Below, in pieces: positions 1 through 64,000 of a stretch of DNA of 64,000 bases; position 1 is the first letter of the stretch, and the number at the start of each line of letters is the position of its first letter. Source of the DNA: Granulicella mallensis (lineage in GTDB: Bacteria > Acidobacteriota > Terriglobia > Terriglobales > Acidobacteriaceae); the NCBI RefSeq assembly GCF_014203225.1, contig NZ_JACHIO010000012.1, positions 62,001-126,000 on the forward strand, read 5' to 3'. The position numbers and the translations under genes were made by a program. The notes under the pieces are model-generated. The model worked only from the letters and a program-made list of their open reading frames with translations, had not been told where the DNA came from and searched no databases.

Positions 1-26
1 AATCTGCTTCTGTCGTCGCTGTTGCA

Positions 27-105
27 CTTGCTTTTCTGGTTGTCGTTCCGACCCTGAGCGCAGTCGAAGGGGAGCGAACCTGCTTCCTCCCGCTCTTTGC
101 TAGCA
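27..105. repeat. Family A palindromic repeat, half copy (A1)
   Basis: The stretch has the core CTTTTCTGGTTGTCGTTCCG followed by ACCCTGAGCG and GCGAACCTGC. The same core recurs near 24917 and 54395, where it is one arm of a long inverted repeat. Only one arm is visible here, so this copy is partial or decayed. Bases 1-145 hold no convincing gene. Confidence 0.55.
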
Positions 106-145
106 GCAGTAAGAACACCATCGGGCCTTCGCCCTAGAGGTAAAA

Positions 146-487
146 ATGGCATTCATCGACAAGATGTTCGGCAAGCAGCAAGCACCTCCACCGGAGCACG
201 CCATCTTCATCTACATCAACACCGTAGACCTGGACGAATCGATCTACAGAAGCTGCGACACAGTCACCCTCGACGGCCTTCTCACCAAAGCGCTCGGCGC
301 GAATGGCATCGTAGAAGGCACAGAGACGCGCGCCACGGAAACCGTCCTGTTCCTCTACGGCACCGACTCCGAAAAGATGCTCTCGCTCATCGATCCGGTC
401 CTCCACTCCTACCCGCTTTGTAAAGGCGCGAAGGTCGTCCTGAGGGCCGGCCCGACCGGCTCGCCGGAACGCACGATCACAGTCTAG
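146..487 (+). CDS. Hypothetical protein (113 aa)
   Basis: Small soluble-looking protein starting MAFIDKMFGK; I recognise no family. It has no signal peptide and no membrane segment. The ATG is preceded by GAGG at 5-nt spacing, and codon use matches the GC-rich neighbours. It ends 45 nt before ilvB and could be co-transcribed with it, but nothing in its sequence ties it to amino-acid synthesis. Function unknown. Confidence 0.6.
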   Translation: MAFIDKMFGKQQAPPPEHAIFIYINTVDLDESIYRSCDTVTLDGLLTKALGANGIVEGTETRATETVLFLYGTDSEKMLSLIDPVLHSYPLCKGAKVVLRAGPTGSPERTITV

Positions 488-532
488 TTACCGAGCAATA
501 TTCGACACCTAACCCGCAGCAAAGGAGCAACG

Positions 533-2290
533 ATGGCTAACCAATCGCAGCAGCACCCCACCCTTACCGGAGCCGAGATTCTCTGGGCCACGCTCGCGGG
601 TGAAGGCACGACGACCGTCTTCGGTTATCCCGGCGGCGCCATCCTGCCCATCTACGACGCTCTCCGCAAGTTCCCGACCATCCACCACGTCCTCGTCCGC
701 CACGAGCAGGGCGCCGCACACATGGCCGATGGCTATGCCCGTGCCTCGGGACGTCCCGGTGTCTGCATGGCCACCTCAGGCCCCGGCGCAACCAACCTCG
801 TGACCGGCCTGGCAACGGCGATGCTCGACAGCATCCCCATGGTCGCGATCACCGGCCAGGTCTCCAGCAAGGTCCTGGGCAGCGACGCCTTCCAGGAGGT
901 CGACATCACCGGCATCACCCTGCCGATCACCAAACATAACTTCCTGGTTACGCGCGCGGAAGATATCGCTCCCGCCGTCCGCCTGGCCTTCCAGATCGCG
1001 ACCTCCGGCCGCCCCGGCCCCGTGCTCGTCGACATCACCAAGGATGCGCAGCAGGCTACCGCAACCTTCTCGTTCGAAGCGGCAAAGCCGGAATCCTATC
1101 GCCCACACCCGATGCTCAGGGCTGACTCCTCCTCCATCCGTGAGGCCATCGAACTGATCAAGCAGTCGAAGAAGCCCGTCATCCTCGCGGGCCACGGCAT
1201 CGTCGAGTCCGGCGCGGAGCGCGAGGTCATCGCGTTCGCCGAAGCACAGCAGATCCCCATCGCCTCAACGCTCCTCGGCCTTGGCGCCATCCCCGCCGCC
1301 CATCCTCTCTCGCTCGGCATGATGGGCATGCACGGCGAGTCGTGGGTGAACAACGCCATCCAGGAAGCCGATCTGCTGCTGGCCTTCGGCATGCGCTTCG
1401 ACGACCGCGTGACCGGAAACCTCGCCAGCTATGCGCCTACCGCCAAGAAGATCCACATCGAGATCGACCCCTCCGAGATCAACAAGAACGTTCGCGTGGA
1501 TGTGGCTCTGATTGGCGACCTCAAGGAAGTGTTGGAACTGCTGTTGCCGCTGCTGCCGAAGAACACCGACACAAGCTGGCTGCGCGAGATCAACGCCAGC
1601 AAGGGCAGCGCCGCCGTACGCGACATCATCAACCTGCCCGACAACGGCCACCTCTACGCCGCGCATGTCATCCACGACATCTGGCGCGAGGCCCAGGCCG
1701 CAGGCCGTCTCGAAAACACCATCATCGTCACCGACGTAGGCCAGCACCAGATGTGGGAGGCCCAGTACTTCAAGCACGAAGCTCCGCGCTCGCTCGTCAC
1801 CTCCGGCGGCCTCGGAACGATGGGCTTCGCTCTGCCCGCAGCCATCGGCGCAAAAGCTGCCTGCCCCGACAAAGATGTCTGGGTCATCGCCGGCGACGGC
1901 GGCTTCCAGATGACCGCCGCAGAACTCTCCACCATCGTGCAGGAGGGCCTCGCGATCAACATCGCGGTCATCAACAATGGCTTCCTCGGCATGGTGCGCC
2001 AGTGGCAGGAGACCTTCTACGAGAAGAACTACTCGGCCTCCCCGATCCTCTCGCCGGACTTCGTCATGCTCGCCGCCGCGCACGGCATCGCAGCCGCAAA
2101 CGTCAGCAAGCGGACCGATGTAACGCCGACGGTCACCAAGGCCCGCACCAGCGGCAAGGCCTTCCTCATCAACTTCCAGGTCGAGAAGGAAGACGGCGTC
2201 TACCCGATGATCGCCCCCGGCGCCGCGCTGCATGAGATGGTGCGCAGGCCTCAGCATGATCCTCTGCTTGAGACGGCGGAGGATAAGTAA
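533..2290 (+). CDS. ilvB: Acetolactate synthase, large (catalytic) subunit
   Basis: Condenses two pyruvates, or pyruvate with 2-oxobutyrate, in the first common step of valine, leucine and isoleucine synthesis; uses thiamine diphosphate, Mg2+ and FAD. The 585 aa match the family length. The N-terminal ThDP-pyrimidine domain has the FGYPGG motif and the conserved catalytic Glu58 in RHEQGAAHMADGYA. The C-terminal domain has the ThDP-binding GDGGFQM...NNGFLGMV motif, with the FAD-associated middle domain between. The start is fixed by AGGAG 5 nt upstream of ATG. It is the first recognised gene of the ilv operon. Its last codons contain a GGAGGA Shine-Dalgarno that serves the next gene, whose ATG shares the final A of the ilvB stop. 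Confidence 0.97.
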   Translation: MANQSQQHPTLTGAEILWATLAGEGTTTVFGYPGGAILPIYDALRKFPTIHHVLVRHEQGAAHMADGYARASGRPGVCMATSGPGATNLVTGLATAMLDSIPMVAITGQVSSKVLGSDAFQEVDITGITLPITKHNFLVTRAEDIAPAVRLAFQIATSGRPGPVLVDITKDAQQATATFSFEAAKPESYRPHPMLRADSSSIREAIELIKQSKKPVILAGHGIVESGAEREVIAFAEAQQIPIASTLLGLGAIPAAHPLSLGMMGMHGESWVNNAIQEADLLLAFGMRFDDRVTGNLASYAPTAKKIHIEIDPSEINKNVRVDVALIGDLKEVLELLLPLLPKNTDTSWLREINASKGSAAVRDIINLPDNGHLYAAHVIHDIWREAQAAGRLENTIIVTDVGQHQMWEAQYFKHEAPRSLVTSGGLGTMGFALPAAIGAKAACPDKDVWVIAGDGGFQMTAAELSTIVQEGLAINIAVINNGFLGMVRQWQETFYEKNYSASPILSPDFVMLAAAHGIAAANVSKRTDVTPTVTKARTSGKAFLINFQVEKEDGVYPMIAPGAALHEMVRRPQHDPLLETAEDK

Positions 2291-2856
2291 TGGGTCTTGC
2301 TGATTTTTTTCGTAAGCGCACACCAGATCCACTCAACCCCAAGGTTCTGGTGTGTTCGCTCGGCCCTGGCTTTGAGGCCCTCGTAATAGAAGACGAAGGA
2401 GCATACCGCCGGTATTTCCCGGGCACAAAGATCACGAACTTTGAAACTTCAGACGAACTTTTCTCCGAAATGGCTAACGGCTACGAGATCGTTCATCTCT
2501 ACACCCATGTCACTCCAGATGGTTGCATCGGAACGAGCACTATCTCTGGCACGGAACTAATCAAAAACGCATCGGACGCAGGAACGAAGCTACTTTGGAT
2601 AGCAAACGATAACAATCCTGACGGCTATATTAAAAATTTCAATCCTACTGGAAACAAGCTGAACCTCGTCATGACGATCCATCGTCTCGGCAATTATTTT
2701 CCAGACTTTCTGCGTGACCTGCTTGGAGAAATGAAGTCTGGCGCAAGCATGCCGGTCGCATGGAACAGAATCGCGCCACAGATACCAGGCAAGGATCAAC
2801 CCGGTATTCCCGAAACCATTTTCTTTTGCGGTCTCGGACAAGCTCGTTTCATTTGA
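2290..2856 (+). CDS. Unknown protein inserted in the ilv operon (188 aa)
   Basis: Starts on the last base of the ilvB stop codon (TAATG), with GGAGGA 6 nt upstream inside ilvB, so translation is probably coupled. The protein (MGLADFFRKR...) is soluble with no signal peptide; I recognise no domain. Motifs such as VHLYTHVTPDG and LWIANDNNPDGYIKN suggest an alpha/beta fold, but this is a guess. By eye the gene is clearly more A+T-rich than ilvB and ilvN (AAT, AAA and ATT codons are common), which suggests acquisition from elsewhere. It lies where the ilvN start would normally follow ilvB. Confidence 0.75.
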   Translation: MGLADFFRKRTPDPLNPKVLVCSLGPGFEALVIEDEGAYRRYFPGTKITNFETSDELFSEMANGYEIVHLYTHVTPDGCIGTSTISGTELIKNASDAGTKLLWIANDNNPDGYIKNFNPTGNKLNLVMTIHRLGNYFPDFLRDLLGEMKSGASMPVAWNRIAPQIPGKDQPGIPETIFFCGLGQARFI

Positions 2857-2864
2857 GGTCATAG

Positions 2865-3455
2865 ATGCTTCCTACTTTCGCAGCTCTGGTCCAAGACAAA
2901 CCCGGTATCCTCACACGCGTCGACGCACGCAGTCGTGAACTTTTGGGCTCATCGGTTTTTGTCGCGTTGGCTGCGGTAGCTCTTCTGTCCGGCTGCAAAT
3001 CCACACCAGCCCCAGCCCCGGCACCCAAGCCCCAACAGGCACAAACACCTGCACGCCCGTCCGTCCCACCCCCTGCCTTCAAAGTCTTCCATCACGATGA
3101 CAGCAACTTCACCCTCGTCACCAAAGACAACGCCTCCGACGAGGAGATCGAAAGCCTGATCTGGCAGCTTCGCGATGCCGCGCATGCTCGAACACTCGAC
3201 AAGTTGAAGATCAGCCAGAAGCTGATCGACGCCCGCAAACCCATGGTCTGGTTTCACATCTACCGGGGCGCGAAATGCGCGAGCGAGAAGTACGCCGAAG
3301 GGCCGCCACCCTGCGGCGGCAGTTATCACGGGGCAGGCGATTACACCTACGGCGGCTTTACCAATCACGAACGAGACGCCGGGGCACTTCTCCACGACGA
3401 GAACCACGAAGTGCAACTGTGGGACCCCGACACTCCTTACATTGCGCCCTCATAA
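2865..3455 (+). CDS. Putative lipoprotein with an N-terminus copied from ilvN (196 aa)
   Basis: Residues 1-19 (MLPTFAALVQDKPGILTRV) match 16 of 19 residues of the real IlvN start 640 bp downstream, and the shared stretch includes the GAGG ribosome-binding site. The match ends abruptly at DARSRELL, then a hydrophobic segment leads to a lipobox (VALLSGC, Cys at about residue 44) and a Pro/Ala-rich linker. The remaining 130 residues hold four further cysteines and many His/Asp residues and belong to no family I know. The ilvN-derived part would lengthen the n-region of the signal peptide; an in-frame TTG at residue 27 is an alternative start. No catalytic role can be assigned. Confidence 0.7.
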   Translation: MLPTFAALVQDKPGILTRVDARSRELLGSSVFVALAAVALLSGCKSTPAPAPAPKPQQAQTPARPSVPPPAFKVFHHDDSNFTLVTKDNASDEEIESLIWQLRDAAHARTLDKLKISQKLIDARKPMVWFHIYRGAKCASEKYAEGPPPCGGSYHGAGDYTYGGFTNHERDAGALLHDENHEVQLWDPDTPYIAPS

Positions 3456-3503
3456 CCGGCTTTTTCTACACTCTACCCTCTACTCTCTACACTCTGAGGT
3501 CCT

Positions 3504-4127
3504 ATGCTCCACACCTTTGTAGCTCTCGTTCAAGACAAGCCCGGTGTTCTCACCCGCGTCGCCTCGCTCTTCCGCCGGCTCAGCATCAATATTGTCTCGC
3601 TGACGGTCGGTGAGTCCGAGCAGCCTGACACCTCACGCATGACCATCGTCTGCGAGGCCCACGAGCATGCGGCGCATCGTATCCGCGCCTCTCTCTACAA
3701 GCTCGAAACCACCGTCCACGTGGACGAGGTCAACCGCTCCGAGGCTGTCGTGCGCGAACTCTGCCTCATCAAGGTCGCCGCCGGTCCCGACTCTCCGCAC
3801 GGCCTGCACTCGCGCTCGCAGGTCTTTGAGCTCGCACAGGTCTTCCGCGCGCGCGTCGTCGATCTCGCACCCGAGTCCATCATGCTGGAGATGACCGGCT
3901 CGGCCTCTAAGATCGAAGGCCTCATCCAGGTGCTACGCGAGAGCAACTACACCATCCTCGAGGTCTCCCGCACCGGCCGCATGGCCATGCGACGCGGCCA
4001 CCACACCTCGCGCGTCCTGAAAGCTCTCGGAACCAAGGGCATTCCCAATACCACCGACACCTTCGACCCCGATGCCCTTCCCGAGGATGAGGTTCTGCCT
4101 ACCGAGTTCGGAGAGCACGAGGCATAA
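3504..4127 (+). CDS. ilvN: Acetolactate synthase, small (regulatory) subunit
   Basis: Regulatory partner of IlvB that activates the catalytic subunit and confers feedback inhibition by valine. The N-terminal ACT domain (about residues 3-77) opens with TFVALVQDKPGVLTRVASLF, followed by the second IlvN-type domain (about 84-165, RELCLIKV onward) and an acidic tail. At 207 aa it is slightly longer than many IlvN/IlvH because of that tail. GAGG lies 5 nt before ATG. It is separated from ilvB by two foreign-looking genes, although the two subunits normally sit side by side. Confidence 0.95.
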   Translation: MLHTFVALVQDKPGVLTRVASLFRRLSINIVSLTVGESEQPDTSRMTIVCEAHEHAAHRIRASLYKLETTVHVDEVNRSEAVVRELCLIKVAAGPDSPHGLHSRSQVFELAQVFRARVVDLAPESIMLEMTGSASKIEGLIQVLRESNYTILEVSRTGRMAMRRGHHTSRVLKALGTKGIPNTTDTFDPDALPEDEVLPTEFGEHEA

Positions 4128-4135
4128 CGTCCTTC

Positions 4136-6173
<2,038 letters not shown>

Positions 6174-6194
6174 AGCACTCGTAAGCTCAGCCGT

Positions 6195-6249
6195 AAGAAA
6201 AGAACCAGGTTTCGCCACAACTTCCGTGGCGAAACCTGGTTCTTTTCTT
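6195..6249 (+). terminator. Rho-independent terminator after ilvC
   Basis: Perfect 24-bp inverted repeat: arm 6195-6218, 7-nt loop AACTTCC, arm 6226-6249, with T-rich right end (TTCTTTTCTTT). The A-rich left end mirrors it, so it could act in both directions. Confidence 0.9.
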
Positions 6250-6342
6250 TGTGCCCTTTGCGCCAAGCTTTTCGATACCCTGGGCAAAGATCAAACGTCA
6301 CACGGCAAGACACCTGCCATTGATTCCTCTTTGAGGTTCCAC

Positions 6343-6864
6343 GTGAAGACTCTTTTGCTCCTTTTCAGCCTTAGCCTTGCTTCCATAGCCCACGCGCAAA
6401 CCACCTGGAAGGGCCTCAGCTTCGGCGAGAGCCGCGACAACGTCCGTGCCGCACTCGCCGCGCAGAACTTCGACGTCGAGACCAGCCAGGAAGGCTCGCT
6501 GCAATCGGTCAATGACTACCAACTGCTCCTGCCAGGCATGAAGAATGCCCTGCCTCTGCGTGCGGACTTCCGCTTCACTAGCGCCGGAGGCCTGATGGAC
6601 GTCACGCTCTCACTCGACCTCGCCGCCATGAGGCAGAGCTTCCCCAATATCGCTGGGGAAAATGCGCTACTTGCCTTCGCCTCCGCCAGGCTCACGCGTG
6701 CGCTCACGGACAAGTACGCCGCGCCCATCAGTAGGCAGGCTGGCTGCGGTGCGGATGCCTGTACGATCAACTGGCGCGATCCCGGCCAGTCCGTCGAGCT
6801 GAACTGGCTGACCCATGCTCCGAAGCTCTTCATCCGCTATCAGATGCTCACCCCTGACCTGTAA
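6343..6864 (+). CDS. Small exported protein, function unknown (173 aa)
   Basis: The GTG at 6343 is chosen because it directly begins a signal peptide (M-KTLLLLFSLSLASIAHAQ, cleavage after AHA) and has GAGG 7 nt upstream; the open frame continues further upstream inside ilvC but that part is not coding. The mature part, TTWKGLSFGESRDNVRAALAAQ, is typical of exported proteins that compare transformed inputs, with a late CGADACTINW that could form a disulphide. I recognise no enzyme family. Confidence 0.7.
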   Translation: MKTLLLLFSLSLASIAHAQTTWKGLSFGESRDNVRAALAAQNFDVETSQEGSLQSVNDYQLLLPGMKNALPLRADFRFTSAGGLMDVTLSLDLAAMRQSFPNIAGENALLAFASARLTRALTDKYAAPISRQAGCGADACTINWRDPGQSVELNWLTHAPKLFIRYQMLTPDL

Positions 6865-6938
6865 ATCGCCTGCCTAAGCTGACTACTTAACATCCGCGCT
6901 CCCTGCTAAAAAGTCTGTCGAACTCAGGAACTCGCTGC

Positions 6939-6944
6939 TATGCT
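6939..6944 (+). promoter_or_regulatory. -10 box (TATGCT) for a leaderless mRNA
   Basis: TATGCT lies 6 nt before the ATG at 6951, so transcription would begin at or next to the start codon. No Shine-Dalgarno is present between them. Confidence 0.55.
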
Positions 6945-6950
6945 GGCCGC

Positions 6951-7520
6951 ATGCGCTATCTACTTGCCGTGCTTCTGCTAGCCGCAGCCACCATGCGCCC
7001 CTTAGCCGCACAAACTGCGGCTCCCACGCCAACTACAGACACGCTCTCCTCGCTCGACTTCCTTCTCGGCTCCTGGGCCGCAAAGACCGACGCCACCGCT
7101 GGTACGGCTGGAGCCAATGCCAGCGGAACCTACGCCTTTCGCCGCGATCTCGACGGTCACGTGCTCTCCCGAACCAGCTCCGCCGACTCCTGCAAAGGCC
7201 CGCAGAGCTTCGACTGCACCCACCATGATCAGCTCACCATCTTTGCCGACCCGCATGGCCTGGGCGCATCGCATAACACCTCGATCTTTGCTCTCTATCT
7301 CGACAGCGAAGGCCACGTCATCTACTACACCGTCTCCACACCCGATCCGCATACCGCTGTCTTTTTATCCCAGGGACCCTCGTCCGCACCAAAATTTCGT
7401 CTTACCTATCACCTTGAAGGCATCGGTCCCAAAGCTGTGATGAGCGGCAAATTCCAGATGGCTGCGCCTGGTAGCGATGACTTCCACTCGTATCTGGAGT
7501 GGTCGGGGACAAAGATGTAG
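6951..7520 (+). CDS. Exported DUF1579-like protein (189 aa)
   Basis: A signal peptide (MRYLLAVLLLAAATMRPLAAQ) is followed by LSSLDFLLGSWAAKTDA, the start typical of small secreted lipocalin-like or DUF1579-type proteins that begin with a LxxLxxLxGxW pattern. It ends in FHSYLEWSGTKM. Three cysteines lie in the middle part. No catalytic residues can be named. It stands 42 nt before a second secreted protein on the same strand. Confidence 0.65.
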   Translation: MRYLLAVLLLAAATMRPLAAQTAAPTPTTDTLSSLDFLLGSWAAKTDATAGTAGANASGTYAFRRDLDGHVLSRTSSADSCKGPQSFDCTHHDQLTIFADPHGLGASHNTSIFALYLDSEGHVIYYTVSTPDPHTAVFLSQGPSSAPKFRLTYHLEGIGPKAVMSGKFQMAAPGSDDFHSYLEWSGTKM

Positions 7521-7562
7521 ATCTCTCCGGAACCTTTGCCTTACCCAAGTCGTACAGCCCTT

Positions 7563-8495
7563 ATGCGCCCCCTGCAACTTACCCTCGCCACTGTGCTCGC
7601 TTGTTCCCTGGCGCCTCTGACCGCACAGCAATCCGCAGCCCCGGCCGAGCAGGGCCTAACGGCTGAAGCTATCATGGCTCGTGTCGCCGTCAATCAGGAC
7701 CAATCAGAGACCCAGCGTGCTCACTACGTCTACGTGCAGCACGCTCACGTCACCTCGCGCAAGGGTAGGACCCTTATGTGCGAAGAGACCACCGACTCTC
7801 GGGTGACGCCTTCCGGCAAAGACTCCCAACAAGCGCTTCTCAAGCTCGACGGCCGACTGTTGGTTAAGCACAAATATGTGACCTACACCCAACTGCCTTC
7901 TCCAAAAGGAGAAGGCAAGCCGCCAGTGGATGCCGATCACGAAAGCCTCACGATCGACACTGGAGATGACACCACGGACCGCGACATCGTTGAAAATATG
8001 CGCTCCAACCTCATCGCTAACGACAAGTCGAAAGACGGCATCAGCAAGGGGCTTTTTCCGCTGACCTCAAAGAGCCAGCAGGACTACCAGTTCAAGTTGC
8101 TAGGTCGCGCGCCACGCAACGGCCACGATTGCTTCCACATCGAATTTCACCCCAAGGACAAGGACGATTTCGGCTGGAAAGGGGACGCGTACATCGATAC
8201 CGTCTCCTACCAGCCGGTGCTCGTCCGTACAGTCATGGCACGCAATATTCCCTTCGCGGTGCGCACGCTGCTCGGAACCAGCGTGCCCGGCCTGGGCTTC
8301 ACCATCCTCTATGCCCCACAACCGGACGGCGTCTGGTTCCCGGTCAGCTTTGGAACCGAGTTCAAGCTCCATGTTCTGTTCTTCTTCAGCCGAGAGATCG
8401 TCATCGATGCCCAGAACCGCGACTTCGAGAAGACCCACGTCAGCTCAAAGATCATCGGCGGTGGAGACCTCGTACAGGCACCGGAGAAGCCCTGA
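7563..8495 (+). CDS. Exported protein, possibly LolA/outer-membrane-sorting-like (310 aa)
   Basis: The ATG at 7563 is preferred to an in-frame one at 7536 because MRPLQLTLATVLACSLAPLTAQQ is a clean signal peptide. The mature protein (AEAIMARVAVNQDQSETQRAHYVYVQ) and the repeated beta-strand pattern with FHIEFHPKDKDDFGWKGDAYIDT are reminiscent of periplasmic proteins in the LolA/LolB-like class, but this is inference from pattern only. It ends in a lysine/proline-rich tail. Only a weak ribosome site precedes it. Confidence 0.6.
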   Translation: MRPLQLTLATVLACSLAPLTAQQSAAPAEQGLTAEAIMARVAVNQDQSETQRAHYVYVQHAHVTSRKGRTLMCEETTDSRVTPSGKDSQQALLKLDGRLLVKHKYVTYTQLPSPKGEGKPPVDADHESLTIDTGDDTTDRDIVENMRSNLIANDKSKDGISKGLFPLTSKSQQDYQFKLLGRAPRNGHDCFHIEFHPKDKDDFGWKGDAYIDTVSYQPVLVRTVMARNIPFAVRTLLGTSVPGLGFTILYAPQPDGVWFPVSFGTEFKLHVLFFFSREIVIDAQNRDFEKTHVSSKIIGGGDLVQAPEKP

Positions 8496-8522
8496 TCCTA
8501 GGGCCGTTTCTATCCGCAGCCC

Positions 8523-8528
8523 TATAAT
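8523..8528 (+). promoter_or_regulatory. Consensus -10 box TATAAT
   Basis: TATAAT lies 19 nt upstream of the ATG at 8548, leaving room for the GAGGG ribosome site; an ordinary leadered promoter. No clear -35 is seen. Confidence 0.45.
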
Positions 8529-8547
8529 TTGAAGGCGAGGGTGCGTC

Positions 8548-8760
8548 ATGGCGAAACAAAGAGGTACTCCTGATCGTCGTGGTATGGGAGCACAGAGCGA
8601 CTTCATCTCTGAACAGTTCGTACCCAGTGAACAATACAAAACACAACAGATGGCGATGGTTCAGAAGTTGATGGCAGCAGGCCTGAAGCCTGAGGAACTC
8701 GCTAAGATGTTTTTCGTTCCAGTGGCCTTACCCGTAGGAGAAAAGCCCAAAGATCTGTAA
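8548..8760 (+). CDS. Hypothetical small protein (70 aa)
   Basis: Starts MAKQRGTPDR and contains QQMAMVQKLMAAGLKPEELAKMFFVP, one amphipathic helix likely. It has its own -10 box and a GAGG site and is followed by a terminator, so it is probably a real monocistronic gene. No family recognised. Confidence 0.55.
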   Translation: MAKQRGTPDRRGMGAQSDFISEQFVPSEQYKTQQMAMVQKLMAAGLKPEELAKMFFVPVALPVGEKPKDL

Positions 8761-8823
8761 CAGGGCATTCTGTCAGTTTTGCGACAGGCTCAAACACACC
8801 TCAAAACCATCTCCCAGACAAAG

Positions 8824-8851
8824 AAAATCGCTCCCTAAGGGGAGCGATTTT
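8824..8851. terminator. Bidirectional terminator between convergent genes
   Basis: 12-bp stem AAAATCGCTCCC / GGGAGCGATTTT around the loop TAAG. It has A-run on one side and T-run on the other, and lies between the plus-strand 70-aa gene and the minus-strand DUF427 gene. Confidence 0.85.
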
Positions 8852-8881
8852 CACAACTTACACACAGGAAACTCACCCGTT

Positions 8882-9169
8882 TTACGTGGTGACAATCTCT
8901 ACTCCACGCCAGAAGGCGACGTGGTGTTTTACGGTTTTGGCCGCTGGCTTCGGATCGGGATAGTACCAGGCCGCATCGGGGTTCTCCTGGCCATCTACGA
9001 GCACCGTGTAATAGCGTGCGCGACCCTTCCACGGGCAGTTCGAACTTGTCGAACTGGGCTTCAGAAAGGCACGATTTACAGTCTCTTCCGGAAAGTAAAT
9101 GTTGCCTTCAACCGTTTCGATCTTCTCGCTCTCCGCGAGAGTTTGTCCGTTCCAAATTGCCTTAGCCAT
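8882..9169 (-). CDS. DUF427 family protein (95 aa)
   Basis: The sequence MAKAIWNGQTLAESEKIETV, then NIYFPEET, CPWKGRARYY and the closing AWYYPDPKPAAK...VAFW fits the DUF427 family of compact single-domain proteins of about 95 residues. The conserved W-N-G, C-P-W-K-G and W-Y-Y-P-P signatures are all present. The biochemical role of the family is not established. A GGAAGG site precedes the ATG. Confidence 0.85.
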   Translation of the reverse strand: MAKAIWNGQTLAESEKIETVEGNIYFPEETVNRAFLKPSSTSSNCPWKGRARYYTVLVDGQENPDAAWYYPDPKPAAKTVKHHVAFWRGVEIVTT

Positions 9170-9403
9170 ATCCGCCTTCCAATCGTATCAATCAGATGCA
9201 GCAGGCAGGCCCCGCCTGCATCGCTGCAAATAGGGAACTCCTGTGCCGCGGTCAAACCGCGTACCCTTTACGGTTATAGCATAAATATATTGGAAATGGA
9301 AGTATCGACCAAAACTCCTACGAAACTACATAGAATTCGACGTGTAGGAAGCCGAAGAAAGTCGTCCCTTCGAAGACAAGGTTTTGAAGAGATGAGACTT
9401 GAG
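9170..9403. other. Intergenic stretch without a gene
   Basis: I see no credible gene. The middle part (about 9270-9400) is visibly A+T-richer than its surroundings and contains a short inverted pair, CCTAC...GTAGG. A small palindrome, GCAGGCAGGCCCCGCCTGC, lies near 9210. Confidence 0.4.
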
Positions 9404-9441
9404 TTTTGAAAGGGCGGGACTGAAGTCCCGCCCTTTCAAAA
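9404..9441 (-). terminator. Rho-independent terminator of topA
   Basis: 17-bp perfect stem (9404-9420 and 9425-9441) with the tetraloop TGAA; on the minus strand the stem ends in a short T run. It lies about 60 nt after the topA stop. Confidence 0.85.
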
Positions 9442-9499
9442 CGCCATAGCCTTCAAACACCATGGCCTTCGAGTTGCAATTTCCAGCTTCCCTTGGCTA

Positions 9500-12451
9500 T
9501 CAGGCCATCGCCTCGACCAGGATCTTCGTCTTCTCTGGATCGGGCTTCGTCAACTCCGCAGGAGCTTCCTTCGGTTTGGGCGGTCCAACCTTCTTCTCGA
9601 AGCTGCACTCCGGCGTCGTAGGAGCCTCTTCTTCCTTGGCTCCCTTGCGCGGTCTGCGCTTGGGCAATGCTTCCCGGTTGTTCGGGCAGATCAGGAACGT
9701 GCCCTCGCTGTTCGCGTACTCCACCAGGTAGGCCGAGTCGCACTTCGGGCAGGTTTCATTCACCAGCTTCTGGTTGCTGGTGAAGTCGCACTTCGGATAC
9801 CGCGTGCAGCCATAGAAGATATCGCCGCGCTTGTTCTTGCGCACCGCCACTTCGCCCCCGCATTTGGGGCACGGCACATCGAGCAGTTCCTGCTTCACGT
9901 ACTTGCACTTCGGGTAGCCCGAGCAGGCGACGAACTCGCCATACTGGCCGTCGCGCTGCAGCAGCGGCTTGCCGCACTTCGGGCAGGGCTCTTCCAGTAC
10001 GACCGGCGGCTTCGACTGCACTTTCTGCGTAAGCTTGCGGATCGTCTTGCAGGGTGGGTCTTCGTTGTAGCCGGGGCAGGCCATGAACGGTCCCCAGGGT
10101 CCGTTGCGCAGCACCATCGTGCGTCCGCAGTTGTCGCAGAACTCATCTTCCTGCTCGCCGTCCGCCTCAGGAGAGTTCAGGTCGGGCTTGGCGGCGAAGT
10201 TCTCCTTCGTAAAGTCGCAGCTCTCCGGCTCCACTACCAGCTTTACGCTCTGCTTCTTGCCCAGCGCCGCGGCGCGCTGCAGCGACTCCATCAGGGCTGA
10301 CTTGTCCGCAACCTCTTCGGAGAACTCAGCAACATCGTCGTTCATCGCCTTGACGCGCATCGGGAACTGGAATGTGTCGAGCACCTTCTTGACGGCAGCC
10401 TTGGGGTCCTTCTTGAACGGACCCTGCGCCACCGTAATGGGCTTGGCCTTGGTGAAGGCCGAGCAGGAGTAGAAGCTGCCGAACTTGCCCCACTTGAGCA
10501 CCAGCGGACTGCCGCACTTGTCGCAGATCTCCTGCGTCTCCAGCTCCATCCGCTTGATGTCTTCCATCTGCGTCTCGGCGACCTTCAACTCCTTCTCGAA
10601 GTGGCCGTAGAAGCCCTTGAGCAGATCGGTCCACTTCTCCGAACCTTCTTCCACCGCATCCAGTTCGCCTTCGAGCTGCGCCGTATAACCAGTCTCGAAG
10701 ATGTACGGGAAGTTCTTCACCAGCAGCTCGGTGACGACCATGCCGATCTCAGTCGGGACGAGCTTCTGCGCAAGCTTCTTGACGTAGTCGCGCTCCTGGA
10801 TCGTGTTGATGATCGAAGCATAAGTCGAAGGCCGTCCAATGCCCTTCTCTTCCAGCGTCTTCACCAGGCTCGCTTCGTTGAAGCGCGGCGGTGGCTGCGT
10901 AAACTTCTGCTGCGGATCGAGCTTGATCTTCTCGAGGCTTTGACCGTCCTTCAACTCCGGCAGACGCCGCTCGGCGGAGCTCTCCTCCGAGGTCGCGTCC
11001 TTCGACGCCTCGGCGACGCTATCGCCATCGGCGCTGGCAGCCGCGGTCTTCTTCTCCTCCGCAATCGCAGCGGCAGAAGCCTTTGAGTCTCGTGCGGCGC
11101 GGGCCTTCTTCGCCTCTTCATCGAAGCGCAGGAAACCGTCGAACTTAAGAATGCTTCCCGTCGTGCGGAAGTCGTAGCTCACGTCTGCCTTGGCTTCGAT
11201 GTCCACCGTCGTCTGATCGAAGATCGCGGGCGTCATCTGGCTGGTGACTGCACGCTCCCAGATCAGCTTGTAGAGGCGATACTGCTCATCCGAGAGATAC
11301 TTGCGCACCTCATCCGGAACGAAGCTGATGCTCGTCGGACGGATGGCTTCGTGCGCATCCTGCGCGTCTTTTTTGCTCTTGTAGACGTTCTCCTTGGCAG
11401 GCAGATAGTTCGCGCCGAACTTCTTCTGCACCCAGTCGCGGATGTCCTTTACGGCATCCGGGCTGATGCGGGTGGAGTCGGTTCTCATGTAGGTGATGAG
11501 ACCCACCGTGCCTTCCGAGCCAAGCTCGATACCCTCGTACAAACGCTGCGCCACGCCCATGGTGCGACGCACGTTGAAGCCCAGCCGGCCTGCGGCCTGC
11601 TGCTGCAACTGGCTGGTTGTAAACGGAGCGCGCGGGTTCTGCCGGCGTTCCTTCTTCTCGATCGACCGAACGCGCCACGTCGCCTTCTCGAGCTGCGACA
11701 TCACCTCATCGACGGCTTCTTTATCGGGCAGCGCGTTGGAGAGAAACTGCTCCTTGCCTTCGGCATCCGTTCCGTTCGACACCCGAATCGGCAGGCCCTT
11801 CACGCCCACCATGCGTGCCGTGAACTCCTGTCCATTTTTCTGGGGAGCGAGCACGGCATCAATGTTCCAGTACTCCACCGGGTTGAACGCGTTGATCTCA
11901 CGCTCACGCTCCACAATGAGCCGCAGCGCGACGGTCTGCACACGTCCTGCGCTCAGGCCGCGGCGGACCTTGTCCCATAGCAGCGGAGAGATCTGATAGC
12001 CCACCAGGCGATCAAGCACGCGCCGCGTCTGCTGCGCATCGACGAGATTCTCGTCTACCTCGCGGGTGTGCTCAAATGCCGCCTTCACGGCCTTCTTCGT
12101 GATCTCGTTAAAGGTCACACGCCGCATCTTGCTCTTGTCTTTGATCGACGGCAGCAGCTGAAATTTCAGATGCGCGGCAATGGCCTCGCCTTCGCGGTCA
12201 GGATCGGGCGCCAGAAACACGGCGTCGCTCTTGGCGGCCAGCTTCTTCAGGCGGTCGACAATCTTTTCCTTGCCGGGCGAGACGATGAGCGTCGGCTCAA
12301 AGGTCCGCAGCTTCAGCTCCACGCCAATGTCGTTCTTCGGCAGGTCCATGATGTGGCCGATCGAGGCCTCTACCACGTAGTCGCTGCCGAGATATTTTCC
12401 GATCGTCTTCGCCTTCGCCGGCGACTCTACGATCACTAGATTTTTTGCCAT
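9500..12451 (-). CDS. topA: DNA topoisomerase I (type IA)
   Basis: Relaxes negative supercoils through a 5'-phosphotyrosine link. The N-terminal TOPRIM domain begins MAKNLVIVESPAKAKTIGKYL, with the acidic triad in APDPDREGEA (about 81-90). The active-site Tyr321 lies in LITYMRTDS. The C-terminal third has five four-cysteine zinc-finger modules (CDKCG, CDNCG, CPKCG, CPKCG, CPKCD), more than the three in E. coli. An Ala/Glu/Ser-rich, low-complexity insertion lies in the middle of the catalytic region (around residues 450-500). The ATG at 12451 is chosen for its AGGTG site. dprA lies just upstream on the same strand, a common pairing. Confidence 0.97.
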   Translation of the reverse strand: MAKNLVIVESPAKAKTIGKYLGSDYVVEASIGHIMDLPKNDIGVELKLRTFEPTLIVSPGKEKIVDRLKKLAAKSDAVFLAPDPDREGEAIAAHLKFQLLPSIKDKSKMRRVTFNEITKKAVKAAFEHTREVDENLVDAQQTRRVLDRLVGYQISPLLWDKVRRGLSAGRVQTVALRLIVEREREINAFNPVEYWNIDAVLAPQKNGQEFTARMVGVKGLPIRVSNGTDAEGKEQFLSNALPDKEAVDEVMSQLEKATWRVRSIEKKERRQNPRAPFTTSQLQQQAAGRLGFNVRRTMGVAQRLYEGIELGSEGTVGLITYMRTDSTRISPDAVKDIRDWVQKKFGANYLPAKENVYKSKKDAQDAHEAIRPTSISFVPDEVRKYLSDEQYRLYKLIWERAVTSQMTPAIFDQTTVDIEAKADVSYDFRTTGSILKFDGFLRFDEEAKKARAARDSKASAAAIAEEKKTAAASADGDSVAEASKDATSEESSAERRLPELKDGQSLEKIKLDPQQKFTQPPPRFNEASLVKTLEEKGIGRPSTYASIINTIQERDYVKKLAQKLVPTEIGMVVTELLVKNFPYIFETGYTAQLEGELDAVEEGSEKWTDLLKGFYGHFEKELKVAETQMEDIKRMELETQEICDKCGSPLVLKWGKFGSFYSCSAFTKAKPITVAQGPFKKDPKAAVKKVLDTFQFPMRVKAMNDDVAEFSEEVADKSALMESLQRAAALGKKQSVKLVVEPESCDFTKENFAAKPDLNSPEADGEQEDEFCDNCGRTMVLRNGPWGPFMACPGYNEDPPCKTIRKLTQKVQSKPPVVLEEPCPKCGKPLLQRDGQYGEFVACSGYPKCKYVKQELLDVPCPKCGGEVAVRKNKRGDIFYGCTRYPKCDFTSNQKLVNETCPKCDSAYLVEYANSEGTFLICPNNREALPKRRPRKGAKEEEAPTTPECSFEKKVGPPKPKEAPAELTKPDPEKTKILVEAMA

Positions 12452-12651
12452 ACTGCACACCTATTCAGAGACGACCGGCCGAAGCCCCGTCTCCGTTTCC
12501 AATTCCATTGCAAACTAACACGTATTGCCAAGGCAAAGTCAAACCGGCCAAAACGATGCTACCCCGGATCACTCATACGCAACCCTACACGCAGATGTTC
12601 TGTTGGACGTGTTAACGTATCCACCAGAGCCATAAATTTTGCGTCTGATTT

Positions 12652-13863
12652 CTAAAAACTGCGCACGTAATTTTTCCCCGGCATCTGTTTCACACGCCCT
12701 GCGAGTTCAAGCTCAAACAAGGCCGTAAATACTTCACCCGAAACCATCTTCGGCTCCAGCCGCTCGATCAGTTCGTCGAGCTGCAAGGCCTCATCCTGGC
12801 GAAGATGTTGCATCACCAGCCGCTCCTGTTCGCTCATTGGCGGCATCGCAGCGGCTTCGGTGAATAGCGCTGCGGCTCCGGTGAATAAAGATGCGCTCCC
12901 CCCGTTCGAGGATTCATTGCCCCTGTCCCCGGCCCCGGTCTGCGCCTCCAACCGTCCCTCTAGCTCCGCGCGCACCTGCGAGGGTAGGTCTTCCCAAACA
13001 TCCTCCCACGTCGCGGTCAACTTTGCACCCTGCTTGATGAGCGTGTTCGGTCCCCAGGCATTCTTGTTCGTCGCGTTGCCCGGCACCGCATAGACATCCC
13101 GGCTCTGCTCGAGAGCGCAGCGCGCGGTAATGCGCGTTCCGGAGTACTCCGCAGCCTCCACGACGAGTACGCCGACACTCATCCCGCTGAGCGTGCGGTT
13201 GCGGATCGGAAAGTTCTGTGGCGCGGGAAAAGTGCCCATCGGAAACTCGCTGATCAGCGCACCGCCCTGCTGCACGATCTGTTCGGCCAGCTTCTTGTTC
13301 TCCTTCGGATAGATGACATCGATCCCCGTGCCCCACACGGCTATCGTGATGCCGCCTGCATCGAGCGCGCCCTTATGCGCGCAGGTGTCGACGCCGCGCG
13401 CCATGCCGCTGAGAATGACCACCCCGCGACGCGCCAGATTGCGGCTCAGCATCTCGGCCATGCCCGAGCCATAGGGCGTCGGATGCCGTGTGCCTACCAC
13501 CGCAATTCCTGCACGATTCAGCACCTCTGCATTGCCGCGTACCCAAAGCACCGGCGGAGGATCGTAGATCTCCAGCAGACGCTGCGGATAGAGATCGTCC
13601 GCAGGAGTGACAAAGCTTGCGCCAACCTCTGCGACACGCTGAGCCTCATCCAGCGCTGCTGCCCGGGCACGGCCGTCGAAGCAGAACTGCGCCGCCTCAG
13701 CGGGCATGCCGGTGCTCTCAAGTTCGGTGAGCGATGCTGAAAATACACGCTCCACTGCACCCAGACGCTGTACGGTTCGACCACACCGCGTTGGTCCCAT
13801 CCGCGGTGTCAGCACCAATGCCAACCATGCCAGATGTGCCTCTTCCTTTACCCCTTGCGACAT
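12652..13863 (-). CDS. dprA: DNA processing protein DprA (Smf)
   Basis: Loads RecA on incoming single-stranded DNA during natural transformation. The central Rossmann domain is complete: VVGTRHPTPYG, LSGMARGVDTCAHKGAL, VWGTGIDVIYPKENK, ISEFPMGT, FPIRNRTLSGMS and VVEAAEYSGTRITAR. A C-terminal winged-helix domain (about residues 335-403) ends YVRSF. The start at 13863 (MSQGVKEEAHLAW) is preferred over upstream starts because a GGAAGTGGG site precedes it and family similarity begins there. Together with comM at 38108 and cinA at 28019 it makes competence genes a theme of the window. Confidence 0.95.
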   Translation of the reverse strand: MSQGVKEEAHLAWLALVLTPRMGPTRCGRTVQRLGAVERVFSASLTELESTGMPAEAAQFCFDGRARAAALDEAQRVAEVGASFVTPADDLYPQRLLEIYDPPPVLWVRGNAEVLNRAGIAVVGTRHPTPYGSGMAEMLSRNLARRGVVILSGMARGVDTCAHKGALDAGGITIAVWGTGIDVIYPKENKKLAEQIVQQGGALISEFPMGTFPAPQNFPIRNRTLSGMSVGVLVVEAAEYSGTRITARCALEQSRDVYAVPGNATNKNAWGPNTLIKQGAKLTATWEDVWEDLPSQVRAELEGRLEAQTGAGDRGNESSNGGSASLFTGAAALFTEAAAMPPMSEQERLVMQHLRQDEALQLDELIERLEPKMVSGEVFTALFELELAGRVKQMPGKNYVRSF

Positions 13864-13925
13864 CCCACTTCCTTTTCGCTGCGTTTGCTCGCATCCTATC
13901 TCATCTTGATCACATGCGAGGGAAT

Positions 13926-13931
13926 TAGAAT
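13926..13931 (+). promoter_or_regulatory. -10 box (TAGAAT) for leaderless mqnA
   Basis: TAGAAT, 6 nt, then the GTG at 13938. It supports the GTG as the true start, as no other start or ribosome site fits. Confidence 0.6.
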
Positions 13932-13937
13932 CGTCCT

Positions 13938-14807
13938 GTGCCTCTTCGAGTCTCTGCAATCGCTTTTCTGAACCCTGCTCCTCTGCTCTATAACTTTGAG
14001 CACGAGCCCGCCGCAACGCAGCTTCGTAAAAACTACACGGTGCACTACACCTCACCGGCCCGGTGCGCCCATGAACTGCTCACCGACGAGGCCGATCTGG
14101 GATTGATCCCCATCGCTGCGCTGACACCGGAGTTGGCCATCGTGCCCGGCTGCACCATCGCCTCGCAGCACGAGGTACGCAGTATCCTGCTGCTGGTTAA
14201 AAATCCCGATCGGCTGCCGCTGCATGGAGCCTTACAACGCGTAGTCACGGTCGCCGCCGATGCCGCCTCGCGCAGCTCGCAGGCTTATACGCATATCCTC
14301 TTCGAGCGCTTTCACAACACGCGCCCCAGCTATGTCGAACGCCCTGCCGACCCGCTCGCCATGCTTGCCGTCGCAGACGCCGCGTTGCTGATCGGCGACC
14401 CTGCGCTGCTGGCCCGCGAGCACCGGGCACAGATCGATGCAGCCTTCGACGAGCCTCTGCTGTGGCTCGATCTTGCAACGCTCTGGCGCGAGCACACCGG
14501 CCTGCCCTGGGTTGCCGCAGTCTGGGCTCTGCGGCCCGAGGCCCTGGAGCGCTCCGGAGTGAGCGCGCAGCAGTTGATCGCCGACCTCGTCACCAGCCGC
14601 GACAACGGCACAGCTCACGTCGAAGACCTCGTCCGCGAATGGACGCCGCGCCTGCCCCTTTCCGCTGAAACAATCCACACGTATCTCACCCGCAATATTC
14701 ACTACACGCTCGATCCCGACTGCCTGCGGGCGATCGAGCTCTTTCGGAGACTGGCTGCGGAGATTGGGGCATTACCGCCGCTGCCGGGGTTGAACCTGCT
14801 GGGCTAA
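13938..14807 (+). CDS. mqnA: Chorismate dehydratase (futalosine menaquinone pathway)
   Basis: MqnA dehydrates chorismate to 3-enolpyruvylbenzoate, the first step of the futalosine route to menaquinone. The start PLRVSAIAFLNPAPLLYNFEH corresponds to the family's typical opening (R-I-x-Y-L-N-x-x-P). DEADLGLIPIAALT and LLIGDPALLA match the periplasmic-binding-protein-like fold of MqnA/MqnD, and LPWVAAVWALRPEAL follows. The length (289 aa) is normal. Other mqn genes are not in this window. The GTG start is supported by the TAGAAT box 6 nt upstream. Confidence 0.88.
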   Translation: MPLRVSAIAFLNPAPLLYNFEHEPAATQLRKNYTVHYTSPARCAHELLTDEADLGLIPIAALTPELAIVPGCTIASQHEVRSILLLVKNPDRLPLHGALQRVVTVAADAASRSSQAYTHILFERFHNTRPSYVERPADPLAMLAVADAALLIGDPALLAREHRAQIDAAFDEPLLWLDLATLWREHTGLPWVAAVWALRPEALERSGVSAQQLIADLVTSRDNGTAHVEDLVREWTPRLPLSAETIHTYLTRNIHYTLDPDCLRAIELFRRLAAEIGALPPLPGLNLLG

Positions 14808-14875
14808 GCCAGCAAAAACGACCAAAACTTAATTCTTCGCGACTTCCTCCTCCAACTTCGCGTCTTATCAACAGG

Positions 14876-15568
14876 ATGAGCCCCCCACTTCACGCTCTTG
14901 CCGCATGGTTTACCCTGGCTGCGGATCGTCGCCTCGTGCATTTTTTCCTGCACCTGGGGCTGCTGGGACTCTTTCTCGTCTCCACCGTCGACAGTTCCTT
15001 CGTGCCTCTGCCCATTCCCGGCGTCACGGACATCATGATCGTGCTCTTCGCCGCCGGGCACACCAACGTGATTCTGCTGGTGTGCATCGCGACCCTGGGT
15101 TCGGCTGCGGGAGGATTTTTCTCCCATGCGGTCGGCCAGGCCGGGGGCATGAAGTTCCTCGAAAAGCATGTTCCCGCCGCCATTCTGAAACGAGCTACAG
15201 GATGGGTGGAGTCGCACGCCATCATCGCGGTCTCGCTCCCTGCCCTGCTTCCTCCGCCGATGCCGCTTTCGCCCTTCGTGCTGGCGGCGGGCGCGGTGCA
15301 TATGTCGCGCAGGAAGTTCATGACCGCCTTCACCCTGAGCCGCCTGGTACGGCACTCGATCGCCGCCTGGCTCGGCATCCATTACGGTCGCCAGGTGCTG
15401 CATCTTTGGTCGAGTTTCTCCACTCGCTGGGGAACTACCGTCCTGATCGCGCTCTGGTCGTTCATCCTGATCTTTACCGCGCTTGGCATCTGGAAGCTCT
15501 ACAAGACATCGCGAGAGATGCAGCCGCTCAAAAGGGACCGTTCGTCCACAGCCCGAGAGGCCGCATAG
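14876..15568 (+). CDS. DedA/YqaA-type membrane protein (VTT domain)
   Basis: Multi-pass inner-membrane protein of 230 aa. HLGLLGLFLVSTVDSSFVPLP followed by PGVTDIMIVLFAA and the small-residue turn GSAAGGFFSHAVGQAGG match the VTT (DedA/YqaA/SNARE-associated) family, which includes lipid scramblases and undecaprenyl-phosphate carriers. About five hydrophobic segments are seen, and the last (168-190 on) ends in a basic tail KLYKTSREMQPLKRDRSS. The substrate cannot be told from sequence. It lies just before the SRP RNA. Confidence 0.8.
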   Translation: MSPPLHALAAWFTLAADRRLVHFFLHLGLLGLFLVSTVDSSFVPLPIPGVTDIMIVLFAAGHTNVILLVCIATLGSAAGGFFSHAVGQAGGMKFLEKHVPAAILKRATGWVESHAIIAVSLPALLPPPMPLSPFVLAAGAVHMSRRKFMTAFTLSRLVRHSIAAWLGIHYGRQVLHLWSSFSTRWGTTVLIALWSFILIFTALGIWKLYKTSREMQPLKRDRSSTAREAA

Positions 15569-15596
15569 TGTGGAATCCGGTGGTAAACTAGCTCTT

Positions 15597-15694
15597 GTGC
15601 CGGGTCCTACGCGACGTATTCCCGCCAACCCCGCCAGGTCCGGAAGGAAGCAACGGTAACGGGTCGATACGGGCGCAGTAGGGAAACCCGGTAC
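15597..15694 (+). ncRNA. ffs: Signal recognition particle RNA, small bacterial type (4.5S)
   Basis: The invariant SRP domain IV core is present: CCAGGTCCGGAAGGAAGCAA with the GGTAACGGG side. The RNA closes with a terminal helix formed by GTGCCGGGT at 15597 and ACCCGGTAC ending at 15694, and CCTAC with GTAGG inside it. It is about 98 nt, so it has domain IV only and no Alu domain. It pairs with Ffh to target membrane proteins; the receptor gene ftsY is in the same window at 31567. Confidence 0.93.
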
Positions 15695-15821
15695 ATTTTC
15701 TTCCTCTCGGCACATCCCCGCAAACCACTGATTCCACAGACTTTTACTCCACTTTTATGATCGCGTGCCCCAGGCACGGTAAGATGCTCATTGTGGGCTT
15801 AGTACCTCGGAGGATTTGAGT

Positions 15822-16838
15822 TTGACCCTGACGTTGAAACCTCGGAACAGTGTGCGTGCCAAAATATCTGCCATAGGAACCTACGTTCCACCTCGTCTGC
15901 TGACCAATGCGGACTTGGAAAAGATGGTCGCCACCAACGATCAGTGGATTACCGAACGCACCGGCATCCGTGAGCGCCACATCGTCGATAAGGGCACCGG
16001 CACCAGCGACCTCGCCGCCGAAGCCGCCCGCCGCTGCCTGGCCAAGCGTGGCATCGAAGCCAGCGACCTCGACACCATCATCGTCGCCACGGTCACCCCG
16101 GACATGCTCTTCCCCTCCGCCGCCTGCCTGGTGCAGGACAAGATCGGGGCCAAGGGCGCCTGGGGCTTCGACCTTTCGGCCGCCTGCTCCGGCTTCCCTT
16201 ACGCCCTGCAGGTAGGCGCCAAGCTCGTCGAGAGCGGCGCACACAAGAAAGTCATGGTCATCGGCGCTGACGTGATGAGCTCCATCATCGACTACACCGA
16301 CCGCACCACCTGCGTCATCTTCGGCGACGGCGCGGGCGCCGTCCTGATCGAGCCCTGCGAAGAAGGCGAGATCGGCCTCATCGACTTCTGGCATGAGATC
16401 GACGGCTCTGGTGCTGTCAGCCTCAACATGCCCGCCGGCGGCAGCCTCCTGCCCGCCAGCCACGAGACCGTCGATAAGAAGCAGCACTTCGTTCACCAGG
16501 ACGGCCAGGCCGTCTACAAGTTCGCCGTGCGCAAGATGGCCGAAGCCGCCGAGACGATTCTCGGACGGAACGGCATCACAGGTTCCGACCTCGACTGCTT
16601 CATTCCGCACCAGGCCAACAAGCGCATCATCCTCTCTACAGCGGAGCGGCTCCAACTGCCGGAGGAGCGCGTCATCATCAACATCGACCGCTTCGGCAAT
16701 ACGACCGCCGGAACGATTCCCCTGGCGATGAACACGGCCCTCGAAGAGAACCGCCTCAAGAAGGGCGACCTCGTTTTGCTGGCCAGCGTCGGCGCGGGCT
16801 TCACCGTGGGCGCTACCCTGCTGCGCTGGGAGCTCTAA
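15822..16838 (+). CDS. fabH: 3-oxoacyl-[ACP] synthase III
   Basis: Starts fatty-acid elongation by condensing acetyl-CoA (or a branched acyl-CoA) with malonyl-ACP. [24 protein letters not shown] is the usual opening. The catalytic Cys lies in [13 protein letters not shown], the His in PHQANKRI and the Asn in [22 protein letters not shown] and the terminal [13 protein letters not shown] are also present. The TTG at 15822 is chosen because GGAGGA lies 7 nt upstream; another TTG at 15816 is too close to that site. The gene ends head-to-head with the minus-strand MutS-like gene, 14 nt away. Confidence 0.94.
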
Positions 16839-16852
16839 CTGCGCTGGGAATT

Positions 16853-18652
16853 TTAGCTGTCAAGCCCGAGTAATCGCACGATCGCCAGTGCGTTGGTCGT
16901 GCGATTGATCCCTGGTTTGAGCAGATAGTCGAAGCCCAGAGGATCGGCCTCATCGGGACTGGCCATGTGCACGTTGCTTCCGTGCAGCTCCGGCTTCTCA
17001 GCCAGCTCCGCCAGCGCAAGATCATGTGTGGAGAGCGCACCGACAGCTCCCGTTGCAACCAGCCCACGCAGCACAGCCTCAGCCGCCGCCCGGCGGTCCA
17101 GTGAGTTCGTTCCGCTGAAGATCTCGTCGATCAGAAACAGGCTCGACGCAGGATTCGCCCTGGCCAGCGCAAGCACATCGCGAAGGCGTTCCACCTCGGC
17201 CAGGAACTTCGACTTCCCTTTCGCCAGCGAGTCCGTAAGAGCCAGCGAAGCCCCCAGATGAACTACGGACAGCTTCATCCTTTTGACCGGCACAGGAGCT
17301 CCCGCAAGCGCGAGCACCACGTTCGCGCCGATCGTTCGCAGCAGGGTCGATTTGCCCGCCATGTTCGATCCGGAGATGAGCAGAAACTGCACTCGGTTCC
17401 CCAGTGACACATCGTTGGCGACCGCCTCGCTACGCAGCAGCAACGGATGCGTCATCGCCTCCGCCTCAAAGAGCGCGGTCTTCCTCTGTCCTTGGTCCAC
17501 AACTTCGGGATAGACATTCTCCGCGTGCTCGGCCGCATACGTCGCCAGCGCCAACAAGGCCTCGAACTCCGCCCAGGCATCAAGCCAGTTCCGCATTGGC
17601 TCCGCGAAACGCTGCTTCCAACGATCGAGTGAGAGCGCCGCATGCGTACCGGCACCGATCAGCAGACTGGGAACATAGAACCAATCCGTAGCGCGTTGCT
17701 CCACCAGCACCAGATGGCGCTGCAACTGCGCCAGGGCGCGATCCTCATCCTCAACGCCGCTCTGCAACGCAACCAGCCGCTCAGCCGCAAAGTTCGAGCC
17801 GCGCAGCAGCTGCAGCCCCTCGCGAAGGACGGCAATCTGACTACCCAGTTTCTTCGTCGCCTCCAGCTCAAGGTGCACCTTCGGCCGCAGCCAGAGACAA
17901 AGCGCATTTTGCAGTCCTAGCAGGGCTATAACGTTTCGTACCAGGAAGCTAATCTCAACGTGTGCGATCAGGCCTGCGGCAATCGCCGTAACCCACGCTA
18001 CCGTGAGCAACAGGAGTACGCTGCGCACCCACCTCGGAAAATTGCTGCGCTCCGCATCCAGCCAGACTTCGAAGCTCTCGGCGGGCAGCTCCTCAAAGGC
18101 CCAGCGGCCCAGCAGTGCTACCTGTTCCCGCAGATCGAGCTGTGGAGCAAGCTCTTGCACTGCAGCCTGCCGCTGCCTTACGGTACGAGCCTCTACCGAG
18201 CGCAACAGCATTCGCGCCAGGGCTCGCTGTCCCACCATCGTTCGCGTGGTCGCAAGCATGCCGAACAATGAATCCTTGCCCAGGACATTGAGATCGCGCT
18301 CGTACAGATGTCCGGCCTCCGCGAAGCTCTCGCCAGTAAACCCGGACTGCGGCGCTTCTCCGTTCACGCGCCCCATCCCCTCCTCATACAACGCCGAAAG
18401 ACGGGATGCGTGTTCCGAAGACCTTCTCGTACGCAGCGAAAGAACCGTTGCTACTGCGCAAACCACTGCTGCCGCTGCTACCAGCCAGAGACTTCCGCTC
18501 GTACGAATGGCGCTCCACAGGAAATACGCGCAGAACACCAGGGCAACGAAGGCAAAAAGGGTGAACCTCGCGCCTTTTTCCGTCTCGCGCGCATACTCGC
18601 CCGCTGATGCTGCCCGCCGTCTCTCATACTCTTCACTGATTGCCTGCGCCAT
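16853..18652 (-). CDS. Membrane-anchored MutS-like ATPase (599 aa)
   Basis: The C-terminal third is a MutS-type ATPase domain: Walker A SGSNMAGKST (G428-T436), Walker B SLFLIDEIFSGTN, and LSTHDLALAEL. Unlike true MutS it lacks the mismatch-binding N-terminal domain. Instead it has two hydrophobic pairs (about 29-48 and 54-72; about 211-232 and 236-255), so it should sit in the inner membrane with the ATPase in the cytoplasm. Such MutS-related proteins are widespread but uncharacterised. A TATGCT box 8 nt before the ATG supports the start. The mismatch-repair role is unproven and unlikely in the usual form. Confidence 0.85.
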   Translation of the reverse strand: MAQAISEEYERRRAASAGEYARETEKGARFTLFAFVALVFCAYFLWSAIRTSGSLWLVAAAAVVCAVATVLSLRTRRSSEHASRLSALYEEGMGRVNGEAPQSGFTGESFAEAGHLYERDLNVLGKDSLFGMLATTRTMVGQRALARMLLRSVEARTVRQRQAAVQELAPQLDLREQVALLGRWAFEELPAESFEVWLDAERSNFPRWVRSVLLLLTVAWVTAIAAGLIAHVEISFLVRNVIALLGLQNALCLWLRPKVHLELEATKKLGSQIAVLREGLQLLRGSNFAAERLVALQSGVEDEDRALAQLQRHLVLVEQRATDWFYVPSLLIGAGTHAALSLDRWKQRFAEPMRNWLDAWAEFEALLALATYAAEHAENVYPEVVDQGQRKTALFEAEAMTHPLLLRSEAVANDVSLGNRVQFLLISGSNMAGKSTLLRTIGANVVLALAGAPVPVKRMKLSVVHLGASLALTDSLAKGKSKFLAEVERLRDVLALARANPASSLFLIDEIFSGTNSLDRRAAAEAVLRGLVATGAVGALSTHDLALAELAEKPELHGSNVHMASPDEADPLGFDYLLKPGINRTTNALAIVRLLGLDS

Positions 18653-18660
18653 GTCCTCTC

Positions 18661-18666
18661 AGCATA
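18661..18666 (-). promoter_or_regulatory. -10 box (TATGCT) for the MutS-like gene
   Basis: On the minus strand TATGCT is followed by 8 nt (GAGAGGAC) and the ATG at 18652. The gap itself contains GAGAGGA, so a very short leader is equally possible. Confidence 0.5.
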
Positions 18667-18751
18667 GACGCTCTGGTTGCCGCCCCTCGTGTCCTCTTTC
18701 ATCTAGGCAACAGTCCAGACACCGAAGGGGCTTATCTACCTCCGCACCCTG

Positions 18752-18757
18752 TAAAAT
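18752..18757 (+). promoter_or_regulatory. -10 box (TAAAAT) for leaderless M13 peptidase gene
   Basis: TAAAAT, 7 nt (CCTCCCC), then the ATG at 18765. No Shine-Dalgarno. Confidence 0.55.
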
Positions 18758-18764
18758 CCTCCCC

Positions 18765-20813
18765 ATGAAATCAGTGCTGCTTCTCGGTTGCTCCGCCCTC
18801 TTGCTCTCTCCTGTCGCGCTTACCCTCTCCGCGCAAGATGTTCACGGCGTCCACGCCCCCAGCATGGACAAGACCGTGCAGCCTGGCGATAACTTTTATC
18901 GCTACGCCAACGGCACATGGATTGCCAAGACCGAGATTCCTGCCGACCGCACCAGCCTGACCGGCTTCTCGCTGCTCGCCGACGTCGTCAACAAGCGCGT
19001 GGCCGGAATCATCGAAGAGGCCGTCAAGGCCAATACGGCGCCGGGCACCGAGAAGCGCAAGATCGCCGACCTCTACGCCTCCTACATGGACGAGCAGGCC
19101 ATCGACGCCCACGGCATGGCCGCGCTCAAGCCACACCTGAAAGAGATCGCAGCCATCAGCAACCAGCGCGAGCTGGCCACCGCGCTTGGCCATACGCTGC
19201 GCGCTGACACCGATGCGCTGAATAACACCAACTTCCACACGCCTAACCTCTTCGGCATCTGGATCGCGCCCGGCTTCAATGACCCGGATCACTACACGCC
19301 CTACCTGATGCAGGGTGGGCTGCAACTGCCCGACCGCGCCTACTATCTGACCGACTCCGAGCGCATGAAGACCATCCGCGAGAAGTACGTGCAGCACATC
19401 TCCGCGATGCTGAAGCTCGCGGGTTATGACAACACCGACAAGCGCTCCGAGGGCATCCTCGAGCTGGAGCATTCCATTGCGGAGCACCATCTCTCGCTCG
19501 CCGAAGACGAGAACATCGCGAAGGCCAACAACGTCTGGCAGAAGACGGACTTCGCGAAGAACGCGCCGGGCCTCGACTGGAACGCCTATTTTGCTGCGGC
19601 AGACCTTGCACAGCAGCCCGACTTCATCGTCTGGCAGCCTACTGCCGTGACCGCGGAGGCCGCGATCGTTGCCGCAACTCCGATCGATACCTGGAAGGAC
19701 TACCTCGCCTTCCATCTCATCGAGCAGTACTCCGTCGCCATATCCACACCGCTGGCCGATGAGCGCTTCAACTTTGCCGGCAAGATCCTTACCGGGGCAC
19801 AGCAACAGCGTCCCCGCGAGCAGCGGGCCGTGGCTCTCGTCAACGGCGTCCTCGGCGACGCCGTCGGCCAGCTTTATGCCGCGCGGTACTTCACCCCCGC
19901 CGACAAGGCCAAGGTTGAGGAGATGGTGCATAACCTCCTCACCACCTTCCACGCGCGTCTCGAAAACCTCACCTGGATGACGCCCGGCACCAAGGCAGAG
20001 GCCCTGCGCAAACTCGGCACGTTGCAGGTCAGCATCGGCTATACAGACCACTGGCGCTCATACGAGGGCCTCAACATCGAGCCCGGCGATCTCTTTGGCA
20101 ACCTGTGGCGCGCTTCGCTCTTCGACTACCACTACTCTCTGGCGCGCATCGGCAAACCCACCGACCGCAAGGAGTGGACGATGACTCCGCAGACCGTCAA
20201 CGCGGTCAACCTCCCACTGGACAACGGCCTCAACTTCCCGGCTGCCATCTTCGGACCGCCGTTCTTCGACCCCAAGGCACCGGACGCCGTGAACTATGGT
20301 GCTATCGGTACGGTCATCGGACATGAGATCTCGCATACCTTCGACAGCGAAGGCGCGGCGTTCGACTCCCAGGGCAAGGTCCGCAACTGGTGGACCGACG
20401 CCGACCGCGCCCACTTTGACGCCTCTATCGAGGCGCTCGCCAAGCAGTACGACACCTATGCGCCCTTCCCTGACCTGCACCTGAACGGACATCAGACGCT
20501 GGGTGAGAACATCGCCGACCTCGCAGGGATCACGGCCTCCTACGATGCCTGGAAGACCTCGCTGCACGGCAAGCCTGCGCCCGTCGTCGGCGGCCTCACC
20601 GGAGACCAGCAGTTCTTCATCGGCTATGCGCAGAGCGAGGGAGGCAAGGCTCGCGAGGCGGCGTTACGCCAGCAGGTCCTTACCGATCCTCACTCGCCCG
20701 GTGAGTTCCGCGCCGATACCGTTCGCAACCTCGATGCCTGGTACGCTGCGTTCGATGTAAAACCCGGTCAGACTCTGTACCTGGCCCCGGCGGATCGCGT
20801 TCATATCTGGTAG
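18765..20813 (+). CDS. M13 family zinc metallopeptidase (neprilysin/PepO type)
   Basis: Exported endopeptidase of 682 aa, the usual length. A signal peptide (MKSVLLLGCSALLLSPVALTLSAQ) is followed by MDKTVQPGDNFYRYANGTWI, the standard opening of M13 proteins. The zinc site is HEISH (H520, E521, H524) in VIGHEISHTFDSEG, with the third ligand Glu581 in ENIADLAG. VNLPLDNGLNFPAAIF and the tail FRADTVRNLDAWYAAFDVKPGQ also fit. The open frame extends far upstream on the opposite side of the MutS-like gene, but that part is non-coding. It probably cleaves peptides in the periplasm. Confidence 0.93.
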   Translation: MKSVLLLGCSALLLSPVALTLSAQDVHGVHAPSMDKTVQPGDNFYRYANGTWIAKTEIPADRTSLTGFSLLADVVNKRVAGIIEEAVKANTAPGTEKRKIADLYASYMDEQAIDAHGMAALKPHLKEIAAISNQRELATALGHTLRADTDALNNTNFHTPNLFGIWIAPGFNDPDHYTPYLMQGGLQLPDRAYYLTDSERMKTIREKYVQHISAMLKLAGYDNTDKRSEGILELEHSIAEHHLSLAEDENIAKANNVWQKTDFAKNAPGLDWNAYFAAADLAQQPDFIVWQPTAVTAEAAIVAATPIDTWKDYLAFHLIEQYSVAISTPLADERFNFAGKILTGAQQQRPREQRAVALVNGVLGDAVGQLYAARYFTPADKAKVEEMVHNLLTTFHARLENLTWMTPGTKAEALRKLGTLQVSIGYTDHWRSYEGLNIEPGDLFGNLWRASLFDYHYSLARIGKPTDRKEWTMTPQTVNAVNLPLDNGLNFPAAIFGPPFFDPKAPDAVNYGAIGTVIGHEISHTFDSEGAAFDSQGKVRNWWTDADRAHFDASIEALAKQYDTYAPFPDLHLNGHQTLGENIADLAGITASYDAWKTSLHGKPAPVVGGLTGDQQFFIGYAQSEGGKAREAALRQQVLTDPHSPGEFRADTVRNLDAWYAAFDVKPGQTLYLAPADRVHIW

Positions 20814-20819
20814 TTCGCT

Positions 20820-20825
20820 TATTCT
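20820..20825 (+). promoter_or_regulatory. -10 box (TATTCT) for leaderless small gene
   Basis: TATTCT, 6 nt (GGATAG), then the GTG at 20832. It supports this GTG as the start. Confidence 0.5.
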
Positions 20826-20831
20826 GGATAG

Positions 20832-21158
20832 GTGAGTTTGATTATTGCTGCGATTCGTTCCGGTACCGACCCGGTAGGCCCTCTGCCTCCCGGGTCGTTC
20901 CATCGGACCCTGGAAGACCCGATCTACTGCCCCAAGTGCGCCGCGACCTACATGCTCGTGGTGGATTACGACAGTGCGATTAGCCGGCACTTCGAGGACA
21001 ACTCGCGCCGCCACCTCTCGATACTTCGCAAGGCCGTGATGCTGGGGCACTCTACCGACCACCGCACCAGCCATTTCGAGACCAACGGGGTGATCGTCAC
21101 CAGCCACGTTGCGCCGAAGCCTGTGCCTTTGCCACCGATCCCGCCGCACATTATGTAG
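20832..21158 (+). CDS. Hypothetical protein with one CxxC pair (108 aa)
   Basis: Starts at GTG, placed by the TATTCT box 6 nt upstream. The sequence has LEDPIYCPKCAATYMLVVDYD, a single CPKC knuckle with no second pair, then SRRHLSILRKAVMLGHSTDHRT and a proline-rich end. It may bind metal as a dimer. No family is recognised; it stands alone between the M13 peptidase and rimO. Confidence 0.55.
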   Translation: MSLIIAAIRSGTDPVGPLPPGSFHRTLEDPIYCPKCAATYMLVVDYDSAISRHFEDNSRRHLSILRKAVMLGHSTDHRTSHFETNGVIVTSHVAPKPVPLPPIPPHIM

Positions 21159-21305
21159 TTGCAGCATTCCCTGGTTCATTGAGCCCCGAAGGGGCTGGAT
21201 TTGCGCCAGTTTCTGGCGTTTCCCTCTCTATTTCACATTCGTGCGATGGCCCTTTACATTCAGGCGATTGGCTTGTCGCACACCCAAAACCCGCGTAAAA
21301 CCTGC

Positions 21306-21311
21306 TAAAAT
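21306..21311 (+). promoter_or_regulatory. -10 box (TAAAAT) for leaderless rimO
   Basis: TAAAAT, 8 nt, then the GTG at 21320. In the gap upstream of it (21159-21305) a small hairpin AGCCCCGAAGGGGCT occurs at about 21182. Confidence 0.55.
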
Positions 21312-21319
21312 GGTTAGTT

Positions 21320-22939
21320 GTGAGCCTCTCCCCCACCCTCGAAAATTCAGCCACTGAAACCCAGACCCGCCGCCCCAAGGTCGGATTCGTCTCGCTCGGC
21401 TGCCCCAAGAACCTCGTCGACTCCGAGGTCATGATGGGCCTGCTGCATCGTGGCGGCGCGGAGCTCACCCCCAGGGCCGAAGATGCCGAGATCCTCGTCG
21501 TCAACACTTGCAGCTTCATCGACTCCGCGAAGCAGGAGTCTGTCGACACCATCCTCGAGATGGTGCAGCACAAGATCGCCAACGGCGGCCGCGCGCAGAA
21601 GCTTATCGTCGCCGGGTGCCTGGTCGAACGCTACCGCGATGAGATCCGCAAGAACATCCCGGAGGTCGATGCTGTCGTCGGCACGGGTGAACTGGAAGCG
21701 ATCATGGAGGCCGCCGGCCTCTCCCGCCCCACGCCTGCCGAGAACAACTCTCCGTTCGCGATCCTGACGACCGCGCAGATCGAGCGGCATGCGTCGTCGG
21801 TCAACCAGCACTCACGCCCCGAGTCCGACGGGCCACAGATCGCTCACGAAACCACGCACAGCGTCTCGCTCGATGCGCAGTCGAGCCGCCCCGAAGGCGA
21901 TGCCCGCGAACAGGCCGGGCGCTTCTCGCGCGAGGCCTGGGACGGAGCCACCCCCGCCCTGCCGAACTACCTCTACTCCGACGAGACGCCGCGCATCCTG
22001 ACCACGCCGCGCGCCTCGGCGTACATCAAGATCGCCGAAGGCTGCGACCACCCGTGCAGCTTCTGCATCATCCCGCAGTTGCGCGGCAAGTTCCGTTCGC
22101 GCCCCCTCGCCAGCATCGTGGCAGAGACGAAGTCGCTCATCGCGCAGGGCGTTCGCGAGATCACGCTCATCGGCCAGGACACCACCTGCTACGGCGAAGA
22201 CCTGCCCAAGGACCCCGTCACCGGCAAGCGTCCGGAGCTCGCCGACCTGCTCGACGCACTCGCACCGCTGCCGGGCCTCAAATGGCTGCGCTTCCTCTAC
22301 GCGTACCCGAACAAGGTCACCACGCGGTTGCTGGAGTCGATTGCGAAGCACGACACGGTCGCCAAGTATCTCGATGTGCCGCTGCAGCACGCCAGCGCGA
22401 ACGTACTGCGCCGCATGAAGCGTGGCGGCACCGCCGACCGCTTCCTGCAGATCATCGACAAGGCTCGTTCGATCGTTCCCGGCCTCGTGCTGCGGACCAG
22501 CTTCATCGTCGGCTTCCCCGGCGAGACCGAAGCCGACTTCGAGGAGCTTCTGGCCTTTGTCCAGGAGGCCAAGATCGACTGGCTCGGTGTCTTCAGCTAC
22601 TCCGATGAGGAGGGCGCAGGTGCATTCTCGCTCGACGAGAAGGTGCCGAAGCGCACCATCGAGGCTCGCCGCCGCAAGCTGATGAAGCTGCAGAACAAGA
22701 TCAGCACCAAAGCCCGGCGCGCCTGGGTAGGACGCGAGATCGACCTTTTGGTCGAAGGCGAGAGCGAAGAGACCGAACTCCTCTGGCAGGGCCGCTCGCT
22801 GGATCAGGCCCCCGAGATCGACGGCAAGGTATTGATCAACGACTTCGGGCCGCATGAAGTGTTGGTTCCCGGGACGTTCTATCGCGCCGAGATTACCGAG
22901 AGCCACGACTACGACGTCGTCGCAAGAATCATCGAGTAG
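21320..22939 (+). CDS. rimO: Ribosomal protein S12 methylthiotransferase
   Basis: Radical-SAM enzyme that adds a methylthio group to Asp of ribosomal protein S12. The N-terminal UPF0004 domain binds one 4Fe-4S cluster through C28 (SLGCPKN), C64 (NTCSF) and C100 (AGCLVERY). The radical-SAM CxxxCxxC is C242, C246 and C249 in GCDHPCSFCIIP, and a C-terminal TRAM domain starts near VGREIDLLVEG. At 539 aa it is about 80-100 residues longer than usual. The extra piece is a polar, low-complexity linker (about 136-212) between the two cluster domains. SLGCPKNLVDSE separates RimO from MiaB. Confidence 0.93.
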   Translation: MSLSPTLENSATETQTRRPKVGFVSLGCPKNLVDSEVMMGLLHRGGAELTPRAEDAEILVVNTCSFIDSAKQESVDTILEMVQHKIANGGRAQKLIVAGCLVERYRDEIRKNIPEVDAVVGTGELEAIMEAAGLSRPTPAENNSPFAILTTAQIERHASSVNQHSRPESDGPQIAHETTHSVSLDAQSSRPEGDAREQAGRFSREAWDGATPALPNYLYSDETPRILTTPRASAYIKIAEGCDHPCSFCIIPQLRGKFRSRPLASIVAETKSLIAQGVREITLIGQDTTCYGEDLPKDPVTGKRPELADLLDALAPLPGLKWLRFLYAYPNKVTTRLLESIAKHDTVAKYLDVPLQHASANVLRRMKRGGTADRFLQIIDKARSIVPGLVLRTSFIVGFPGETEADFEELLAFVQEAKIDWLGVFSYSDEEGAGAFSLDEKVPKRTIEARRRKLMKLQNKISTKARRAWVGREIDLLVEGESEETELLWQGRSLDQAPEIDGKVLINDFGPHEVLVPGTFYRAEITESHDYDVVARIIE

Positions 22940-22956
22940 GTCTGATTGGAGAGAGC

Positions 22957-23214
22957 ATGAGTGAAGTCGATAAGCGGCTACAGGAGTTCGTCGGTACGAA
23001 CGGCCTTCTTCTTGTTCGGCAACCCGGCGGCCATGCACTTGAATTAAAATACACCGTCATTGCAGTCACACCGGCCAAAGATGAATATGACAACTTTGAA
23101 CAGAGCATCAATTTCAGCGATTTCAACATTCGATTCGATAACGACATCATGATCGACGGAAGCGCAGAAATGACTATCCCTGGTTATCGATTTTTACCTA
23201 CCTCTTCGTACTAG
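22957..23214 (+). CDS. Hypothetical A+T-rich small gene (85 aa)
   Basis: Starts MSEVDKRLQEFVGTNG behind a GGAGAG site and ends TIPGYRFLPTSSY. It is visibly lower in G+C than its neighbours, like the inserted gene at 2290. No membrane segment, no signal peptide and no recognised family. It lies 17 nt after rimO and may share its transcript. Confidence 0.55.
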   Translation: MSEVDKRLQEFVGTNGLLLVRQPGGHALELKYTVIAVTPAKDEYDNFEQSINFSDFNIRFDNDIMIDGSAEMTIPGYRFLPTSSY

Positions 23215-23363
23215 TTGTGACCACCTAAATCTCCCGCTGTCACAAAATTGCTTCTCTCAACTCCGCCCAAAGCCCCTTGTGCCTTGAGCCGTCCCTCATG
23301 AATCCCCAACTCCTCCGCCAACATCCATACAAGTACCTGCCCTAACCGGCATAAGGAGACCTC

Positions 23364-24140
23364 ATGGATCTGCAACTCACCGGCAAGACCGCTATCGTCA
23401 CCGGAGGTTCAGCCGGCATCGGCCTGGCCACCGTCAAGGCACTGACCGCCGAAGGCGTTACCGTCACGGTTCCGGGCCGCACCCAAGCCAAGCTTACGCA
23501 GGCTCTCGCGGGCATCCCCAGAGTTGTTCCCGTGGTGGCTGACGTGGCAACCGCCGAAGGTGCAGCCGCGCTTCTTCAACAGGTTCCTGACACCGATATT
23601 CTCATCAACAATCTCGGCATCTACGAGCCCAAAGAGTTCGTAGACATTACCGATGGCGACTGGCTGCGCCTCTTCGAGACCAATGTCCTCAGCGGTGTCC
23701 GGCTCTCGCGGCACTACTTCCCTCGCATGATCGAGCGCAACTCTGGACGTGTGATTTTTATCTCCAGCGAGTCCGGCGTGATGACCCCGCCCGAGATGGT
23801 GCACTATGGCGTTACCAAGTCCGCTCAGCTTGCTATCTCCCGCGGGCTCGCCGAACGGACCAAAGGCACTGCCGTCACCGTCAATACGGTCCTGCCCGGA
23901 CCCACGCGCTCTGAAGGCATCGTGGAGTTCCTCGAGAAGATGTCTTCCATCCCGAATGCCACCCCCGAGCAGGCCGAACGGGAATTCTTCGAAAAGCACC
24001 GGCAGAGTTCTCTGTTGCAGCGGCTCATCGAAGACTCCGAGATCGCAAACCTTGTCGCCTTTCTCGCCAGCCCGCTCTCAGCAGCGACCAACGGAGCCGC
24101 TGTGCGCGCTGAAGGTGGCCTGCTGCGCTCCATCATCTAA
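23364..24140 (+). CDS. SDR-family oxidoreductase
   Basis: NAD(P)-dependent short-chain dehydrogenase of 258 aa. The cofactor motif is TGGSAGIGLA (residues 13-22), NNLGIYEP is the NNxG element, and the catalytic triad is Ser in ISSESG with YGVTK. VNTVLPGPTRSEG follows the active site. AAGGAGA precedes the ATG. The substrate is unknown. The intergenic region 23215-23363 holds nothing I can identify. Confidence 0.9.
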   Translation: MDLQLTGKTAIVTGGSAGIGLATVKALTAEGVTVTVPGRTQAKLTQALAGIPRVVPVVADVATAEGAAALLQQVPDTDILINNLGIYEPKEFVDITDGDWLRLFETNVLSGVRLSRHYFPRMIERNSGRVIFISSESGVMTPPEMVHYGVTKSAQLAISRGLAERTKGTAVTVNTVLPGPTRSEGIVEFLEKMSSIPNATPEQAEREFFEKHRQSSLLQRLIEDSEIANLVAFLASPLSAATNGAAVRAEGGLLRSII

Positions 24141-24153
24141 ACTTAAGTTTGCC

Positions 24154-24381
24154 ATGCCTGAGACCAAAAAACTCCGCTGCCCCATCTGCCGTAAGGACGT
24201 TCCCCTCGACACGCCTGAGGTTCCCTTCTGCTCCGAGCGCTGCCGCACCATCGACCTCGGCAAGTGGGCTTCGGGTGACTACAAGATCAGCTCGCCGATC
24301 CTCGACCCGGATCTGTTGGAAGACCTGGAGCACGCCCAGCAGCAGCAACATCCGACCGATGAATCGAAGTGGAAGAACTAA
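24154..24381 (+). CDS. yacG: DNA gyrase inhibitor / zinc-binding protein YacG
   Basis: Small zinc protein of 75 aa. LRCPICRKDVP and PFCSERCRTIDLGKWASGDYKI give the CxxC...CxxxC zinc site and the RCRxxDLGxWA signature of YacG, known in E. coli to bind and inhibit gyrase. Its stop shares a base with the pgpA start (TAATGG), so the two are coupled. Confidence 0.9.
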   Translation: MPETKKLRCPICRKDVPLDTPEVPFCSERCRTIDLGKWASGDYKISSPILDPDLLEDLEHAQQQQHPTDESKWKN

Positions 24382-24893
24382 TGGCGCATCAGCCGAGCGT
24401 CTCTGTCTCTGAACTTCGCGGGCCCAAGACACGATGGGCCTGGGCTCTCGGCACCTTCTTCGGCGCAGGGTTGCTTAAGCCTGGGCCGGGAACCTATGGA
24501 TCTATCGCAGCGGTGCTGCTTTGGTACGCTGCCGCCCATGCATTCCAGGCCACGTTCGGCGCTCTCGCTATAGGGACTGCGATTGCCGCCATAGCCATCA
24601 CCCTGATCGGCATTCCTGCCTCGACAATCGTCGCCCGCGAAGCCGGCCGTGAAGACCCCGGGTTCGTCGTTATCGACGAGGTCGCGGGACAGCTCATCGC
24701 GCTCATCGCCGTTCGGCCCAACTGGCAGCATGCGGTGATCTCGCTGGTTTTCTTCCGGCTGTTCGACATCTTCAAGCCCTGGCCGATTCGCAAATTTGAA
24801 GCGTTGCCGGAAGGCACGGGGATCATGCTGGATGATGTTGTGGCGGGTGTGTTTGCGCTGGTGGTGGCGTTGCTTGTAGGGCGGTTCGTTTAG
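24381..24893 (+). CDS. pgpA: Phosphatidylglycerophosphatase A
   Basis: Dephosphorylates phosphatidylglycerophosphate to phosphatidylglycerol in the inner membrane. GLLKPGPGTYGSIAAVLL, then DPGFVVIDEVAGQLIAL and FRLFDIFKPWPI are the PgpA signatures, with Asp/Glu residues for Mg2+. Three to four membrane segments are seen. The ATG at 24381 overlaps the yacG stop by one base and is preferred to the GTG at 24369. Confidence 0.93.
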   Translation: MAHQPSVSVSELRGPKTRWAWALGTFFGAGLLKPGPGTYGSIAAVLLWYAAAHAFQATFGALAIGTAIAAIAITLIGIPASTIVAREAGREDPGFVVIDEVAGQLIALIAVRPNWQHAVISLVFFRLFDIFKPWPIRKFEALPEGTGIMLDDVVAGVFALVVALLVGRFV

Positions 24894-24897
24894 GTCT

Positions 24898-24995
24898 TTT
24901 GCTTTTGTTCTTGCTTTTCTGGTTTGTCATTCCGACCCTGAGCGAAGCCGAAGGGTCGGAATGACAAACCAGAAAAGCAAAGACAAAAGCAAAGG
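24898..24995. repeat. Family A palindromic repeat, complete copy (A2)
   Basis: Long imperfect inverted repeat between pgpA and the TIG/NHL gene. The arms (24898-24939 and 24952-24995) hold TTTTCTGG, TTGTCATTCCGACCCT and TTTTGC motifs, around a loop GAGCGAAGCCGA. It may serve as a terminator for pgpA as well as being a dispersed element. Confidence 0.75.
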
Positions 24996-25046
24996 TACCG
25001 ACCACTATTTGCCTTCGCCCTTCGCCGCGTCTACGCTTACCGATAG

Positions 25047-26093
25047 ATGAACCTGTTGAATCCAACCCGGCCCGACGCTCCGCATCTCGACCACCTGACC
25101 CCCAAGGCAGCCATCCCAGGAGGCAGCTTCGAGGTCTTCGGCAGCCGCCTGCTGCGCCCCGGTACGCCCGAGCCGCAAATTCCCCAGGTGTTCTTTGGCG
25201 AGGCTGCCGCTATGCTTGACCTCAGCCGCGACACACGGGCGCTTGTACGCGTGCCCGAGGGTGCCATCGCCAGCGATCTCGTCTTCCATCGCGATGGGCT
25301 CACCAGCAACATCCTCCACGCGAACATCGCCATCCCGATGGCCGAGAACCTGCACCTCGTCTCGAACCCCGCCGTCGACGGCGACGGCAATCTCTTCGCG
25401 ATGGTCTCCGGCCCACGCGGCGAACGGGTGCCGGTGTCGATCTTCCGCATCGACCGCGATCTCCAGGTGCGGCCCTTCGTGCGCGACCTGATGAACGTCT
25501 CGGCGCTGGCCTTCGACGGCGACGGCCATCTCTACGCCAGCTCACGCGCCGAGGGGACCGTCTATCGCATCTCGCCGCACGGTGCGATCTCCATGTTCGC
25601 CGAGGGCATGGGCATCGCTACAGGGATTGCCTTCGACCGTGAGGGCAGCCTCTTTGTCGGCGACCGCTCAGGCACCATCTTCAAGATCAATCGCGAGCGG
25701 GAGATCTTCGTGTTTGCGACTCTCGAACCGTCCGTCGCCGCCTATCACCTGGCGTTCCGCGATGACGGCGTGCTGCTCGTAACCGCACCCACCACGTCGT
25801 CCAACCAGTCGATCCACGCCATCGACCCCGAGGGCAATGCCACTGTCTTCTATCGTGGTCTGGGACGTCCACAAGGCATGGCCTTCGATGCGGACGGCAA
25901 TCTTTATGTTGCGGCCTCGCTGCACGGACGCCGTGGAATCGTAAAGATTAATCACGAACGCCAGGCCGAACTCATCGTCTCGGGCAACGACCTCGTCGGT
26001 CTCGCCTTCCTTGAGGACGGCTGTGCCGCCCTGGCGACCAACACGACGATCTTCCATGTCGATTTGGGCATCCAGGGGAGAACGCTTGCATGA
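25047..26093 (+). CDS. TIG/IPT plus NHL-repeat (beta-propeller) protein
   Basis: The first 85 residues resemble an IPT/TIG Ig-like domain (LDHLTPKAAIPGGSFEVFGSRL...PQVFFG). The rest consists of NHL/SMP-30-type blades, each with a core like AFDGDGHLYASSRAEGTVYRIS or AFDADGNLYVAAS, about five to six copies. No signal peptide or transmembrane segment is seen, so it is probably cytoplasmic. Its last codons overlap the next gene (ATGA). A SMP-30-like lactonase role is possible but unsupported by clear catalytic residues. Confidence 0.75.
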   Translation: MNLLNPTRPDAPHLDHLTPKAAIPGGSFEVFGSRLLRPGTPEPQIPQVFFGEAAAMLDLSRDTRALVRVPEGAIASDLVFHRDGLTSNILHANIAIPMAENLHLVSNPAVDGDGNLFAMVSGPRGERVPVSIFRIDRDLQVRPFVRDLMNVSALAFDGDGHLYASSRAEGTVYRISPHGAISMFAEGMGIATGIAFDREGSLFVGDRSGTIFKINREREIFVFATLEPSVAAYHLAFRDDGVLLVTAPTTSSNQSIHAIDPEGNATVFYRGLGRPQGMAFDADGNLYVAASLHGRRGIVKINHERQAELIVSGNDLVGLAFLEDGCAALATNTTIFHVDLGIQGRTLA

Positions 26094-26494
26094 GCCGTGG
26101 GAAGCGAATCCTGCTGTTTGCACTAGTCGCTTTTGCCGCTGCTGCCGTAGCTGCATTCTTTGTAGATAACGGCCACATGGATCGGTACTTTCTCCTGCTC
26201 GCCCTCGGATCGCTGCTGGTGATCCTGCCCTGCTGGCTTCTGCTACTGCCCTTTGTTGTGATCTCTGACAATCTTCGCGCCTGGCAGCCGGGCGTTTTTG
26301 TTCTGGCTGGGGCGGCGATCGCTTCAATCGTTGCTTTCGTCGAAGCCCATCACTTCTATCGGCATGCGCCCCCGGCTCAGATGCCTACGGCAGCGTGGTT
26401 CCACGGGATCGCATGGAAGAGTGCGCTACTCGGAGCCTCGGCGTGCGCGGCCTACCTTGGGGTTCTCAAGGCCCACCGGCAGTGGCAACCATGA
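26090..26494 (+). CDS. Small membrane protein (134 aa)
   Basis: Starts in the ATGA overlap with the NHL gene. Four hydrophobic segments are seen (about 7-25, 33-60, 68-84 and 107-124) with a positive start (MSRGKRILLFALV). No known family. Overlap at both ends indicates translational coupling with its neighbours. Confidence 0.7.
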   Translation: MSRGKRILLFALVAFAAAAVAAFFVDNGHMDRYFLLLALGSLLVILPCWLLLLPFVVISDNLRAWQPGVFVLAGAAIASIVAFVEAHHFYRHAPPAQMPTAAWFHGIAWKSALLGASACAAYLGVLKAHRQWQP

Positions 26495-26961
26495 TCGTCC
26501 ATGCACAGGAGAATCCTGGTTTCTACACTCAGGATTTGATCATCGGGTCGGCGATAGCGGTGGGCTGTCTGGTTGCAACCGTGGTTCTCCTTGTCATCCT
26601 GCTTCGGGATTCGTGGCGCATCCTGCAGTCTCTGATTCAAACAACCATCTGCGTCCTACGCGGTGAAAAGCCGCCCTGGATACGACGCCGGGAAGAGATC
26701 AAGCGAATGCGGGAGAAAGTGCTCAGCCGGGAGGAAGCCATTGTCCGTGTGCAGCAGTATGCGGAGGCCAATGGGCGGAGTGCCCAGGGTCCATTCAATA
26801 TCCGGCTGCACTTTCTGCAGGCTGAGGGGGAGTGGAAAGAAGCTCAGCCGATCGGAAGATTTGTCTACAGCGTGAACATCGGTAGCTCGCTTCCTGGAAC
26901 TGTTGTTGAAATCGATGCAATTGACGGAACTGTGCTCGAATGGCGCACGCTCCCGCGCTAA
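26491..26961 (+). CDS. Single-pass membrane protein with PepSY-like C-terminus (156 aa)
   Basis: The ATG overlaps the preceding stop (ATGA). One transmembrane segment (about 17-42, LIIGSAIAVGCLVATVVLLVIL) is followed by a basic stretch, then EEAIVRVQQYAEANGR and GTVVEIDAIDGTVLEW. The last piece looks like the DxxTGxV end of PepSY domains. Role unknown; it is third in a tightly coupled trio (NHL protein and two membrane proteins). Confidence 0.65.
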   Translation: MIVHAQENPGFYTQDLIIGSAIAVGCLVATVVLLVILLRDSWRILQSLIQTTICVLRGEKPPWIRRREEIKRMREKVLSREEAIVRVQQYAEANGRSAQGPFNIRLHFLQAEGEWKEAQPIGRFVYSVNIGSSLPGTVVEIDAIDGTVLEWRTLPR

Positions 26962-27048
26962 CGTGCTGCCACCGATGGGTCGCCCCTTCGGGGCTGAATT
27001 AGTGCTCGTCTCCGTAGATAATTGAATCTACGGAGTTGTATCTCACCG

Positions 27049-27888
27049 ATGTCCACAGCAATCTTCCGCGAGCCCACGCCTGAGGAGGTCGAACTCGGCC
27101 GCCAGCGTCACGAACTCGCCTCCATCCGCAAGGCGCTGGCTGAGCGCGAGCTGGAGCTGGAACATCTGCGCAACCAGATCCTCAGCTTTGAAGCTCGTTA
27201 CATTCGCCAGATCGGTGTGCTCTACAGGCAGCTGGATGAGTGGGAGGAGCGCATTGCCGAGTTGAAGGTCTCCCAGGAGACCCCGGAGGAGCGCGAACGC
27301 TACGCCCGTGAGGCCGCGCAGAAGCCCGAAGCCGCAGTCCCCGAAGTGCAAGTCCCGGAACCCTCGCTCGACCTCAAGATCCTCTTCCGCGAGGTCGCCA
27401 AGCTCATCCATCCGGACTTCGCTGTCGACGACCATGACGAGCGCCATCGCACCCACCTGATGGCCCAGGCGAACGAAGCCTACCGCCGCGATGACGCAGC
27501 AGTCCTGCAGCGCATGCTCAACGGCTACGACCCTTCTACCGATTCATGGAGCTCCGAGGATATGGCCTCCGCCCTCGCCCGCACGCTCATGCAAATCGAG
27601 CAGGCAAAGGAGGACCTCAAGATCGTCGCCTCCGAGATCGAAGCTCTTGGACAATCCGAGATGGCTCTGCTCAAAGAACGTACCGCCGAGGAGGCGCTCA
27701 AGGGGCGCGACCTGCTTGCGGAACTAGCCGCGCTGGTCAAGGGAAACATTGGCATGGCGATGAGGCGTTATGAGCTCGACCTGGGAAGGGCCCGGCGCAA
27801 GGAAAAGGCCTTCAATCCTGAGGCCCTGCTCTCCGCTGAAACTCCTCCGCCACCTCCTCGGTCGTTCAATCGATTCCGTTCGCGATAG
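27049..27888 (+). CDS. Coiled-coil protein with J-domain-like core
   Basis: 279 aa. Residues about 15-75 are a predicted coiled coil rich in E, R, L and A. Residues about 105-160 read LKILFREVAKLIHPDFAVDD and then RTHLMAQANEAYRRDDAAVLQRML. This is the helix II-HPD-helix III arrangement of a J-domain, so it may recruit DnaK. The C-terminal helix-rich region ends in a basic PPPPRSFNRFRSR tail. The ATG at 27049 is preferred over TTG 27022. Its stop codon TAG is the first triplet of the repeat element that follows. Confidence 0.7.
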   Translation: MSTAIFREPTPEEVELGRQRHELASIRKALAERELELEHLRNQILSFEARYIRQIGVLYRQLDEWEERIAELKVSQETPEERERYAREAAQKPEAAVPEVQVPEPSLDLKILFREVAKLIHPDFAVDDHDERHRTHLMAQANEAYRRDDAAVLQRMLNGYDPSTDSWSSEDMASALARTLMQIEQAKEDLKIVASEIEALGQSEMALLKERTAEEALKGRDLLAELAALVKGNIGMAMRRYELDLGRARRKEKAFNPEALLSAETPPPPPRSFNRFRSR

Positions 27889-28000
27889 AGCAAATCTCCT
27901 GCAGGTGTACAGCGAAACCACGACATTCATGGCCGTTTTTCCCCAGAAAAACGGTACTGCACGCCCGTTGCAATTTCCCAGCAACAGGAGACTTGCTCTA
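27886..28000. repeat. Family C element with terminal inverted repeats (C1)
   Basis: 115-bp element with near-perfect 16-bp ends, TAGAGCAAATCTCCTG and CAGGAGACTTGCTCTA (15 of 16). Inside is a hairpin with CCGTTTTT and AAAAACGG, and the strings AGCGAAACC and CTGCACGCCCG. A related copy, in opposite orientation, lies at 37988-38110. The left TAG is the stop codon of the upstream gene. Confidence 0.8.
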
Positions 28001-28018
28001 GCATCAAACAAGCCACCC

Positions 28019-29272
28019 ATGATCGCTGAAATCATCGCCGTCGGTTCCGAGATGCTGACGCCCCATCGTCAGGACACGAATTCGCTGTATCTCACGCAAG
28101 GTCTCAACGACCTTGGGGTCTCGGTCGCCTTCAAGACCATCGTCGGCGACAACCGGCAGCATCTGGTCGATGCCATACGCATCGCCCTGCGCCGTGCCGA
28201 CATCGTTCTCTTTTCGGGAGGCCTGGGGCCGACGGAGGACGACCTGACGCGCGAGTGCGCCGCCGAGGCACTCGGCCTGGAGCTGCACCGCGAGCCCTCC
28301 GTGCTGGTGGAGCTGCAGCGGCGATTTATCGCCCGCCGCATGGCGATGCCGCTCAACAACCAGCGCCAGGCGGACGTACTCGACGGAGCCGAGCTGCTGA
28401 GCAATAAGAACGGCAGCGCGCCCGGCCAGTGGCTTGACACCTCGTTTGAGGGACATCGCAAGATCGTGATCCTGCTGCCCGGACCGCCGAAGGAGCTTAT
28501 GCCGCTCTTCGACGACGAGTGTGTTCCTAGGCTTGCCCTCTCCCTGCCGCGGCGTTCGCTCGCCAAGCGGCTGCTGCGCATGGCGCTTATCCCTGAGAGC
28601 CAGGTCGACGCGCGCACCGCACCGATCTATCAGCAGTTCAGCGACGTGGAGACCACGATCCTGGCGGGCTCCGGAGAGATCCAACTGCATTTCCTCTGCT
28701 CCAAGCCAACGATGGAGGAGGCCCAGGCGCGGGTCGACGCGGTCGCCGAGCTCGTCGAGCAGGAGATGGGCGACGATATCTTCTCCTCTCACGGAGAGTC
28801 GCTCGAAGAGGTCGTGCTGCTGATGCTCGGGCTGCGCGGCCTGACCCTGAGCGCGGCGGAGAGCTGCACCGGCGGACTCTTCGCCGAACGCCTCACGAGA
28901 ATCCCCAATAGCTCCCGTAACTTTGCGGGCGGCGTAGTTGTCTACACCAACGCGATGAAGACGGTCTTCACGGATGTGCCGGCCGAGTTGATCGCAGAGA
29001 AGGGCGCGGTCAGCGAGGAGGTCGCGCGAGCGCTCGCCGAGGGGATCCGCAGGCGCACCGGAAGCTCGCTGGGGCTCAGCATTACGGGTATCGCCGGTCC
29101 TCCAATGACGACCGGGCCGGACGCCGGTAAACCGGTTGGGCTCGTCTATATCGGGCTGGCCGACCAGGACGATACCCAGGTCAAACGGCTCGAAATCGCC
29201 GGAGACCGCGATCGGGTGCGCCTGTGGGCCTCGGAGCACGCCCTGGAGATGCTGCGGCGCAGCTTCCAGTAG
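28019..29272 (+). CDS. cinA: Competence/damage-inducible protein CinA
   Basis: 417 aa with two domains. The N-terminal molybdenum-cofactor-biosynthesis-like domain has EIIAVGSEMLTP and FSGGLGPTEDDLTRE. The C-terminal CinA amidohydrolase domain has SAAESCTGGLFAERLTRIPNS and ITGIAGPPMTTGPD. CinA hydrolyses NMN or ADP-ribose derivatives and is transcribed with recA in some bacteria; recA is not here. The ATG at 28019 follows the family C repeat by 18 nt. Ala residues occur where some homologues keep Ser; no key motif is missing. Confidence 0.94.
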   Translation: MIAEIIAVGSEMLTPHRQDTNSLYLTQGLNDLGVSVAFKTIVGDNRQHLVDAIRIALRRADIVLFSGGLGPTEDDLTRECAAEALGLELHREPSVLVELQRRFIARRMAMPLNNQRQADVLDGAELLSNKNGSAPGQWLDTSFEGHRKIVILLPGPPKELMPLFDDECVPRLALSLPRRSLAKRLLRMALIPESQVDARTAPIYQQFSDVETTILAGSGEIQLHFLCSKPTMEEAQARVDAVAELVEQEMGDDIFSSHGESLEEVVLLMLGLRGLTLSAAESCTGGLFAERLTRIPNSSRNFAGGVVVYTNAMKTVFTDVPAELIAEKGAVSEEVARALAEGIRRRTGSSLGLSITGIAGPPMTTGPDAGKPVGLVYIGLADQDDTQVKRLEIAGDRDRVRLWASEHALEMLRRSFQ

Positions 29273-29326
29273 CCAAGGCGTTTCCAGAAGCCTCCTTGCT
29301 ACACTCGACAAGTCAGCCCGGTTCTT

Positions 29327-29956
29327 ATGAAGACCTCTATTCTCATCCTCGCGATTGCCTATCTGCTCGGGTCGATCCCCTTCGGCTACCTCCTTGTGCG
29401 CATCTTCCGCAAGGAGGATATCCGCGCCACCGGCAGCGGGAACATCGGCGCCACCAACGTGGCTCGCTCCGGGGCCAAGGGTCTCGGCATCCTGACGCTA
29501 CTGCTGGACTGCTCGAAAGCCATTGCCGCCGTCCTGATCGCGAAACACTTCGCGCCTTCCAGCAACCTCGACCTCGCGCCCCTGGCCGCGGTCGCAGCCA
29601 TCCTGGGCCATGTATTTCCGGTGTGGCTGGACTTCCGCGGCGGCAAGGGAGTCGCCAGCGCGCTGGGCATCTACCTTGCGCTTTCGTGGCCCTCGGCTCT
29701 GGCTGCGCTTGTCATCTTCATCGTCATCTTCGCGCTGACACGATACGTTTCCCTGGCGTCGATCCTTGGCGCAGTCGTGCTGCCGCTCCTGTTCGTGAAG
29801 TTCTCTCCGGACCACTCACCTGTCGCCATCGGCAGCATGGTCTTCATCTCTCTGCTGGTCATCGTCAAGCATCACGCCAACATCTCGAGGCTGCTGCAGG
29901 GCAAAGAAAACAAGTTTGGAAGCAAAAAGGACAAGACTGAAGGGGTACAGGCATGA
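29327..29956 (+). CDS. plsY: Acyl-phosphate:glycerol-3-phosphate acyltransferase
   Basis: Makes lysophosphatidic acid from acyl-phosphate and glycerol-3-phosphate at the inner membrane. Family motifs are SGNIGATNVARSGAKGLG (residues 45-62) and HVFPVWLDFRGGKGVA (about 93-108); five hydrophobic segments are seen. Its 3' end overlaps gpsA by 4 nt (ATGA), which makes the substrate for PlsY, so the pair works in sequence. Confidence 0.95.
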   Translation: MKTSILILAIAYLLGSIPFGYLLVRIFRKEDIRATGSGNIGATNVARSGAKGLGILTLLLDCSKAIAAVLIAKHFAPSSNLDLAPLAAVAAILGHVFPVWLDFRGGKGVASALGIYLALSWPSALAALVIFIVIFALTRYVSLASILGAVVLPLLFVKFSPDHSPVAIGSMVFISLLVIVKHHANISRLLQGKENKFGSKKDKTEGVQA

Positions 29957-30945
29957 GCCGGATAGCTGTGATCGGTGCGGGGTCGTGGGGAACAGCATTG
30001 GCAGTCTCTTTGGCCCGGCGAGGCGGGCATGAGCTCTGCCTCTGGGCACACTCGCCCGCGCACGCGGCGGAGCTTACCGAGACTGGCGAGAACCTGCGCT
30101 ACCTGCCCGGCTTCATCGTGCCGATGGGGATTCACATCACCTCCAAGCTCGTTAAGGCCATTGAGGGTGCAGACATCATCCTCTGTGTCACGCCTTCGCA
30201 ACATCTGCGCGCTGTCATGACTGAGATTGCCCCTGCGCTGCAGCCGCACCAAGTATTGCTCTCGGCCAGCAAAGGGATCGAGGAAAAAACCTTTCTTCGC
30301 ATGTCGCAGGTCATGAAGGAGCACGGCGACAATCCCATCGGCACTCTCGGAGGCCCCTCGTTCGCACAGGAGGTCGCCGCAGGCATGCCGACGGCGATCA
30401 CCATCGCCACTGACGACCCGCTACTCGGCAAGTCTCTGCAGGATGACTTCACCTCTTCCTCGCTGCGTGTGTATCGCAATGAGGATGTAACCGGAACCGA
30501 GCTCGGGGGAGCGCTGAAGAACGTCATCGCGCTGGCTGCGGGCATCGTCACCGGCCTGGAGTTGGGCTCGAACTCTGCTGCGGCACTCATCACACGCGGC
30601 ATCGCGGAGATTACGCGGCTCGCCGTAGCCTGCGGCGGACGCCGGGATACCATGGCCGGACTCTCAGGAGTCGGCGACCTGGTGCTGACCTGCACCGGCA
30701 GCCTTTCACGCAATCGCACGGTCGGCGTGGAGTTGGGCAAGGGACGCAAGCTGCCGGAGATCATCGCCGGGCTGAATGGCAAGGTTGCCGAAGGCGTCCG
30801 CAGCACTACTGCAGCGCTCGGCCTGGCGGCACGCTATGGCGTGGAGATGCCGATCACCGAGCAGATGGCGGCGATCCTGCACAAGGACAAGAGCCCGAAG
30901 GATGCAATTCGTGAGTTGATGGCGAGACCGGGACGGACGGAATAG
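29953..30945 (+). CDS. gpsA: Glycerol-3-phosphate dehydrogenase [NAD(P)+]
   Basis: Reduces dihydroxyacetone phosphate to sn-glycerol-3-phosphate for phospholipid synthesis. The Rossmann motif is AVIGAGSWGTALA. GGPSFAQEVAAGMPTAI, ALKNVIALAAGIVTGL (with the catalytic Lys) and GLSGVGDLVLTCT are all in place. Length 330 aa. The ATG overlaps the plsY stop. Confidence 0.97.
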   Translation: MSRIAVIGAGSWGTALAVSLARRGGHELCLWAHSPAHAAELTETGENLRYLPGFIVPMGIHITSKLVKAIEGADIILCVTPSQHLRAVMTEIAPALQPHQVLLSASKGIEEKTFLRMSQVMKEHGDNPIGTLGGPSFAQEVAAGMPTAITIATDDPLLGKSLQDDFTSSSLRVYRNEDVTGTELGGALKNVIALAAGIVTGLELGSNSAAALITRGIAEITRLAVACGGRRDTMAGLSGVGDLVLTCTGSLSRNRTVGVELGKGRKLPEIIAGLNGKVAEGVRSTTAALGLAARYGVEMPITEQMAAILHKDKSPKDAIRELMARPGRTE

Positions 30946-30947
30946 CT

Positions 30948-31511
30948 CTAGCCGAGCGCGTCCATCTCATCCAACTCGCTGAAAATTTCAGCGACAGGAA
31001 CGCGAATCTCGGTGCCCTCAAGCGTCAGCACATCTTCTGCGGGCTGCAGGGTGACGGAACGATCTGCCACATAGGCGCGGCGCCGGCGCGGGTCGATGAC
31101 CCACACAGCCTGTACCCCCATCTGGATGTAGTCGTCCACCTTTTCCTGCGTTCGCGACATGCGATCTTCGGGAGAAAGTATCTCGATACAGAGCAGTGGC
31201 GGCGTGCGGATAATGGTCTCGAGGGGTGTCGATCTCTTTACGACGCAGATATCTGCGACGCGATACCTGGTATCGGAGACCTGGATGCGATCTTCCGGAA
31301 ACACACGTACATTCTATGCCTTTTCACGCACTGCAAAAAAGGTAATGAAGAACTTCTGCGCACTCGCGTGCGGCGTCTCGCCCACGTTTCTCTCCAATAG
31401 TTCGCCGTCAACGTAGTCGCAGTCAGGATCGTACATGGACGTCAGATAGACTTCGACCGGAACACGGTGGTTCTCAGCCTTAGAAACGGGATAGATTGTC
31501 GCCGTCGCCAT
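30948..31511 (-). pseudogene. Uma2-family (DUF820) endonuclease-like gene split by an in-frame TAG
   Basis: Reading from 31511 on the minus strand, the frame is open for 65 codons (MATATIYPVSKAENHRV...ITFFAVREKA), then hits TAG at 31316-31314, then continues in the same frame (NVRVFPEDRIQVSDTRYRVADICVV) to 30948. The two parts together make a normal Uma2 protein: DYVDGELLERNVGE, the PD-(D/E)xK-like residues RYRVADICVV and LLCIEILSPEDRMSR..K, and AVWVIDPRRRR. The family commonly has W where the TAG stands, so a single TGG to TAG change would explain it. The downstream part can start at the GTG 31304. Confidence 0.75.
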
Positions 31512-31552
31512 GGATTCCTCCTGTCGCTTTTAGCCTACACCGCATCCTCCGC

Positions 31553-31558
31553 TAAACT
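31553..31558 (+). promoter_or_regulatory. -10 box (TAAACT) upstream of ftsY
   Basis: TAAACT, 8 nt (AAAGGGAA), then the ATG at 31567. The gap contains AAGGG, so either a leaderless or a very short-leader mRNA is possible. Confidence 0.45.
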
Positions 31559-31566
31559 AAAGGGAA

Positions 31567-32571
31567 ATGGCTTTCTCTTTCTTCGGCAAGCGCGACAAAG
31601 AAACCCCGGAACCCAACCCAGCCGCGCCCGAACCCTCGCAGCCCGAATCGTCCAAACCCCGCGGATTCTTCGACCGCATGAAGCAGGCGGTCTCGCGTAC
31701 CCGCGAGGCCCTCAGCGAGTCCATCGGCAGCGTCGTCGCGCTCACTCGCGAGATCGACGAGAACAACCTCGACGACCTCGAACTCGTGCTGCTGGCCTCC
31801 GACATCGGTTCGGTCACCACCGGCGAGATCATCACGCATCTCCGCGAGCGCGCCCTGCGCCAGGGCATCAATGACGGAGCCGAACTTAAGTCCCTGCTGA
31901 AGGCCGAGCTGCGCCGCATCCTCGACAGCGTTGCCCACCCCATTGCGCATCCCTCTACGCCGCCTGAGGTCATCATGATGGTCGGCGTCAACGGCACGGG
32001 CAAGACGACCACCACCGGCAAGCTGGCGGCACTCTATCGCAGCCAGGGCCGCAGCGTCCTGCTCTGCGCCGCCGACACCTTTCGCGCCGCGGCGATCGAG
32101 CAGCTCGAGGTCTGGGCCGGACGCTCCGGCGTGCAGCTCATCAAGACGCGCCAGGGCGGCGACCCGTCTGCGGCCCTCTTCGATGCCTGCACCGCCGCGA
32201 AGGCCCGTGCGACGGAGATTCTCATCGTCGATACAGCAGGCAGACTGCACACCAAGAGCGACCTGATGAAGGAGCTCGACAAGATGCGCCGTACCGCCGA
32301 AAAACTCATCCCCGGCGCACCGCACCAGACACTGCTCGTGATGGATGCGACGACGGGACAGAATGGGCTGCAGCAGGCCCGGCTCTTCACCGAGGCCGCG
32401 CGCGTCACCGGCATCGTGCTCACCAAGCTCGACGGCACGGCCAAGGGCGGCATCGTCGTCGCTATCGCCCGTGAGCTAGGCCTGCCGGTGCTCTACGCCG
32501 GCGTCGGAGAGAAGATGGAAGATATTCTGCCCTTCGATCCTGCCGCGTTCGTCGATTCCCTGCTCGATTGA
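31567..32571 (+). CDS. ftsY: Signal recognition particle receptor FtsY
   Basis: GTPase that docks SRP-ribosome complexes at the membrane. After a short acidic/proline-rich A-region, the N-domain is followed by the G domain: GVNGTGKTTTTGKLA (G140-A153), AADTFRAAAIEQLEVWA, LIVDTAGRLHTKSDLM, LTKLDGTAKGG and the closing PVLYAGVGEKMEDILPF. The 334 aa length is normal for the short A-region form. ribD starts 6 nt after the stop, so the two are co-transcribed. Confidence 0.96.
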   Translation: MAFSFFGKRDKETPEPNPAAPEPSQPESSKPRGFFDRMKQAVSRTREALSESIGSVVALTREIDENNLDDLELVLLASDIGSVTTGEIITHLRERALRQGINDGAELKSLLKAELRRILDSVAHPIAHPSTPPEVIMMVGVNGTGKTTTTGKLAALYRSQGRSVLLCAADTFRAAAIEQLEVWAGRSGVQLIKTRQGGDPSAALFDACTAAKARATEILIVDTAGRLHTKSDLMKELDKMRRTAEKLIPGAPHQTLLVMDATTGQNGLQQARLFTEAARVTGIVLTKLDGTAKGGIVVAIARELGLPVLYAGVGEKMEDILPFDPAAFVDSLLD

Positions 32572-32577
32572 GGTTGT

Positions 32578-33741
32578 ATGTCGCTACTCCCGCACGATGA
32601 ACGTCACTTGCAACGCGCCCTGGATCTCGCGCAGGAGGCCGTTGGCCTCGCCTCGCCCAATCCGACGGTCGGCTGTGTGCTGGTTCGCGACAGCGCAGTC
32701 CTCGGCGAAGGTGCGCACCACTATGACGAGCGCGATCACGCTGAGATCGCCGCTCTGAAGCAGGCCGCCTCCTTGGGACATACTCCGCAAAGCGCAACCG
32801 CGTACGTCACCCTTGAACCCTGCTCGCACCAGGGCCGCACCGGCCCCTGTGCCGACGCGCTGATCGCAGCGGATATCGCTCGCTGTGTAGTTGCCACCGT
32901 GGATCCGAATCCCCTGGTCAGCGGTGGAGGTCTCGCCAAACTTCGGACGGCTGGAATCGAGGTTGTAGTAGCTGATCCGGCCTCCGCACCGGCGCAACGG
33001 GCACGACGCCTCAACGATGCTTTTGCCCACTGGATTCAGCATCGCCGTCCGTTTGTCACGCTGAAGGCCGCCGTGTCGGTCGACGGCAAGCTCGCGCCTG
33101 CGCCCTCTGTCCGCACGGCCAACCAGCCCCATTGGCTTACCGGTGAAGCGGCACGCGCGGACGTCCATCGGCTGCGCCACGAGGTTGACGCCATCCTTAC
33201 AGGCATCGGCACCGTGCTCGCCGACGATCCTTCCCTTACCGATCGTAGCGGCCTTCCCCGGAGGCGTTCGCTACTGCGCGTCATACTCGACAGCGATCTG
33301 CGGACGCCCCTGGACTCGCAGCTGGTGCGGTCTGCGTCGAGTGATCTGCTTCTGCTCTGTTCTATGACCGCGCCTGCCGATCGTGAAGCGGCTCTCTCCA
33401 ATTGCGGTGTGGAAGTGCTTCGTCTTTCGGGCAGCGGGGGGCATCTCAATCTGCGCGCTGCATTGGACATGCTGGCGCAACGCAACATCATCAGTGTGCT
33501 GGTTGAAGGCGGTTCGTCGCTCAATGGCAGCTTGCTGCGTGTGGGATTGGTCGACAAACTGACCCTTTACTATGCCGAGCGTGAACTGGGCCTCGACGCC
33601 ATCCCCTTCGCCGAAGGCATCGCCTCCCCCTACGTCGTGCAGGAACAACTGCAACGCATGGAACGTACCAGCCTCCCCCACGGGACAGCTGAGGATGTTC
33701 GCATCACCGGGTATCTGCACGATCCATGGGCCGGCATCTAG
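32578..33741 (+). CDS. ribD: Bifunctional riboflavin biosynthesis protein RibD
   Basis: Pyrimidine deaminase and reductase steps of riboflavin synthesis. The N-terminal deaminase has HAEIAAL (H54, E56) and the zinc Cys pair C82 and C91 in PCSHQGRTGPC. The C-terminal reductase domain (from about residue 150) contains PFVTLKAAVSVDGKLA, VDAILTGIGTVLADDPSLT and LVEGGSSLNGSLL. 387 aa. No FMN riboswitch is visible upstream, since it lies inside the ftsY transcript. Confidence 0.94.
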   Translation: MSLLPHDERHLQRALDLAQEAVGLASPNPTVGCVLVRDSAVLGEGAHHYDERDHAEIAALKQAASLGHTPQSATAYVTLEPCSHQGRTGPCADALIAADIARCVVATVDPNPLVSGGGLAKLRTAGIEVVVADPASAPAQRARRLNDAFAHWIQHRRPFVTLKAAVSVDGKLAPAPSVRTANQPHWLTGEAARADVHRLRHEVDAILTGIGTVLADDPSLTDRSGLPRRRSLLRVILDSDLRTPLDSQLVRSASSDLLLLCSMTAPADREAALSNCGVEVLRLSGSGGHLNLRAALDMLAQRNIISVLVEGGSSLNGSLLRVGLVDKLTLYYAERELGLDAIPFAEGIASPYVVQEQLQRMERTSLPHGTAEDVRITGYLHDPWAGI

Positions 33742-33791
33742 GGCAATTCCCACATAGAGATAGAAGGCTCTTTCCAAACCTACCCGTTACC

Positions 33792-33959
33792 TTGTCATCT
33801 CGACCGAAGCATTACGGCTCTATGTCATGCGCAATGGAGAGACCTGCAGCTTGTCGGCGCGGGCAATAGTACCCGCACAGGCAAGCCTGCAGGTCTCTCA
33901 GTCCTGAGCGAAGTCGAATGGACGGCGGTAAAGTACGCCGCCTCCGGTCGAAATGACAA
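33792..33959. repeat. Family B palindromic repeat (B1)
   Basis: Imperfect inverted repeat with ends TTGTCATCTCGACCGA and CCGGTCGAAATGACAA. The nested sequence CCTGCAGCTTG...GGCAAGCCTGCAGG forms an inner arm. Two other copies are at 53385 and 57343. It fills most of the ribD-ribE gap (33742-34047). Confidence 0.75.
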
Positions 33960-34035
33960 TTTTGTGGTGAGTTTGAAATGAGCCCTCCACACCTCTACGG
34001 GAACCTCTCTCAGCCCATAGCCCCCTGTTTCCTGT

Positions 34036-34041
34036 TAACTT
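34036..34041 (+). promoter_or_regulatory. -10 box (TAACTT) for leaderless ribE
   Basis: TAACTT, 6 nt (AGAGCT), then the ATG at 34048. It overlaps TTAACT at 34035. No ribosome site is visible. Confidence 0.5.
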
Positions 34042-34047
34042 AGAGCT

Positions 34048-34701
34048 ATGTTTACCGGTCTCATTGAAACCACAGGCAAAGTCCTTTCGCTCCAGCCGAC
34101 CGAGGGAGCCACGCGCATCACCCTCGTTGCACCGCAGCTTGCAAGCCGCTGGAAGGTCGGCGACAGCATCGCGGTCAACGGCGTCTGCCTTACGGCTTTG
34201 CTCGCGGACGACGAAACCCGCTTTGCCGCCGATCTCGCCGACGAGACCATTCGCCGCACCACGCTTACGAACCTGCAGCCCGGGACACCGATCAATCTCG
34301 AACTGCCTACACCTGCCGGTTCGCCCCTGGGCGGCCACGTCGTGCAGGGACATGTGGATGGTGTGGGAAAGCTGATCTCGCTGGTTCCGCTGCACCCCGA
34401 CCAGGATCACTCAGACTGGCGCATGACGATCGAGATTCCCTCTACGCTGGCAACCTTTATCGTTCCGCAGGGATCGATCACCATCGACGGCATCAGCCTC
34501 ACCGTCGCCAAGGTCGAGGGGCTGCACATCGAGATTGCCGTCATCCCCCATACCTACAAGGCGACGAACCTGCACAGCCTCGTTCCAGGCTCGCCGGTCA
34601 ACCTCGAGACCGACGTGCTCTCGAAGTACGCCGCACAGCGGACCGCACATGCCGCCAAGGACTGGCTGACGGTGGACTATATGCTCGCCAACGGGTACTA
34701 G
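34048..34701 (+). CDS. ribE: Riboflavin synthase, alpha chain
   Basis: Dismutates two 6,7-dimethyl-8-ribityllumazines to riboflavin. The protein has the two repeated lumazine-binding barrels: MFTGLIETTGKVLSLQP..RITLVAP..VAVNGVCLT in the first, and LGGHVVQGHVDGVGKLIS..SITIDGISLTVAKVEG in the second. 217 aa. It is placed after ribD but separated by a 300-nt gap holding a family B repeat, so it has its own promoter. ribB/ribA and ribH are not in the window. Confidence 0.95.
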   Translation: MFTGLIETTGKVLSLQPTEGATRITLVAPQLASRWKVGDSIAVNGVCLTALLADDETRFAADLADETIRRTTLTNLQPGTPINLELPTPAGSPLGGHVVQGHVDGVGKLISLVPLHPDQDHSDWRMTIEIPSTLATFIVPQGSITIDGISLTVAKVEGLHIEIAVIPHTYKATNLHSLVPGSPVNLETDVLSKYAAQRTAHAAKDWLTVDYMLANGY

Positions 34702-34724
34702 AACGCGCTTCGCGCAATAAAACA

Positions 34725-34754
34725 AAGAGGCGCGGCCCATAGGCCGCGCCTCTT
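34725..34754. terminator. Bidirectional terminator between ribE and rho
   Basis: 13-bp stem AAGAGGCGCGGCC / GGCCGCGCCTCTT with tetraloop CATA, preceded by AACAAAG and followed by CTTAT. Serves the two convergent genes. Confidence 0.85.
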
Positions 34755-34774
34755 CTTATGCCACCAGTACGCCG

Positions 34775-36025
34775 TTACAGCGAGCTCATGTTGTGCAGGA
34801 ACTCCTGGTTGTTTCTCGTCTTTCCGAGCTTGTCGGAGAGCAGTTCCATGGCTTCGACGGGCGAGAGCGGGTTGAGAACCTTGCGCAGAATCCAGGTGCG
34901 CTGCAGGTCGTCCTTCGGAATCAGCAGCTCTTCCTTACGGGTGCCCGAGCGCTGGATGTCGATGGCCGGGAAGACACGCTTGTCGACCAGCTTGCGGTCC
35001 AGGATCACTTCCATGTTGCCCGTGCCCTTGAACTCTTCGAAGATGACTTCGTCCATGCGCGAGCCGGTATCAATCAGGGCCGAGGCGATGATCGTCAGCG
35101 AGCCGCCCTCTTCGATATTGCGGGCCGCGCCGAAGAACCGCTTCGGGCGTTGCAGCGCGTTCGAGTCGACACCGCCCGAGAGCACCTTGCCGCTCGGCGG
35201 AACGATCGTGTTGTAGGCACGCGCCAGACGCGTAATCGAGTCCAGCAGGATCACCACGTCGCGCTTGTGCTCGACGAGGCGCTTGGCCTTCTCGATGACC
35301 ATCTCGGCCACCTGTACGTGGCGCGCGGCGGGCTCGTCGAAGGTCGACGAGATGACTTCGCCCTTTACCGAGCGCTGCATGTCGGTCACTTCTTCCGGAC
35401 GCTCGTCGATCAGCAGAACGATCAGCACCACCTCCGGGTGGTTGGCCGTAATCGAGTTCGCGATCGACTGCATCAGCACGGTCTTACCGGTGCGCGGCGG
35501 AGCGACGATCAGGCCACGCTGGCCCTTGCCGATGGGGCAAAGCAGATCCATGACGCGGCCCGAGATGGCCTCGCGCACGGTCTCCATCTTGATGCGTTCA
35601 TCGGGATAGAGCGGCGTCAGGTTGTCGAACAGAATCTTGTTGCGGGTCTCTTCGGGCGACTCGAAGTTGATCGCCTCGATCTTGACCAGCGCGAAGTACT
35701 TCTCGCCCTCGTGCGGGCTGCGGACGTTGCCGCTGATCGTGTCGCCGGTCTTGAGGTCGAACTTCCGGATCTGGCTCGGAGAAACGTAGATGTCATCCGG
35801 TCCCGGCAGGTAGTTGTAGTCGGGCGAGCGGAGGAAGCCGTATCCGTCGGGCAGGATCTCCAGCACGCCTTCAGCGAAGATGTGGCCTTCTTTTTCGCTC
35901 TGAGCCTGAAGAATCTTGAAGATAAGGTCCTGCTTGCGCAGACCGCTGGTGCCTGGAATCTCAAGGCCGCGGGCGAGCTTGCCGAGTTCTGCAATGCTCT
36001 TTTCTTTTAATTCGGAGATAGTCAT
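34775..36025 (-). CDS. rho: Transcription termination factor Rho
   Basis: Hexameric RNA helicase that ends transcripts and silences foreign DNA. The N-terminal Rho domain ([20 protein letters not shown]) precedes the cold-shock RNA-binding domain ([17 protein letters not shown]) and the RecA-type ATPase with APPRTGKT (K181), [13 protein letters not shown] and [20 protein letters not shown]. 416 aa, without large insertions. ATG at 36025 is chosen for AGGA at 6-nt spacing. Confidence 0.96.
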
Positions 36026-36252
36026 GAATTCCTGAAGTTCGATCGTATTTTGGGGGATTTGGGGTGTTGCGGAAGGGAAGTTGAAGGTCCTGCTTGCAGG
36101 AAAACTCGCCGAAAGCAGGCACCGCGAGAGAGGTGTCAAACGGTAATGCGGGGGTATTGAGAGTCAGCCTACCGGGTACAACTGCAAAATTCAAGTCTGC
36201 GGGGTCTTGAAAGAGAGCTTACCAGAGAGTCTGTTGAAAACTAAGAAGTACT

Positions 36253-36276
36253 GTCGCGCAGCTTAAGCTGCGCGAC
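36253..36276 (-). terminator. 24-bp perfect palindrome over the rpoZ stop codon
   Basis: GTCGCGCAGCTT followed directly by AAGCTGCGCGAC. The rpoZ TAA stop sits at the centre. On the minus strand it is followed by AGTACTTCTTAGTTTTC, so it could work as a terminator for rpoZ, although the hairpin must open a loop in the coding end. Confidence 0.5.
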
Positions 36277-36478
36277 CCATAACTGCATTTTCCAGCTCGG
36301 CCTCAGCGGCCACATTCATCGGAACGGTGTCCTTGAAGCGGTCCAGAACCTCGTTGGTTGTGTCCTGCAAACGCGTGTTGGGCTTGTGCAGCTTGCGGGT
36401 AGCCTTGGAAGCCAGCTGGCACAGCTTGTAGCGGTTGTTGACGTGGGTGAGTGCTCCAAAAATAAGATCTGAGCGCAT
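36263..36478 (-). CDS. rpoZ: RNA polymerase omega subunit (RpoZ)
   Basis: 71 aa, starting MRSDLIFGALTHVNNRYKLC and containing LASKATRKLHKP. These match the RpoZ/Rpb6 pattern of a helix with NRYxLxxxxxxRA-like spacing; the fit is clear but short. AAGGAGA precedes the ATG. It lies 237 nt upstream of rho on the same strand; the space between (36026-36262) contains the palindrome at the rpoZ stop and no gene. Confidence 0.75.
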   Translation of the reverse strand: MRSDLIFGALTHVNNRYKLCQLASKATRKLHKPNTRLQDTTNEVLDRFKDTVPMNVAAEAELENAVMGRAA

Positions 36479-36950
36479 AATGTTATCTCCTTCGTTCTGC
36501 GAGGCATGAGCGTCTTCAAACTTGCGATGCGCTCTGGCCGAACTGCCTGTGTTGAATATCCGCCGGCGGGAAAGTGGCCTGCAGACCTTTACGGATTAGA
36601 CGCACCCGGAAGCCCCGGCGTCGCATCTCTATTTGCCTCGAACAACGTAAATATCGCGCTAAAGCGCTTTTCTTCCAACAGTTTGCAAACGCATTCGATT
36701 GGAGGTTGCCGCACAAAAAAACGGCGTGATTCACTCGCTACGGCGAGAACGGCATGAGGTTGGTTTGCTGGTGGATAGCGGTCTGACCGCCCTGCAAGAT
36801 AGTTGGACCGCTCCGGAATACAGCTCATGGCCGGAAACTACGGTACTTCTGCACCTTATCGCGTGCAAAGCCCGAGGTCAATACTTTTTTTTGTAATCCT
36901 TGTCACCGCACTTCCGTAAAAAGGGATACCGGAGCCGGAATTCGCCTTGA
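36479..36950. other. Intergenic region upstream of rpoZ and the next gene
   Basis: About 470 nt of mixed composition, A+T-richer than coding sequence around 36640-36740. Short open frames exist on both strands but none has a ribosome site, family match or GC-rich third positions. It should hold the rpoZ promoter on the minus strand. Confidence 0.35.
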
Positions 36951-36956
36951 TATGCT
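36951..36956 (+). promoter_or_regulatory. -10 box (TATGCT) that fixes the next start
   Basis: TATGCT, 7 nt (ACGGCCT), then the ATG at 36964. An in-frame ATG at 36952 overlaps the box itself and so cannot be the start if this promoter is used. Confidence 0.5.
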
Positions 36957-36963
36957 ACGGCCT

Positions 36964-37380
36964 ATGAACGGGACCTACTCGCAGACTCCCACCCAGGCCC
37001 AGATCCACCGTGCGATTAAGCGCCTTCCTTCGCTCCAGCGCGATGAGGTGATCGCCTCCAGGTATCTGGGGTTGAGCGTGTACTGGAAGACACGTTTCTT
37101 CGACGCCCTGGATATGAACCGCGGCTCGCTCAAACACTTCGCCTTCAACCAGCGCGGTTGGCATCGGTTCTCCCGTATGGATCAGCCTATCTACGCGTAC
37201 ATCGATATCGATCGGTATCCCGAGACTCATTCTTTGCGCCGTGGCGGCCGGGTCGATCTCTACGGAACCATCGTGAAGGTCGACACCGTACTGGGCATCA
37301 CGCTCGCGCTCGATCGCTTTGAGATTCTTCCGTTGACGCTCTTCGATCGGTTTGTCGTGCGGGAGGATAGCCACGTCTAG
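36964..37380 (+). CDS. Hypothetical protein (138 aa)
   Basis: Starts MNGTYSQTPTQAQIHRAIKRLPS. Later it reads ASRYLGLSVYWKTRFFDALDMN and RVDLYGTIVKVDTVLGITLALD, which has an OB-fold-like beta pattern, and ends LFDRFVVREDSHV. No signal peptide and no known motif. The start is chosen because of the TATGCT box; the alternative ATG at 36952 adds four residues. Confidence 0.55.
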   Translation: MNGTYSQTPTQAQIHRAIKRLPSLQRDEVIASRYLGLSVYWKTRFFDALDMNRGSLKHFAFNQRGWHRFSRMDQPIYAYIDIDRYPETHSLRRGGRVDLYGTIVKVDTVLGITLALDRFEILPLTLFDRFVVREDSHV

Positions 37381-37466
37381 CAACTGCCCTCACGCAGGAA
37401 GTCGTTCATTCGTCGCAGAATGAGGGGACGTTGCGCATATCATCTACAAAACAGGAGTCTGTTTCC

Positions 37467-37964
37467 ATGTCATCACGACGGCGTATCGCCCTTTGCACCA
37501 TTATCTTAGCGCTCATTTCCAGCGTGAATCTCTTTACTGCGCGAGCTCAGCAAAAATCCTTCACTGCCAACCAGACCAAGATCATCGATACAGTAAGCAC
37601 GATATTTACTGCAGCGCGAGCGGACGATATTAAGAAGTTTGACTCGGTCATTGCACCAGGCTTTTACATCTACGATGGTGGTGCCCGGTTCAATGGAGAC
37701 TCCATCATGGCCTTGATCAAGACACAACATGCCGCAGGCAAACACTACGAATGGAATGTGACCGACCCTGACGTTCATATCAACGGCAAGACTGCCTGGG
37801 TGGCCTACGTCAATCAAGGAAGTATCACGGATGCCTCCGGCGCCACAGTGAAACAGACCTGGCTGGAATCGGCCTTCCTCCAGAAACAGGCGGGCACCTG
37901 GAAGATCGCCTTCATGCATAGCACCCGCGTTCCCGCAGCCGCCCAGGAAAACCACGGCAAGTAA
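37467..37964 (+). CDS. Exported SnoaL/NTF2-like protein (165 aa)
   Basis: A signal peptide (MSSRRRIALCTIILALISSVNLFTARAQ) is followed by a single cystatin/NTF2-like domain: ADDIKKFDSVIAPGFYIYDGG, INGKTAWVAYVNQGS, WLESAFLQKQAGTWKIAFMHST. That arrangement is typical of DUF4440/SnoaL-type secreted proteins. AGGAGT precedes the ATG. No catalytic residue can be assigned. Confidence 0.75.
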   Translation: MSSRRRIALCTIILALISSVNLFTARAQQKSFTANQTKIIDTVSTIFTAARADDIKKFDSVIAPGFYIYDGGARFNGDSIMALIKTQHAAGKHYEWNVTDPDVHINGKTAWVAYVNQGSITDASGATVKQTWLESAFLQKQAGTWKIAFMHSTRVPAAAQENHGK

Positions 37965-37987
37965 CATCAAAGCCCGAGCTCTCTTTC

Positions 37988-38110
37988 TGCTGCACGCCCG
38001 CTTCAACTTTCCAGTAACAGGAAAGTTGAAGCGGGCGTGCAGCACCGTTTTTCTGGGAAAACGGCCATAATGTCGCGGTTTCGCTATACACCTACAGGAA
38101 ATTTGCTCTA
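37988..38110. repeat. Family C element with a 25-bp perfect hairpin (C2)
   Basis: From 37988 to 38044, two 25-nt arms (TGCTGCACGCCCGC... and ...GCGGGCGTGCAGCA) pair perfectly around a 7-nt loop AGTAACA. Next comes a second hairpin with CCGTTTTT/AAAACGG, and the element ends TTTGCTCTA at 38110, so on the minus strand it begins TAGAGCAAATTTCCTG. It is related to C1 over its last two thirds. The first TAG is the comM stop codon. Confidence 0.8.
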
Positions 38111-39700
38111 GGCCCAGTAGCTTCGGTCCAGCGTCCGATACTGAATCGCCTCTGCGATGTGCCTGACCTCAATCCCATTCGCCGCGTCCAGGTCGGCAAT
38201 CGTGCGCGCGACCTTCAGGATGCGGTCATGAGCACGGGCGCTCAGGCCCTGTTGCTGCATCGCGCGCTCCAGCAACCGCTCGGCCTCACTTGCCAGTTCG
38301 CAGTGCACGCGAATCTGCTGGGTCGACATCTGCGCATTGGAGAACACGGCCCGGCTGGCTGATTTGGATGAACCCTTCGTCCTCGCACCGCTCTCCAGGA
38401 ACCGCGCATGCTGCCGCTCGCGAGCCGCCAGTACCCGTGCGCGAATCTCCGCCGAACCCTCCGCAGCCGTGCCGCTGCGCAGCTCCTTGTACTGCACCGC
38501 CGGAACCTCGATATGAATATCGATGCGGTCCAGCAGCGGCCCGCTCACCTTCGCGACGTAGCGCTGGATCATCGGCGGCGTACACATGCAGTCGCGGCTC
38601 TTATCGTTGTAATAGCCGCAGGGACAAGGATTCATCGCAGCAGCGAGCATAAACCGGGCTGGAAAGCTGAGGCTCATCGCCGCCCTGGAGATGGTGACCG
38701 TTCCATCCTCGAGCGGCTGCCGCAGCACCTCCAGCACATTGCGCGGAAACTCCGGCAGTTCGTCCAGAAACAGCAGGCCGTTGTGCGCCAACGAGACCTC
38801 GCCGGGCCGCGGAATCATTCCTCCGCCGATCAATCCTGCATCTGAGATGGTATGGTGCGGAGAACGAAATGGCCGGTGCGTCACGAGCCCTTCATCCTTG
38901 TTCAGAACCCCAGCCACCGAGTGGATCTTGGTGGTCTCCAAGGCCTCTTCAAAGCGCAGCGGCGTAAGAATCGAAGGCAGACGCTTGGCCAGCATCGTCT
39001 TTCCGCTGCCCGGCGGTCCGATCATCAGGATGTTGTGTCCACCAGCGGCTGCTACTTCGAGAGCCCGCTTGGCCACGTGCTGTCCGCGCACATCGCGGAA
39101 GTCCGCCTGATACTCCTGCACATCGCTCAGCAGAGCCTGCGTATCGACGGCCAGCGGGGTCGCGGTAATGCCACCCAGCTCGGCGGAGTTCAGCAACTCG
39201 CGCACTTCGAGCAGACTGTTCACCGGATAGACGTTCACACCCTGCACCACGGCGGCCTCGCGGGCGTTCGCCGCCGGGATCACCAGGTTGCGAATTCCCG
39301 CAGCCCGCGCGGCGACAGCAATCGGCAGCATTCCCTGCACCGCTCGCAGCGAGCCATCGAGGCCCAGTTCGCCGACCATCACAAAGTCGCTGACGTCTTT
39401 GATCGCCAGACCACCGTAGGCGCCGAGAATACCGACGGCAATCGGCAGGTCGAAACCGGAGCCTTCCTTCTTCAGGTCGGCGGGCGCGAGATTGATGGTG
39501 ATGCGCGTCGGCGGCAGGTCGAAGCCGGAGTTCTTGATCGCGGAACGGACGCGATCGCGGCTCTCTCGCACAGCGGCGTCCGGCAGTCCCACAGTACTGA
39601 AGTTCTCCTGGTCCAGCTTTACGCCGGAGAAGTCGACCTCGACATCGATGATGTGTGCGTCGATTCCATAGACCGCCGCGCTACGAGTTTTGAAGAGCAT
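38108..39700 (-). CDS. comM: YifB/ComM-type Mg-chelatase-like AAA+ ATPase
   Basis: 530 aa. The N-terminal Lon-like domain is [22 protein letters not shown] central AAA+ module has Walker [19 protein letters not shown] and [10 protein letters not shown] as Walker B. A C-terminal Mg-chelatase piece has [27 protein letters not shown]. ComM is a helicase that aids integration of transformed DNA in Haemophilus and Vibrio, so it goes with DprA and CinA. Its stop codon TAG is the end of the family C repeat. The promoter region is shared with the divergent HEAT-repeat gene. Confidence 0.94.
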
Positions 39701-39733
39701 GAACCTGCCTGATGTCGCCGGTAATTTTTCGCA

Positions 39734-39749
39734 AGTGTAGCATTACACT
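39734..39749. promoter_or_regulatory. Symmetric back-to-back -10 boxes between comM and HEAT-repeat gene
   Basis: AGTGTA-GCAT-TACACT is an inverted repeat in which each strand carries TACACT, a good -10 hexamer. It would give divergent transcripts with 35-45 nt leaders. No operator-binding protein can be named. Confidence 0.4.
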
Positions 39750-39793
39750 CTACCGCGAAAGGCAAATGGCATGCCCACGTTATGGAGAACACT

Positions 39794-40753
39794 ATGAACC
39801 CTTTTCTTTCCTCGCTCCGATCCAGCATCCTTATGCTTGGGCTATCCACGCTTGCACTCGCTCCGCTGTCCGTCTACGCCCAGGAAGCTCCCGCGAAACC
39901 TGTCGACACCAGCAACGCCACAGATGCCAGCCCCGCTGCGACGGCCCCGCACCTGAACAACACAGAGACCGCCTGGAACATGCTCGACACCGCTCTCAAT
40001 GGCATCAAGGATGAAAAACACTCCGACCTTCGCACCCAGGCCCTTGCGGCCCTTGGAACCATGGGCACAAATGCCCGGGCCGGGCATCTGATCGCCGACG
40101 CCATGAACGATCCCGATCTCGACGTCCGCACCGCCGCCGTTCTCGCCGCCGGCCAGACCAAGAATCGCGCCCTGATGAGCAATCTGCGCGACAAACTCAA
40201 CGACAAGGAGCCGCAGGTCGCCTTCGCCGCCGCTCTTACGCTCTCCAAGGCCAACGACCACTCTGGAGAGGACATCCTGATGGACGTCGTCGATGGAGAC
40301 CGCAAAGCCAACTCCGGCCTCATCAACGGCACCATGCACACCATGAGCAAGGACCTTCACAATCCTTCCGCCATCGCCAAGATCGGCGCGCTCCAGGGAG
40401 CCTCCATGCTGCTTGGCCCCTTCGGCATCGGCATCACGGCGTATGAATATATCCGCAAGAACGGCGGCGAATCCGCTCACGTCATCGCCATCACAGAGCT
40501 CTCCAAGACACGGTCAGGATCTCTCCGCGACCTGTTCGTGAAAGCCCTCGGCGACAAGGACCCCGCCGTTCGTGCCGCTGCGGCAAAAGCGCTCGGCGAC
40601 TATCACGACAAGGCTACCGCCAGCTCCTTGCTCGATGTCTTTCAGGACTCCAAGGCGCCTGTGCGCCTGACCGCCGCGGCAGCGTATCTTCGCAGCACAG
40701 GCATCAGAGCAACGGCCCAGGCTTCCACCCCAACACCAGAGGTAAAGAAGTAA
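39794..40753 (+). CDS. Exported HEAT-repeat protein (319 aa)
   Basis: A signal peptide (MNPFLSSLRSSILMLGLSTLALAPLSVYAQ) is followed by four to six HEAT/PBS-lyase-type repeats such as DLRTQALAALGTMG, DLDVRTAAVLAAGQTKN and DPAVRAAAAKALGDYHD, about 30 residues apart. This is a periplasmic helical scaffold, for protein-protein contacts. The ATG at 39794 has GGAG at 6-nt spacing, inside the first in-frame ATG at 39782. Confidence 0.8.
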   Translation: MNPFLSSLRSSILMLGLSTLALAPLSVYAQEAPAKPVDTSNATDASPAATAPHLNNTETAWNMLDTALNGIKDEKHSDLRTQALAALGTMGTNARAGHLIADAMNDPDLDVRTAAVLAAGQTKNRALMSNLRDKLNDKEPQVAFAAALTLSKANDHSGEDILMDVVDGDRKANSGLINGTMHTMSKDLHNPSAIAKIGALQGASMLLGPFGIGITAYEYIRKNGGESAHVIAITELSKTRSGSLRDLFVKALGDKDPAVRAAAAKALGDYHDKATASSLLDVFQDSKAPVRLTAAAAYLRSTGIRATAQASTPTPEVKK

Positions 40754-40784
40754 ACTCTTTTCACTCCAACCAGAGGTTCCAGCC

Positions 40785-41156
40785 ATGGCCTCCAACACCA
40801 GCCTGTTCCGCAAACTCGCTCTTGCTCTCCCCGAAGCCGTCGAGAGCGCCCACATGGGCTCTCCGGACTTCCGCATCCACGACCGAATCTTCGCCACGCT
40901 TGCCTATGGCGAAAAAGGCCTTGGCACACTGAAGCTCACACCGGAACAACAGGCAGGCGTTCTCGCGGATGCACCCGAGCTCTTCACGCCTGCACCTGGT
41001 GGGTGGGGCCGTATGGGCATGACGCTCGTACGCCTCGATGCACCTGAGGCCGTTCTCGCGGGTGCGCTTTCGACAGCCTTTCACCATGTTCTCTCCAAAC
41101 AGACGGCGAAGAAGCGTGTCTCCACAACCAAGGCTTCCAGGAGCCGCCTACAATAG
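40785..41156 (+). CDS. MmcQ/YjbR family protein (DUF419)
   Basis: 123 aa. FRKLALALPEAVESAHMGSPDFRIHDRIFATL then PGGWGRMGMTLVRLD matches the MmcQ/YjbR (CyaY-like fold) family, small proteins of uncertain DNA-linked role. The basic tail TAKKRVSTTKASRSRLQ is typical. AGAGG lies just before the ATG. Confidence 0.85.
   Translation: MASNTSLFRKLALALPEAVESAHMGSPDFRIHDRIFATLAYGEKGLGTLKLTPEQQAGVLADAPELFTPAPGGWGRMGMTLVRLDAPEAVLAGALSTAFHHVLSKQTAKKRVSTTKASRSRLQ
41149..41154 (+). promoter_or_regulatory. -10 box (TACAAT) upstream of sdaA
   Basis: TACAAT overlaps the end of the preceding gene and would start transcription near 41162, about 23 nt before the sdaA ATG at 41185. Confidence 0.4.
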
Positions 41157-41184
41157 GCATCGTGCCAACTGGCGCAGGATGTCT

Positions 41185-42648
41185 ATGAACACCAGTCTCT
41201 TTGAGCTCTTCAAAATCGGTATCGGCCCTTCAAGCTCTCACACCGTCGGCCCGATGCGCGCCGCCCTGCGCTTCGTTCGCACGCTCGACTCCGATGGTCT
41301 GATCGAGAAGACAGCTTCGATCACCGTTGAGCTCTATGGCTCGCTCGCGCTCACCGGGATTGGTCACGGCACGGATCGCGCTGTCCTTCTCGGGCTGCTC
41401 GGCGAAGCGCCCGACAACATAGATCCCGCGAAGATCGATTCATTGGTTGCCGCCGTTCGCTCGTCACAGCAGTTGCAGCTCCTTGGCCGTCATCCGATCG
41501 CCTTTCGGGAGGCTGAACATCTGCTCTTCCATCGCGACCGGATGTATCCCGATCCAGAGACGCCGACTCATCCGAATGGTCTTCGCTTTACCGCACGCGA
41601 TATCCACGGAGATACGCTGACGAGCGAGGTCTATTACTCCATCGGCGGTGGCTTCATCGTCTCGGCGGCAGAGTTTGCGAATCCCGGCAGTGCGAAGAAG
41701 CGCGAGGTGCCCTACCCTTTTTCAAGTGCTGAGCGGTTGCTCGCCCTTGCCCTCGAACAGCATCTCTCCATCCCCGAGATCGTTCTGGCGAACGAGGTCG
41801 CGCTTCTCGACGAGGAGACGATCGTGCGCCCACAACCTCGGGATGCCAGCGCGGTTCACGATGGCGAGTCCGCGGTGAAGCAATCCATCCTTACGCTCTG
41901 GGAGACGATGCGCTCCTGCATCGACCGTGGCGTTGCCACGGAGGGCACGCTGCCGGGAGGCCTCAACGTCCGCCGCCGCGCCGCGGGACTTGCCCGGCGT
42001 TTGGCGAGACTCGACGAAGAGGGCCGCACGCGCGATCCGCTCGCGCCGATGGACTCCGTCACACTCGTCGCCATGGCTGTGAACGAAGAGAACGCCGCTG
42101 GCGGTCGCGTCGTCACAGCACCGACCAACGGCGCTGCGGGAGTCATCCCGGCCATCGCGCACTTCTACCTGCACCATGCGTCACATGAATTGTCTGAAGC
42201 GGAGAAGGAAGCCGGCCTGCTGCGTTACTTCCTCACCGCCGCCGCCATCGGCATTCTGTACAAGGAGAATGCCAGCATCTCCGGCGCAGAGGTCGGCTGC
42301 CAGGGAGAGGTCGGTGTGGCCTGCTCCATGGCTGCGGGTGGTCTCGTCGCCGCGCTGGGTGGAGACAACAGCGCAATCGAACATGCGGCGGAGATCGCGA
42401 TGGAACACAACCTCGGCATGACCTGCGATCCCATCGGGGGTCTCGTGCAGATTCCGTGCATCGAGCGGAATGGCATGGGCGCGGTGAAGGCCGTCAATGC
42501 TTCGCGGCTCGCGATGAACGATCAGGGAAGCCACAAGATCTCGCTCGATCAGGTGATTGAGACGATGTACCGCACGGGCATGGACATGCAGTCGCGTTAC
42601 AAGGAGACCAGCCTGGCTGGGCTGGCGCTCAACATCATTGAGTGTTGA
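41185..42648 (+). CDS. sdaA: L-serine ammonia-lyase (single-chain, 4Fe-4S)
   Basis: Converts L-serine to pyruvate and ammonia. MNTSLFELFKIGIGPSSSHTVGP is the classic opening. The iron-sulphur cysteines lie in GCQGEVGVACSMAAGG, TCDPIGG and QIPCIERNGMGAVKA. 487 aa joins both alpha and beta parts in one chain. The ATG at 41185 fits AGGA at 5-nt spacing; the ATG at 41179 overlaps that site and is less likely. Confidence 0.94.
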   Translation: MNTSLFELFKIGIGPSSSHTVGPMRAALRFVRTLDSDGLIEKTASITVELYGSLALTGIGHGTDRAVLLGLLGEAPDNIDPAKIDSLVAAVRSSQQLQLLGRHPIAFREAEHLLFHRDRMYPDPETPTHPNGLRFTARDIHGDTLTSEVYYSIGGGFIVSAAEFANPGSAKKREVPYPFSSAERLLALALEQHLSIPEIVLANEVALLDEETIVRPQPRDASAVHDGESAVKQSILTLWETMRSCIDRGVATEGTLPGGLNVRRRAAGLARRLARLDEEGRTRDPLAPMDSVTLVAMAVNEENAAGGRVVTAPTNGAAGVIPAIAHFYLHHASHELSEAEKEAGLLRYFLTAAAIGILYKENASISGAEVGCQGEVGVACSMAAGGLVAALGGDNSAIEHAAEIAMEHNLGMTCDPIGGLVQIPCIERNGMGAVKAVNASRLAMNDQGSHKISLDQVIETMYRTGMDMQSRYKETSLAGLALNIIEC

Positions 42649-42703
42649 CGGAAATTTGTTTTCGAGCTTGACCATGCACTTTGTACTCTTCTAGCCTGAA
42701 CTC

Positions 42704-42934
42704 ATGACACTCCACCTCACTCCCGCGCAAGAGCAGAGATTGCAGCAGCTTGCTGAAGACTCTCATCGCACGCCTGATGAACTGGCGCAGGAAGCTGTCG
42801 ACAGCTATCTCAATCATCTGGAAACTCTCGCCGCAGAGGTTCAGGAAGGTGAAGCTTCCGCCGAGCGAGACGGCTGGCTCACGCACGAAGAGGTCTTCGA
42901 ACGGCTTCACAAGCGTATCCAAAAAGCTGCATGA
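42704..42934 (+). CDS. Antitoxin-like protein (76 aa)
   Basis: MTLHLTPAQEQRLQQLAEDSHRTPDELAQEAVDSYL looks like a ribbon-helix-helix DNA-binding N-terminus, followed by a toxin-wrapping helix (WLTHEEVFERLHKRIQ). The stop overlaps the following toxin gene (ATGA). Together they form a RelE/ParE-type type II toxin-antitoxin pair. Confidence 0.8.
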   Translation: MTLHLTPAQEQRLQQLAEDSHRTPDELAQEAVDSYLNHLETLAAEVQEGEASAERDGWLTHEEVFERLHKRIQKAA

Positions 42935-43206
42935 AGATTATCTGGACGCCGCGCGCCGCGTCGGATCTCGATGGCGTGGTCGACTTCATTGCAGCAGGAA
43001 GCCCAGACGCTGCGATCCGAGTAGCCAACAGAATCTACAAAGAAGTGATGCAGCTTGCCGCCATGCCAAATGTCGGCAAGCCAGGCGAACTACCGGGAAC
43101 CCGTGAGCTTCTGTTCCACCCATGGCCTTACATCGCTGTCTATAAAGTCACCAGCGATGCTGTTCGCATTATCCGCATCCGTCACGCTTCGCAGCGGTGG
43201 CCATAA
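42931..43206 (+). CDS. RelE/ParE-superfamily toxin (91 aa)
   Basis: KIIWTPRAASDLDGVVDFIAAGSPDAA, MPNVGKPGELPGTRELLFHPWPYIAVYKVTSDAVRIIRIRHASQRWP is a textbook ParE/RelE-like fold (WTPRA...DL, FIA, GxxxPGTRELL, YxAVYxV, ILRIRHxRQxWP). Acts on gyrase (ParE-like) or mRNA (RelE-like), which sequence alone cannot decide. It ends 7 nt from the convergent thiolase gene. Confidence 0.85.
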   Translation: MKIIWTPRAASDLDGVVDFIAAGSPDAAIRVANRIYKEVMQLAAMPNVGKPGELPGTRELLFHPWPYIAVYKVTSDAVRIIRIRHASQRWP

Positions 43207-43213
43207 CATCCAC

Positions 43214-44389
43214 TTACCGCTCCACCGCCAACGCCACCGAGTTCCCTCCCCCCAGACACAACGCCGCTACACCCTTCTTCACGTCCCGGCGCTGCATCTC
43301 ATGCAGCAACGTTACGAGCACGCGCGCCCCGCTGGCTCCAATGGGATGTCCGATCGCCACGGCACCGCCGTTTACATTGACGCGGTCCAGGCCTAGCCCC
43401 AACTCTTTCGTCACGCCGAGCGCCTGCACACTGAAGGCCTCGTTCAACTCGAACAGGTCGACCTGATCCATCGACCACTTCGCGCGCTCCAGCACTTTTT
43501 TGATTCCCGTCACCGGAGCCAGCATCACCCACTTCGGCGCAACGCCGCTGGTGGCCTGCGCCCGGATGGTCGCCATCGGCTTGAGCCCGAGCTCACGCGC
43601 CTTCTCCGCCGACATCACTACTACCGCCGCTGCTGCGTCGTTCACTCCGGGAGCATTCCCCGCCGTCACTGTGCCGTCCTTCTTGAAGGCCGGCTTCAAG
43701 GCTGCGAGCGCCTCCAGGGAGGCGTCTTCGCGGACGCTCTCATCGCGCGTTACCATCACGGACCCCTTCCTGCCCTTCACCTCGACCGGCACCACCTCGG
43801 CATCGAAGCGGCCCTCGCGCCAGGCTGCGGCAGCTTTGCGGTGTGAGGCCAGGGCGTACTCGTCCTGCTGCTCGCGCGTGATCGAATGCTTCTCTGCGAC
43901 GAGTTCGCCGGTCATGCCCATATGGAAGTCCTCACACGCGCACCACAGTCCGTCGCGAATCATCGAGTCCACCACAGCACCATCTCCCATGCGCAGCCCC
44001 TTGCGCGCACCCGGAAGCAGGTACGGCGCGTTCGACATCGACTCCATGCCGCCCGCCACAACGATCTCCGCGTCGCCCTGTGCGATGGCCTGTGCCGCGA
44101 GCGCAACAGCCTTCAGGCCCGATCCGCACACCATGTTGAGGGTCAGGGCACTTACAGTGTCCGCAAGGCCGCCACGCAGGGCCGCCTGCCGTGCCGGGTT
44201 CTGCCCGAGCCCTGCAGGCAGCACACAGCCCATGAGGCATTCGTCCACGCTGTCCGGAGCGATGCCGGCGCGTTCCACGGCCGCTCGCACGGCGATAGCG
44301 CCCAGCTCTACCGCAGACATCTCCGACAGCCCGCCCTGGAACTTCCCGACCGGCGTCCGCACCGCACTTACGATTACGACATTACGCAT
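43214..44389 (-). CDS. Acetyl-CoA C-acetyltransferase (thiolase)
   Basis: 391 aa. Active-site Cys about residue 89 in [27 protein letters not shown], then [22 protein letters not shown] with the His, and the second Cys in [17 protein letters not shown]. Condenses or cleaves acetoacetyl-CoA, as needed for mevalonate-, polyhydroxybutyrate- or fatty-acid-related metabolism. The neighbours do not show which. GAAGGAGA precedes the ATG. Confidence 0.94.
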
Positions 44390-44457
44390 TCTGAATCTCC
44401 TTCAGTCTCCTCGCTCGCAGCAGCCCGCACTTGCGCGCAAGAAGACGGCGAACGCCG

Positions 44458-44463
44458 TAGTAT
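44458..44463 (+). promoter_or_regulatory. -10 box (TAGTAT) for leaderless CPBP gene
   Basis: TAGTAT, 7 nt (ACGTCCC), then the ATG at 44471. No ribosome site. Confidence 0.5.
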
Positions 44464-44470
44464 ACGTCCC

Positions 44471-45295
44471 ATGACAGAGACTTTGCCCGATCCTTTGCTT
44501 CCCCTCGCGGAAACCTCGAGGACAGAGGACGTCCCACAGCTCCTTGCACCCTGGTTCCATACGCTCGGCATCGTCGCACTGCTCGCTGGCCTTGCCCTGT
44601 TGTCGCATTTTGGACATCGCGAGATCACTACGACGGACCACCCGGTGCGTTACTGCTCACAGATGCTGATGATCTGGATGTTGCTCGGTTGCGTCGTCGC
44701 CGGCTTGTATCGCCGTCGACTCTTTTTCTGGAACACACTGCTGCACAACCGCCGCTCATGGCTCCTTGAGAGCGTGCGGGGCATAACGATCTATCTGGCG
44801 TGCTCGGCAATGTTCTACCTCGCCGTCATGGGCTTCGCCTACATTCTGGCCTTGCGGCATGCCTCGCACACCTCGGTCGTGTATCAGGAGGTCGCGTCCC
44901 GGCTTCACCTGAAGAACAAGATCGTCGAGGCCACGGCACCTACAACAGGCTTCGAACTTTTGTTGTGGGCGGGTGTCAGCTTCACGGCCGGCTTCTGCGA
45001 AGAGCACATCTTTCGCGGATACCTGCTGCGCCACTCCATCGCCTTCTTTCGCGGAACCGGAACATCGCCGAGATTCTCCGAGATCCTCTCTGTCGCAATC
45101 ACGTCTGTCCTCTTCGGGAGCCTTCACCTCTATGAAGGAATAGGGGGCGCTGTCTTCATCGGTCTGCTTGGATTGGTGTTCGCGACTCTCGCGTTGCGCT
45201 TCGGCAATCTGCGCGCCGTCATCGTCGCGCATAGCGTACAAGACTTCCTGGTAGGGCTCTTTCTCTTCCTCCGACACCTCCATCAGGTGCGATGA
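44471..45295 (+). CDS. CPBP-family intramembrane metalloprotease (274 aa)
   Basis: Multi-pass membrane protein with the CPBP/CaaX-type motifs: FCEEHIFRGYLL (EExxxR), SVLFGSLHLYEG (FxxxH) and a third conserved element IVAHSVQDFLVG (HxxxD). Members act as intramembrane proteases or in bacteriocin self-immunity. Six to seven hydrophobic segments are seen. The ATG at 44471 is fixed by the TAGTAT box; the open frame running upstream on the thiolase is a shadow. Confidence 0.88.
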   Translation: MTETLPDPLLPLAETSRTEDVPQLLAPWFHTLGIVALLAGLALLSHFGHREITTTDHPVRYCSQMLMIWMLLGCVVAGLYRRRLFFWNTLLHNRRSWLLESVRGITIYLACSAMFYLAVMGFAYILALRHASHTSVVYQEVASRLHLKNKIVEATAPTTGFELLLWAGVSFTAGFCEEHIFRGYLLRHSIAFFRGTGTSPRFSEILSVAITSVLFGSLHLYEGIGGAVFIGLLGLVFATLALRFGNLRAVIVAHSVQDFLVGLFLFLRHLHQVR

Positions 45296-45383
45296 AGCCC
45301 GGTGAGGCCATCAGGAATCTGCAAAGACGATTCGTGTCGCGACCTCGCCGAGAAAATTCCTTTGCGATATATCACTTTTTTTC

Positions 45384-45412
45384 TTGACTATGCGCCGCAC
45401 AAAATCTATACC
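45384..45412 (+). promoter_or_regulatory. Strong sigma-70-type promoter
   Basis: TTGACT (45384-45389), a 17-nt spacer, then TATACC (45407-45412), preceded by a T tract. It is the closest match to the -35/-10 consensus I saw in the window. The transcript would start about 45419. Confidence 0.65.
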
Positions 45413-45418
45413 TTCGTT

Positions 45419-45553
45419 AGTTGCTTCACATCGTGAATGCAGCATCGATGATTTTTGTCGATATGGGAGCGCAGGCAAACGCAACCAGGCAAAGCATCAA
45501 ACTAAAGGCAACACACTCGGGGAACGCGATACAGAGCGTTCCCCGAGGTGTTT
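45419..45553 (+). ncRNA. Candidate small structured RNA
   Basis: Runs from the predicted start of the strong promoter to a terminator stem of 12 bp (45516-45527 and 45536-45547, CTCGGGGAACGC/GCGTTCCCCGAG, 8-nt loop) followed by GTGTTT. The 5' two thirds can fold: GTTGC (45420) pairs with GCAAC (45481), enclosing two hairpins (TTCAC-GTGAA and ATCGA-TCGAT). It contains no open frame with a ribosome site. It could be a stand-alone RNA or a long leader of rsmE, whose start is 85 nt further on. It matches no RNA family I know. Confidence 0.45.
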
Positions 45554-45625
45554 AACACCCAATGTTTATAGGGTCATTCGCGTGCACGCCTCTATGTGCC
45601 CTGTCGTACATAGGCGCTCCCGCAG

Positions 45626-45631
45626 TATCCT
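45626..45631 (+). promoter_or_regulatory. -10 box (TATCCT) for leaderless rsmE
   Basis: TATCCT, 6 nt (ACGAGG), then the ATG at 45638. It shows rsmE can be expressed separately from the candidate RNA upstream. Confidence 0.5.
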
Positions 45632-45637
45632 ACGAGG

Positions 45638-46369
45638 ATGACGCGCCGCCGCTGGATCGCCGACACCTTCACCGACACAACCGCTTCGCTCACCGGCGAC
45701 CAGGCCGCTCATCTCGCGCGAGTGCTGCGCGCGGAGCCCGGACAAATCTTTGACGTCGTCGCCAACGGCTTCCTGCATCGCGCCGAGATCACGAGCGTCT
45801 CCGATAGCGAAGTCGTCTTCACGCTGCACGAGGAACTCGAAGCCGATGCCGCGCTGCCGGTGCATCTGCTGCTCGCTGTCTTCAAGTTCGATCACATGGA
45901 GTGGGGCATCGAGAAGGCCACCGAGCTCGGCGCGGAGCGCATCACGCCCGTGCTCGCTCGGCGCACGGAGAAGCATCTCTCCCAGGCTGCGGCGAAACGT
46001 GTCGAACGCTGGCGACGCATCGTGCGCGAGGCTGCGCAGCAGTCGCGGCGAAGCGATGTGCCTACAGTCGATGATCCGCAGACGTTGAAGGCCGCATTGC
46101 AGTCGGTGAGCGCGGAGACGAAGTTGCTGCTCGCCGAGACGGAGCAGGAGAACACGATCGCTGCGGCGTTGCAGCAAGCGAGTCAGCAAGTCAGCGAGTC
46201 AGCGAGTCAGTCCGTTGCTTTGGCCGTTGGTCCCGAGGGTGGCTGGACTGCCGAGGAGATGCAGCTCTTTACCGAACATGGATGGAAGCATGTCACGTTG
46301 GGACCGCGCATTCTGCGTGCCGAGACTGCAGCGATTGCGGGGTTGGCTATCTGTTCGGCCTTGCTTTAG
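45638..46369 (+). CDS. rsmE: 16S rRNA (uracil-1498-N3)-methyltransferase
   Basis: SPOUT methyltransferase that makes m3U1498 in the decoding centre. The N-terminal PUA-like domain starts MTRRRWIADTFTD...LTGDQAAHLARVLR. The knot domain has WGIEKATELGAERITPV, RWRRIVREAAQQSRR, AVGPEGGWTAEE and LGPRILRAETAAIAGLA. 243 aa. An 8-bp tandem repeat lies inside the gene before AVGPEGG, in the variable linker QQASQQVSESASQSVA. The TAG stop is the first triplet of the inverted-repeat element that follows. It is convergent to dnaJ, a common pairing. Confidence 0.93.
   Translation: MTRRRWIADTFTDTTASLTGDQAAHLARVLRAEPGQIFDVVANGFLHRAEITSVSDSEVVFTLHEELEADAALPVHLLLAVFKFDHMEWGIEKATELGAERITPVLARRTEKHLSQAAAKRVERWRRIVREAAQQSRRSDVPTVDDPQTLKAALQSVSAETKLLLAETEQENTIAAALQQASQQVSESASQSVALAVGPEGGWTAEEMQLFTEHGWKHVTLGPRILRAETAAIAGLAICSALL
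46181..46210 (+). repeat. 8-bp tandem repeat inside rsmE
   Basis: 3.75 copies of AGTCAGCG (first copy AGTCAGCA) encode the S/Q/E-rich linker of RsmE. Slippage by one unit would shift the frame; three units would keep it. Confidence 0.8.
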
Positions 46370-46577
46370 AGCAAGCCACCGTCGGGTGCCCCATCCTCGA
46401 CGCGCAGTTTCATCGCGCGGCAGGGTGGGGTATCGTGCGAAGCACGACCGTTCTTAGTTTGTAGAGGCGACGGTGGCCCGATTCATGAGAGCGGTCGTTT
46501 GCTATCGCAAGCGATACCCCACCCTGCCGCGCAAAACTGCGCGTCGAGGATGGGGCACCCGATTGTGGCTTGCTCTA
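46367..46577. repeat. Family C-like large inverted repeat (C3)
   Basis: 211-bp element. The left arm TAGAGCAAGCCAC plus GTCGGGTGCCCCATCCTCGA and GGCAGGGTGGGGTATCG is mirrored by the right arm, ending GTGGCTTGCTCTA. The middle is unpaired around AGTTTGTAGAGGCGACGG. The terminal TAG is the rsmE stop codon. The arms share the TAGAGCAA end with C1 and C2 but not the body. Confidence 0.8.
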
Positions 46578-46601
46578 CACAAGGGCTCGCCTAAAAACGA
46601 A

Positions 46602-46634
46602 AACGGCGGTGAAGCTTATCGCCTCACCGCCGTT
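46602..46634 (-). terminator. Terminator after dnaJ
   Basis: 11-bp stem AACGGCGGTGA / TCACCGCCGTT with an 11-nt loop; on the minus strand it is followed by TTCGTTTTT. Confidence 0.8.
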
Positions 46635-46656
46635 CAATTACTTCCTACACCTTGCT

Positions 46657-47802
46657 CTAGCTGAAGATGTCCTTCACCTTGCCAAACAGTCCGCGCGAAG
46701 CCGGGGTGTTCTCCACCGTCATCGTCTCGGCAAGCTGCTTCATCAGTTCCTTCTGCTGCTTGTTGAGCTTGCTCGGGGTCTGCACCCGTACCTCGACGAT
46801 CAGGTCGCCCTTGCCGTGCGAGTTCAGGTGAGGGACACCCTTACCCTTCAGCTTGAACTCCTTGCCACTCTGCGTGCCTTCGGGAACCTTCAGCGTCTCC
46901 TTGCCCTCGAGCGTCGTCAATTCGATCTCGGTGCCGAGCGCCGCCTGAGGGAAGCTCACCGGAATTACGCAGTGCAGGTCGTCACCATCGCGCTCGAAGA
47001 ACTTGTGCGCCTTGACCTCAAGCACCACGTAGAGGTCGCCTGCCGGACCGCCGAAGCGTCCTGCGTCGCCCTCGCCGCTGTAGCGAATGCGCGTGTCCTG
47101 CTCGACACCCGCCGGAACCTTGACGAGGATCTTGTGCTCACGCTGCAGACGCGCATCGCCCTTGCAGGTCTTGCAGGGGTTGCGGACGATGCTGCCCGTT
47201 CCGCTGCACACCGGGCAGGTTCTCGCGACCGAGAAGAAGCCCTGCTGCGTGCGAATCTGTCCGCGGCCGCCGCACTGCTGGCAGGTCTCCGGCTGCTTGC
47301 CGCCCTCCGAGCCTGAACCCGAGCAGTCCTCGCACACCTCGGCGCGACGGATCGTAATCTCACGCTCGACGCCGAAGACAGCCTCCTCAAACTCCAGACG
47401 CATGTCGAACTTCAGGTCGCGGCCACGCTGGGCGCGTGACGCCCGGCGATTGCCGCTGCCGCCCATGTTGAACATCTCGCCGAACAGGTCGCCAAAGATA
47501 TCCCCCAGGTCGCCCTGCCCCTGGAACGGGTTGCCGCCGCCGTTGAAGCCGCCCGGTCCGGCGCCGCTGACACCGGCATGACCGTAACGGTCATAGGCGG
47601 CGCGCTTGTCCGCATCGCTGAGGACCTGGTAGGCCTCGCTGCACTGCTTGAAGCGCTCCTCGGCCTCCGGATTGTTCGGGTTGCGGTCCGGATGAAACTG
47701 CATGGCGAGCTTGCGATACGCGACCTTGAGCTCGGCATCGGTCGCCGTGCGTTCCACGCTTAGAACTTCGTAGTAATCCATCTTCATCGTTGCTGTCGCC
47801 AT
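46657..47802 (-). CDS. dnaJ: Chaperone protein DnaJ
   Basis: 381 aa. J-domain (about 8-75) with H37-P38-D39, then a glycine/phenylalanine-rich region ([20 protein letters not shown]), four CxxCxGxG zinc motifs ([32 protein letters not shown]) and the C-terminal substrate domain. Works with DnaK and GrpE in folding. dnaK is not in this window. Its stop TAG reads into GAGCAAGG, like the family C ends. It is preceded by grpE and hrcA on the same strand. Confidence 0.96.
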
Positions 47803-47845
47803 TACCTGATTCCTTATTCGCTATTAAATGGGTCGCGCCTGGTTT

Positions 47846-48400
47846 CTACTCGCTCTTCTGTGCGGTGTTCACTGCGATCCGCACCAGCGCCGGACGAAGC
47901 AGCTTGTCACGCAGCTTATAGCCGCGGCGAATCTCTTCCAACACCTGGTGATCGGGGTGCTCCACTGTTTCGATGCTGCCCAGAGCCTCGTGGATTCGCG
48001 GATCGAACTGCGCCCCCACCGTCTCAACCGGCTGCACCTGCAAGCCCTTCAGGGCCTCTTCCATCTGCTTCAGGATGAGTTCGACCCCGGTACGCAGCTG
48101 CTCGGCGGAGCCGTCGGCCTTCAGCGCGAGCTGAAAGTTGTCCATCACGCCGAGGAACGGCTCAACCGCGCCCTGCACGGCGTAGTCACGAGCGTCCTGG
48201 CGTTCCTTGATCTCACGCTTGCGGGCGTTGTCGAACTCAGCCTGCAGCCGCGCGAGGCGGTCCTTCAACTGGTCGCGCTCGCCGCGAAGCTGTTCCATCT
48301 CTGCCTGCTGTGCATCGGCCTCGATCACTTCGGTTCCGTTCTCTGGTTCGGGCTGCGTGGCGTCCATCATCTCTTCCTGTGTCATGTCCTGTGTGCTCAT
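47846..48400 (-). CDS. grpE: Nucleotide exchange factor GrpE
   Basis: 184 aa, with a long coiled-coil helix (EMEQLRGERDQLKDRLARLQAEFDNARKREI) and the beta-domain PVETVGAQFDPRIHEALGSIETVEHPDHQVLEEIRRGYKL...RPALVRIA. Releases ADP from DnaK. The ATG at 48400 (MSTQDMTQ) is chosen for GGAG at 5-nt spacing; earlier in-frame ATGs at 48427 and 48487 have none. Confidence 0.92.
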   Translation of the reverse strand: MSTQDMTQEEMMDATQPEPENGTEVIEADAQQAEMEQLRGERDQLKDRLARLQAEFDNARKREIKERQDARDYAVQGAVEPFLGVMDNFQLALKADGSAEQLRTGVELILKQMEEALKGLQVQPVETVGAQFDPRIHEALGSIETVEHPDHQVLEEIRRGYKLRDKLLRPALVRIAVNTAQKSE

Positions 48401-48483
48401 CTTTGCTCCGTCTTCATTGTTTCCCATTCGCGACCATCGCGCGAATGCATCTCGAACTTCGTCTATCCGGTTCCGCTTCAGGG

Positions 48484-49575
48484 TCATAGCGGGGGCGGTC
48501 CAAACATTCCACCTGCTGCATCGCTGCTGATGCGGTCAAACACCTGCGCGATGTAGCTGACCGCGCTCATCGCATTCTCATAGTGCATACGCTTGGGCCC
48601 GATCACGCCTACGGTTCCAACGCTTTCGCCGCCGACGCGCGCCGGTGCGGCGATCAGCACCAGCCCTGCCATCTCCGGGGCCTGCTCTTCCAGGTCGAAT
48701 ACCACGCGCACCGACTCCTGCCGCGAATCGATGTAGGCGTTCAGCAGCTCCACGAGGCGTTGCTTGGTCTCAAGCGCCGCCAGCATCTCGCGCAACTGGG
48801 CACGATCTTCCGGAAGGCCGACGAGGTTGGCCACGCCTTCGACGTAGACCGCCTGCTCCGCGTGCGCAGCCTCCGGCACGGTACCTGCCCACAACTGCTG
48901 AGCCAGTTCCCGGTAGTCGCTTCGTTCGCGCTCTAATCGCTGTGCCAGCTCGGCACGCACCCGCTCGATATTCCAGCCGCGGTAGTGTTCGTTCAAAAAG
49001 TTTGCGGCAGTCTCAAGCTCGCGCAGCGAAAGATCGCGGTCGATGGACAGCACCCGGTCGCGCACCATGCCGCTGCGCGTGACCAGCACCGCGAGTACCC
49101 GCCGCGCAGCCAGCCGGCTGAAGTGTACGTGCTCCAGCAGATCGGCGTTCGCGATAGCACCGATGGCCAGGCCGACACCACTGGAAAGCGTAGCCAGCAC
49201 ATGCGAGGTCCGTGCCAGCAGAGCCTGCGCCCCGGCGACCCCGGCAAAGCTGGAGTCGATCTGCGACTGCACCTCAGCAAGCGAAAGCCCCGGCAGCCGT
49301 CCGGCAAAGCCTCCATGCAACTGGGCAACATACATGCGGAAGGCCTCGGCCGAAGGAATGCGGCCAGCCGAGGTATGCGGCTGCTCCAACATACCGGCGT
49401 CCGCCAGGTCGGCCATCTCGTTGCGAATCGTAGCGGCGCTCATCGCACCGTTTTCAAAGGCCTGTGAACGCGCAATGGCGCCAGAGCTCACCGGCTCACC
49501 CGTCGAGATATAGTTCTCGACGATCGCGGTCAGAATCTGCCGCTGCCGTATTGTCATCTGGTTCATGCTCGCCAT
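48484..49575 (-). CDS. hrcA: Heat-shock repressor HrcA
   Basis: 363 aa. N-terminal winged-helix domain (MTIRQRQILTAIVENYISTGEPVSSGAIAR, then SAATIRNEMADLADAGMLEQPHTSAGRIPS), followed by the GAF-like and inserted dimerisation domains; the ending KRMHYENAMSAVSYIAQVFDRIS is typical. HrcA normally binds CIRCE (TTAGCACTC-N9-GAGTGCTAA); I do not see a CIRCE in this gene's upstream region. The start at 49575 fits GGAGG at 5-nt spacing. Confidence 0.93.
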   Translation of the reverse strand: MASMNQMTIRQRQILTAIVENYISTGEPVSSGAIARSQAFENGAMSAATIRNEMADLADAGMLEQPHTSAGRIPSAEAFRMYVAQLHGGFAGRLPGLSLAEVQSQIDSSFAGVAGAQALLARTSHVLATLSSGVGLAIGAIANADLLEHVHFSRLAARRVLAVLVTRSGMVRDRVLSIDRDLSLRELETAANFLNEHYRGWNIERVRAELAQRLERERSDYRELAQQLWAGTVPEAAHAEQAVYVEGVANLVGLPEDRAQLREMLAALETKQRLVELLNAYIDSRQESVRVVFDLEEQAPEMAGLVLIAAPARVGGESVGTVGVIGPKRMHYENAMSAVSYIAQVFDRISSDAAGGMFGPPPL

Positions 49576-49620
49576 CATAGCCTCCAGCTCAGGTCTCACG
49601 GCCTTCGCTGTTTCCTGTTT

Positions 49621-50454
49621 CTAACTAATCTCCAATACATCTTCGCTGCGTGACGCGACTTCTTTGGCCTTTTCGGCGATCTTCAGGGCGATGGCCGCAA
49701 ACTCCCGCGCCCGCAGAGACTCCTCGGTGCCCAGTGCCGCCGGCAGACCGCGATCACCACCCTCGCGTACACGAGGATCGAGATCGATCGAGCCCAGGAA
49801 CGGCAGGTTGAACTGCTTCGCCGTCTGCTCCGTTCCACCAGCTCCGAAGACATCAATGATCTCGCCGCTCGGCAGCGTCATCTGGCTCATGTTCTCGACC
49901 AGCCCCAGAACCTCGACGTTGACCTGGTGGAACATCTCGAGCGCCTTGCGCGCATCCTGCAACGCCACGCTCGATCCGGTCGAGACGACGACCGCACCGG
50001 TCAGCGGCACCGTCTGCACCAGCGAGATCACGACATCACCCGTGCCCGGAGGCAGGTCGACGATGAGGAAGTCCAGCTCGCCCCATTCCACCTGCTGCAG
50101 AAACTGCCGGATGATCTGGTGCAGCATCGGCCCACGCATCACCATCGGCTTGTCGCCGGGAGAGATCAGCCCGATGGAGATGAACTTGACGCCATGCGCC
50201 TGCAGCGGCTCGATGCGGTTTTCGCCGATGATGTTCGGCTGCCGTGTAATGCCCAGCATCGTGGGAACGTTCGGCCCGTAGATATCGGCGTCGATCAAAC
50301 CCACCCGGTAGCCCAGCTTTGCGAGGCTCACCGAAAGGTTGACGCTCACCGTCGTCTTGCCGACGCCGCCCTTACCCGATCCCACCGCCACTACATGCTG
50401 TACACCCGGCAACGGCTGAGGCCCCTGCGGCATTCCCTGTCCACTATGTCCCAT
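49621..50454 (-). CDS. mrp: Mrp/NBP35-type ATP-binding iron-sulphur carrier
   Basis: 277 aa. Deviant Walker A AVGSGKGGVGKTTVSVNLS, then GLIDADIYGPNVPTMLG, VDLPPGTGDVVISL and AVVVSTGSSVALQDARKALEMF. It loads 4Fe-4S clusters on target proteins. It lacks the N-terminal DUF59 domain seen in many bacterial Mrp proteins, so it is the compact form. The start MGHSGQGMPQGPQPLPG lies 63 nt from the thioesterase stop. Confidence 0.93.
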   Translation of the reverse strand: MGHSGQGMPQGPQPLPGVQHVVAVGSGKGGVGKTTVSVNLSVSLAKLGYRVGLIDADIYGPNVPTMLGITRQPNIIGENRIEPLQAHGVKFISIGLISPGDKPMVMRGPMLHQIIRQFLQQVEWGELDFLIVDLPPGTGDVVISLVQTVPLTGAVVVSTGSSVALQDARKALEMFHQVNVEVLGLVENMSQMTLPSGEIIDVFGAGGTEQTAKQFNLPFLGSIDLDPRVREGGDRGLPAALGTEESLRAREFAAIALKIAEKAKEVASRSEDVLEIS

Positions 50455-50513
50455 CGAATTCGTCCTTGCTCTTCCTGGTTTCTGCTAACTGTTCCTGCTA
50501 AAAACTTACTGCC

Positions 50514-51035
50514 CTACGCATGCCACTCCGGCGCCATCGCCGCACGCATCGCCCGCTTGCGCAGGGTCTCCTCGGAGCGCATCTCGCGACGGCGGGCGGC
50601 ATCTTCAAATCGCCGCTTCTGATTTTCGGTCTCCGGCAGAACCTGCGGCACCTCGATGCGCTGTCCCGTGCTATCTACCGCGACAAAGGTGAGATAGGCC
50701 GACGATACATGCCGCAGACGCTGTGCGCGCACATCTTCGACCATCGCCTTCACGCCTACCTCCATCGAAGTCTTGTACGCGCGATTCACGCTGGACTTCA
50801 GGATCAGCAGATCTCCAACCTTTACCGGCGCGACGAAGTCCAGGTGATCCATGGACGCCGTTACCGTGATGGCCCGGGCGTGACGGCTGGCCGCCATCGC
50901 TCCGACGAGGTCGATGAACTGCATCAGCCGGCCGCCGAAGAGATTGCCGAGCGCATTGGCGTCTCCCGGAAAAATAATCTCGCTGCGCTCCGATTGCGAC
51001 TCACTCACGGGCCGCACTAACATGCCTTCACTCAT
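50514..51035 (-). CDS. Acyl-CoA thioesterase (hotdog, YciA/BACH-like)
   Basis: 173 aa. FPGDANALGNLFGGRLMQFIDLVGAMAASRHA and ASMDHLDFVAPVKVGDLLIL match the YciA/BACH acyl-CoA thioesterase family, with the catalytic Asn and Asp in the hotdog core. The C-terminal 40 residues are an Arg/Glu-rich helix outside the core. Hydrolyses acyl-CoA thioesters. A TAGAAT box with only GGAGAG between it and the ATG precedes the start. Confidence 0.88.
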   Translation of the reverse strand: MSEGMLVRPVSESQSERSEIIFPGDANALGNLFGGRLMQFIDLVGAMAASRHARAITVTASMDHLDFVAPVKVGDLLILKSSVNRAYKTSMEVGVKAMVEDVRAQRLRHVSSAYLTFVAVDSTGQRIEVPQVLPETENQKRRFEDAARRREMRSEETLRKRAMRAAMAPEWHA

Positions 51036-51041
51036 CTCTCC

Positions 51042-51047
51042 ATTCTA
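51042..51047 (-). promoter_or_regulatory. -10 box (TAGAAT) for the thioesterase gene
   Basis: On the minus strand TAGAAT, 6 nt (GGAGAG), then the ATG at 51035. GGAG could serve as Shine-Dalgarno only if transcription starts slightly upstream of expectation. Confidence 0.5.
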
Positions 51048-51118
51048 AATTGCCCGTCAAATCATTGCTCTCCGGCACCCCTTTTGCATTTCGCCAGCGT
51101 TCCCCGCATCCTAAGCAG

Positions 51119-51427
51119 ATGGACAAGATCGCGATGCTCACCGAAATCCTGAAGCAGAACCCCACCGACGCCTTCGCCCGCTATGGCCTCGCCATGGCCT
51201 ACTCCTCCGAGGGCAAGCAGGAGGCGGCGCTCACGGAGTTCTCGACCATCCTGCAGTACACTCCGGACTACGTGCCGGCCTATCAGATGTCCGCCCAGGA
51301 GCTGCTGAAGGCCGGCCGTGCAGACGAGGCCCGCGAGCGCCTTACTGCCGGTCTGGCCGCCGCTGCCCGCACCGGCAACGCTCACGCTGCCAGCGAGATG
51401 CAGGCGATGCTGGATGATTTGAGCTAA
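51119..51427 (+). CDS. Small TPR-type protein (102 aa)
   Basis: MDKIAMLTEILKQNPTDAFARYGLAMAYSSEGKQEAALTEFSTIL and YVPAYQMSAQELLKAGRADEARERL form two to three TPR-like helix pairs (alternating A/Y/L/G at TPR positions). The ATG at 51119 is chosen because TPR similarity starts there; the frame is open further upstream. It is divergent from the thioesterase gene. Confidence 0.7.
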   Translation: MDKIAMLTEILKQNPTDAFARYGLAMAYSSEGKQEAALTEFSTILQYTPDYVPAYQMSAQELLKAGRADEARERLTAGLAAAARTGNAHAASEMQAMLDDLS

Positions 51428-51466
51428 GCCTTAGCATGTTGAAGAAAGAATCAGGGCGCCCCCTAA

Positions 51467-51704
51467 CGCGAAGCGCAAACCGTGACGCTTCAGCGTCACG
51501 GGGCGGAGGGAGCCGTAGCCTTCAGGCTACGGAATAAGGGCCAGGCGAGAATCGGGCTTTAGCCCCGGGCTCTTTGCCCGCAGCCGAAAGAAGGCCCGGG
51601 CCTAAAGGCCAATTCTTTGCTAAGCCTCTATTCCGTAGCCTAAAGGCTACGGCTCCCTCCGTCTCGCTGACCCTAAGGCGTCAACGAACGCGCTTCGCGC
51701 AATT
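51467..51704. repeat. Family D cluster of nested palindromes
   Basis: Several hairpins in a row: CGTGACGCTTCAGCGTCACG (51481), CCGTAGCCTTCAGGCTACGG (51513), GGGCTTTAGCCC (51554), GGGCCTAAAGGCC (51599), CCGTAGCCTAAAGGCTACGG (51633). The outer pair, including GGAGGGAG and CTCCCTCC, also pair with each other as a 35-bp inverted repeat. It fills the gap between the TPR gene and the ChlI-like gene. I see no gene in it. Confidence 0.75.
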
Positions 51705-51749
51705 GAGAACAGACAGCCATCCGCGAATCCTCCCTCCCTGTAAGACATC

Positions 51750-51755
51750 TATACT
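51750..51755 (+). promoter_or_regulatory. -10 box (TATACT) for leaderless ChlI-like gene
   Basis: TATACT, 7 nt (TCTACAT), then the ATG at 51763. No ribosome site, and no credible -35. Confidence 0.6.
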
Positions 51756-51762
51756 TCTACAT

Positions 51763-53325
51763 ATGCCGTCGACTGCACTTCCGCGCACCCTGGGTCAACT
51801 CCGCACCTCTGCTTACACCGCCGATCGCGTCTCCCGCAGCGTCAAGGACGAGCTTCGCGACAACCTGATCGCCCGCCTGCGCGAGATCGCTCCCGGTGGG
51901 CCGAAGGAAGGCGAATCGCTCTTCCCCGGCATCGTCGGCTATGACGACACGGTCGTCCCGCAGGTGATCAATGCCGTGCTTTCGCGGCATAACTTCATCC
52001 TGCTGGGCCTGCGCGGCCAGGCGAAGTCACGCATTCTGCGCTCGCTGACGACGCTGCTCGATCCCTTCAGCCCCTACGTCGCCGGCTCCGAGCTGCGCGA
52101 CAACCCCTACGCCCCGCTCTCGAAGTTCTCGCGCGACCTTGTCGCCTCGCTCGGCGACGACACCCCCATCGCGTGGATGACGCCAATAGAGCGCTACGTC
52201 GAAAAACTGGCAACGCCGGACGTGACCGTGGCCGATCTCATCGGCGACGTCGATCCGATCAAAGCCGCGCGCAGCGGCCACGAGCTCGGCAGCGAGCTGA
52301 CCATGCACTACGGGCTGCTGCCCCGCGCCAATCGTGGCATCTTCGCCATCAACGAGGTCCCCGACCTCGCCGGCAAGATCCAGGTCGCTCTCTTCAACAT
52401 CATGCAGGAGGGCGACGTACAGATTAAGGGCTATCCCGTGCGCCTGGAGCTCGACGTCGCCATCGTCTTCTCGGCCAACCCCGAGGACTACACAGCGCGC
52501 GGCAAGATCGTCACTCCGCTCAAGGACCGCATCGGCAGCGAGATTCGCACGCACTACCCCGAGTCGCTCGACGAAGCCATCAGCATCACGGAGCAGGAGG
52601 CCTGGACGGCGCGCAGCTATGCCCCTTCGAATGATGCCATCCAGCGTATCGAGATTCCGCATTACATCCGCCAGATCGTCGAGCAGATCGCCTTTGTCGC
52701 GCGTGAGGACAAGAAGGTCGACAAGCGCTCGGGTGTATCGCAGCGTCTGCCCATCAGCACGATGGAGCTTGTGGTCTCGAACGCCGAACGCCGGGCATTG
52801 ATTCATGGCGAGTCGCTCGTCGTCCCTCGGGTCGGCGATATCTTCGCCGCGCTGCCGGGCATCACGGGCAAGATCGAGCTTGAGTACGAAGGCGAGATGC
52901 GCGGTTCGGACAACGTCATCCGCGAGTTGATTCGCAGCTCTGTCGCCAACATCTTCGACAGCTACTTTGCCGATACCAACACGCAGCAGATCGAGCAGTG
53001 GTTCAACCTCGGCGGTGCTGTGGAGTTGAACGACAAGCAGCCCGCCGCAACTGTTCTGGCAGAACTCCAACAGATCCAGGGCCTCTTCGAGAAGCTGACA
53101 CCGTTCAAGATCACCTCGAAGTCTCAGCCTGAGGTAGCCGTCTCAGCGGCGGAGTTCCTGCTCGAAGGTATGACCGCGCACAAGCGCATCTCGCGCAGCG
53201 AGGCACGCAAGTTCAGCGCCGGTGAAAAACGCAAGCGAAACGAAGAGGCAGCGAACTTCGCCGAACGCAAGCGCGAGCAGGAGCGGGAAGACGCACACAA
53301 CCGCACTCGGCGCGGATTCAACTAA
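51763..53325 (+). CDS. ChlI-like AAA+ ATPase with altered Walker motifs (520 aa)
   Basis: The AAA+ core resembles the Mg-chelatase ChlI/MoxR group: [30 protein letters not shown] as Walker A (G82-S89, Ala87 in place of the usual Gly) and [20 protein letters not shown] as Walker B (Asn197-Glu198 instead of Asp-Glu). K88 and S89 remain. Next come [28 protein letters not shown] and a C-terminal tail very rich in K/R/E. As I remember the family, GLRGQAKxR and AINEVPDL are its norm. Its likely partner, a VWA protein, is at 55491. Function unknown; metal-chelatase-type assembly is one option. Confidence 0.85.
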   Translation: [520 protein letters not shown]

Positions 53326-53384
53326 ACGGTTCCGCAACAGAGGGGTCACCTAACAGCTGCGTTTCACGTGTGTTACCGAAACGC

Positions 53385-53533
53385 TGTCATCTCGACCGAT
53401 GCATGATGACTTTATCGTCATGCGTAGTGGAGAGACCTGCAGTTTGCTTATGCGGGGCATCGGTGCTAGCGCAAGCAAGCTGCAGGTCTTTCCACTACGA
53501 CGGCAAAGAACGCCGTCTTCGGTCGAGATGACA
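53385..53533. repeat. Family B palindromic repeat (B2)
   Basis: 149-bp inverted repeat beginning TGTCATCTCGACCGAT and ending TCGGTCGAGATGACA, with inner arms CTGCAGTTTGCTT and AAGCAAGCTGCAG. Lies between the ChlI-like gene and the first methyltransferase. The rest of 53326-53666 is A+T-richer and empty. Confidence 0.8.
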
Positions 53534-53654
53534 GGGTTTGGGTAGTACGTGAATACAACTTGCCGCGTTCACACCTCTGGGGCAACTCCAATCTCATTAG
53601 CTTTGAAACCCATTAGATTTTCTTATTCTTATTGCGCTATCCATCACATCCACT

Positions 53655-53660
53655 TATGTT
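53655..53660 (+). promoter_or_regulatory. -10 box (TATGTT) for first methyltransferase
   Basis: TATGTT, 6 nt (CTAGGC), then the ATG at 53667. It has a TTGCGC 17 nt upstream as a fair -35. Confidence 0.5.
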
Positions 53661-53666
53661 CTAGGC

Positions 53667-54341
53667 ATGAGATCGAATAACACTCGCGCCGTCTTTGATG
53701 CCACCGCCGCCACCTACAACCGTGATCGCATGCGGCTCATCCCCGGCCATGAAGCCTTCTATGCCGCCGCACTGGAGCAGATTCCCGCAGAGGCTACGCG
53801 CATCGTGGAACTCGGCGCGGGTTCGGGACTCTTCTCCGCGATGATCCGTGCGGCCTTTCCTGAGGCGCATCTTCACCTGATCGACTTCTCTCAGCCGATG
53901 CTCGATCTCGCCCGCCAGCGGCTTGGGGACAGTCCTACCCTCACCTATACGCTCGCCGATTACACCACCGAGCCATTGCCAACACCCTGTGATGCCGTGA
54001 TCTCTGCGCTCTCCATCCATCATCTTGAGGACGAACAGAAACGCGTCATCCTTCCCTTGATCTTTGCGGCGCTTCGGCCGGGCGGGCTGTTCATCAACGC
54101 CGACCACATCGCCGGTCCTACCCCTGAGCTCGAAACGCTCTACCAGCAGCGCTGGCTGAACGACGTCCGTGCCCTGGGCGCGACCGAGCAGCAGGTCGCC
54201 GACTCGCTTTATCGCCAGCAGGAAGATCGCCGCACCCCCGTTGAGCCGCAACTTGCATGGTTGCGCGACGCCGGGTTTACCGAGGTCGACTGCTGGTACA
54301 AGGCCAGCAGCTTTGCCGTGCTTAGCGGTGTCCGGGGCTGA
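53667..54341 (+). CDS. Class I SAM-dependent methyltransferase, copy 1
   Basis: 224 aa. Motif I VELGAGSGLFSAMI, DFSQPMLDLARQRLGD (motif II), then DAVISALSIHHLEDEQK and LRPGGLFINADHIAGPTP. Substrate unknown; the arrangement resembles small-molecule methyltransferases. It aligns along its entire length with the protein at 54706 (roughly half of residues identical by eye), so the two arose by tandem duplication. Confidence 0.85.
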   Translation: MRSNNTRAVFDATAATYNRDRMRLIPGHEAFYAAALEQIPAEATRIVELGAGSGLFSAMIRAAFPEAHLHLIDFSQPMLDLARQRLGDSPTLTYTLADYTTEPLPTPCDAVISALSIHHLEDEQKRVILPLIFAALRPGGLFINADHIAGPTPELETLYQQRWLNDVRALGATEQQVADSLYRQQEDRRTPVEPQLAWLRDAGFTEVDCWYKASSFAVLSGVRG

Positions 54342-54352
54342 TTCTTATTGTC

Positions 54353-54394
54353 TTTGCTTTTGCTTTTGCTTTTGCTTTTGCTTTTGCCTTTGCC
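54353..54394 (+). repeat. Hexanucleotide tract (TTTGCT-type), about seven units
   Basis: About seven units, the last two with CCT in place of CTT. The same kind of tract borders the family A repeat at 24898. It lies right at the start of the large inverted repeat A3. Confidence 0.8.
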
Positions 54395-54578
54395 TTTCTG
54401 GTTGTCATTCCGAGCGCAGCGAGCGAACCTGCTGTCTCCCGTTTTTTGCTGATGTCGCCATGAATGCTATGCGGCGGCGAAGAGAACTCCTTGCTTTTCG
54501 CCTATATTTTCTGGGCAGTTCAGTCGAAGAACGGGAGACAGCAGGTTCGCTCGCTGCGCTCGGAATGACAACCAGAAA
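54395..54578. repeat. Family A palindromic repeat with perfect 49-bp arms (A3)
   Basis: Arms 54395-54443 and 54530-54578 are exact reverse complements; they contain TTTCTGGTTGTCATTCCGAG and GCGAACCTGCTGTCTCCCG. The 86-nt loop has no gene. It can form a cruciform of unusual stability. It lies between the two methyltransferase genes. Confidence 0.85.
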
Positions 54579-54705
54579 AACAAAAGCAAGAACAAAGACA
54601 GAGGCAGTCACAGCACCAAAGCGGGTTCTAAAGTGAACCGTACTACCCACCCGTCACTCCAGCCAGCGACATAATTCGCTCAAACGCTTATCCTTGGAAA
54701 CAACC

Positions 54706-55377
54706 ATGTCTAACCCTACCCAGGAAATCTTCGATATCACCGCCGCCACCTACGACGCCGACCGCGCCAAGCTGATTCCCTGCTATGACGCCTTCTATCG
54801 CCGCACCACAGACCTCATCGTCGGCGGCGCAGAACGCGTGCTCGACCTCGGCGCAGGTACAGGGCTGCTCTCGACCTTTGTGCGCACGTGGTATCCCAAG
54901 GCTCACATTCACCTGATGGACGTCTCCGAGCCGATGCTCGAACGGGCTCGCACCCGTCTCGGCACCGATTCGAATGTGAGCTTTGAGGTCGCCGACTACG
55001 CCACAGCAGCGCTGCCTCACAACCAGGACTCCATCGTCTCGGCGCTCTCGATCCATCACCTCGACAACGAGGCCAAGAAGTCGCTCTTCAAAAAGATCTA
55101 CGCCGCGCTCCGGCCCGGCGGCACCTTCGTCAATGCCGAGCAAGTGGCAGGCCCCACGCCCGCCCTCGACGCGCACTACAAGGTGATCTGGCTGCAGCAG
55201 GTACGTGAAGCCGGGGCCACCCCCCAGCAGATCGCCGACTCACTCTACCGACAGCAGGACGATCGCTGCGCCTCCGTCGAAGACCAACTCCACTGGATGC
55301 GTGAAGCGGGCTTCACCGATGCCGATTGCTGGTTCAAGGACAACCGGTTCGCCGTTCTCTCAGGAACCAAGTCGTAG
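54706..55377 (+). CDS. Class I SAM-dependent methyltransferase, copy 2
   Basis: 223 aa. Motif I VLDLGAGTGLLSTFV, DVSEPMLERARTRLGT, VSALSIHHLDNEAKK and LRPGGTFVNAEQVAGPTP. Close paralogue of the gene at 53667. The ATG at 54706 is preferred to an in-frame TTG at 54694 whose GGAAA part serves as ribosome site. It is followed by the VWA gene 113 nt downstream. Confidence 0.85.
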   Translation: MSNPTQEIFDITAATYDADRAKLIPCYDAFYRRTTDLIVGGAERVLDLGAGTGLLSTFVRTWYPKAHIHLMDVSEPMLERARTRLGTDSNVSFEVADYATAALPHNQDSIVSALSIHHLDNEAKKSLFKKIYAALRPGGTFVNAEQVAGPTPALDAHYKVIWLQQVREAGATPQQIADSLYRQQDDRCASVEDQLHWMREAGFTDADCWFKDNRFAVLSGTKS

Positions 55378-55490
55378 TTTGTAAGGTAGTTGTCAGCTCT
55401 CCTTTCGCTGGTTCGGCGGAATGGAGAACTGACAACTACTCCCCGCATCCTCCACCATCGCCGAGCGTCTAATGTAGAACGCAGGCCCCT

Positions 55491-56723
55491 ATGAAGCTCA
55501 CCCGCTATACCAAGTTCACCGGCGACCTCTCCACGAGCTTCGGGCTCGACGACCTGATGCAGGCGCTCTCCGACTTCCTGCTCGACTCCGGCTTTCAGGA
55601 CCCCTTCTCGCCTTTCCAGAACATGGACGGCGAGCAGACCATGGACGACCTGCGCGAGGCCATCCGCCAGGCGCTGGAGTCCGGCGACCTGCTCGACGAA
55701 GACGCGCAGGAGCAGTTCGACAGCCTGCCGGAAGATCAGGTCGAGGCGCTGATCGATAAGATCGTCCAGCGCATGAAGGACGAGAACTTCCTCAACGCCG
55801 AGGAGCCCGCCGAAGGCCAGGGACAAGGCGAAGAGGGAGACGGTGAGTCCTCGCGCTTTGAGGTCACCGATAAGGGTATGGACTTCCTCGGCTACAAGGC
55901 GCTGCGTGATCTGCTCGGTCCTCTGGGCAAGTCGTCGCTCGGCCGCCATGACACGAGCTACGAAGCCGCCGGAGTGGAGACCAATGGGTCTTCGAAGCAG
56001 TATGAGTTCGGCGATTCGCTCAATCTCGACATCACCGCCACGCTCAACTCGGTCTTCGCTCGCGAAGGCGCGCCGACGGGCAGTGGCGTACTCAACCTGG
56101 AGTACAGCGATCTCCATGTGCAGCAGGCCGACTACCAGAGCTCCTGCGCTACTGTCGTTCTGCTCGACTGCTCGCACTCGATGATCCTCTACGGCGAAGA
56201 CCGCTTCACCCCGGCGAAGCGGGTCGCGATGGCGCTCAGCCATCTCATCCGCACGCAGTATCCGGGCGATACGCTTTCGCTGGTGCTCTTCCATGATTCC
56301 GCCGAGGAGATTCCCATCTCGCAACTGCCGCGCGTCAAGGTCGGCCCGCACTACACCAACACCCGCGAGGGTCTGCGTGTTGCGCATCGCATCCTGCAAC
56401 GGTCGAACAAGGACATGAAGCAGATCGTGATGATCACCGACGGCAAGCCCTCCGCGCTGACACTCGCTGACGGCCGCATCTACAAGAACGCTTTCGGGCT
56501 CGATCCCATCGTGATCGAAGAGACGCTGCAGGAGGTCAGCCGCTGCAAGCGCGCGGGCATCATGATCAACACCTTCATGCTGGCGCAGGACTTCGCCCTC
56601 GTCCAGTTCGTGCAGAAAGTCAGTGCCATGTGCCGCGGCAAAGCCTACTTCACCACGCCGCAAAACCTGGGCAACTATCTATTGATGGACTTCATGTCCC
56701 GCCGCCAGAAGATGGTGAACTGA
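55491..56723 (+). CDS. VWA-domain protein, likely partner of the ChlI-like ATPase (410 aa)
   Basis: Residues 1-110 are an acidic helical region ([39 protein letters not shown]), then a glycine-rich linker. The VWA domain runs from about 215 on: metal site DCSHS (D226-S228-S230), [23 protein letters not shown] and [12 protein letters not shown]. ATPase plus VWA partners are standard in Mg-chelatase and MoxR systems. Here the pair is split by two methyltransferase genes. tag starts two bases after its stop. Confidence 0.85.
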
Positions 56724-56724
56724 G

Positions 56725-57285
56725 ATGGCAAAACAGGATCTCCAACGCTGCGCGTGGTCTGGGAATGACCCGTTATACCAGACCTATCACGATGAAGAGT
56801 GGGGCGTGCCAATGTACGACAGCCGCGCGCTCTGGGAGATGCTGATGCTGGAGGGCTTCCAGGCCGGACTCTCCTGGATCACCATCCTGCGCAAGCGTGA
56901 GGCTTTCCGTGAGGCCTTTGCAGACTTCGATCCAGCCATTGTCGCGAAGTTCTCAGAGCGCGATATTACACGCCTGATGAAGAACGAGGGCATCGTCCGC
57001 TCGCGCGCCAAGATTGAAGCTACGATCAATGGTGCTCGCATCTTCGTTGAAATGCAGAAGGCTGGTGAGGATTTTTCCACCTATATCTGGAACATGGCCG
57101 GGAATAAACCGATCCGCAACAAAGGTCCTGTGCCGGCGAAGACACCGCTCTCCGAAGAGATCTCCGCGACGCTTAAGAAACGTGGCTTCAAGTTCGTCGG
57201 GCCGGTCATCGTCTATGCCTGGATGCAGGCGACGGGGATCGTCAACGACCACAGCGCGGATTGCTTTCGGCGCAATAAGGTTTAG
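56725..57285 (+). CDS. tag: DNA-3-methyladenine glycosylase I
   Basis: Removes 3-methyladenine from alkylated DNA. 186 aa. The zinc site is C9 (RCAWSG), H22 (YHDEEWG), H176 and C180 (NDHSADCFR), and the Tag-type glutamate is E43 in MLEGFQAGLSWITIL. YIWNMAGNKP and KRGFKFVGPVIVYAWMQA also match the family. It begins two bases after the VWA stop, so they are co-transcribed. Confidence 0.94.
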   Translation: MAKQDLQRCAWSGNDPLYQTYHDEEWGVPMYDSRALWEMLMLEGFQAGLSWITILRKREAFREAFADFDPAIVAKFSERDITRLMKNEGIVRSRAKIEATINGARIFVEMQKAGEDFSTYIWNMAGNKPIRNKGPVPAKTPLSEEISATLKKRGFKFVGPVIVYAWMQATGIVNDHSADCFRRNKV

Positions 57286-57342
57286 GGCAGAGTTCAGTGT
57301 CAATGATGAAACGCTTCTACCTCTAAATAGTCCCCACAAATC

Positions 57343-57487
57343 TGTCATCTCGACCGAAGGCGCGCACTTTGCGCCGTAATGTAGAGCCTGCAGTTTGCTC
57401 GTGCAAGCACTATTGCCTGTACGGGCAAGCTGCGGGTCTCTCCACTACGCATGACGATAAAGCCATCATGCTTCGGTCGAGATGACA
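57343..57487. repeat. Family B palindromic repeat (B3)
   Basis: 145-bp inverted repeat beginning TGTCATCTCGACCGAAG and ending CTTCGGTCGAGATGACA, with inner CCTGCAGTTTGC and GCAAGCTGCGGG. Lies between the convergent tag and NUDIX genes. Confidence 0.8.
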
Positions 57488-57517
57488 ATGTTTCGGTGAT
57501 CCGATAATAAAACCATT

Positions 57518-58114
57518 TTACGAACCGCGAACAACGCCATCCCTGCGATCGCGCCAGACCCGATACACCCCCCAGGCTGACGCCGTGCAGTTATCCATCA
57601 CGCGGCCATCCAGCAGCATCGCTTCAAACTCACTCACCGGGACTCGATGCACGGTCATGTCCTGCTCTTCGGGATCGCGTTCCGTCTCGCCGTGCGTCAG
57701 CCCTTCAGCCAGATAGACATGGTGAATCTGCCGCATCGCTCCATAGGCAATCCATAGATCGGTCAAGTGTGTCATGCGATCGACCAGCAGACCGGTCTCC
57801 TCGCGCAGTTCACCGCGAGCCAGCTCCTCGGGGTCGACGTCGGCCGTCTCCCAGCCGCCCTGCGGCAGCTCGAAGAACGTGTCTCCCACCGTGTAGCGAT
57901 ACTGCCGCACCAGCCAAAGAAAATCGCCCTCCGGTGTTTGCTCCAGCGGAATGACGATGCAGGCCGGGTCCTTGTCCATAACACCGTAGATCCCACGCGT
58001 GCCGTTCTCGCGCTCGATTACATCCTCACGCACACGCGTCCACGGGTTGCGGTACACCTCTCGGCTGCTGATGGTCTTGATGGGGGGCGACTGTACATCC
58101 TTTATAGATGGCAT
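57518..58114 (-). CDS. NUDIX hydrolase (ADP-ribose pyrophosphatase-like)
   Basis: 198 aa. Nudix box GGWETADVDPEELARGELREETGLL (Gx5Ex7REUxEExGU, residues about 87-111) after FFELPQ. FLWLVRQYRYTVGDT and HHVYLAEGL match ADP-ribose/ADP-sugar pyrophosphatases such as NudF. Lies 9 nt after the treZ stop; a -10 box built over that stop could also give it its own leaderless transcript. The link to trehalose synthesis, through ADP-glucose, is possible but unproven. Confidence 0.88.
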   Translation of the reverse strand: MPSIKDVQSPPIKTISSREVYRNPWTRVREDVIERENGTRGIYGVMDKDPACIVIPLEQTPEGDFLWLVRQYRYTVGDTFFELPQGGWETADVDPEELARGELREETGLLVDRMTHLTDLWIAYGAMRQIHHVYLAEGLTHGETERDPEEQDMTVHRVPVSEFEAMLLDGRVMDNCTASAWGVYRVWRDRRDGVVRGS

Positions 58115-58120
58115 AAATCG

Positions 58121-58126
58121 ATGCTA
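58121..58126 (-). promoter_or_regulatory. -10 box (TAGCAT) overlapping the treZ stop
   Basis: The minus-strand sequence TAGCAT, 6 nt (CGATTT), then the ATG at 58114. Its TAG is the treZ stop codon. Confidence 0.45.
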
Positions 58127-59881
58127 CGACACCCGCTCCCTGCCCTCGGCGGAGAATACCGCAAAGCTCATGGGAGGCATGCCCACCTCACCCGGTGCGA
58201 CCGCGACCTCCGGCTTCGACGCCAGCGCCAGGACATATTGTCCCGGCGTCTTTACCCGCGCCAGCTTGTCTCCCAGGTTCAACACCACAAGCATCCTGCC
58301 GCGCTGCATCGTGAGCCACCGCTCTTCTTCGTGGCAGTCGATCAACACGTGGCTCAGATCGCCATCATTGAGCGAAAGCGAGTGACGGCGCAGATGAAGC
58401 AGCTTCTTCGTCCAATCCAGCATCTCCGCATGCTTGCCTTCATGGACTTCGTCCCATTTCAGCTTGGACGCTTCAAAGGTCTCCGGCTTCTCCGGGTTGG
58501 GGATCTGTTCCGCCTCTTCAAAGCCGAACGCTGCAAACTCATTCTTACGGCCCTCGAAGACCAGCTTCGCCATCTGCTCGTCTTCGTGATCGGCAAAGTA
58601 GAGGAACGGTGTCGATGCGGCGAACTCTTCGCCCATAAACAGCATGGGGATAAAGGGCGCGGTCAGCACCATTCCCAGCGCAACCTTTGCCGCATCAAGA
58701 CCAACAATGTGCTCCAGACGATCTCCTGTCGCGCGATTGCCGACCTGGTCATGGTTCTGGATGAAGCTAATGAAGTGGTGCGCCGAGAGTCCATCGATCG
58801 GCCTGCCGTGCGAGCGGCCGCGATAGATGGAGTAGTTGCCGTCAAACACGAACATCTCCTTCAGAGCCTTCGCCAGGTAGGAGAAGCGTCCGAAGTCGTC
58901 GTAGTAACCCCCGTTCCCGGTGTGCAGCAGAGTAAAGAGTGCGTGATGGAAGTCATCCGACCACTGAGCATCCATTCCGTACCCACCCGCTTCGCGTGGG
59001 CGTACGACCTTCGGATCGTTCAGATCGCTTTCGGCGATGAGCACCAGCTTGCGCCCGAGCATCGCGCCGACCGTCTCCACCTCGGCCGAGAGCTGCTCCA
59101 TGAAGTGAACGGCGGACCGGTCTGTAAGCTCGTGCACGGCGTCCAGGCGCAGACCGTCGATGTGATATTCGAGCAGCCACATGATGGCGTTGTCGCAGAA
59201 GAAGCGGCGCACTTCGTCGCTGCCGGTATCTTCGAAGTTCACGCCATCGCCCCAGGGCGTCTTGTGCTTTTCGGTCAGGTACGGTCCGAACTTATGCGTG
59301 TAGTTCCCTGTCGGGCCAAAGTGGTTGTAGACGACATCGAGAATGACGGCGAGGCCCTTGTTATGGCACGCGTCGACGAAGCGCTTCAGGCCATCCGGCC
59401 CGCCGTACTTGTTCGTCACTGCGGACAGAGCGACGCCGTCATAGCCCCAGCCGTGATTGCCGGGAGACTCCGCCACCGGCATGATCTCCACATGTGTAAT
59501 CCCAAGCTCTACCAGGTGATCGAGCCTCTCAATCGCGGAGTCAAACGTTCCTTCCTTCGTGAAGGTCCCGATGTGCAACTCGTAGAGGACTGCTCCGAAC
59601 AGAGGCGGCCCCTGCCAGCGCTGGTCGGTCCACGGAAAGAGGCGATGGTCGTACAGCCGCGAAACTCCATGGACTCCATACGGCTGCCACAGGCTGCGGG
59701 GATCGGGATAGGGAGTCGGATCATCGTCGATCAGATAGGCATAGTCATCGCCACACCGCGCTTCCATGCAAACCGTACGCCACCAGCCATGATCGTTCGG
59801 GCCTTCCATGGGGAGCAGTTGCTCACCCAGCTTCAAAGTCATGCGTTTCGCCTTCGGCGCCCACACTGCAAACTCATGCAT
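58124..59881 (-). CDS. treZ: Malto-oligosyltrehalose trehalohydrolase
   Basis: Releases trehalose from the maltooligosyl-trehalose made by TreY. 585 aa. The opening MHEFAVWAPKAKRMTLKL is the usual CBM48-like start. GH13 motifs: DVVYNHFGPTGNY, the nucleophile region DGLRLDAVHEL, the acid/base Glu in LIAESDLND and FIQNHDQVGNR. AGGAG lies 10 nt before ATG. Lies 24 nt after treY. Confidence 0.94.
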   Translation of the reverse strand: MHEFAVWAPKAKRMTLKLGEQLLPMEGPNDHGWWRTVCMEARCGDDYAYLIDDDPTPYPDPRSLWQPYGVHGVSRLYDHRLFPWTDQRWQGPPLFGAVLYELHIGTFTKEGTFDSAIERLDHLVELGITHVEIMPVAESPGNHGWGYDGVALSAVTNKYGGPDGLKRFVDACHNKGLAVILDVVYNHFGPTGNYTHKFGPYLTEKHKTPWGDGVNFEDTGSDEVRRFFCDNAIMWLLEYHIDGLRLDAVHELTDRSAVHFMEQLSAEVETVGAMLGRKLVLIAESDLNDPKVVRPREAGGYGMDAQWSDDFHHALFTLLHTGNGGYYDDFGRFSYLAKALKEMFVFDGNYSIYRGRSHGRPIDGLSAHHFISFIQNHDQVGNRATGDRLEHIVGLDAAKVALGMVLTAPFIPMLFMGEEFAASTPFLYFADHEDEQMAKLVFEGRKNEFAAFGFEEAEQIPNPEKPETFEASKLKWDEVHEGKHAEMLDWTKKLLHLRRHSLSLNDGDLSHVLIDCHEEERWLTMQRGRMLVVLNLGDKLARVKTPGQYVLALASKPEVAVAPGEVGMPPMSFAVFSAEGRERVS

Positions 59882-59905
59882 TGATTCTTTTCTCCTAAAG
59901 AAACT

Positions 59906-62554
59906 TCACCCCTCACGGGTCAACAAAGCGACGGGAAACTCTCGCAACAGCTCGGAGAGCCTTATCGTTCCGCCAGGCATCGTCTGGTTGGTCATCACAT
60001 TCTTCCAGTTGCCGTCGGGCAGCACGATCGAGGTGTCACCCCAGTCACCGCGCAGCGTCATCCAGAAACGAGGCATCACGGTCAGTACATAGACCCCACG
60101 GCGATACGCGATCACATGCCCGCTCTTTGTTCCGTTCGCCAACAGAGGCACATAGTCTGCTTCGCGGCCAAACCAATCCGGATGCCGTTCCCGCAACCGT
60201 AGTGCGCGACGAATCACCCACAACTTCGGCAGCCCTTCATCCATTCTCGCCATGACGCCTGCAGCGTCAAGATCTTCCATCTCCGCCAGCAGCTTGCGTC
60301 TCAGCTCATACTCTACCGGCCTCCGATTATCCGGATCGACCAGCGACAGATCCCATAGCTCGCCGCCCTGATAAAGGTCCGGCACACCGGGCGCGGTGTA
60401 CTTCAACAAGGTCTGCGACAACGAATTAATGCGCCCGGCGAGAAGGATGTTGGATACAAACTCCCCAAGCTCACCAACGAACTCTTCATCGCCGAGGATC
60501 GAATCGATGAATTGATTGACCGCATTCTCGTACGCCTCGTTATTCGCGACCCAGCTGGTGCGCACCTTGGCTTCGCGCATGGCCTTCTGCATGTACTCCC
60601 GCAGACGTTCCGCGCTGATGGGCCACGCTCCGATCATGGTCTGATACAGAAACCATTGCGTGCCCCGATCTGGAAACTCACCGGTACGATAGTGCGCATT
60701 GCGCCTGGACCATCGCCTGACCGTCTGCGCAAAAGCCTTCTGCACCTCGGCAAGCACGATCAGGCGCGCGCGCACGTCGTCGCTGCGCTTGGTGTCATGC
60801 GTGCCCAGCGAGGTCATCGTCTCCGGATGGGTGTGCTGCATCGTCGAGTTGTACTCATGGAACTGCGCGAGACTGATGCCATCGTGCGAAGGGTCGGAGC
60901 CCACTTCATTCAGCGCGATCAGCCGATTGAAGCAGTAAAAAGCCGTGTCCTCCACGCCCTTTGCCATCACCGGGCTGGTGAACTGCTGAAAGCGATAGAC
61001 AAACTCGCTCTCGTTGGCGCCCCGCACCTTCAGTTGCAGAACATCGCGCATGAAGTCGAAGAGCGCGCCATCGATGTCCGGACGATTGTCCTTGGCGCAC
61101 TGGGTTGCGCGTTCGATCACCTGGCGATCCTCGTCGTTGATCTCCTCGCGATCGGGCATTACATACGTTCGATAAACCGAGAAGCAGGCGGCTACCTCGC
61201 GGATCGACCGGCGAATCTCGGCGCGTGTAAAGTCGCGTTGCTCACGATGGCTCTCGCAGATGTCGACGAGGATGTTCGTTAGCCGGTTCACATCGCTGCC
61301 CAGGGCCTCCTGGGCAACGGCGATCTTCTTGTCGTGCACGATCACCGGAAAGTCCGTGGACTCACCTGTAAATTTCTCGTAGTACCTGCCCAGCTCGCGC
61401 AGGCCTTCGGGCTTTACAAGTACGTTCATGGCGGCGTTCAGAAAGTCGTAACCGCTGGTTCCCTGTATCGGCCACGTATCGCGCAGAAACTCTCCAGGCT
61501 CAAGAATCTTTTCGCCGACGATCCATGCGTCCGGCGCACGATCGCGCAGGCGCTGGCAGTATTGCAGCGGATCGCGCAAGCCGTCCGGGTGGTCAATACG
61601 AACGCCGTCGAGCAGCCCCTGCTTCAGCCACTTCACGATCAACGCATGCGTCTCATCGAAGACATACTCCCGCTCGACGCGCAGGCCGATCAGAGTGTTG
61701 ACATCGAAGAAGCGGCGATAGCCAAGCTGCTGGTCCGCCGTCTTCCAGTAAGCGAGGCGATAGTGCTGTTGCGTCAGGAACGCGTCGAGCGCGTCCGGGT
61801 TCGCGTTCAACTCCTTCACCGTTCGATCGATAGCTTCGCAGATATCGATCTCTTCCCCGCATAGCCGGTCGAGCAGGCGATGCAGCACGTTCTTATCGCG
61901 GTGGCGCGCCAGTGTAGTCCGCCGGTCCGACAGGTCCGGATACGGCAGCCGTCCATAGCTGGCGGCCAGAAAGTTCAGCGTGTCGCTCTTGGCATACTCC
62001 GCAGCTTTGTTCAGGATGGCAAACAGGCTCTCGGGAGCAACCGGAAGCGCCTGCCCAGCGGCTTCCACCGTGAAGGCGCTTCCTCTCCGCACAACTTTGA
62101 TGCCGCCCTCTGTGACGACATGGCCATACTGGTCCGCAAGAATCGGCACCAGAACCTTGTCGCGCAGACGCTCTTCCGCCGAGTTCCAGTCGATGTCGAA
62201 GAAGCTGGCATAGCGGCTGCTGGTGCCGTTTTCCAGCACATCCCACCAGTAGCGATTCTGTTCGCCAAGGCTCATGTGGTTCGGCACGATGTCCAGCACC
62301 TGCCCCAGCCCCAGCTCTTTCAATCGTGCGCAGAAACGCTCGTGCGCCTCCGCGCCGCCAAGTTCCTCATTCACCTTGCGATGGTCGACCACATCGTAGC
62401 CGTGCATACTTCCCGGCGCTGCCTGTAGATAGGGCGACGTGTAGACATGGGTAACACCAAGAGCCTTCAGATAATCGGCGATCGACGCAGCATCGTCGAA
62501 CGTAAAGTTTTTATGCAGCTGCAGCCGATATGTCGACCCCGGAGTCTTCGCCAT
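59906..62554 (-). CDS. treY: Malto-oligosyltrehalose synthase
   Basis: Turns the reducing end of maltodextrins into an alpha-1,1 linked trehalose end. 882 aa, as expected. TPGSTYRLQLHKNFTFDDA and VTHVYTSPYLQAAPGSMHGYDV form the start; the nucleophile lies in DGVRIDHPDGLRDP and the acid/base in WIVGEKILEPGE. SLGTHDTKRSDDVRARL and LYQGGELWDLSLVDPDNRRPV follow. Works directly with treZ. Confidence 0.95.
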   Translation of the reverse strand: MAKTPGSTYRLQLHKNFTFDDAASIADYLKALGVTHVYTSPYLQAAPGSMHGYDVVDHRKVNEELGGAEAHERFCARLKELGLGQVLDIVPNHMSLGEQNRYWWDVLENGTSSRYASFFDIDWNSAEERLRDKVLVPILADQYGHVVTEGGIKVVRRGSAFTVEAAGQALPVAPESLFAILNKAAEYAKSDTLNFLAASYGRLPYPDLSDRRTTLARHRDKNVLHRLLDRLCGEEIDICEAIDRTVKELNANPDALDAFLTQQHYRLAYWKTADQQLGYRRFFDVNTLIGLRVEREYVFDETHALIVKWLKQGLLDGVRIDHPDGLRDPLQYCQRLRDRAPDAWIVGEKILEPGEFLRDTWPIQGTSGYDFLNAAMNVLVKPEGLRELGRYYEKFTGESTDFPVIVHDKKIAVAQEALGSDVNRLTNILVDICESHREQRDFTRAEIRRSIREVAACFSVYRTYVMPDREEINDEDRQVIERATQCAKDNRPDIDGALFDFMRDVLQLKVRGANESEFVYRFQQFTSPVMAKGVEDTAFYCFNRLIALNEVGSDPSHDGISLAQFHEYNSTMQHTHPETMTSLGTHDTKRSDDVRARLIVLAEVQKAFAQTVRRWSRRNAHYRTGEFPDRGTQWFLYQTMIGAWPISAERLREYMQKAMREAKVRTSWVANNEAYENAVNQFIDSILGDEEFVGELGEFVSNILLAGRINSLSQTLLKYTAPGVPDLYQGGELWDLSLVDPDNRRPVEYELRRKLLAEMEDLDAAGVMARMDEGLPKLWVIRRALRLRERHPDWFGREADYVPLLANGTKSGHVIAYRRGVYVLTVMPRFWMTLRGDWGDTSIVLPDGNWKNVMTNQTMPGGTIRLSELLREFPVALLTREG

Positions 62555-62808
62555 AGGTTAGGTTTTGTCCCATCTGTGGTTATGTACGTTAGGGCGGTTT
62601 CACGATTGCGGTCATCCCGCAACCTTGCGCCATGTGATTTCCCATGAGGAAACCCATGAGTCTCCTACACTTTTGCTCTACACATAGGATGAAACCGCTT
62701 GAGCCCGCAGGAATGCCCCACACTCGTGAGCCACCTATAGTATCGATAGAGTCACTTCACGAGGTATGAGGTTGCATTGGGGCGATAATCAACTACTTCT
62801 GGGTAACC
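62555..62808. other. Gap between treY and the GH15 gene
   Basis: 254 nt without a gene. It holds a family C-type end, TTTTGCTCTA, at 62671-62680, i.e. TAGAGCAAAAGTGTAGGAGA on the minus strand. This is the only such end in the window that is not a stop codon. Confidence 0.4.
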
Positions 62809-64000
62809 TCAAGGGGTATAAGGAGTGGGTTTCCAGTGATCTGAAAGTGTAAAGGCTGTATGAACCAGCGCAATATGAGAGAGCGCCTGTGGAAAGTTGC
62901 CCAGCATGCGTTTATTGACCGGATCGTACTCCTCACTCAATAAACCTACATCGTTACGCAGTGCCAGCAGCCTGTGAAATATCTCCCTGGCTTCCTCTCT
63001 GCGCCCCATAAGGTGCAAGCAACTTACCAGCCAAAAGCTGCACGCCAGGAAAGTACCTTCATCCCCTTTCAATCCATCGGGAGCCTCCGCCGGAATATAG
63101 CGTCGCACCAATCCGTCTTTCATGAGGTCTCTCTGGATCGCATCTACAGTACCGATGATGCGTGGATCGTCCATCGGCAGAAATCCGACAAGACCTAAAC
63201 GCAGGCACGACGCATCCAGCTCCTTTGAGCCATAGCTCTGCGTAAAGGCGTTTTGTTTCTTATCGAAGCCTTTCTCGCAGATCTCCTTGTGCAGCATGTC
63301 GCGGTTCTTACGCCAGCGTTTGACGTCACCCCGCCCATCGAAGCGCTCATGATTCTTGAGCGCGCGATCGAGCGCCACCCACGCCATGACCTTGCTGTGT
63401 ACAAAGTGTTTGCGTCCTCCACGCGTCTCCCAGATACCCTCATCCGGCTCCTCCCAGACATGGCATAAGTGATCGACGAGGGAAGCCTGTAGCGCGGAGG
63501 CCGGAACTCGGATATCTTCATCGGCGTCGGGCACACGATACAGTGCCGTCACGACCTCTCCAAAGACATCCAGTTGGAACTGCCCGGCCGCAGCGTTACC
63601 AAAACGTACCGGCGAGGAATCCTCATAGCCGCGTAGCCAGGTCGCATTCCATTCAACCAGGAGCCGTTCGCCACCGATGCCATAAAGACTCTGCACCTGG
63701 CCGGGGGCTCCGGCGATGGCACGCAGCAGCCATAGCCGCCACTGCACCGCCTCTTCCGTATAACCAGCGCTCATCAGCACCAGCAGCGTAAAGGACGTGT
63801 CGCGCAGCCAGCAGTAGCGGTAGTCCCAGTTACGCTCACCGCCAATCTTCTCCGGCAACCCCGAGGTCACTGCGGCAACGATACCGCCCGTCGGACGATA
63901 GGTCATCGCCTTCAGCGTCATCAGGCTTCGCGCCACAGCATCGCCATACTCGCCCTCGTACTTCGAGCGCGCCGTCCACTCACACCAATAGTCCTGCGTG
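62809..64000 (-). CDS. GH15 glycosidase (glucoamylase/trehalase-like), N-terminus beyond the window
   Basis: The frame stays open to the last base: on the minus strand it reads TQDYWCEWTARSKYEGEYGDA and then AVARSLMTLKAMTYRPTGGIVAAVTSGLPEKIGGERNWDYRYCWLRD, which is the GH15 signature. About 200 residues are missing. The GTG at 63936 lies inside the domain, so it is not the true start. The rest contains YGIGGERLLVEWNATWLRGYEDSSPVRFGN and ends GLLSEEYDPVNKRMLGNFPQALSHIALVHTAF. In a TreYZ cluster it may be a GH15 trehalase or an amylase-like enzyme. Confidence 0.88.
   Translation of the reverse strand, partial: TQDYWCEWTARSKYEGEYGDAVARSLMTLKAMTYRPTGGIVAAVTSGLPEKIGGERNWDYRYCWLRDTSFTLLVLMSAGYTEEAVQWRLWLLRAIAGAPGQVQSLYGIGGERLLVEWNATWLRGYEDSSPVRFGNAAAGQFQLDVFGEVVTALYRVPDADEDIRVPASALQASLVDHLCHVWEEPDEGIWETRGGRKHFVHSKVMAWVALDRALKNHERFDGRGDVKRWRKNRDMLHKEICEKGFDKKQNAFTQSYGSKELDASCLRLGLVGFLPMDDPRIIGTVDAIQRDLMKDGLVRRYIPAEAPDGLKGDEGTFLACSFWLVSCLHLMGRREEAREIFHRLLALRNDVGLLSEEYDPVNKRMLGNFPQALSHIALVHTAFTLSDHWKPTPYTP

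Follow-up and report, generated by a model that had tools for sequence, protein, structure and literature searches.

A probable small RNA gene upstream of rsmE and its kinship to the mRNA of an ultra-small, lysine-rich peptide

Introduction

How the coding and non-coding functions of one transcript come to separate is an open question, and the known cases, such as SgrS, are few. Here, we ask what is encoded at positions 45384-45553, on the plus strand, of a 64,000-nucleotide stretch of Granulicella mallensis DNA (the window), and how it is related to similar loci in the same bacterial family. This one locus provides, within one family, 150 distinct coding and 40 non-coding versions, together with fossil start codons and what appears to be repeated loss of the reading frame. 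If this interpretation is true, the family contains a replicated natural experiment in which the RNA function of a gene is set apart from its peptide function. It also points to an undescribed gene, with a product as small as 12 residues and a promoter that is common to most of the sampled genomes of the family.

Small RNAs and dual-function RNAs are already known as kinds, and frame loss in some lineages has a precedent in SgrS. Within the literature searched, the gene and its ultra-small, lysine-rich product are new, as is the repeated loss of a frame between genera with fossils that can still be seen. No work on this RNA or peptide, and no small-RNA study of these soil bacteria, was found in the open-access literature searched.

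A promoter-to-terminator unit in the window

The unit starts at a -35 box, TTGACT (45384-45389), with a T-tract (45376-45382) just 5' of it that includes four invariant T columns in an alignment of 27 loci from the window's genus. A spacer of 17 nt leads to a -10 box, TATACC (45407-45412). Both boxes belong to a family-wide pattern, CTTGACW-N16-YTATAYMTTC, and the -10 box is also seen in the genus alignment. The predicted small RNA would run from 45419, a start inferred 7 nt past the -10 box, to 45553, and both of its ends are unmeasured. Within it, hairpin 1 (45420-45443) is followed by hairpin 2 (TCGATG...TGTCGA, about 45444-45462) and by a GGGAG element (45465-45469), which occupies the position of the ribosome site of relatives that carry an open reading frame (ORF). 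Three copies of the motif AGGCAA follow (45473-45478, 45487-45492, and 45506-45511), the third of which adjoins an intrinsic terminator (45516-45553). The terminator consists of a 12-bp stem, CTCGGGGAACGC/GCGTTCCCCGAG, with an 8-nt loop (45516-45547) and then a GTGTTT tail; the U-tract on its 3' side is short (GTGTTTAA). All of these features are on the plus strand. The fold of 45419-45560 has an energy of -57.8 kcal/mol compared with -33.9 kcal/mol (sd 3.9) for shuffled sequences (z -6.06), and none of 200 shuffles folded as low as the native sequence.

A preliminary description, made from the sequence alone, had proposed a strong promoter, TTGACT-17-TATACC, and a 12-bp terminator stem at this location. 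The positions of the promoter held and so did the stem. Taken alone, the promoter does not stand out from chance in the window: it has three mismatches to TTGACA-17-TATAAT, and nine sites with no more than three mismatches are present compared with 10.9 expected. The unit is judged to be real because it is conserved, being present in 27 of 28 genomes of the genus and, as judged by its promoter pattern, in 190 of the 300 family genomes, rather than because of promoter strength. The high expression that had been suggested remains an inference, without transcript data.

The unit had no match in Rfam, either at the gathering threshold on the window or at E 10 on 45350-45640, and none in a plasmid collection. 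A c-di-GMP-I-like appearance of GGCAAAC...GCAAAG is not supported by Rfam. Elsewhere in the window, a bacterial small SRP RNA at 15598-15696 (plus strand) was the only Rfam match at the gathering threshold (69.6 bits).

Conservation and covariation

A DNA search of 61 genomes identified the unit in 27 of the 28 genomes of the window's genus, and the sole genus genome without it (G021) is 54% complete. At the sensitivity of that search, the unit was found in none of the 33 genomes outside the genus. Among 26 aligned genus loci, GGGAGCGCAGGCAAACGC is invariant, and there is little variation across most of the stretch up to GGCAACACA. From GGGAG to the terminator the sequence is nearly invariant, yet the RsmE proteins of the genus are between 66.7 and 96.3% identical to that of the window.

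The structure of the RNA is shown by comparison. Across the genus, two-sided changes are present in 13 of 33 pairs and 95.7% of cells are paired, and none of 500 shuffles reached the observed count of two-sided changes, the paired fraction, or the covariation score. Slid versions of the structure drop to 34-49% paired. Further pair types were not above the shuffles (222 of 500 as high), and the covariation counts are inflated by the relatedness of the sequences. Hairpin 1 has two-sided changes in five of its ten pairs within the genus, where 91.7% of cells are paired, and 93.6% of cells are paired across 61 loci of the family. The terminator has two-sided changes in 8 of 17 pairs, with the outer stem extension counted in. 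Compensatory changes, whose absence would have refuted the original proposal, were found in hairpin 1 and in the terminator stem.

For hairpin 2, 95.8% of cells are paired in the genus, with no two-sided changes, and the hairpin is missing at the genus locus L022. Across the family, C-G replaces G-C at one pair in 19 of 61 loci and 86.5% of cells are paired. Hairpin 2 forms when the 5' domain is folded alone and is missing from the minimum-energy fold of the complete RNA from the window. The preliminary description had claimed two enclosed hairpins, which held in part: the second one of the single-sequence fold is not backed by comparison, which supports pairing at about 45444-45462 instead. 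At the level of the family (61 loci), the covariation score was above all 500 shuffles, and the number of pairs with two-sided changes was not (175 of 500 as high). A long-range pairing of GUUGC in hairpin 1 with a 3' GCAAC was rejected by eye because the 5' arm is GCUGC in many genus loci while GGCAACACA is unchanged.

Relation to rsmE

The neighbouring gene, rsmE (45638-46369, plus strand), has Pfam matches to Methyltrans_RNA (E 5.1e-50) and PUA_4 and lies outside the unit. In each of the 27 genus loci it comes after the unit, on the same strand, and at one of them (L021) it is 595 nt past the promoter. This arrangement raises the possibility that the unit is a cis-acting leader or attenuator of rsmE, with the intervening terminator able to allow read-through. 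Three observations count against it. First, a -10-like box, TATCCT (45626-45631, plus strand), is located outside the RNA and ahead of the rsmE start, and a box of this form (TAnnnT) is present 6-10 nt 5' of that start in 27 of 27 genus loci; we infer that its placement would fit a leaderless message with its own promoter. Outside the genus, 13 of the 66 ORF-bearing loci with an identified rsmE have the box, as do 4 of 11 ORF-less loci, so the argument is limited to the window's genus. Second, in the Edaphobacter group the unit and rsmE are at least 60 kb apart or on separate contigs in 12 of 12 genomes. Third, in deeper lineages rsmE was observed about 4-7 kb away on the opposite strand, which points to a loose neighbourhood that is older than the adjacency. 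A role as rsmE leader is considered very unlikely. The earlier suggestion that the unit need not be this leader held, on the basis of the box and the separation in the Edaphobacter group, and the proposed check of rsmE synteny showed adjacency throughout the genus loci and its absence in that group.

Some further observations were made around rsmE. In three Terriglobus-coded genomes (L052, L245, and L246) RsmE groups inside the window's genus, possibly because the rsmE region and the RNA were transferred together, or through error. In one genome of the Edaphobacter group (G215; L274 and L282), rsmE matches as two neighbouring pieces, which may reflect a frame break or a sequencing error. A long inverted repeat between rsmE and dnaJ in the window (46370-46590) was seen by eye, formed by gggtgccccatcctcgacgcgcagttt and its reverse complement further on, and could be REP-like or mobile.

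Homologues across the family and the lysine-rich peptide

The promoter pattern was identified in 190 of 300 family genomes, with no matches for a reversed control. In a class-wide sample it was present in 52 of 64 family genomes and in 1 of 186 others, where the single match is not a homologue by its sequence. The pattern undercounts, since three loci (L245, L246, and L052) carry the unit with GTTGAC. The covariance search of relatives that had been proposed was carried out with a model built from the genus, and it matched 66 of 200 family genomes (E 1 or better), including loci with a peptide frame plus the same promoter and terminator.

Homologues in other genera have the same promoter, 5' hairpins, and terminator, and most of them contain extra bases that make up a ribosome site, GGGAGAATAG, together with a frame, for example MATKKAAKKAAKKPAKKAAKKK. 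In most of the family loci read, the transcript is the predicted mRNA of a protein of 12-30 residues, half of them lysine (MATKKAAKKAAKK..., MATKKKAAKKKKH). The kinship of the unit to this peptide mRNA is shown by comparison, and descent of the RNA from it is very likely; such descent could not be seen in the window itself, which was all that was available to the preliminary description.

There are 150 distinct ORF-bearing loci and 40 distinct ORF-less loci. In the former, the peptide has 12 to 30 residues, of which 50.4% are lysine and 30.7% are alanine. Across codons 2-9, the first, second, and third positions have entropies of 0.34, 0.32, and 1.06 bits, and this concentration of variation at third codon positions is a coding signature. 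As inferred from its composition, the peptide is likely to bind nucleic acids. Four peptides of 21-30 residues had no match in Pfam or NCBIfam at E 1, in a scan that could not take peptides under 20 residues. A second type of peptide, with 12-17 residues and often ending in histidine (MATKKKAAKKKKH), is found in L063-L070, L090-L118, and other loci; it has the same promoter and terminator, and rsmE is not adjacent. A longer protein in one genome (L377, in G012) starts with MATKKAAAKKA and ends in a small domain (HHGSHHDDWLRAAKELGAE), which we take to be DUF2934-like, and it is possible that the peptide shares an origin with tails such as this one.

The scan of named genomes gave at least 117 stretches, with one evident chance match among them (L153, a Methanoperedens record). 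Some records named Granulicella are from outside the window's genus: the peptide frame is present in G. rosea and in Granulicella sp. S190, L60, and dw_53. The set of 150 and 40 loci omits L028-L034 (repeats), L153, L172 (cut), and L195 (N), along with loci that have an N among their first 200 bases and sequences that duplicate another across 170 nt. Three loci (L041, L071, and L256) lacked a promoter plus GGGAG by the expression used; L041 nevertheless shows the peptide frame.

Loss of the reading frame

The preliminary description had claimed that no open frame with a ribosome site lies inside the unit, and by sequence this held in 27 of 27 genus loci, none of which has a start codon (ATG, GTG, or TTG) 4-30 nt past GGGAG. 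Together with the promoter, the terminator, and the compensatory changes, the lack of a start codon supports, by comparison, the claim of a stand-alone small-RNA gene. We consider such a gene at 45384-45553 to be very likely. The gene is shown by comparison; its transcription is inferred, in the absence of transcript data.

The 40 ORF-less loci comprise 26 from the window's genus, seven with the Terriglobus code, including T. albidus, four with the Acidicapsa code, including A. dinghuensis, and three that are Edaphobacter-like. Comparison shows that the frame is absent in several branches while the RNA persists. In T. albidus and G177 (L048 and L039), a relic of the frame, GAG-GCG-ACA-AGA-ACG-GCG-AAA-AAG, can be read by eye, and in the same way ACG-GCA was read in L052, L245, L246, and L239, where relatives have ATG-GCA. 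No unambiguous fossil of the frame was found in the window's genus; ACGCAACCAAGGCAAAGCA is possibly a relic there or a fused 3' part, and the two cannot be distinguished. Where no fossil is seen, the direction of change is inferred.

The number of changes was assessed on trees of RsmE. In a tree of 96 rows, from which four rows without a full RsmE were left out, the starred branches force at least three changes of frame state. A tree thinned to 80 rows, without four rows that had been flagged as long or that joined a long row and without 12 of the 27 genus rows, gave four changes, with a bootstrap range of 3-4. The Edaphobacter-like ORF-less loci nest among frame-bearing Edaphobacter. One clade uniting Acidicapsa, the window's genus, and Terriglobus was rejected (p-AU 0.014), although this clade was named after the first tree had been seen. 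The tree is also that of a single gene and disagrees with the genus codes, as L052, L245, and L246 fall inside the window's genus. In sequence, Acidicapsa resembles the window's genus (AGGCAA-GCATCA...AAGGCAAC), a likeness that would have to be convergent under independent loss and that counts against it.

It could be argued that the window's genus continues to make a peptide by way of an unusual start, either ACG or an ATG or TTG overlapping GGGAG, and some genus loci do read ATGGGAGCG or TTGGGAGCG. Against this, L006, L010, and L012 read CGGGAGCG, and in other genus loci 1-nt indels (CC-AGG/CCAAGG) within an otherwise nearly invariant core shift the frame. We regard this explanation as very unlikely. 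A peptide gene that has moved was also sought: GGGAGAATAG-N2-8-ATGGC is present in 2 of the 28 genus genomes, with neither frame lysine-rich, and the peptide start pattern in 1 of 28, where it belongs to a longer protein that has a lysine/alanine start. The genus could still have a moved copy if its flanks and codons differ.

Another explanation is that the unit is a decaying pseudogene of the peptide gene, in which only the promoter and terminator are kept. In favour of this, the frame has been lost, and fossils are visible in Terriglobus-coded genomes. The near invariance of the stretch from GGGAG to the terminator, in spite of the divergence of RsmE, and the compensatory changes in the genus structure speak against decay, which we consider very improbable.

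Elements retained by the RNA

The ribosome-site sequence GGGAGAATAG occurs without any change in 145 of the 150 ORF-bearing loci. It is also exact in 10 of the 14 ORF-less loci outside the window's genus, where, in our reading, nothing is left to translate. In the 26 loci of the window's genus it does not occur, and GGGAGCGCAG is present instead.

The motif AGGCAA is found between the stop codon and the terminator in 96 of 149 ORF-bearing loci, compared with at most 7 in shuffles, and the other 53 do not have it there. Among ORF-less loci it is present in 38 of 39, with 103 copies in total and one locus without any; 23 of 25 loci of the window's genus have three copies. The terminator finder failed in one of the 150 ORF-bearing and one of the 40 ORF-less loci. 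AGGCAA as a general feature of terminators was rejected: it is within 30 nt upstream of none of 37 terminator-like sites in 1.2 Mb, and GGCAA is upstream of two of these 37 sites compared with 49 of 1200 random 30-mers.

Of the 150 ORF-bearing loci, 141 have the terminator core, GGGRNCGC..GCGNYCCC, as do 36 of the 40 ORF-less loci, and the T-run past the core stem is three or fewer at its longest in 80 of 177 loci. No similar core stem was found in 1.2 Mb of a chromosome from the same genus, in the part that excludes the locus.

Proposed function and partners

Loss of the protein in several branches, with the RNA kept, suggests that the RNA has its own job. In branches without the peptide, whatever function survives must reside in the RNA. 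A function at the level of the RNA in both forms, with and without the peptide, is inferred and appears likely, and the same holds for the joint proposal of a small-RNA gene, its descent from the peptide mRNA, and an RNA-level function in both forms. A bolder reading is of a family-wide dual-function RNA that turned purely non-coding in three or more branches, most of which multiplied AGGCAA. The dual function is inferred, and we favour this bolder reading by a narrow margin.

In most of the family loci read, the unit has one promoter, 5' hairpins, GGGAGAATAG, a frame of 12-30 codons, often AGGCAA, and a terminator conserved in sequence. The simplest explanation is that the transcript had two jobs, with that of the peptide dropped several times. 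The frame would have been lost in the window's genus, in Terriglobus, in Acidicapsa, and in an Edaphobacter-like branch, with the promoter, hairpin 1, AGGCAA (now mostly in two or three copies), and the terminator retained. The ORF-less RNA may then be a regulator in which the AGGCAA stretch, from hairpin 2 to the terminator, is left accessible, and this stretch would pair with a few mRNAs with the help of Hfq.

A base-pairing regulator that works with Hfq is a tentative proposal that falls a little short of being favoured; the pairing and the role of Hfq are inferred, without binding data. For Hfq, three matches over the cut-off are present in the window's genome (L285, L286, and L287; 97.6, 37.2, and 36.2 bits). 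At 874 predicted starts in 1.2 of the 3.93 Mb of one chromosome from the same genus, complements of the AGGCAA region showed no enrichment. TTGCCT occurred 12 times at these starts, and 43 of 60 permutations were as frequent or more; the corresponding values were 15 of 60 for TTTGCC and 21 of 90 for GTTGCC. It follows that the targets would be few or that the partner is a protein. Gene starts for this search came from a crude script and one genome, and a small regulon is not excluded.

The possibility of a protein partner leads to a different explanation, that the RNA serves as a decoy or a scaffold, bound by a protein that recognizes AGGCAA and the terminator stem. In its favour, AGGCAA is multiplied in most ORF-less RNAs while complements on the target side are unenriched, and the stem is conserved in sequence, not in pairing alone, with none like it in the 1.2 Mb searched. 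On the other hand, CsrA, the classic sponge partner, is unmatched: PF02599 had no matches in the window's genome, with control matches in 3 of 14 genomes, and a CsrA sponge of the CsrB type requires CsrA in the organism. To our knowledge, no protein has specificity for AGGCAA and the conserved terminator stem. A decoy is considered unlikely and is ranked below base pairing.

Comparison with known systems

Candidate non-coding RNAs have been described from Acidobacteria, including Acido-1 and Acido-Lenti-1 (RF01686 and RF01687; PMC2864571). Unlike these, and unlike 6S RNA, the unit matches no Rfam family even at E 10. Very short or tail-like proteins that are rich in lysine, and that presumably bind nucleic acids, include ribosomal bTHX and H1-like tails. 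The peptide is similar in being very short and lysine-rich, but the four peptides scanned have no match in Pfam or NCBIfam.

The closest parallel in organization is SgrS/SgrT of enteric bacteria, whose single small transcript carries a short frame and, from there to the terminator, a conserved stretch; the frame is missing in Yersinia and the start codon is missing in E. coli O157:H7 while the RNA is kept (PMC4021124). The locus described here likewise combines a short frame with a conserved stretch from frame to terminator, and some lineages are without the frame and retain the RNA. Homology to the SgrS family is not supported, as the unit has no Rfam match. The products also differ: SgrT, at about 40 residues, targets a glucose transporter, whereas the peptide here has 12-30 residues, half of them lysine. 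In contrast with SgrS, the presence or absence of the frame separates whole genera in this family.
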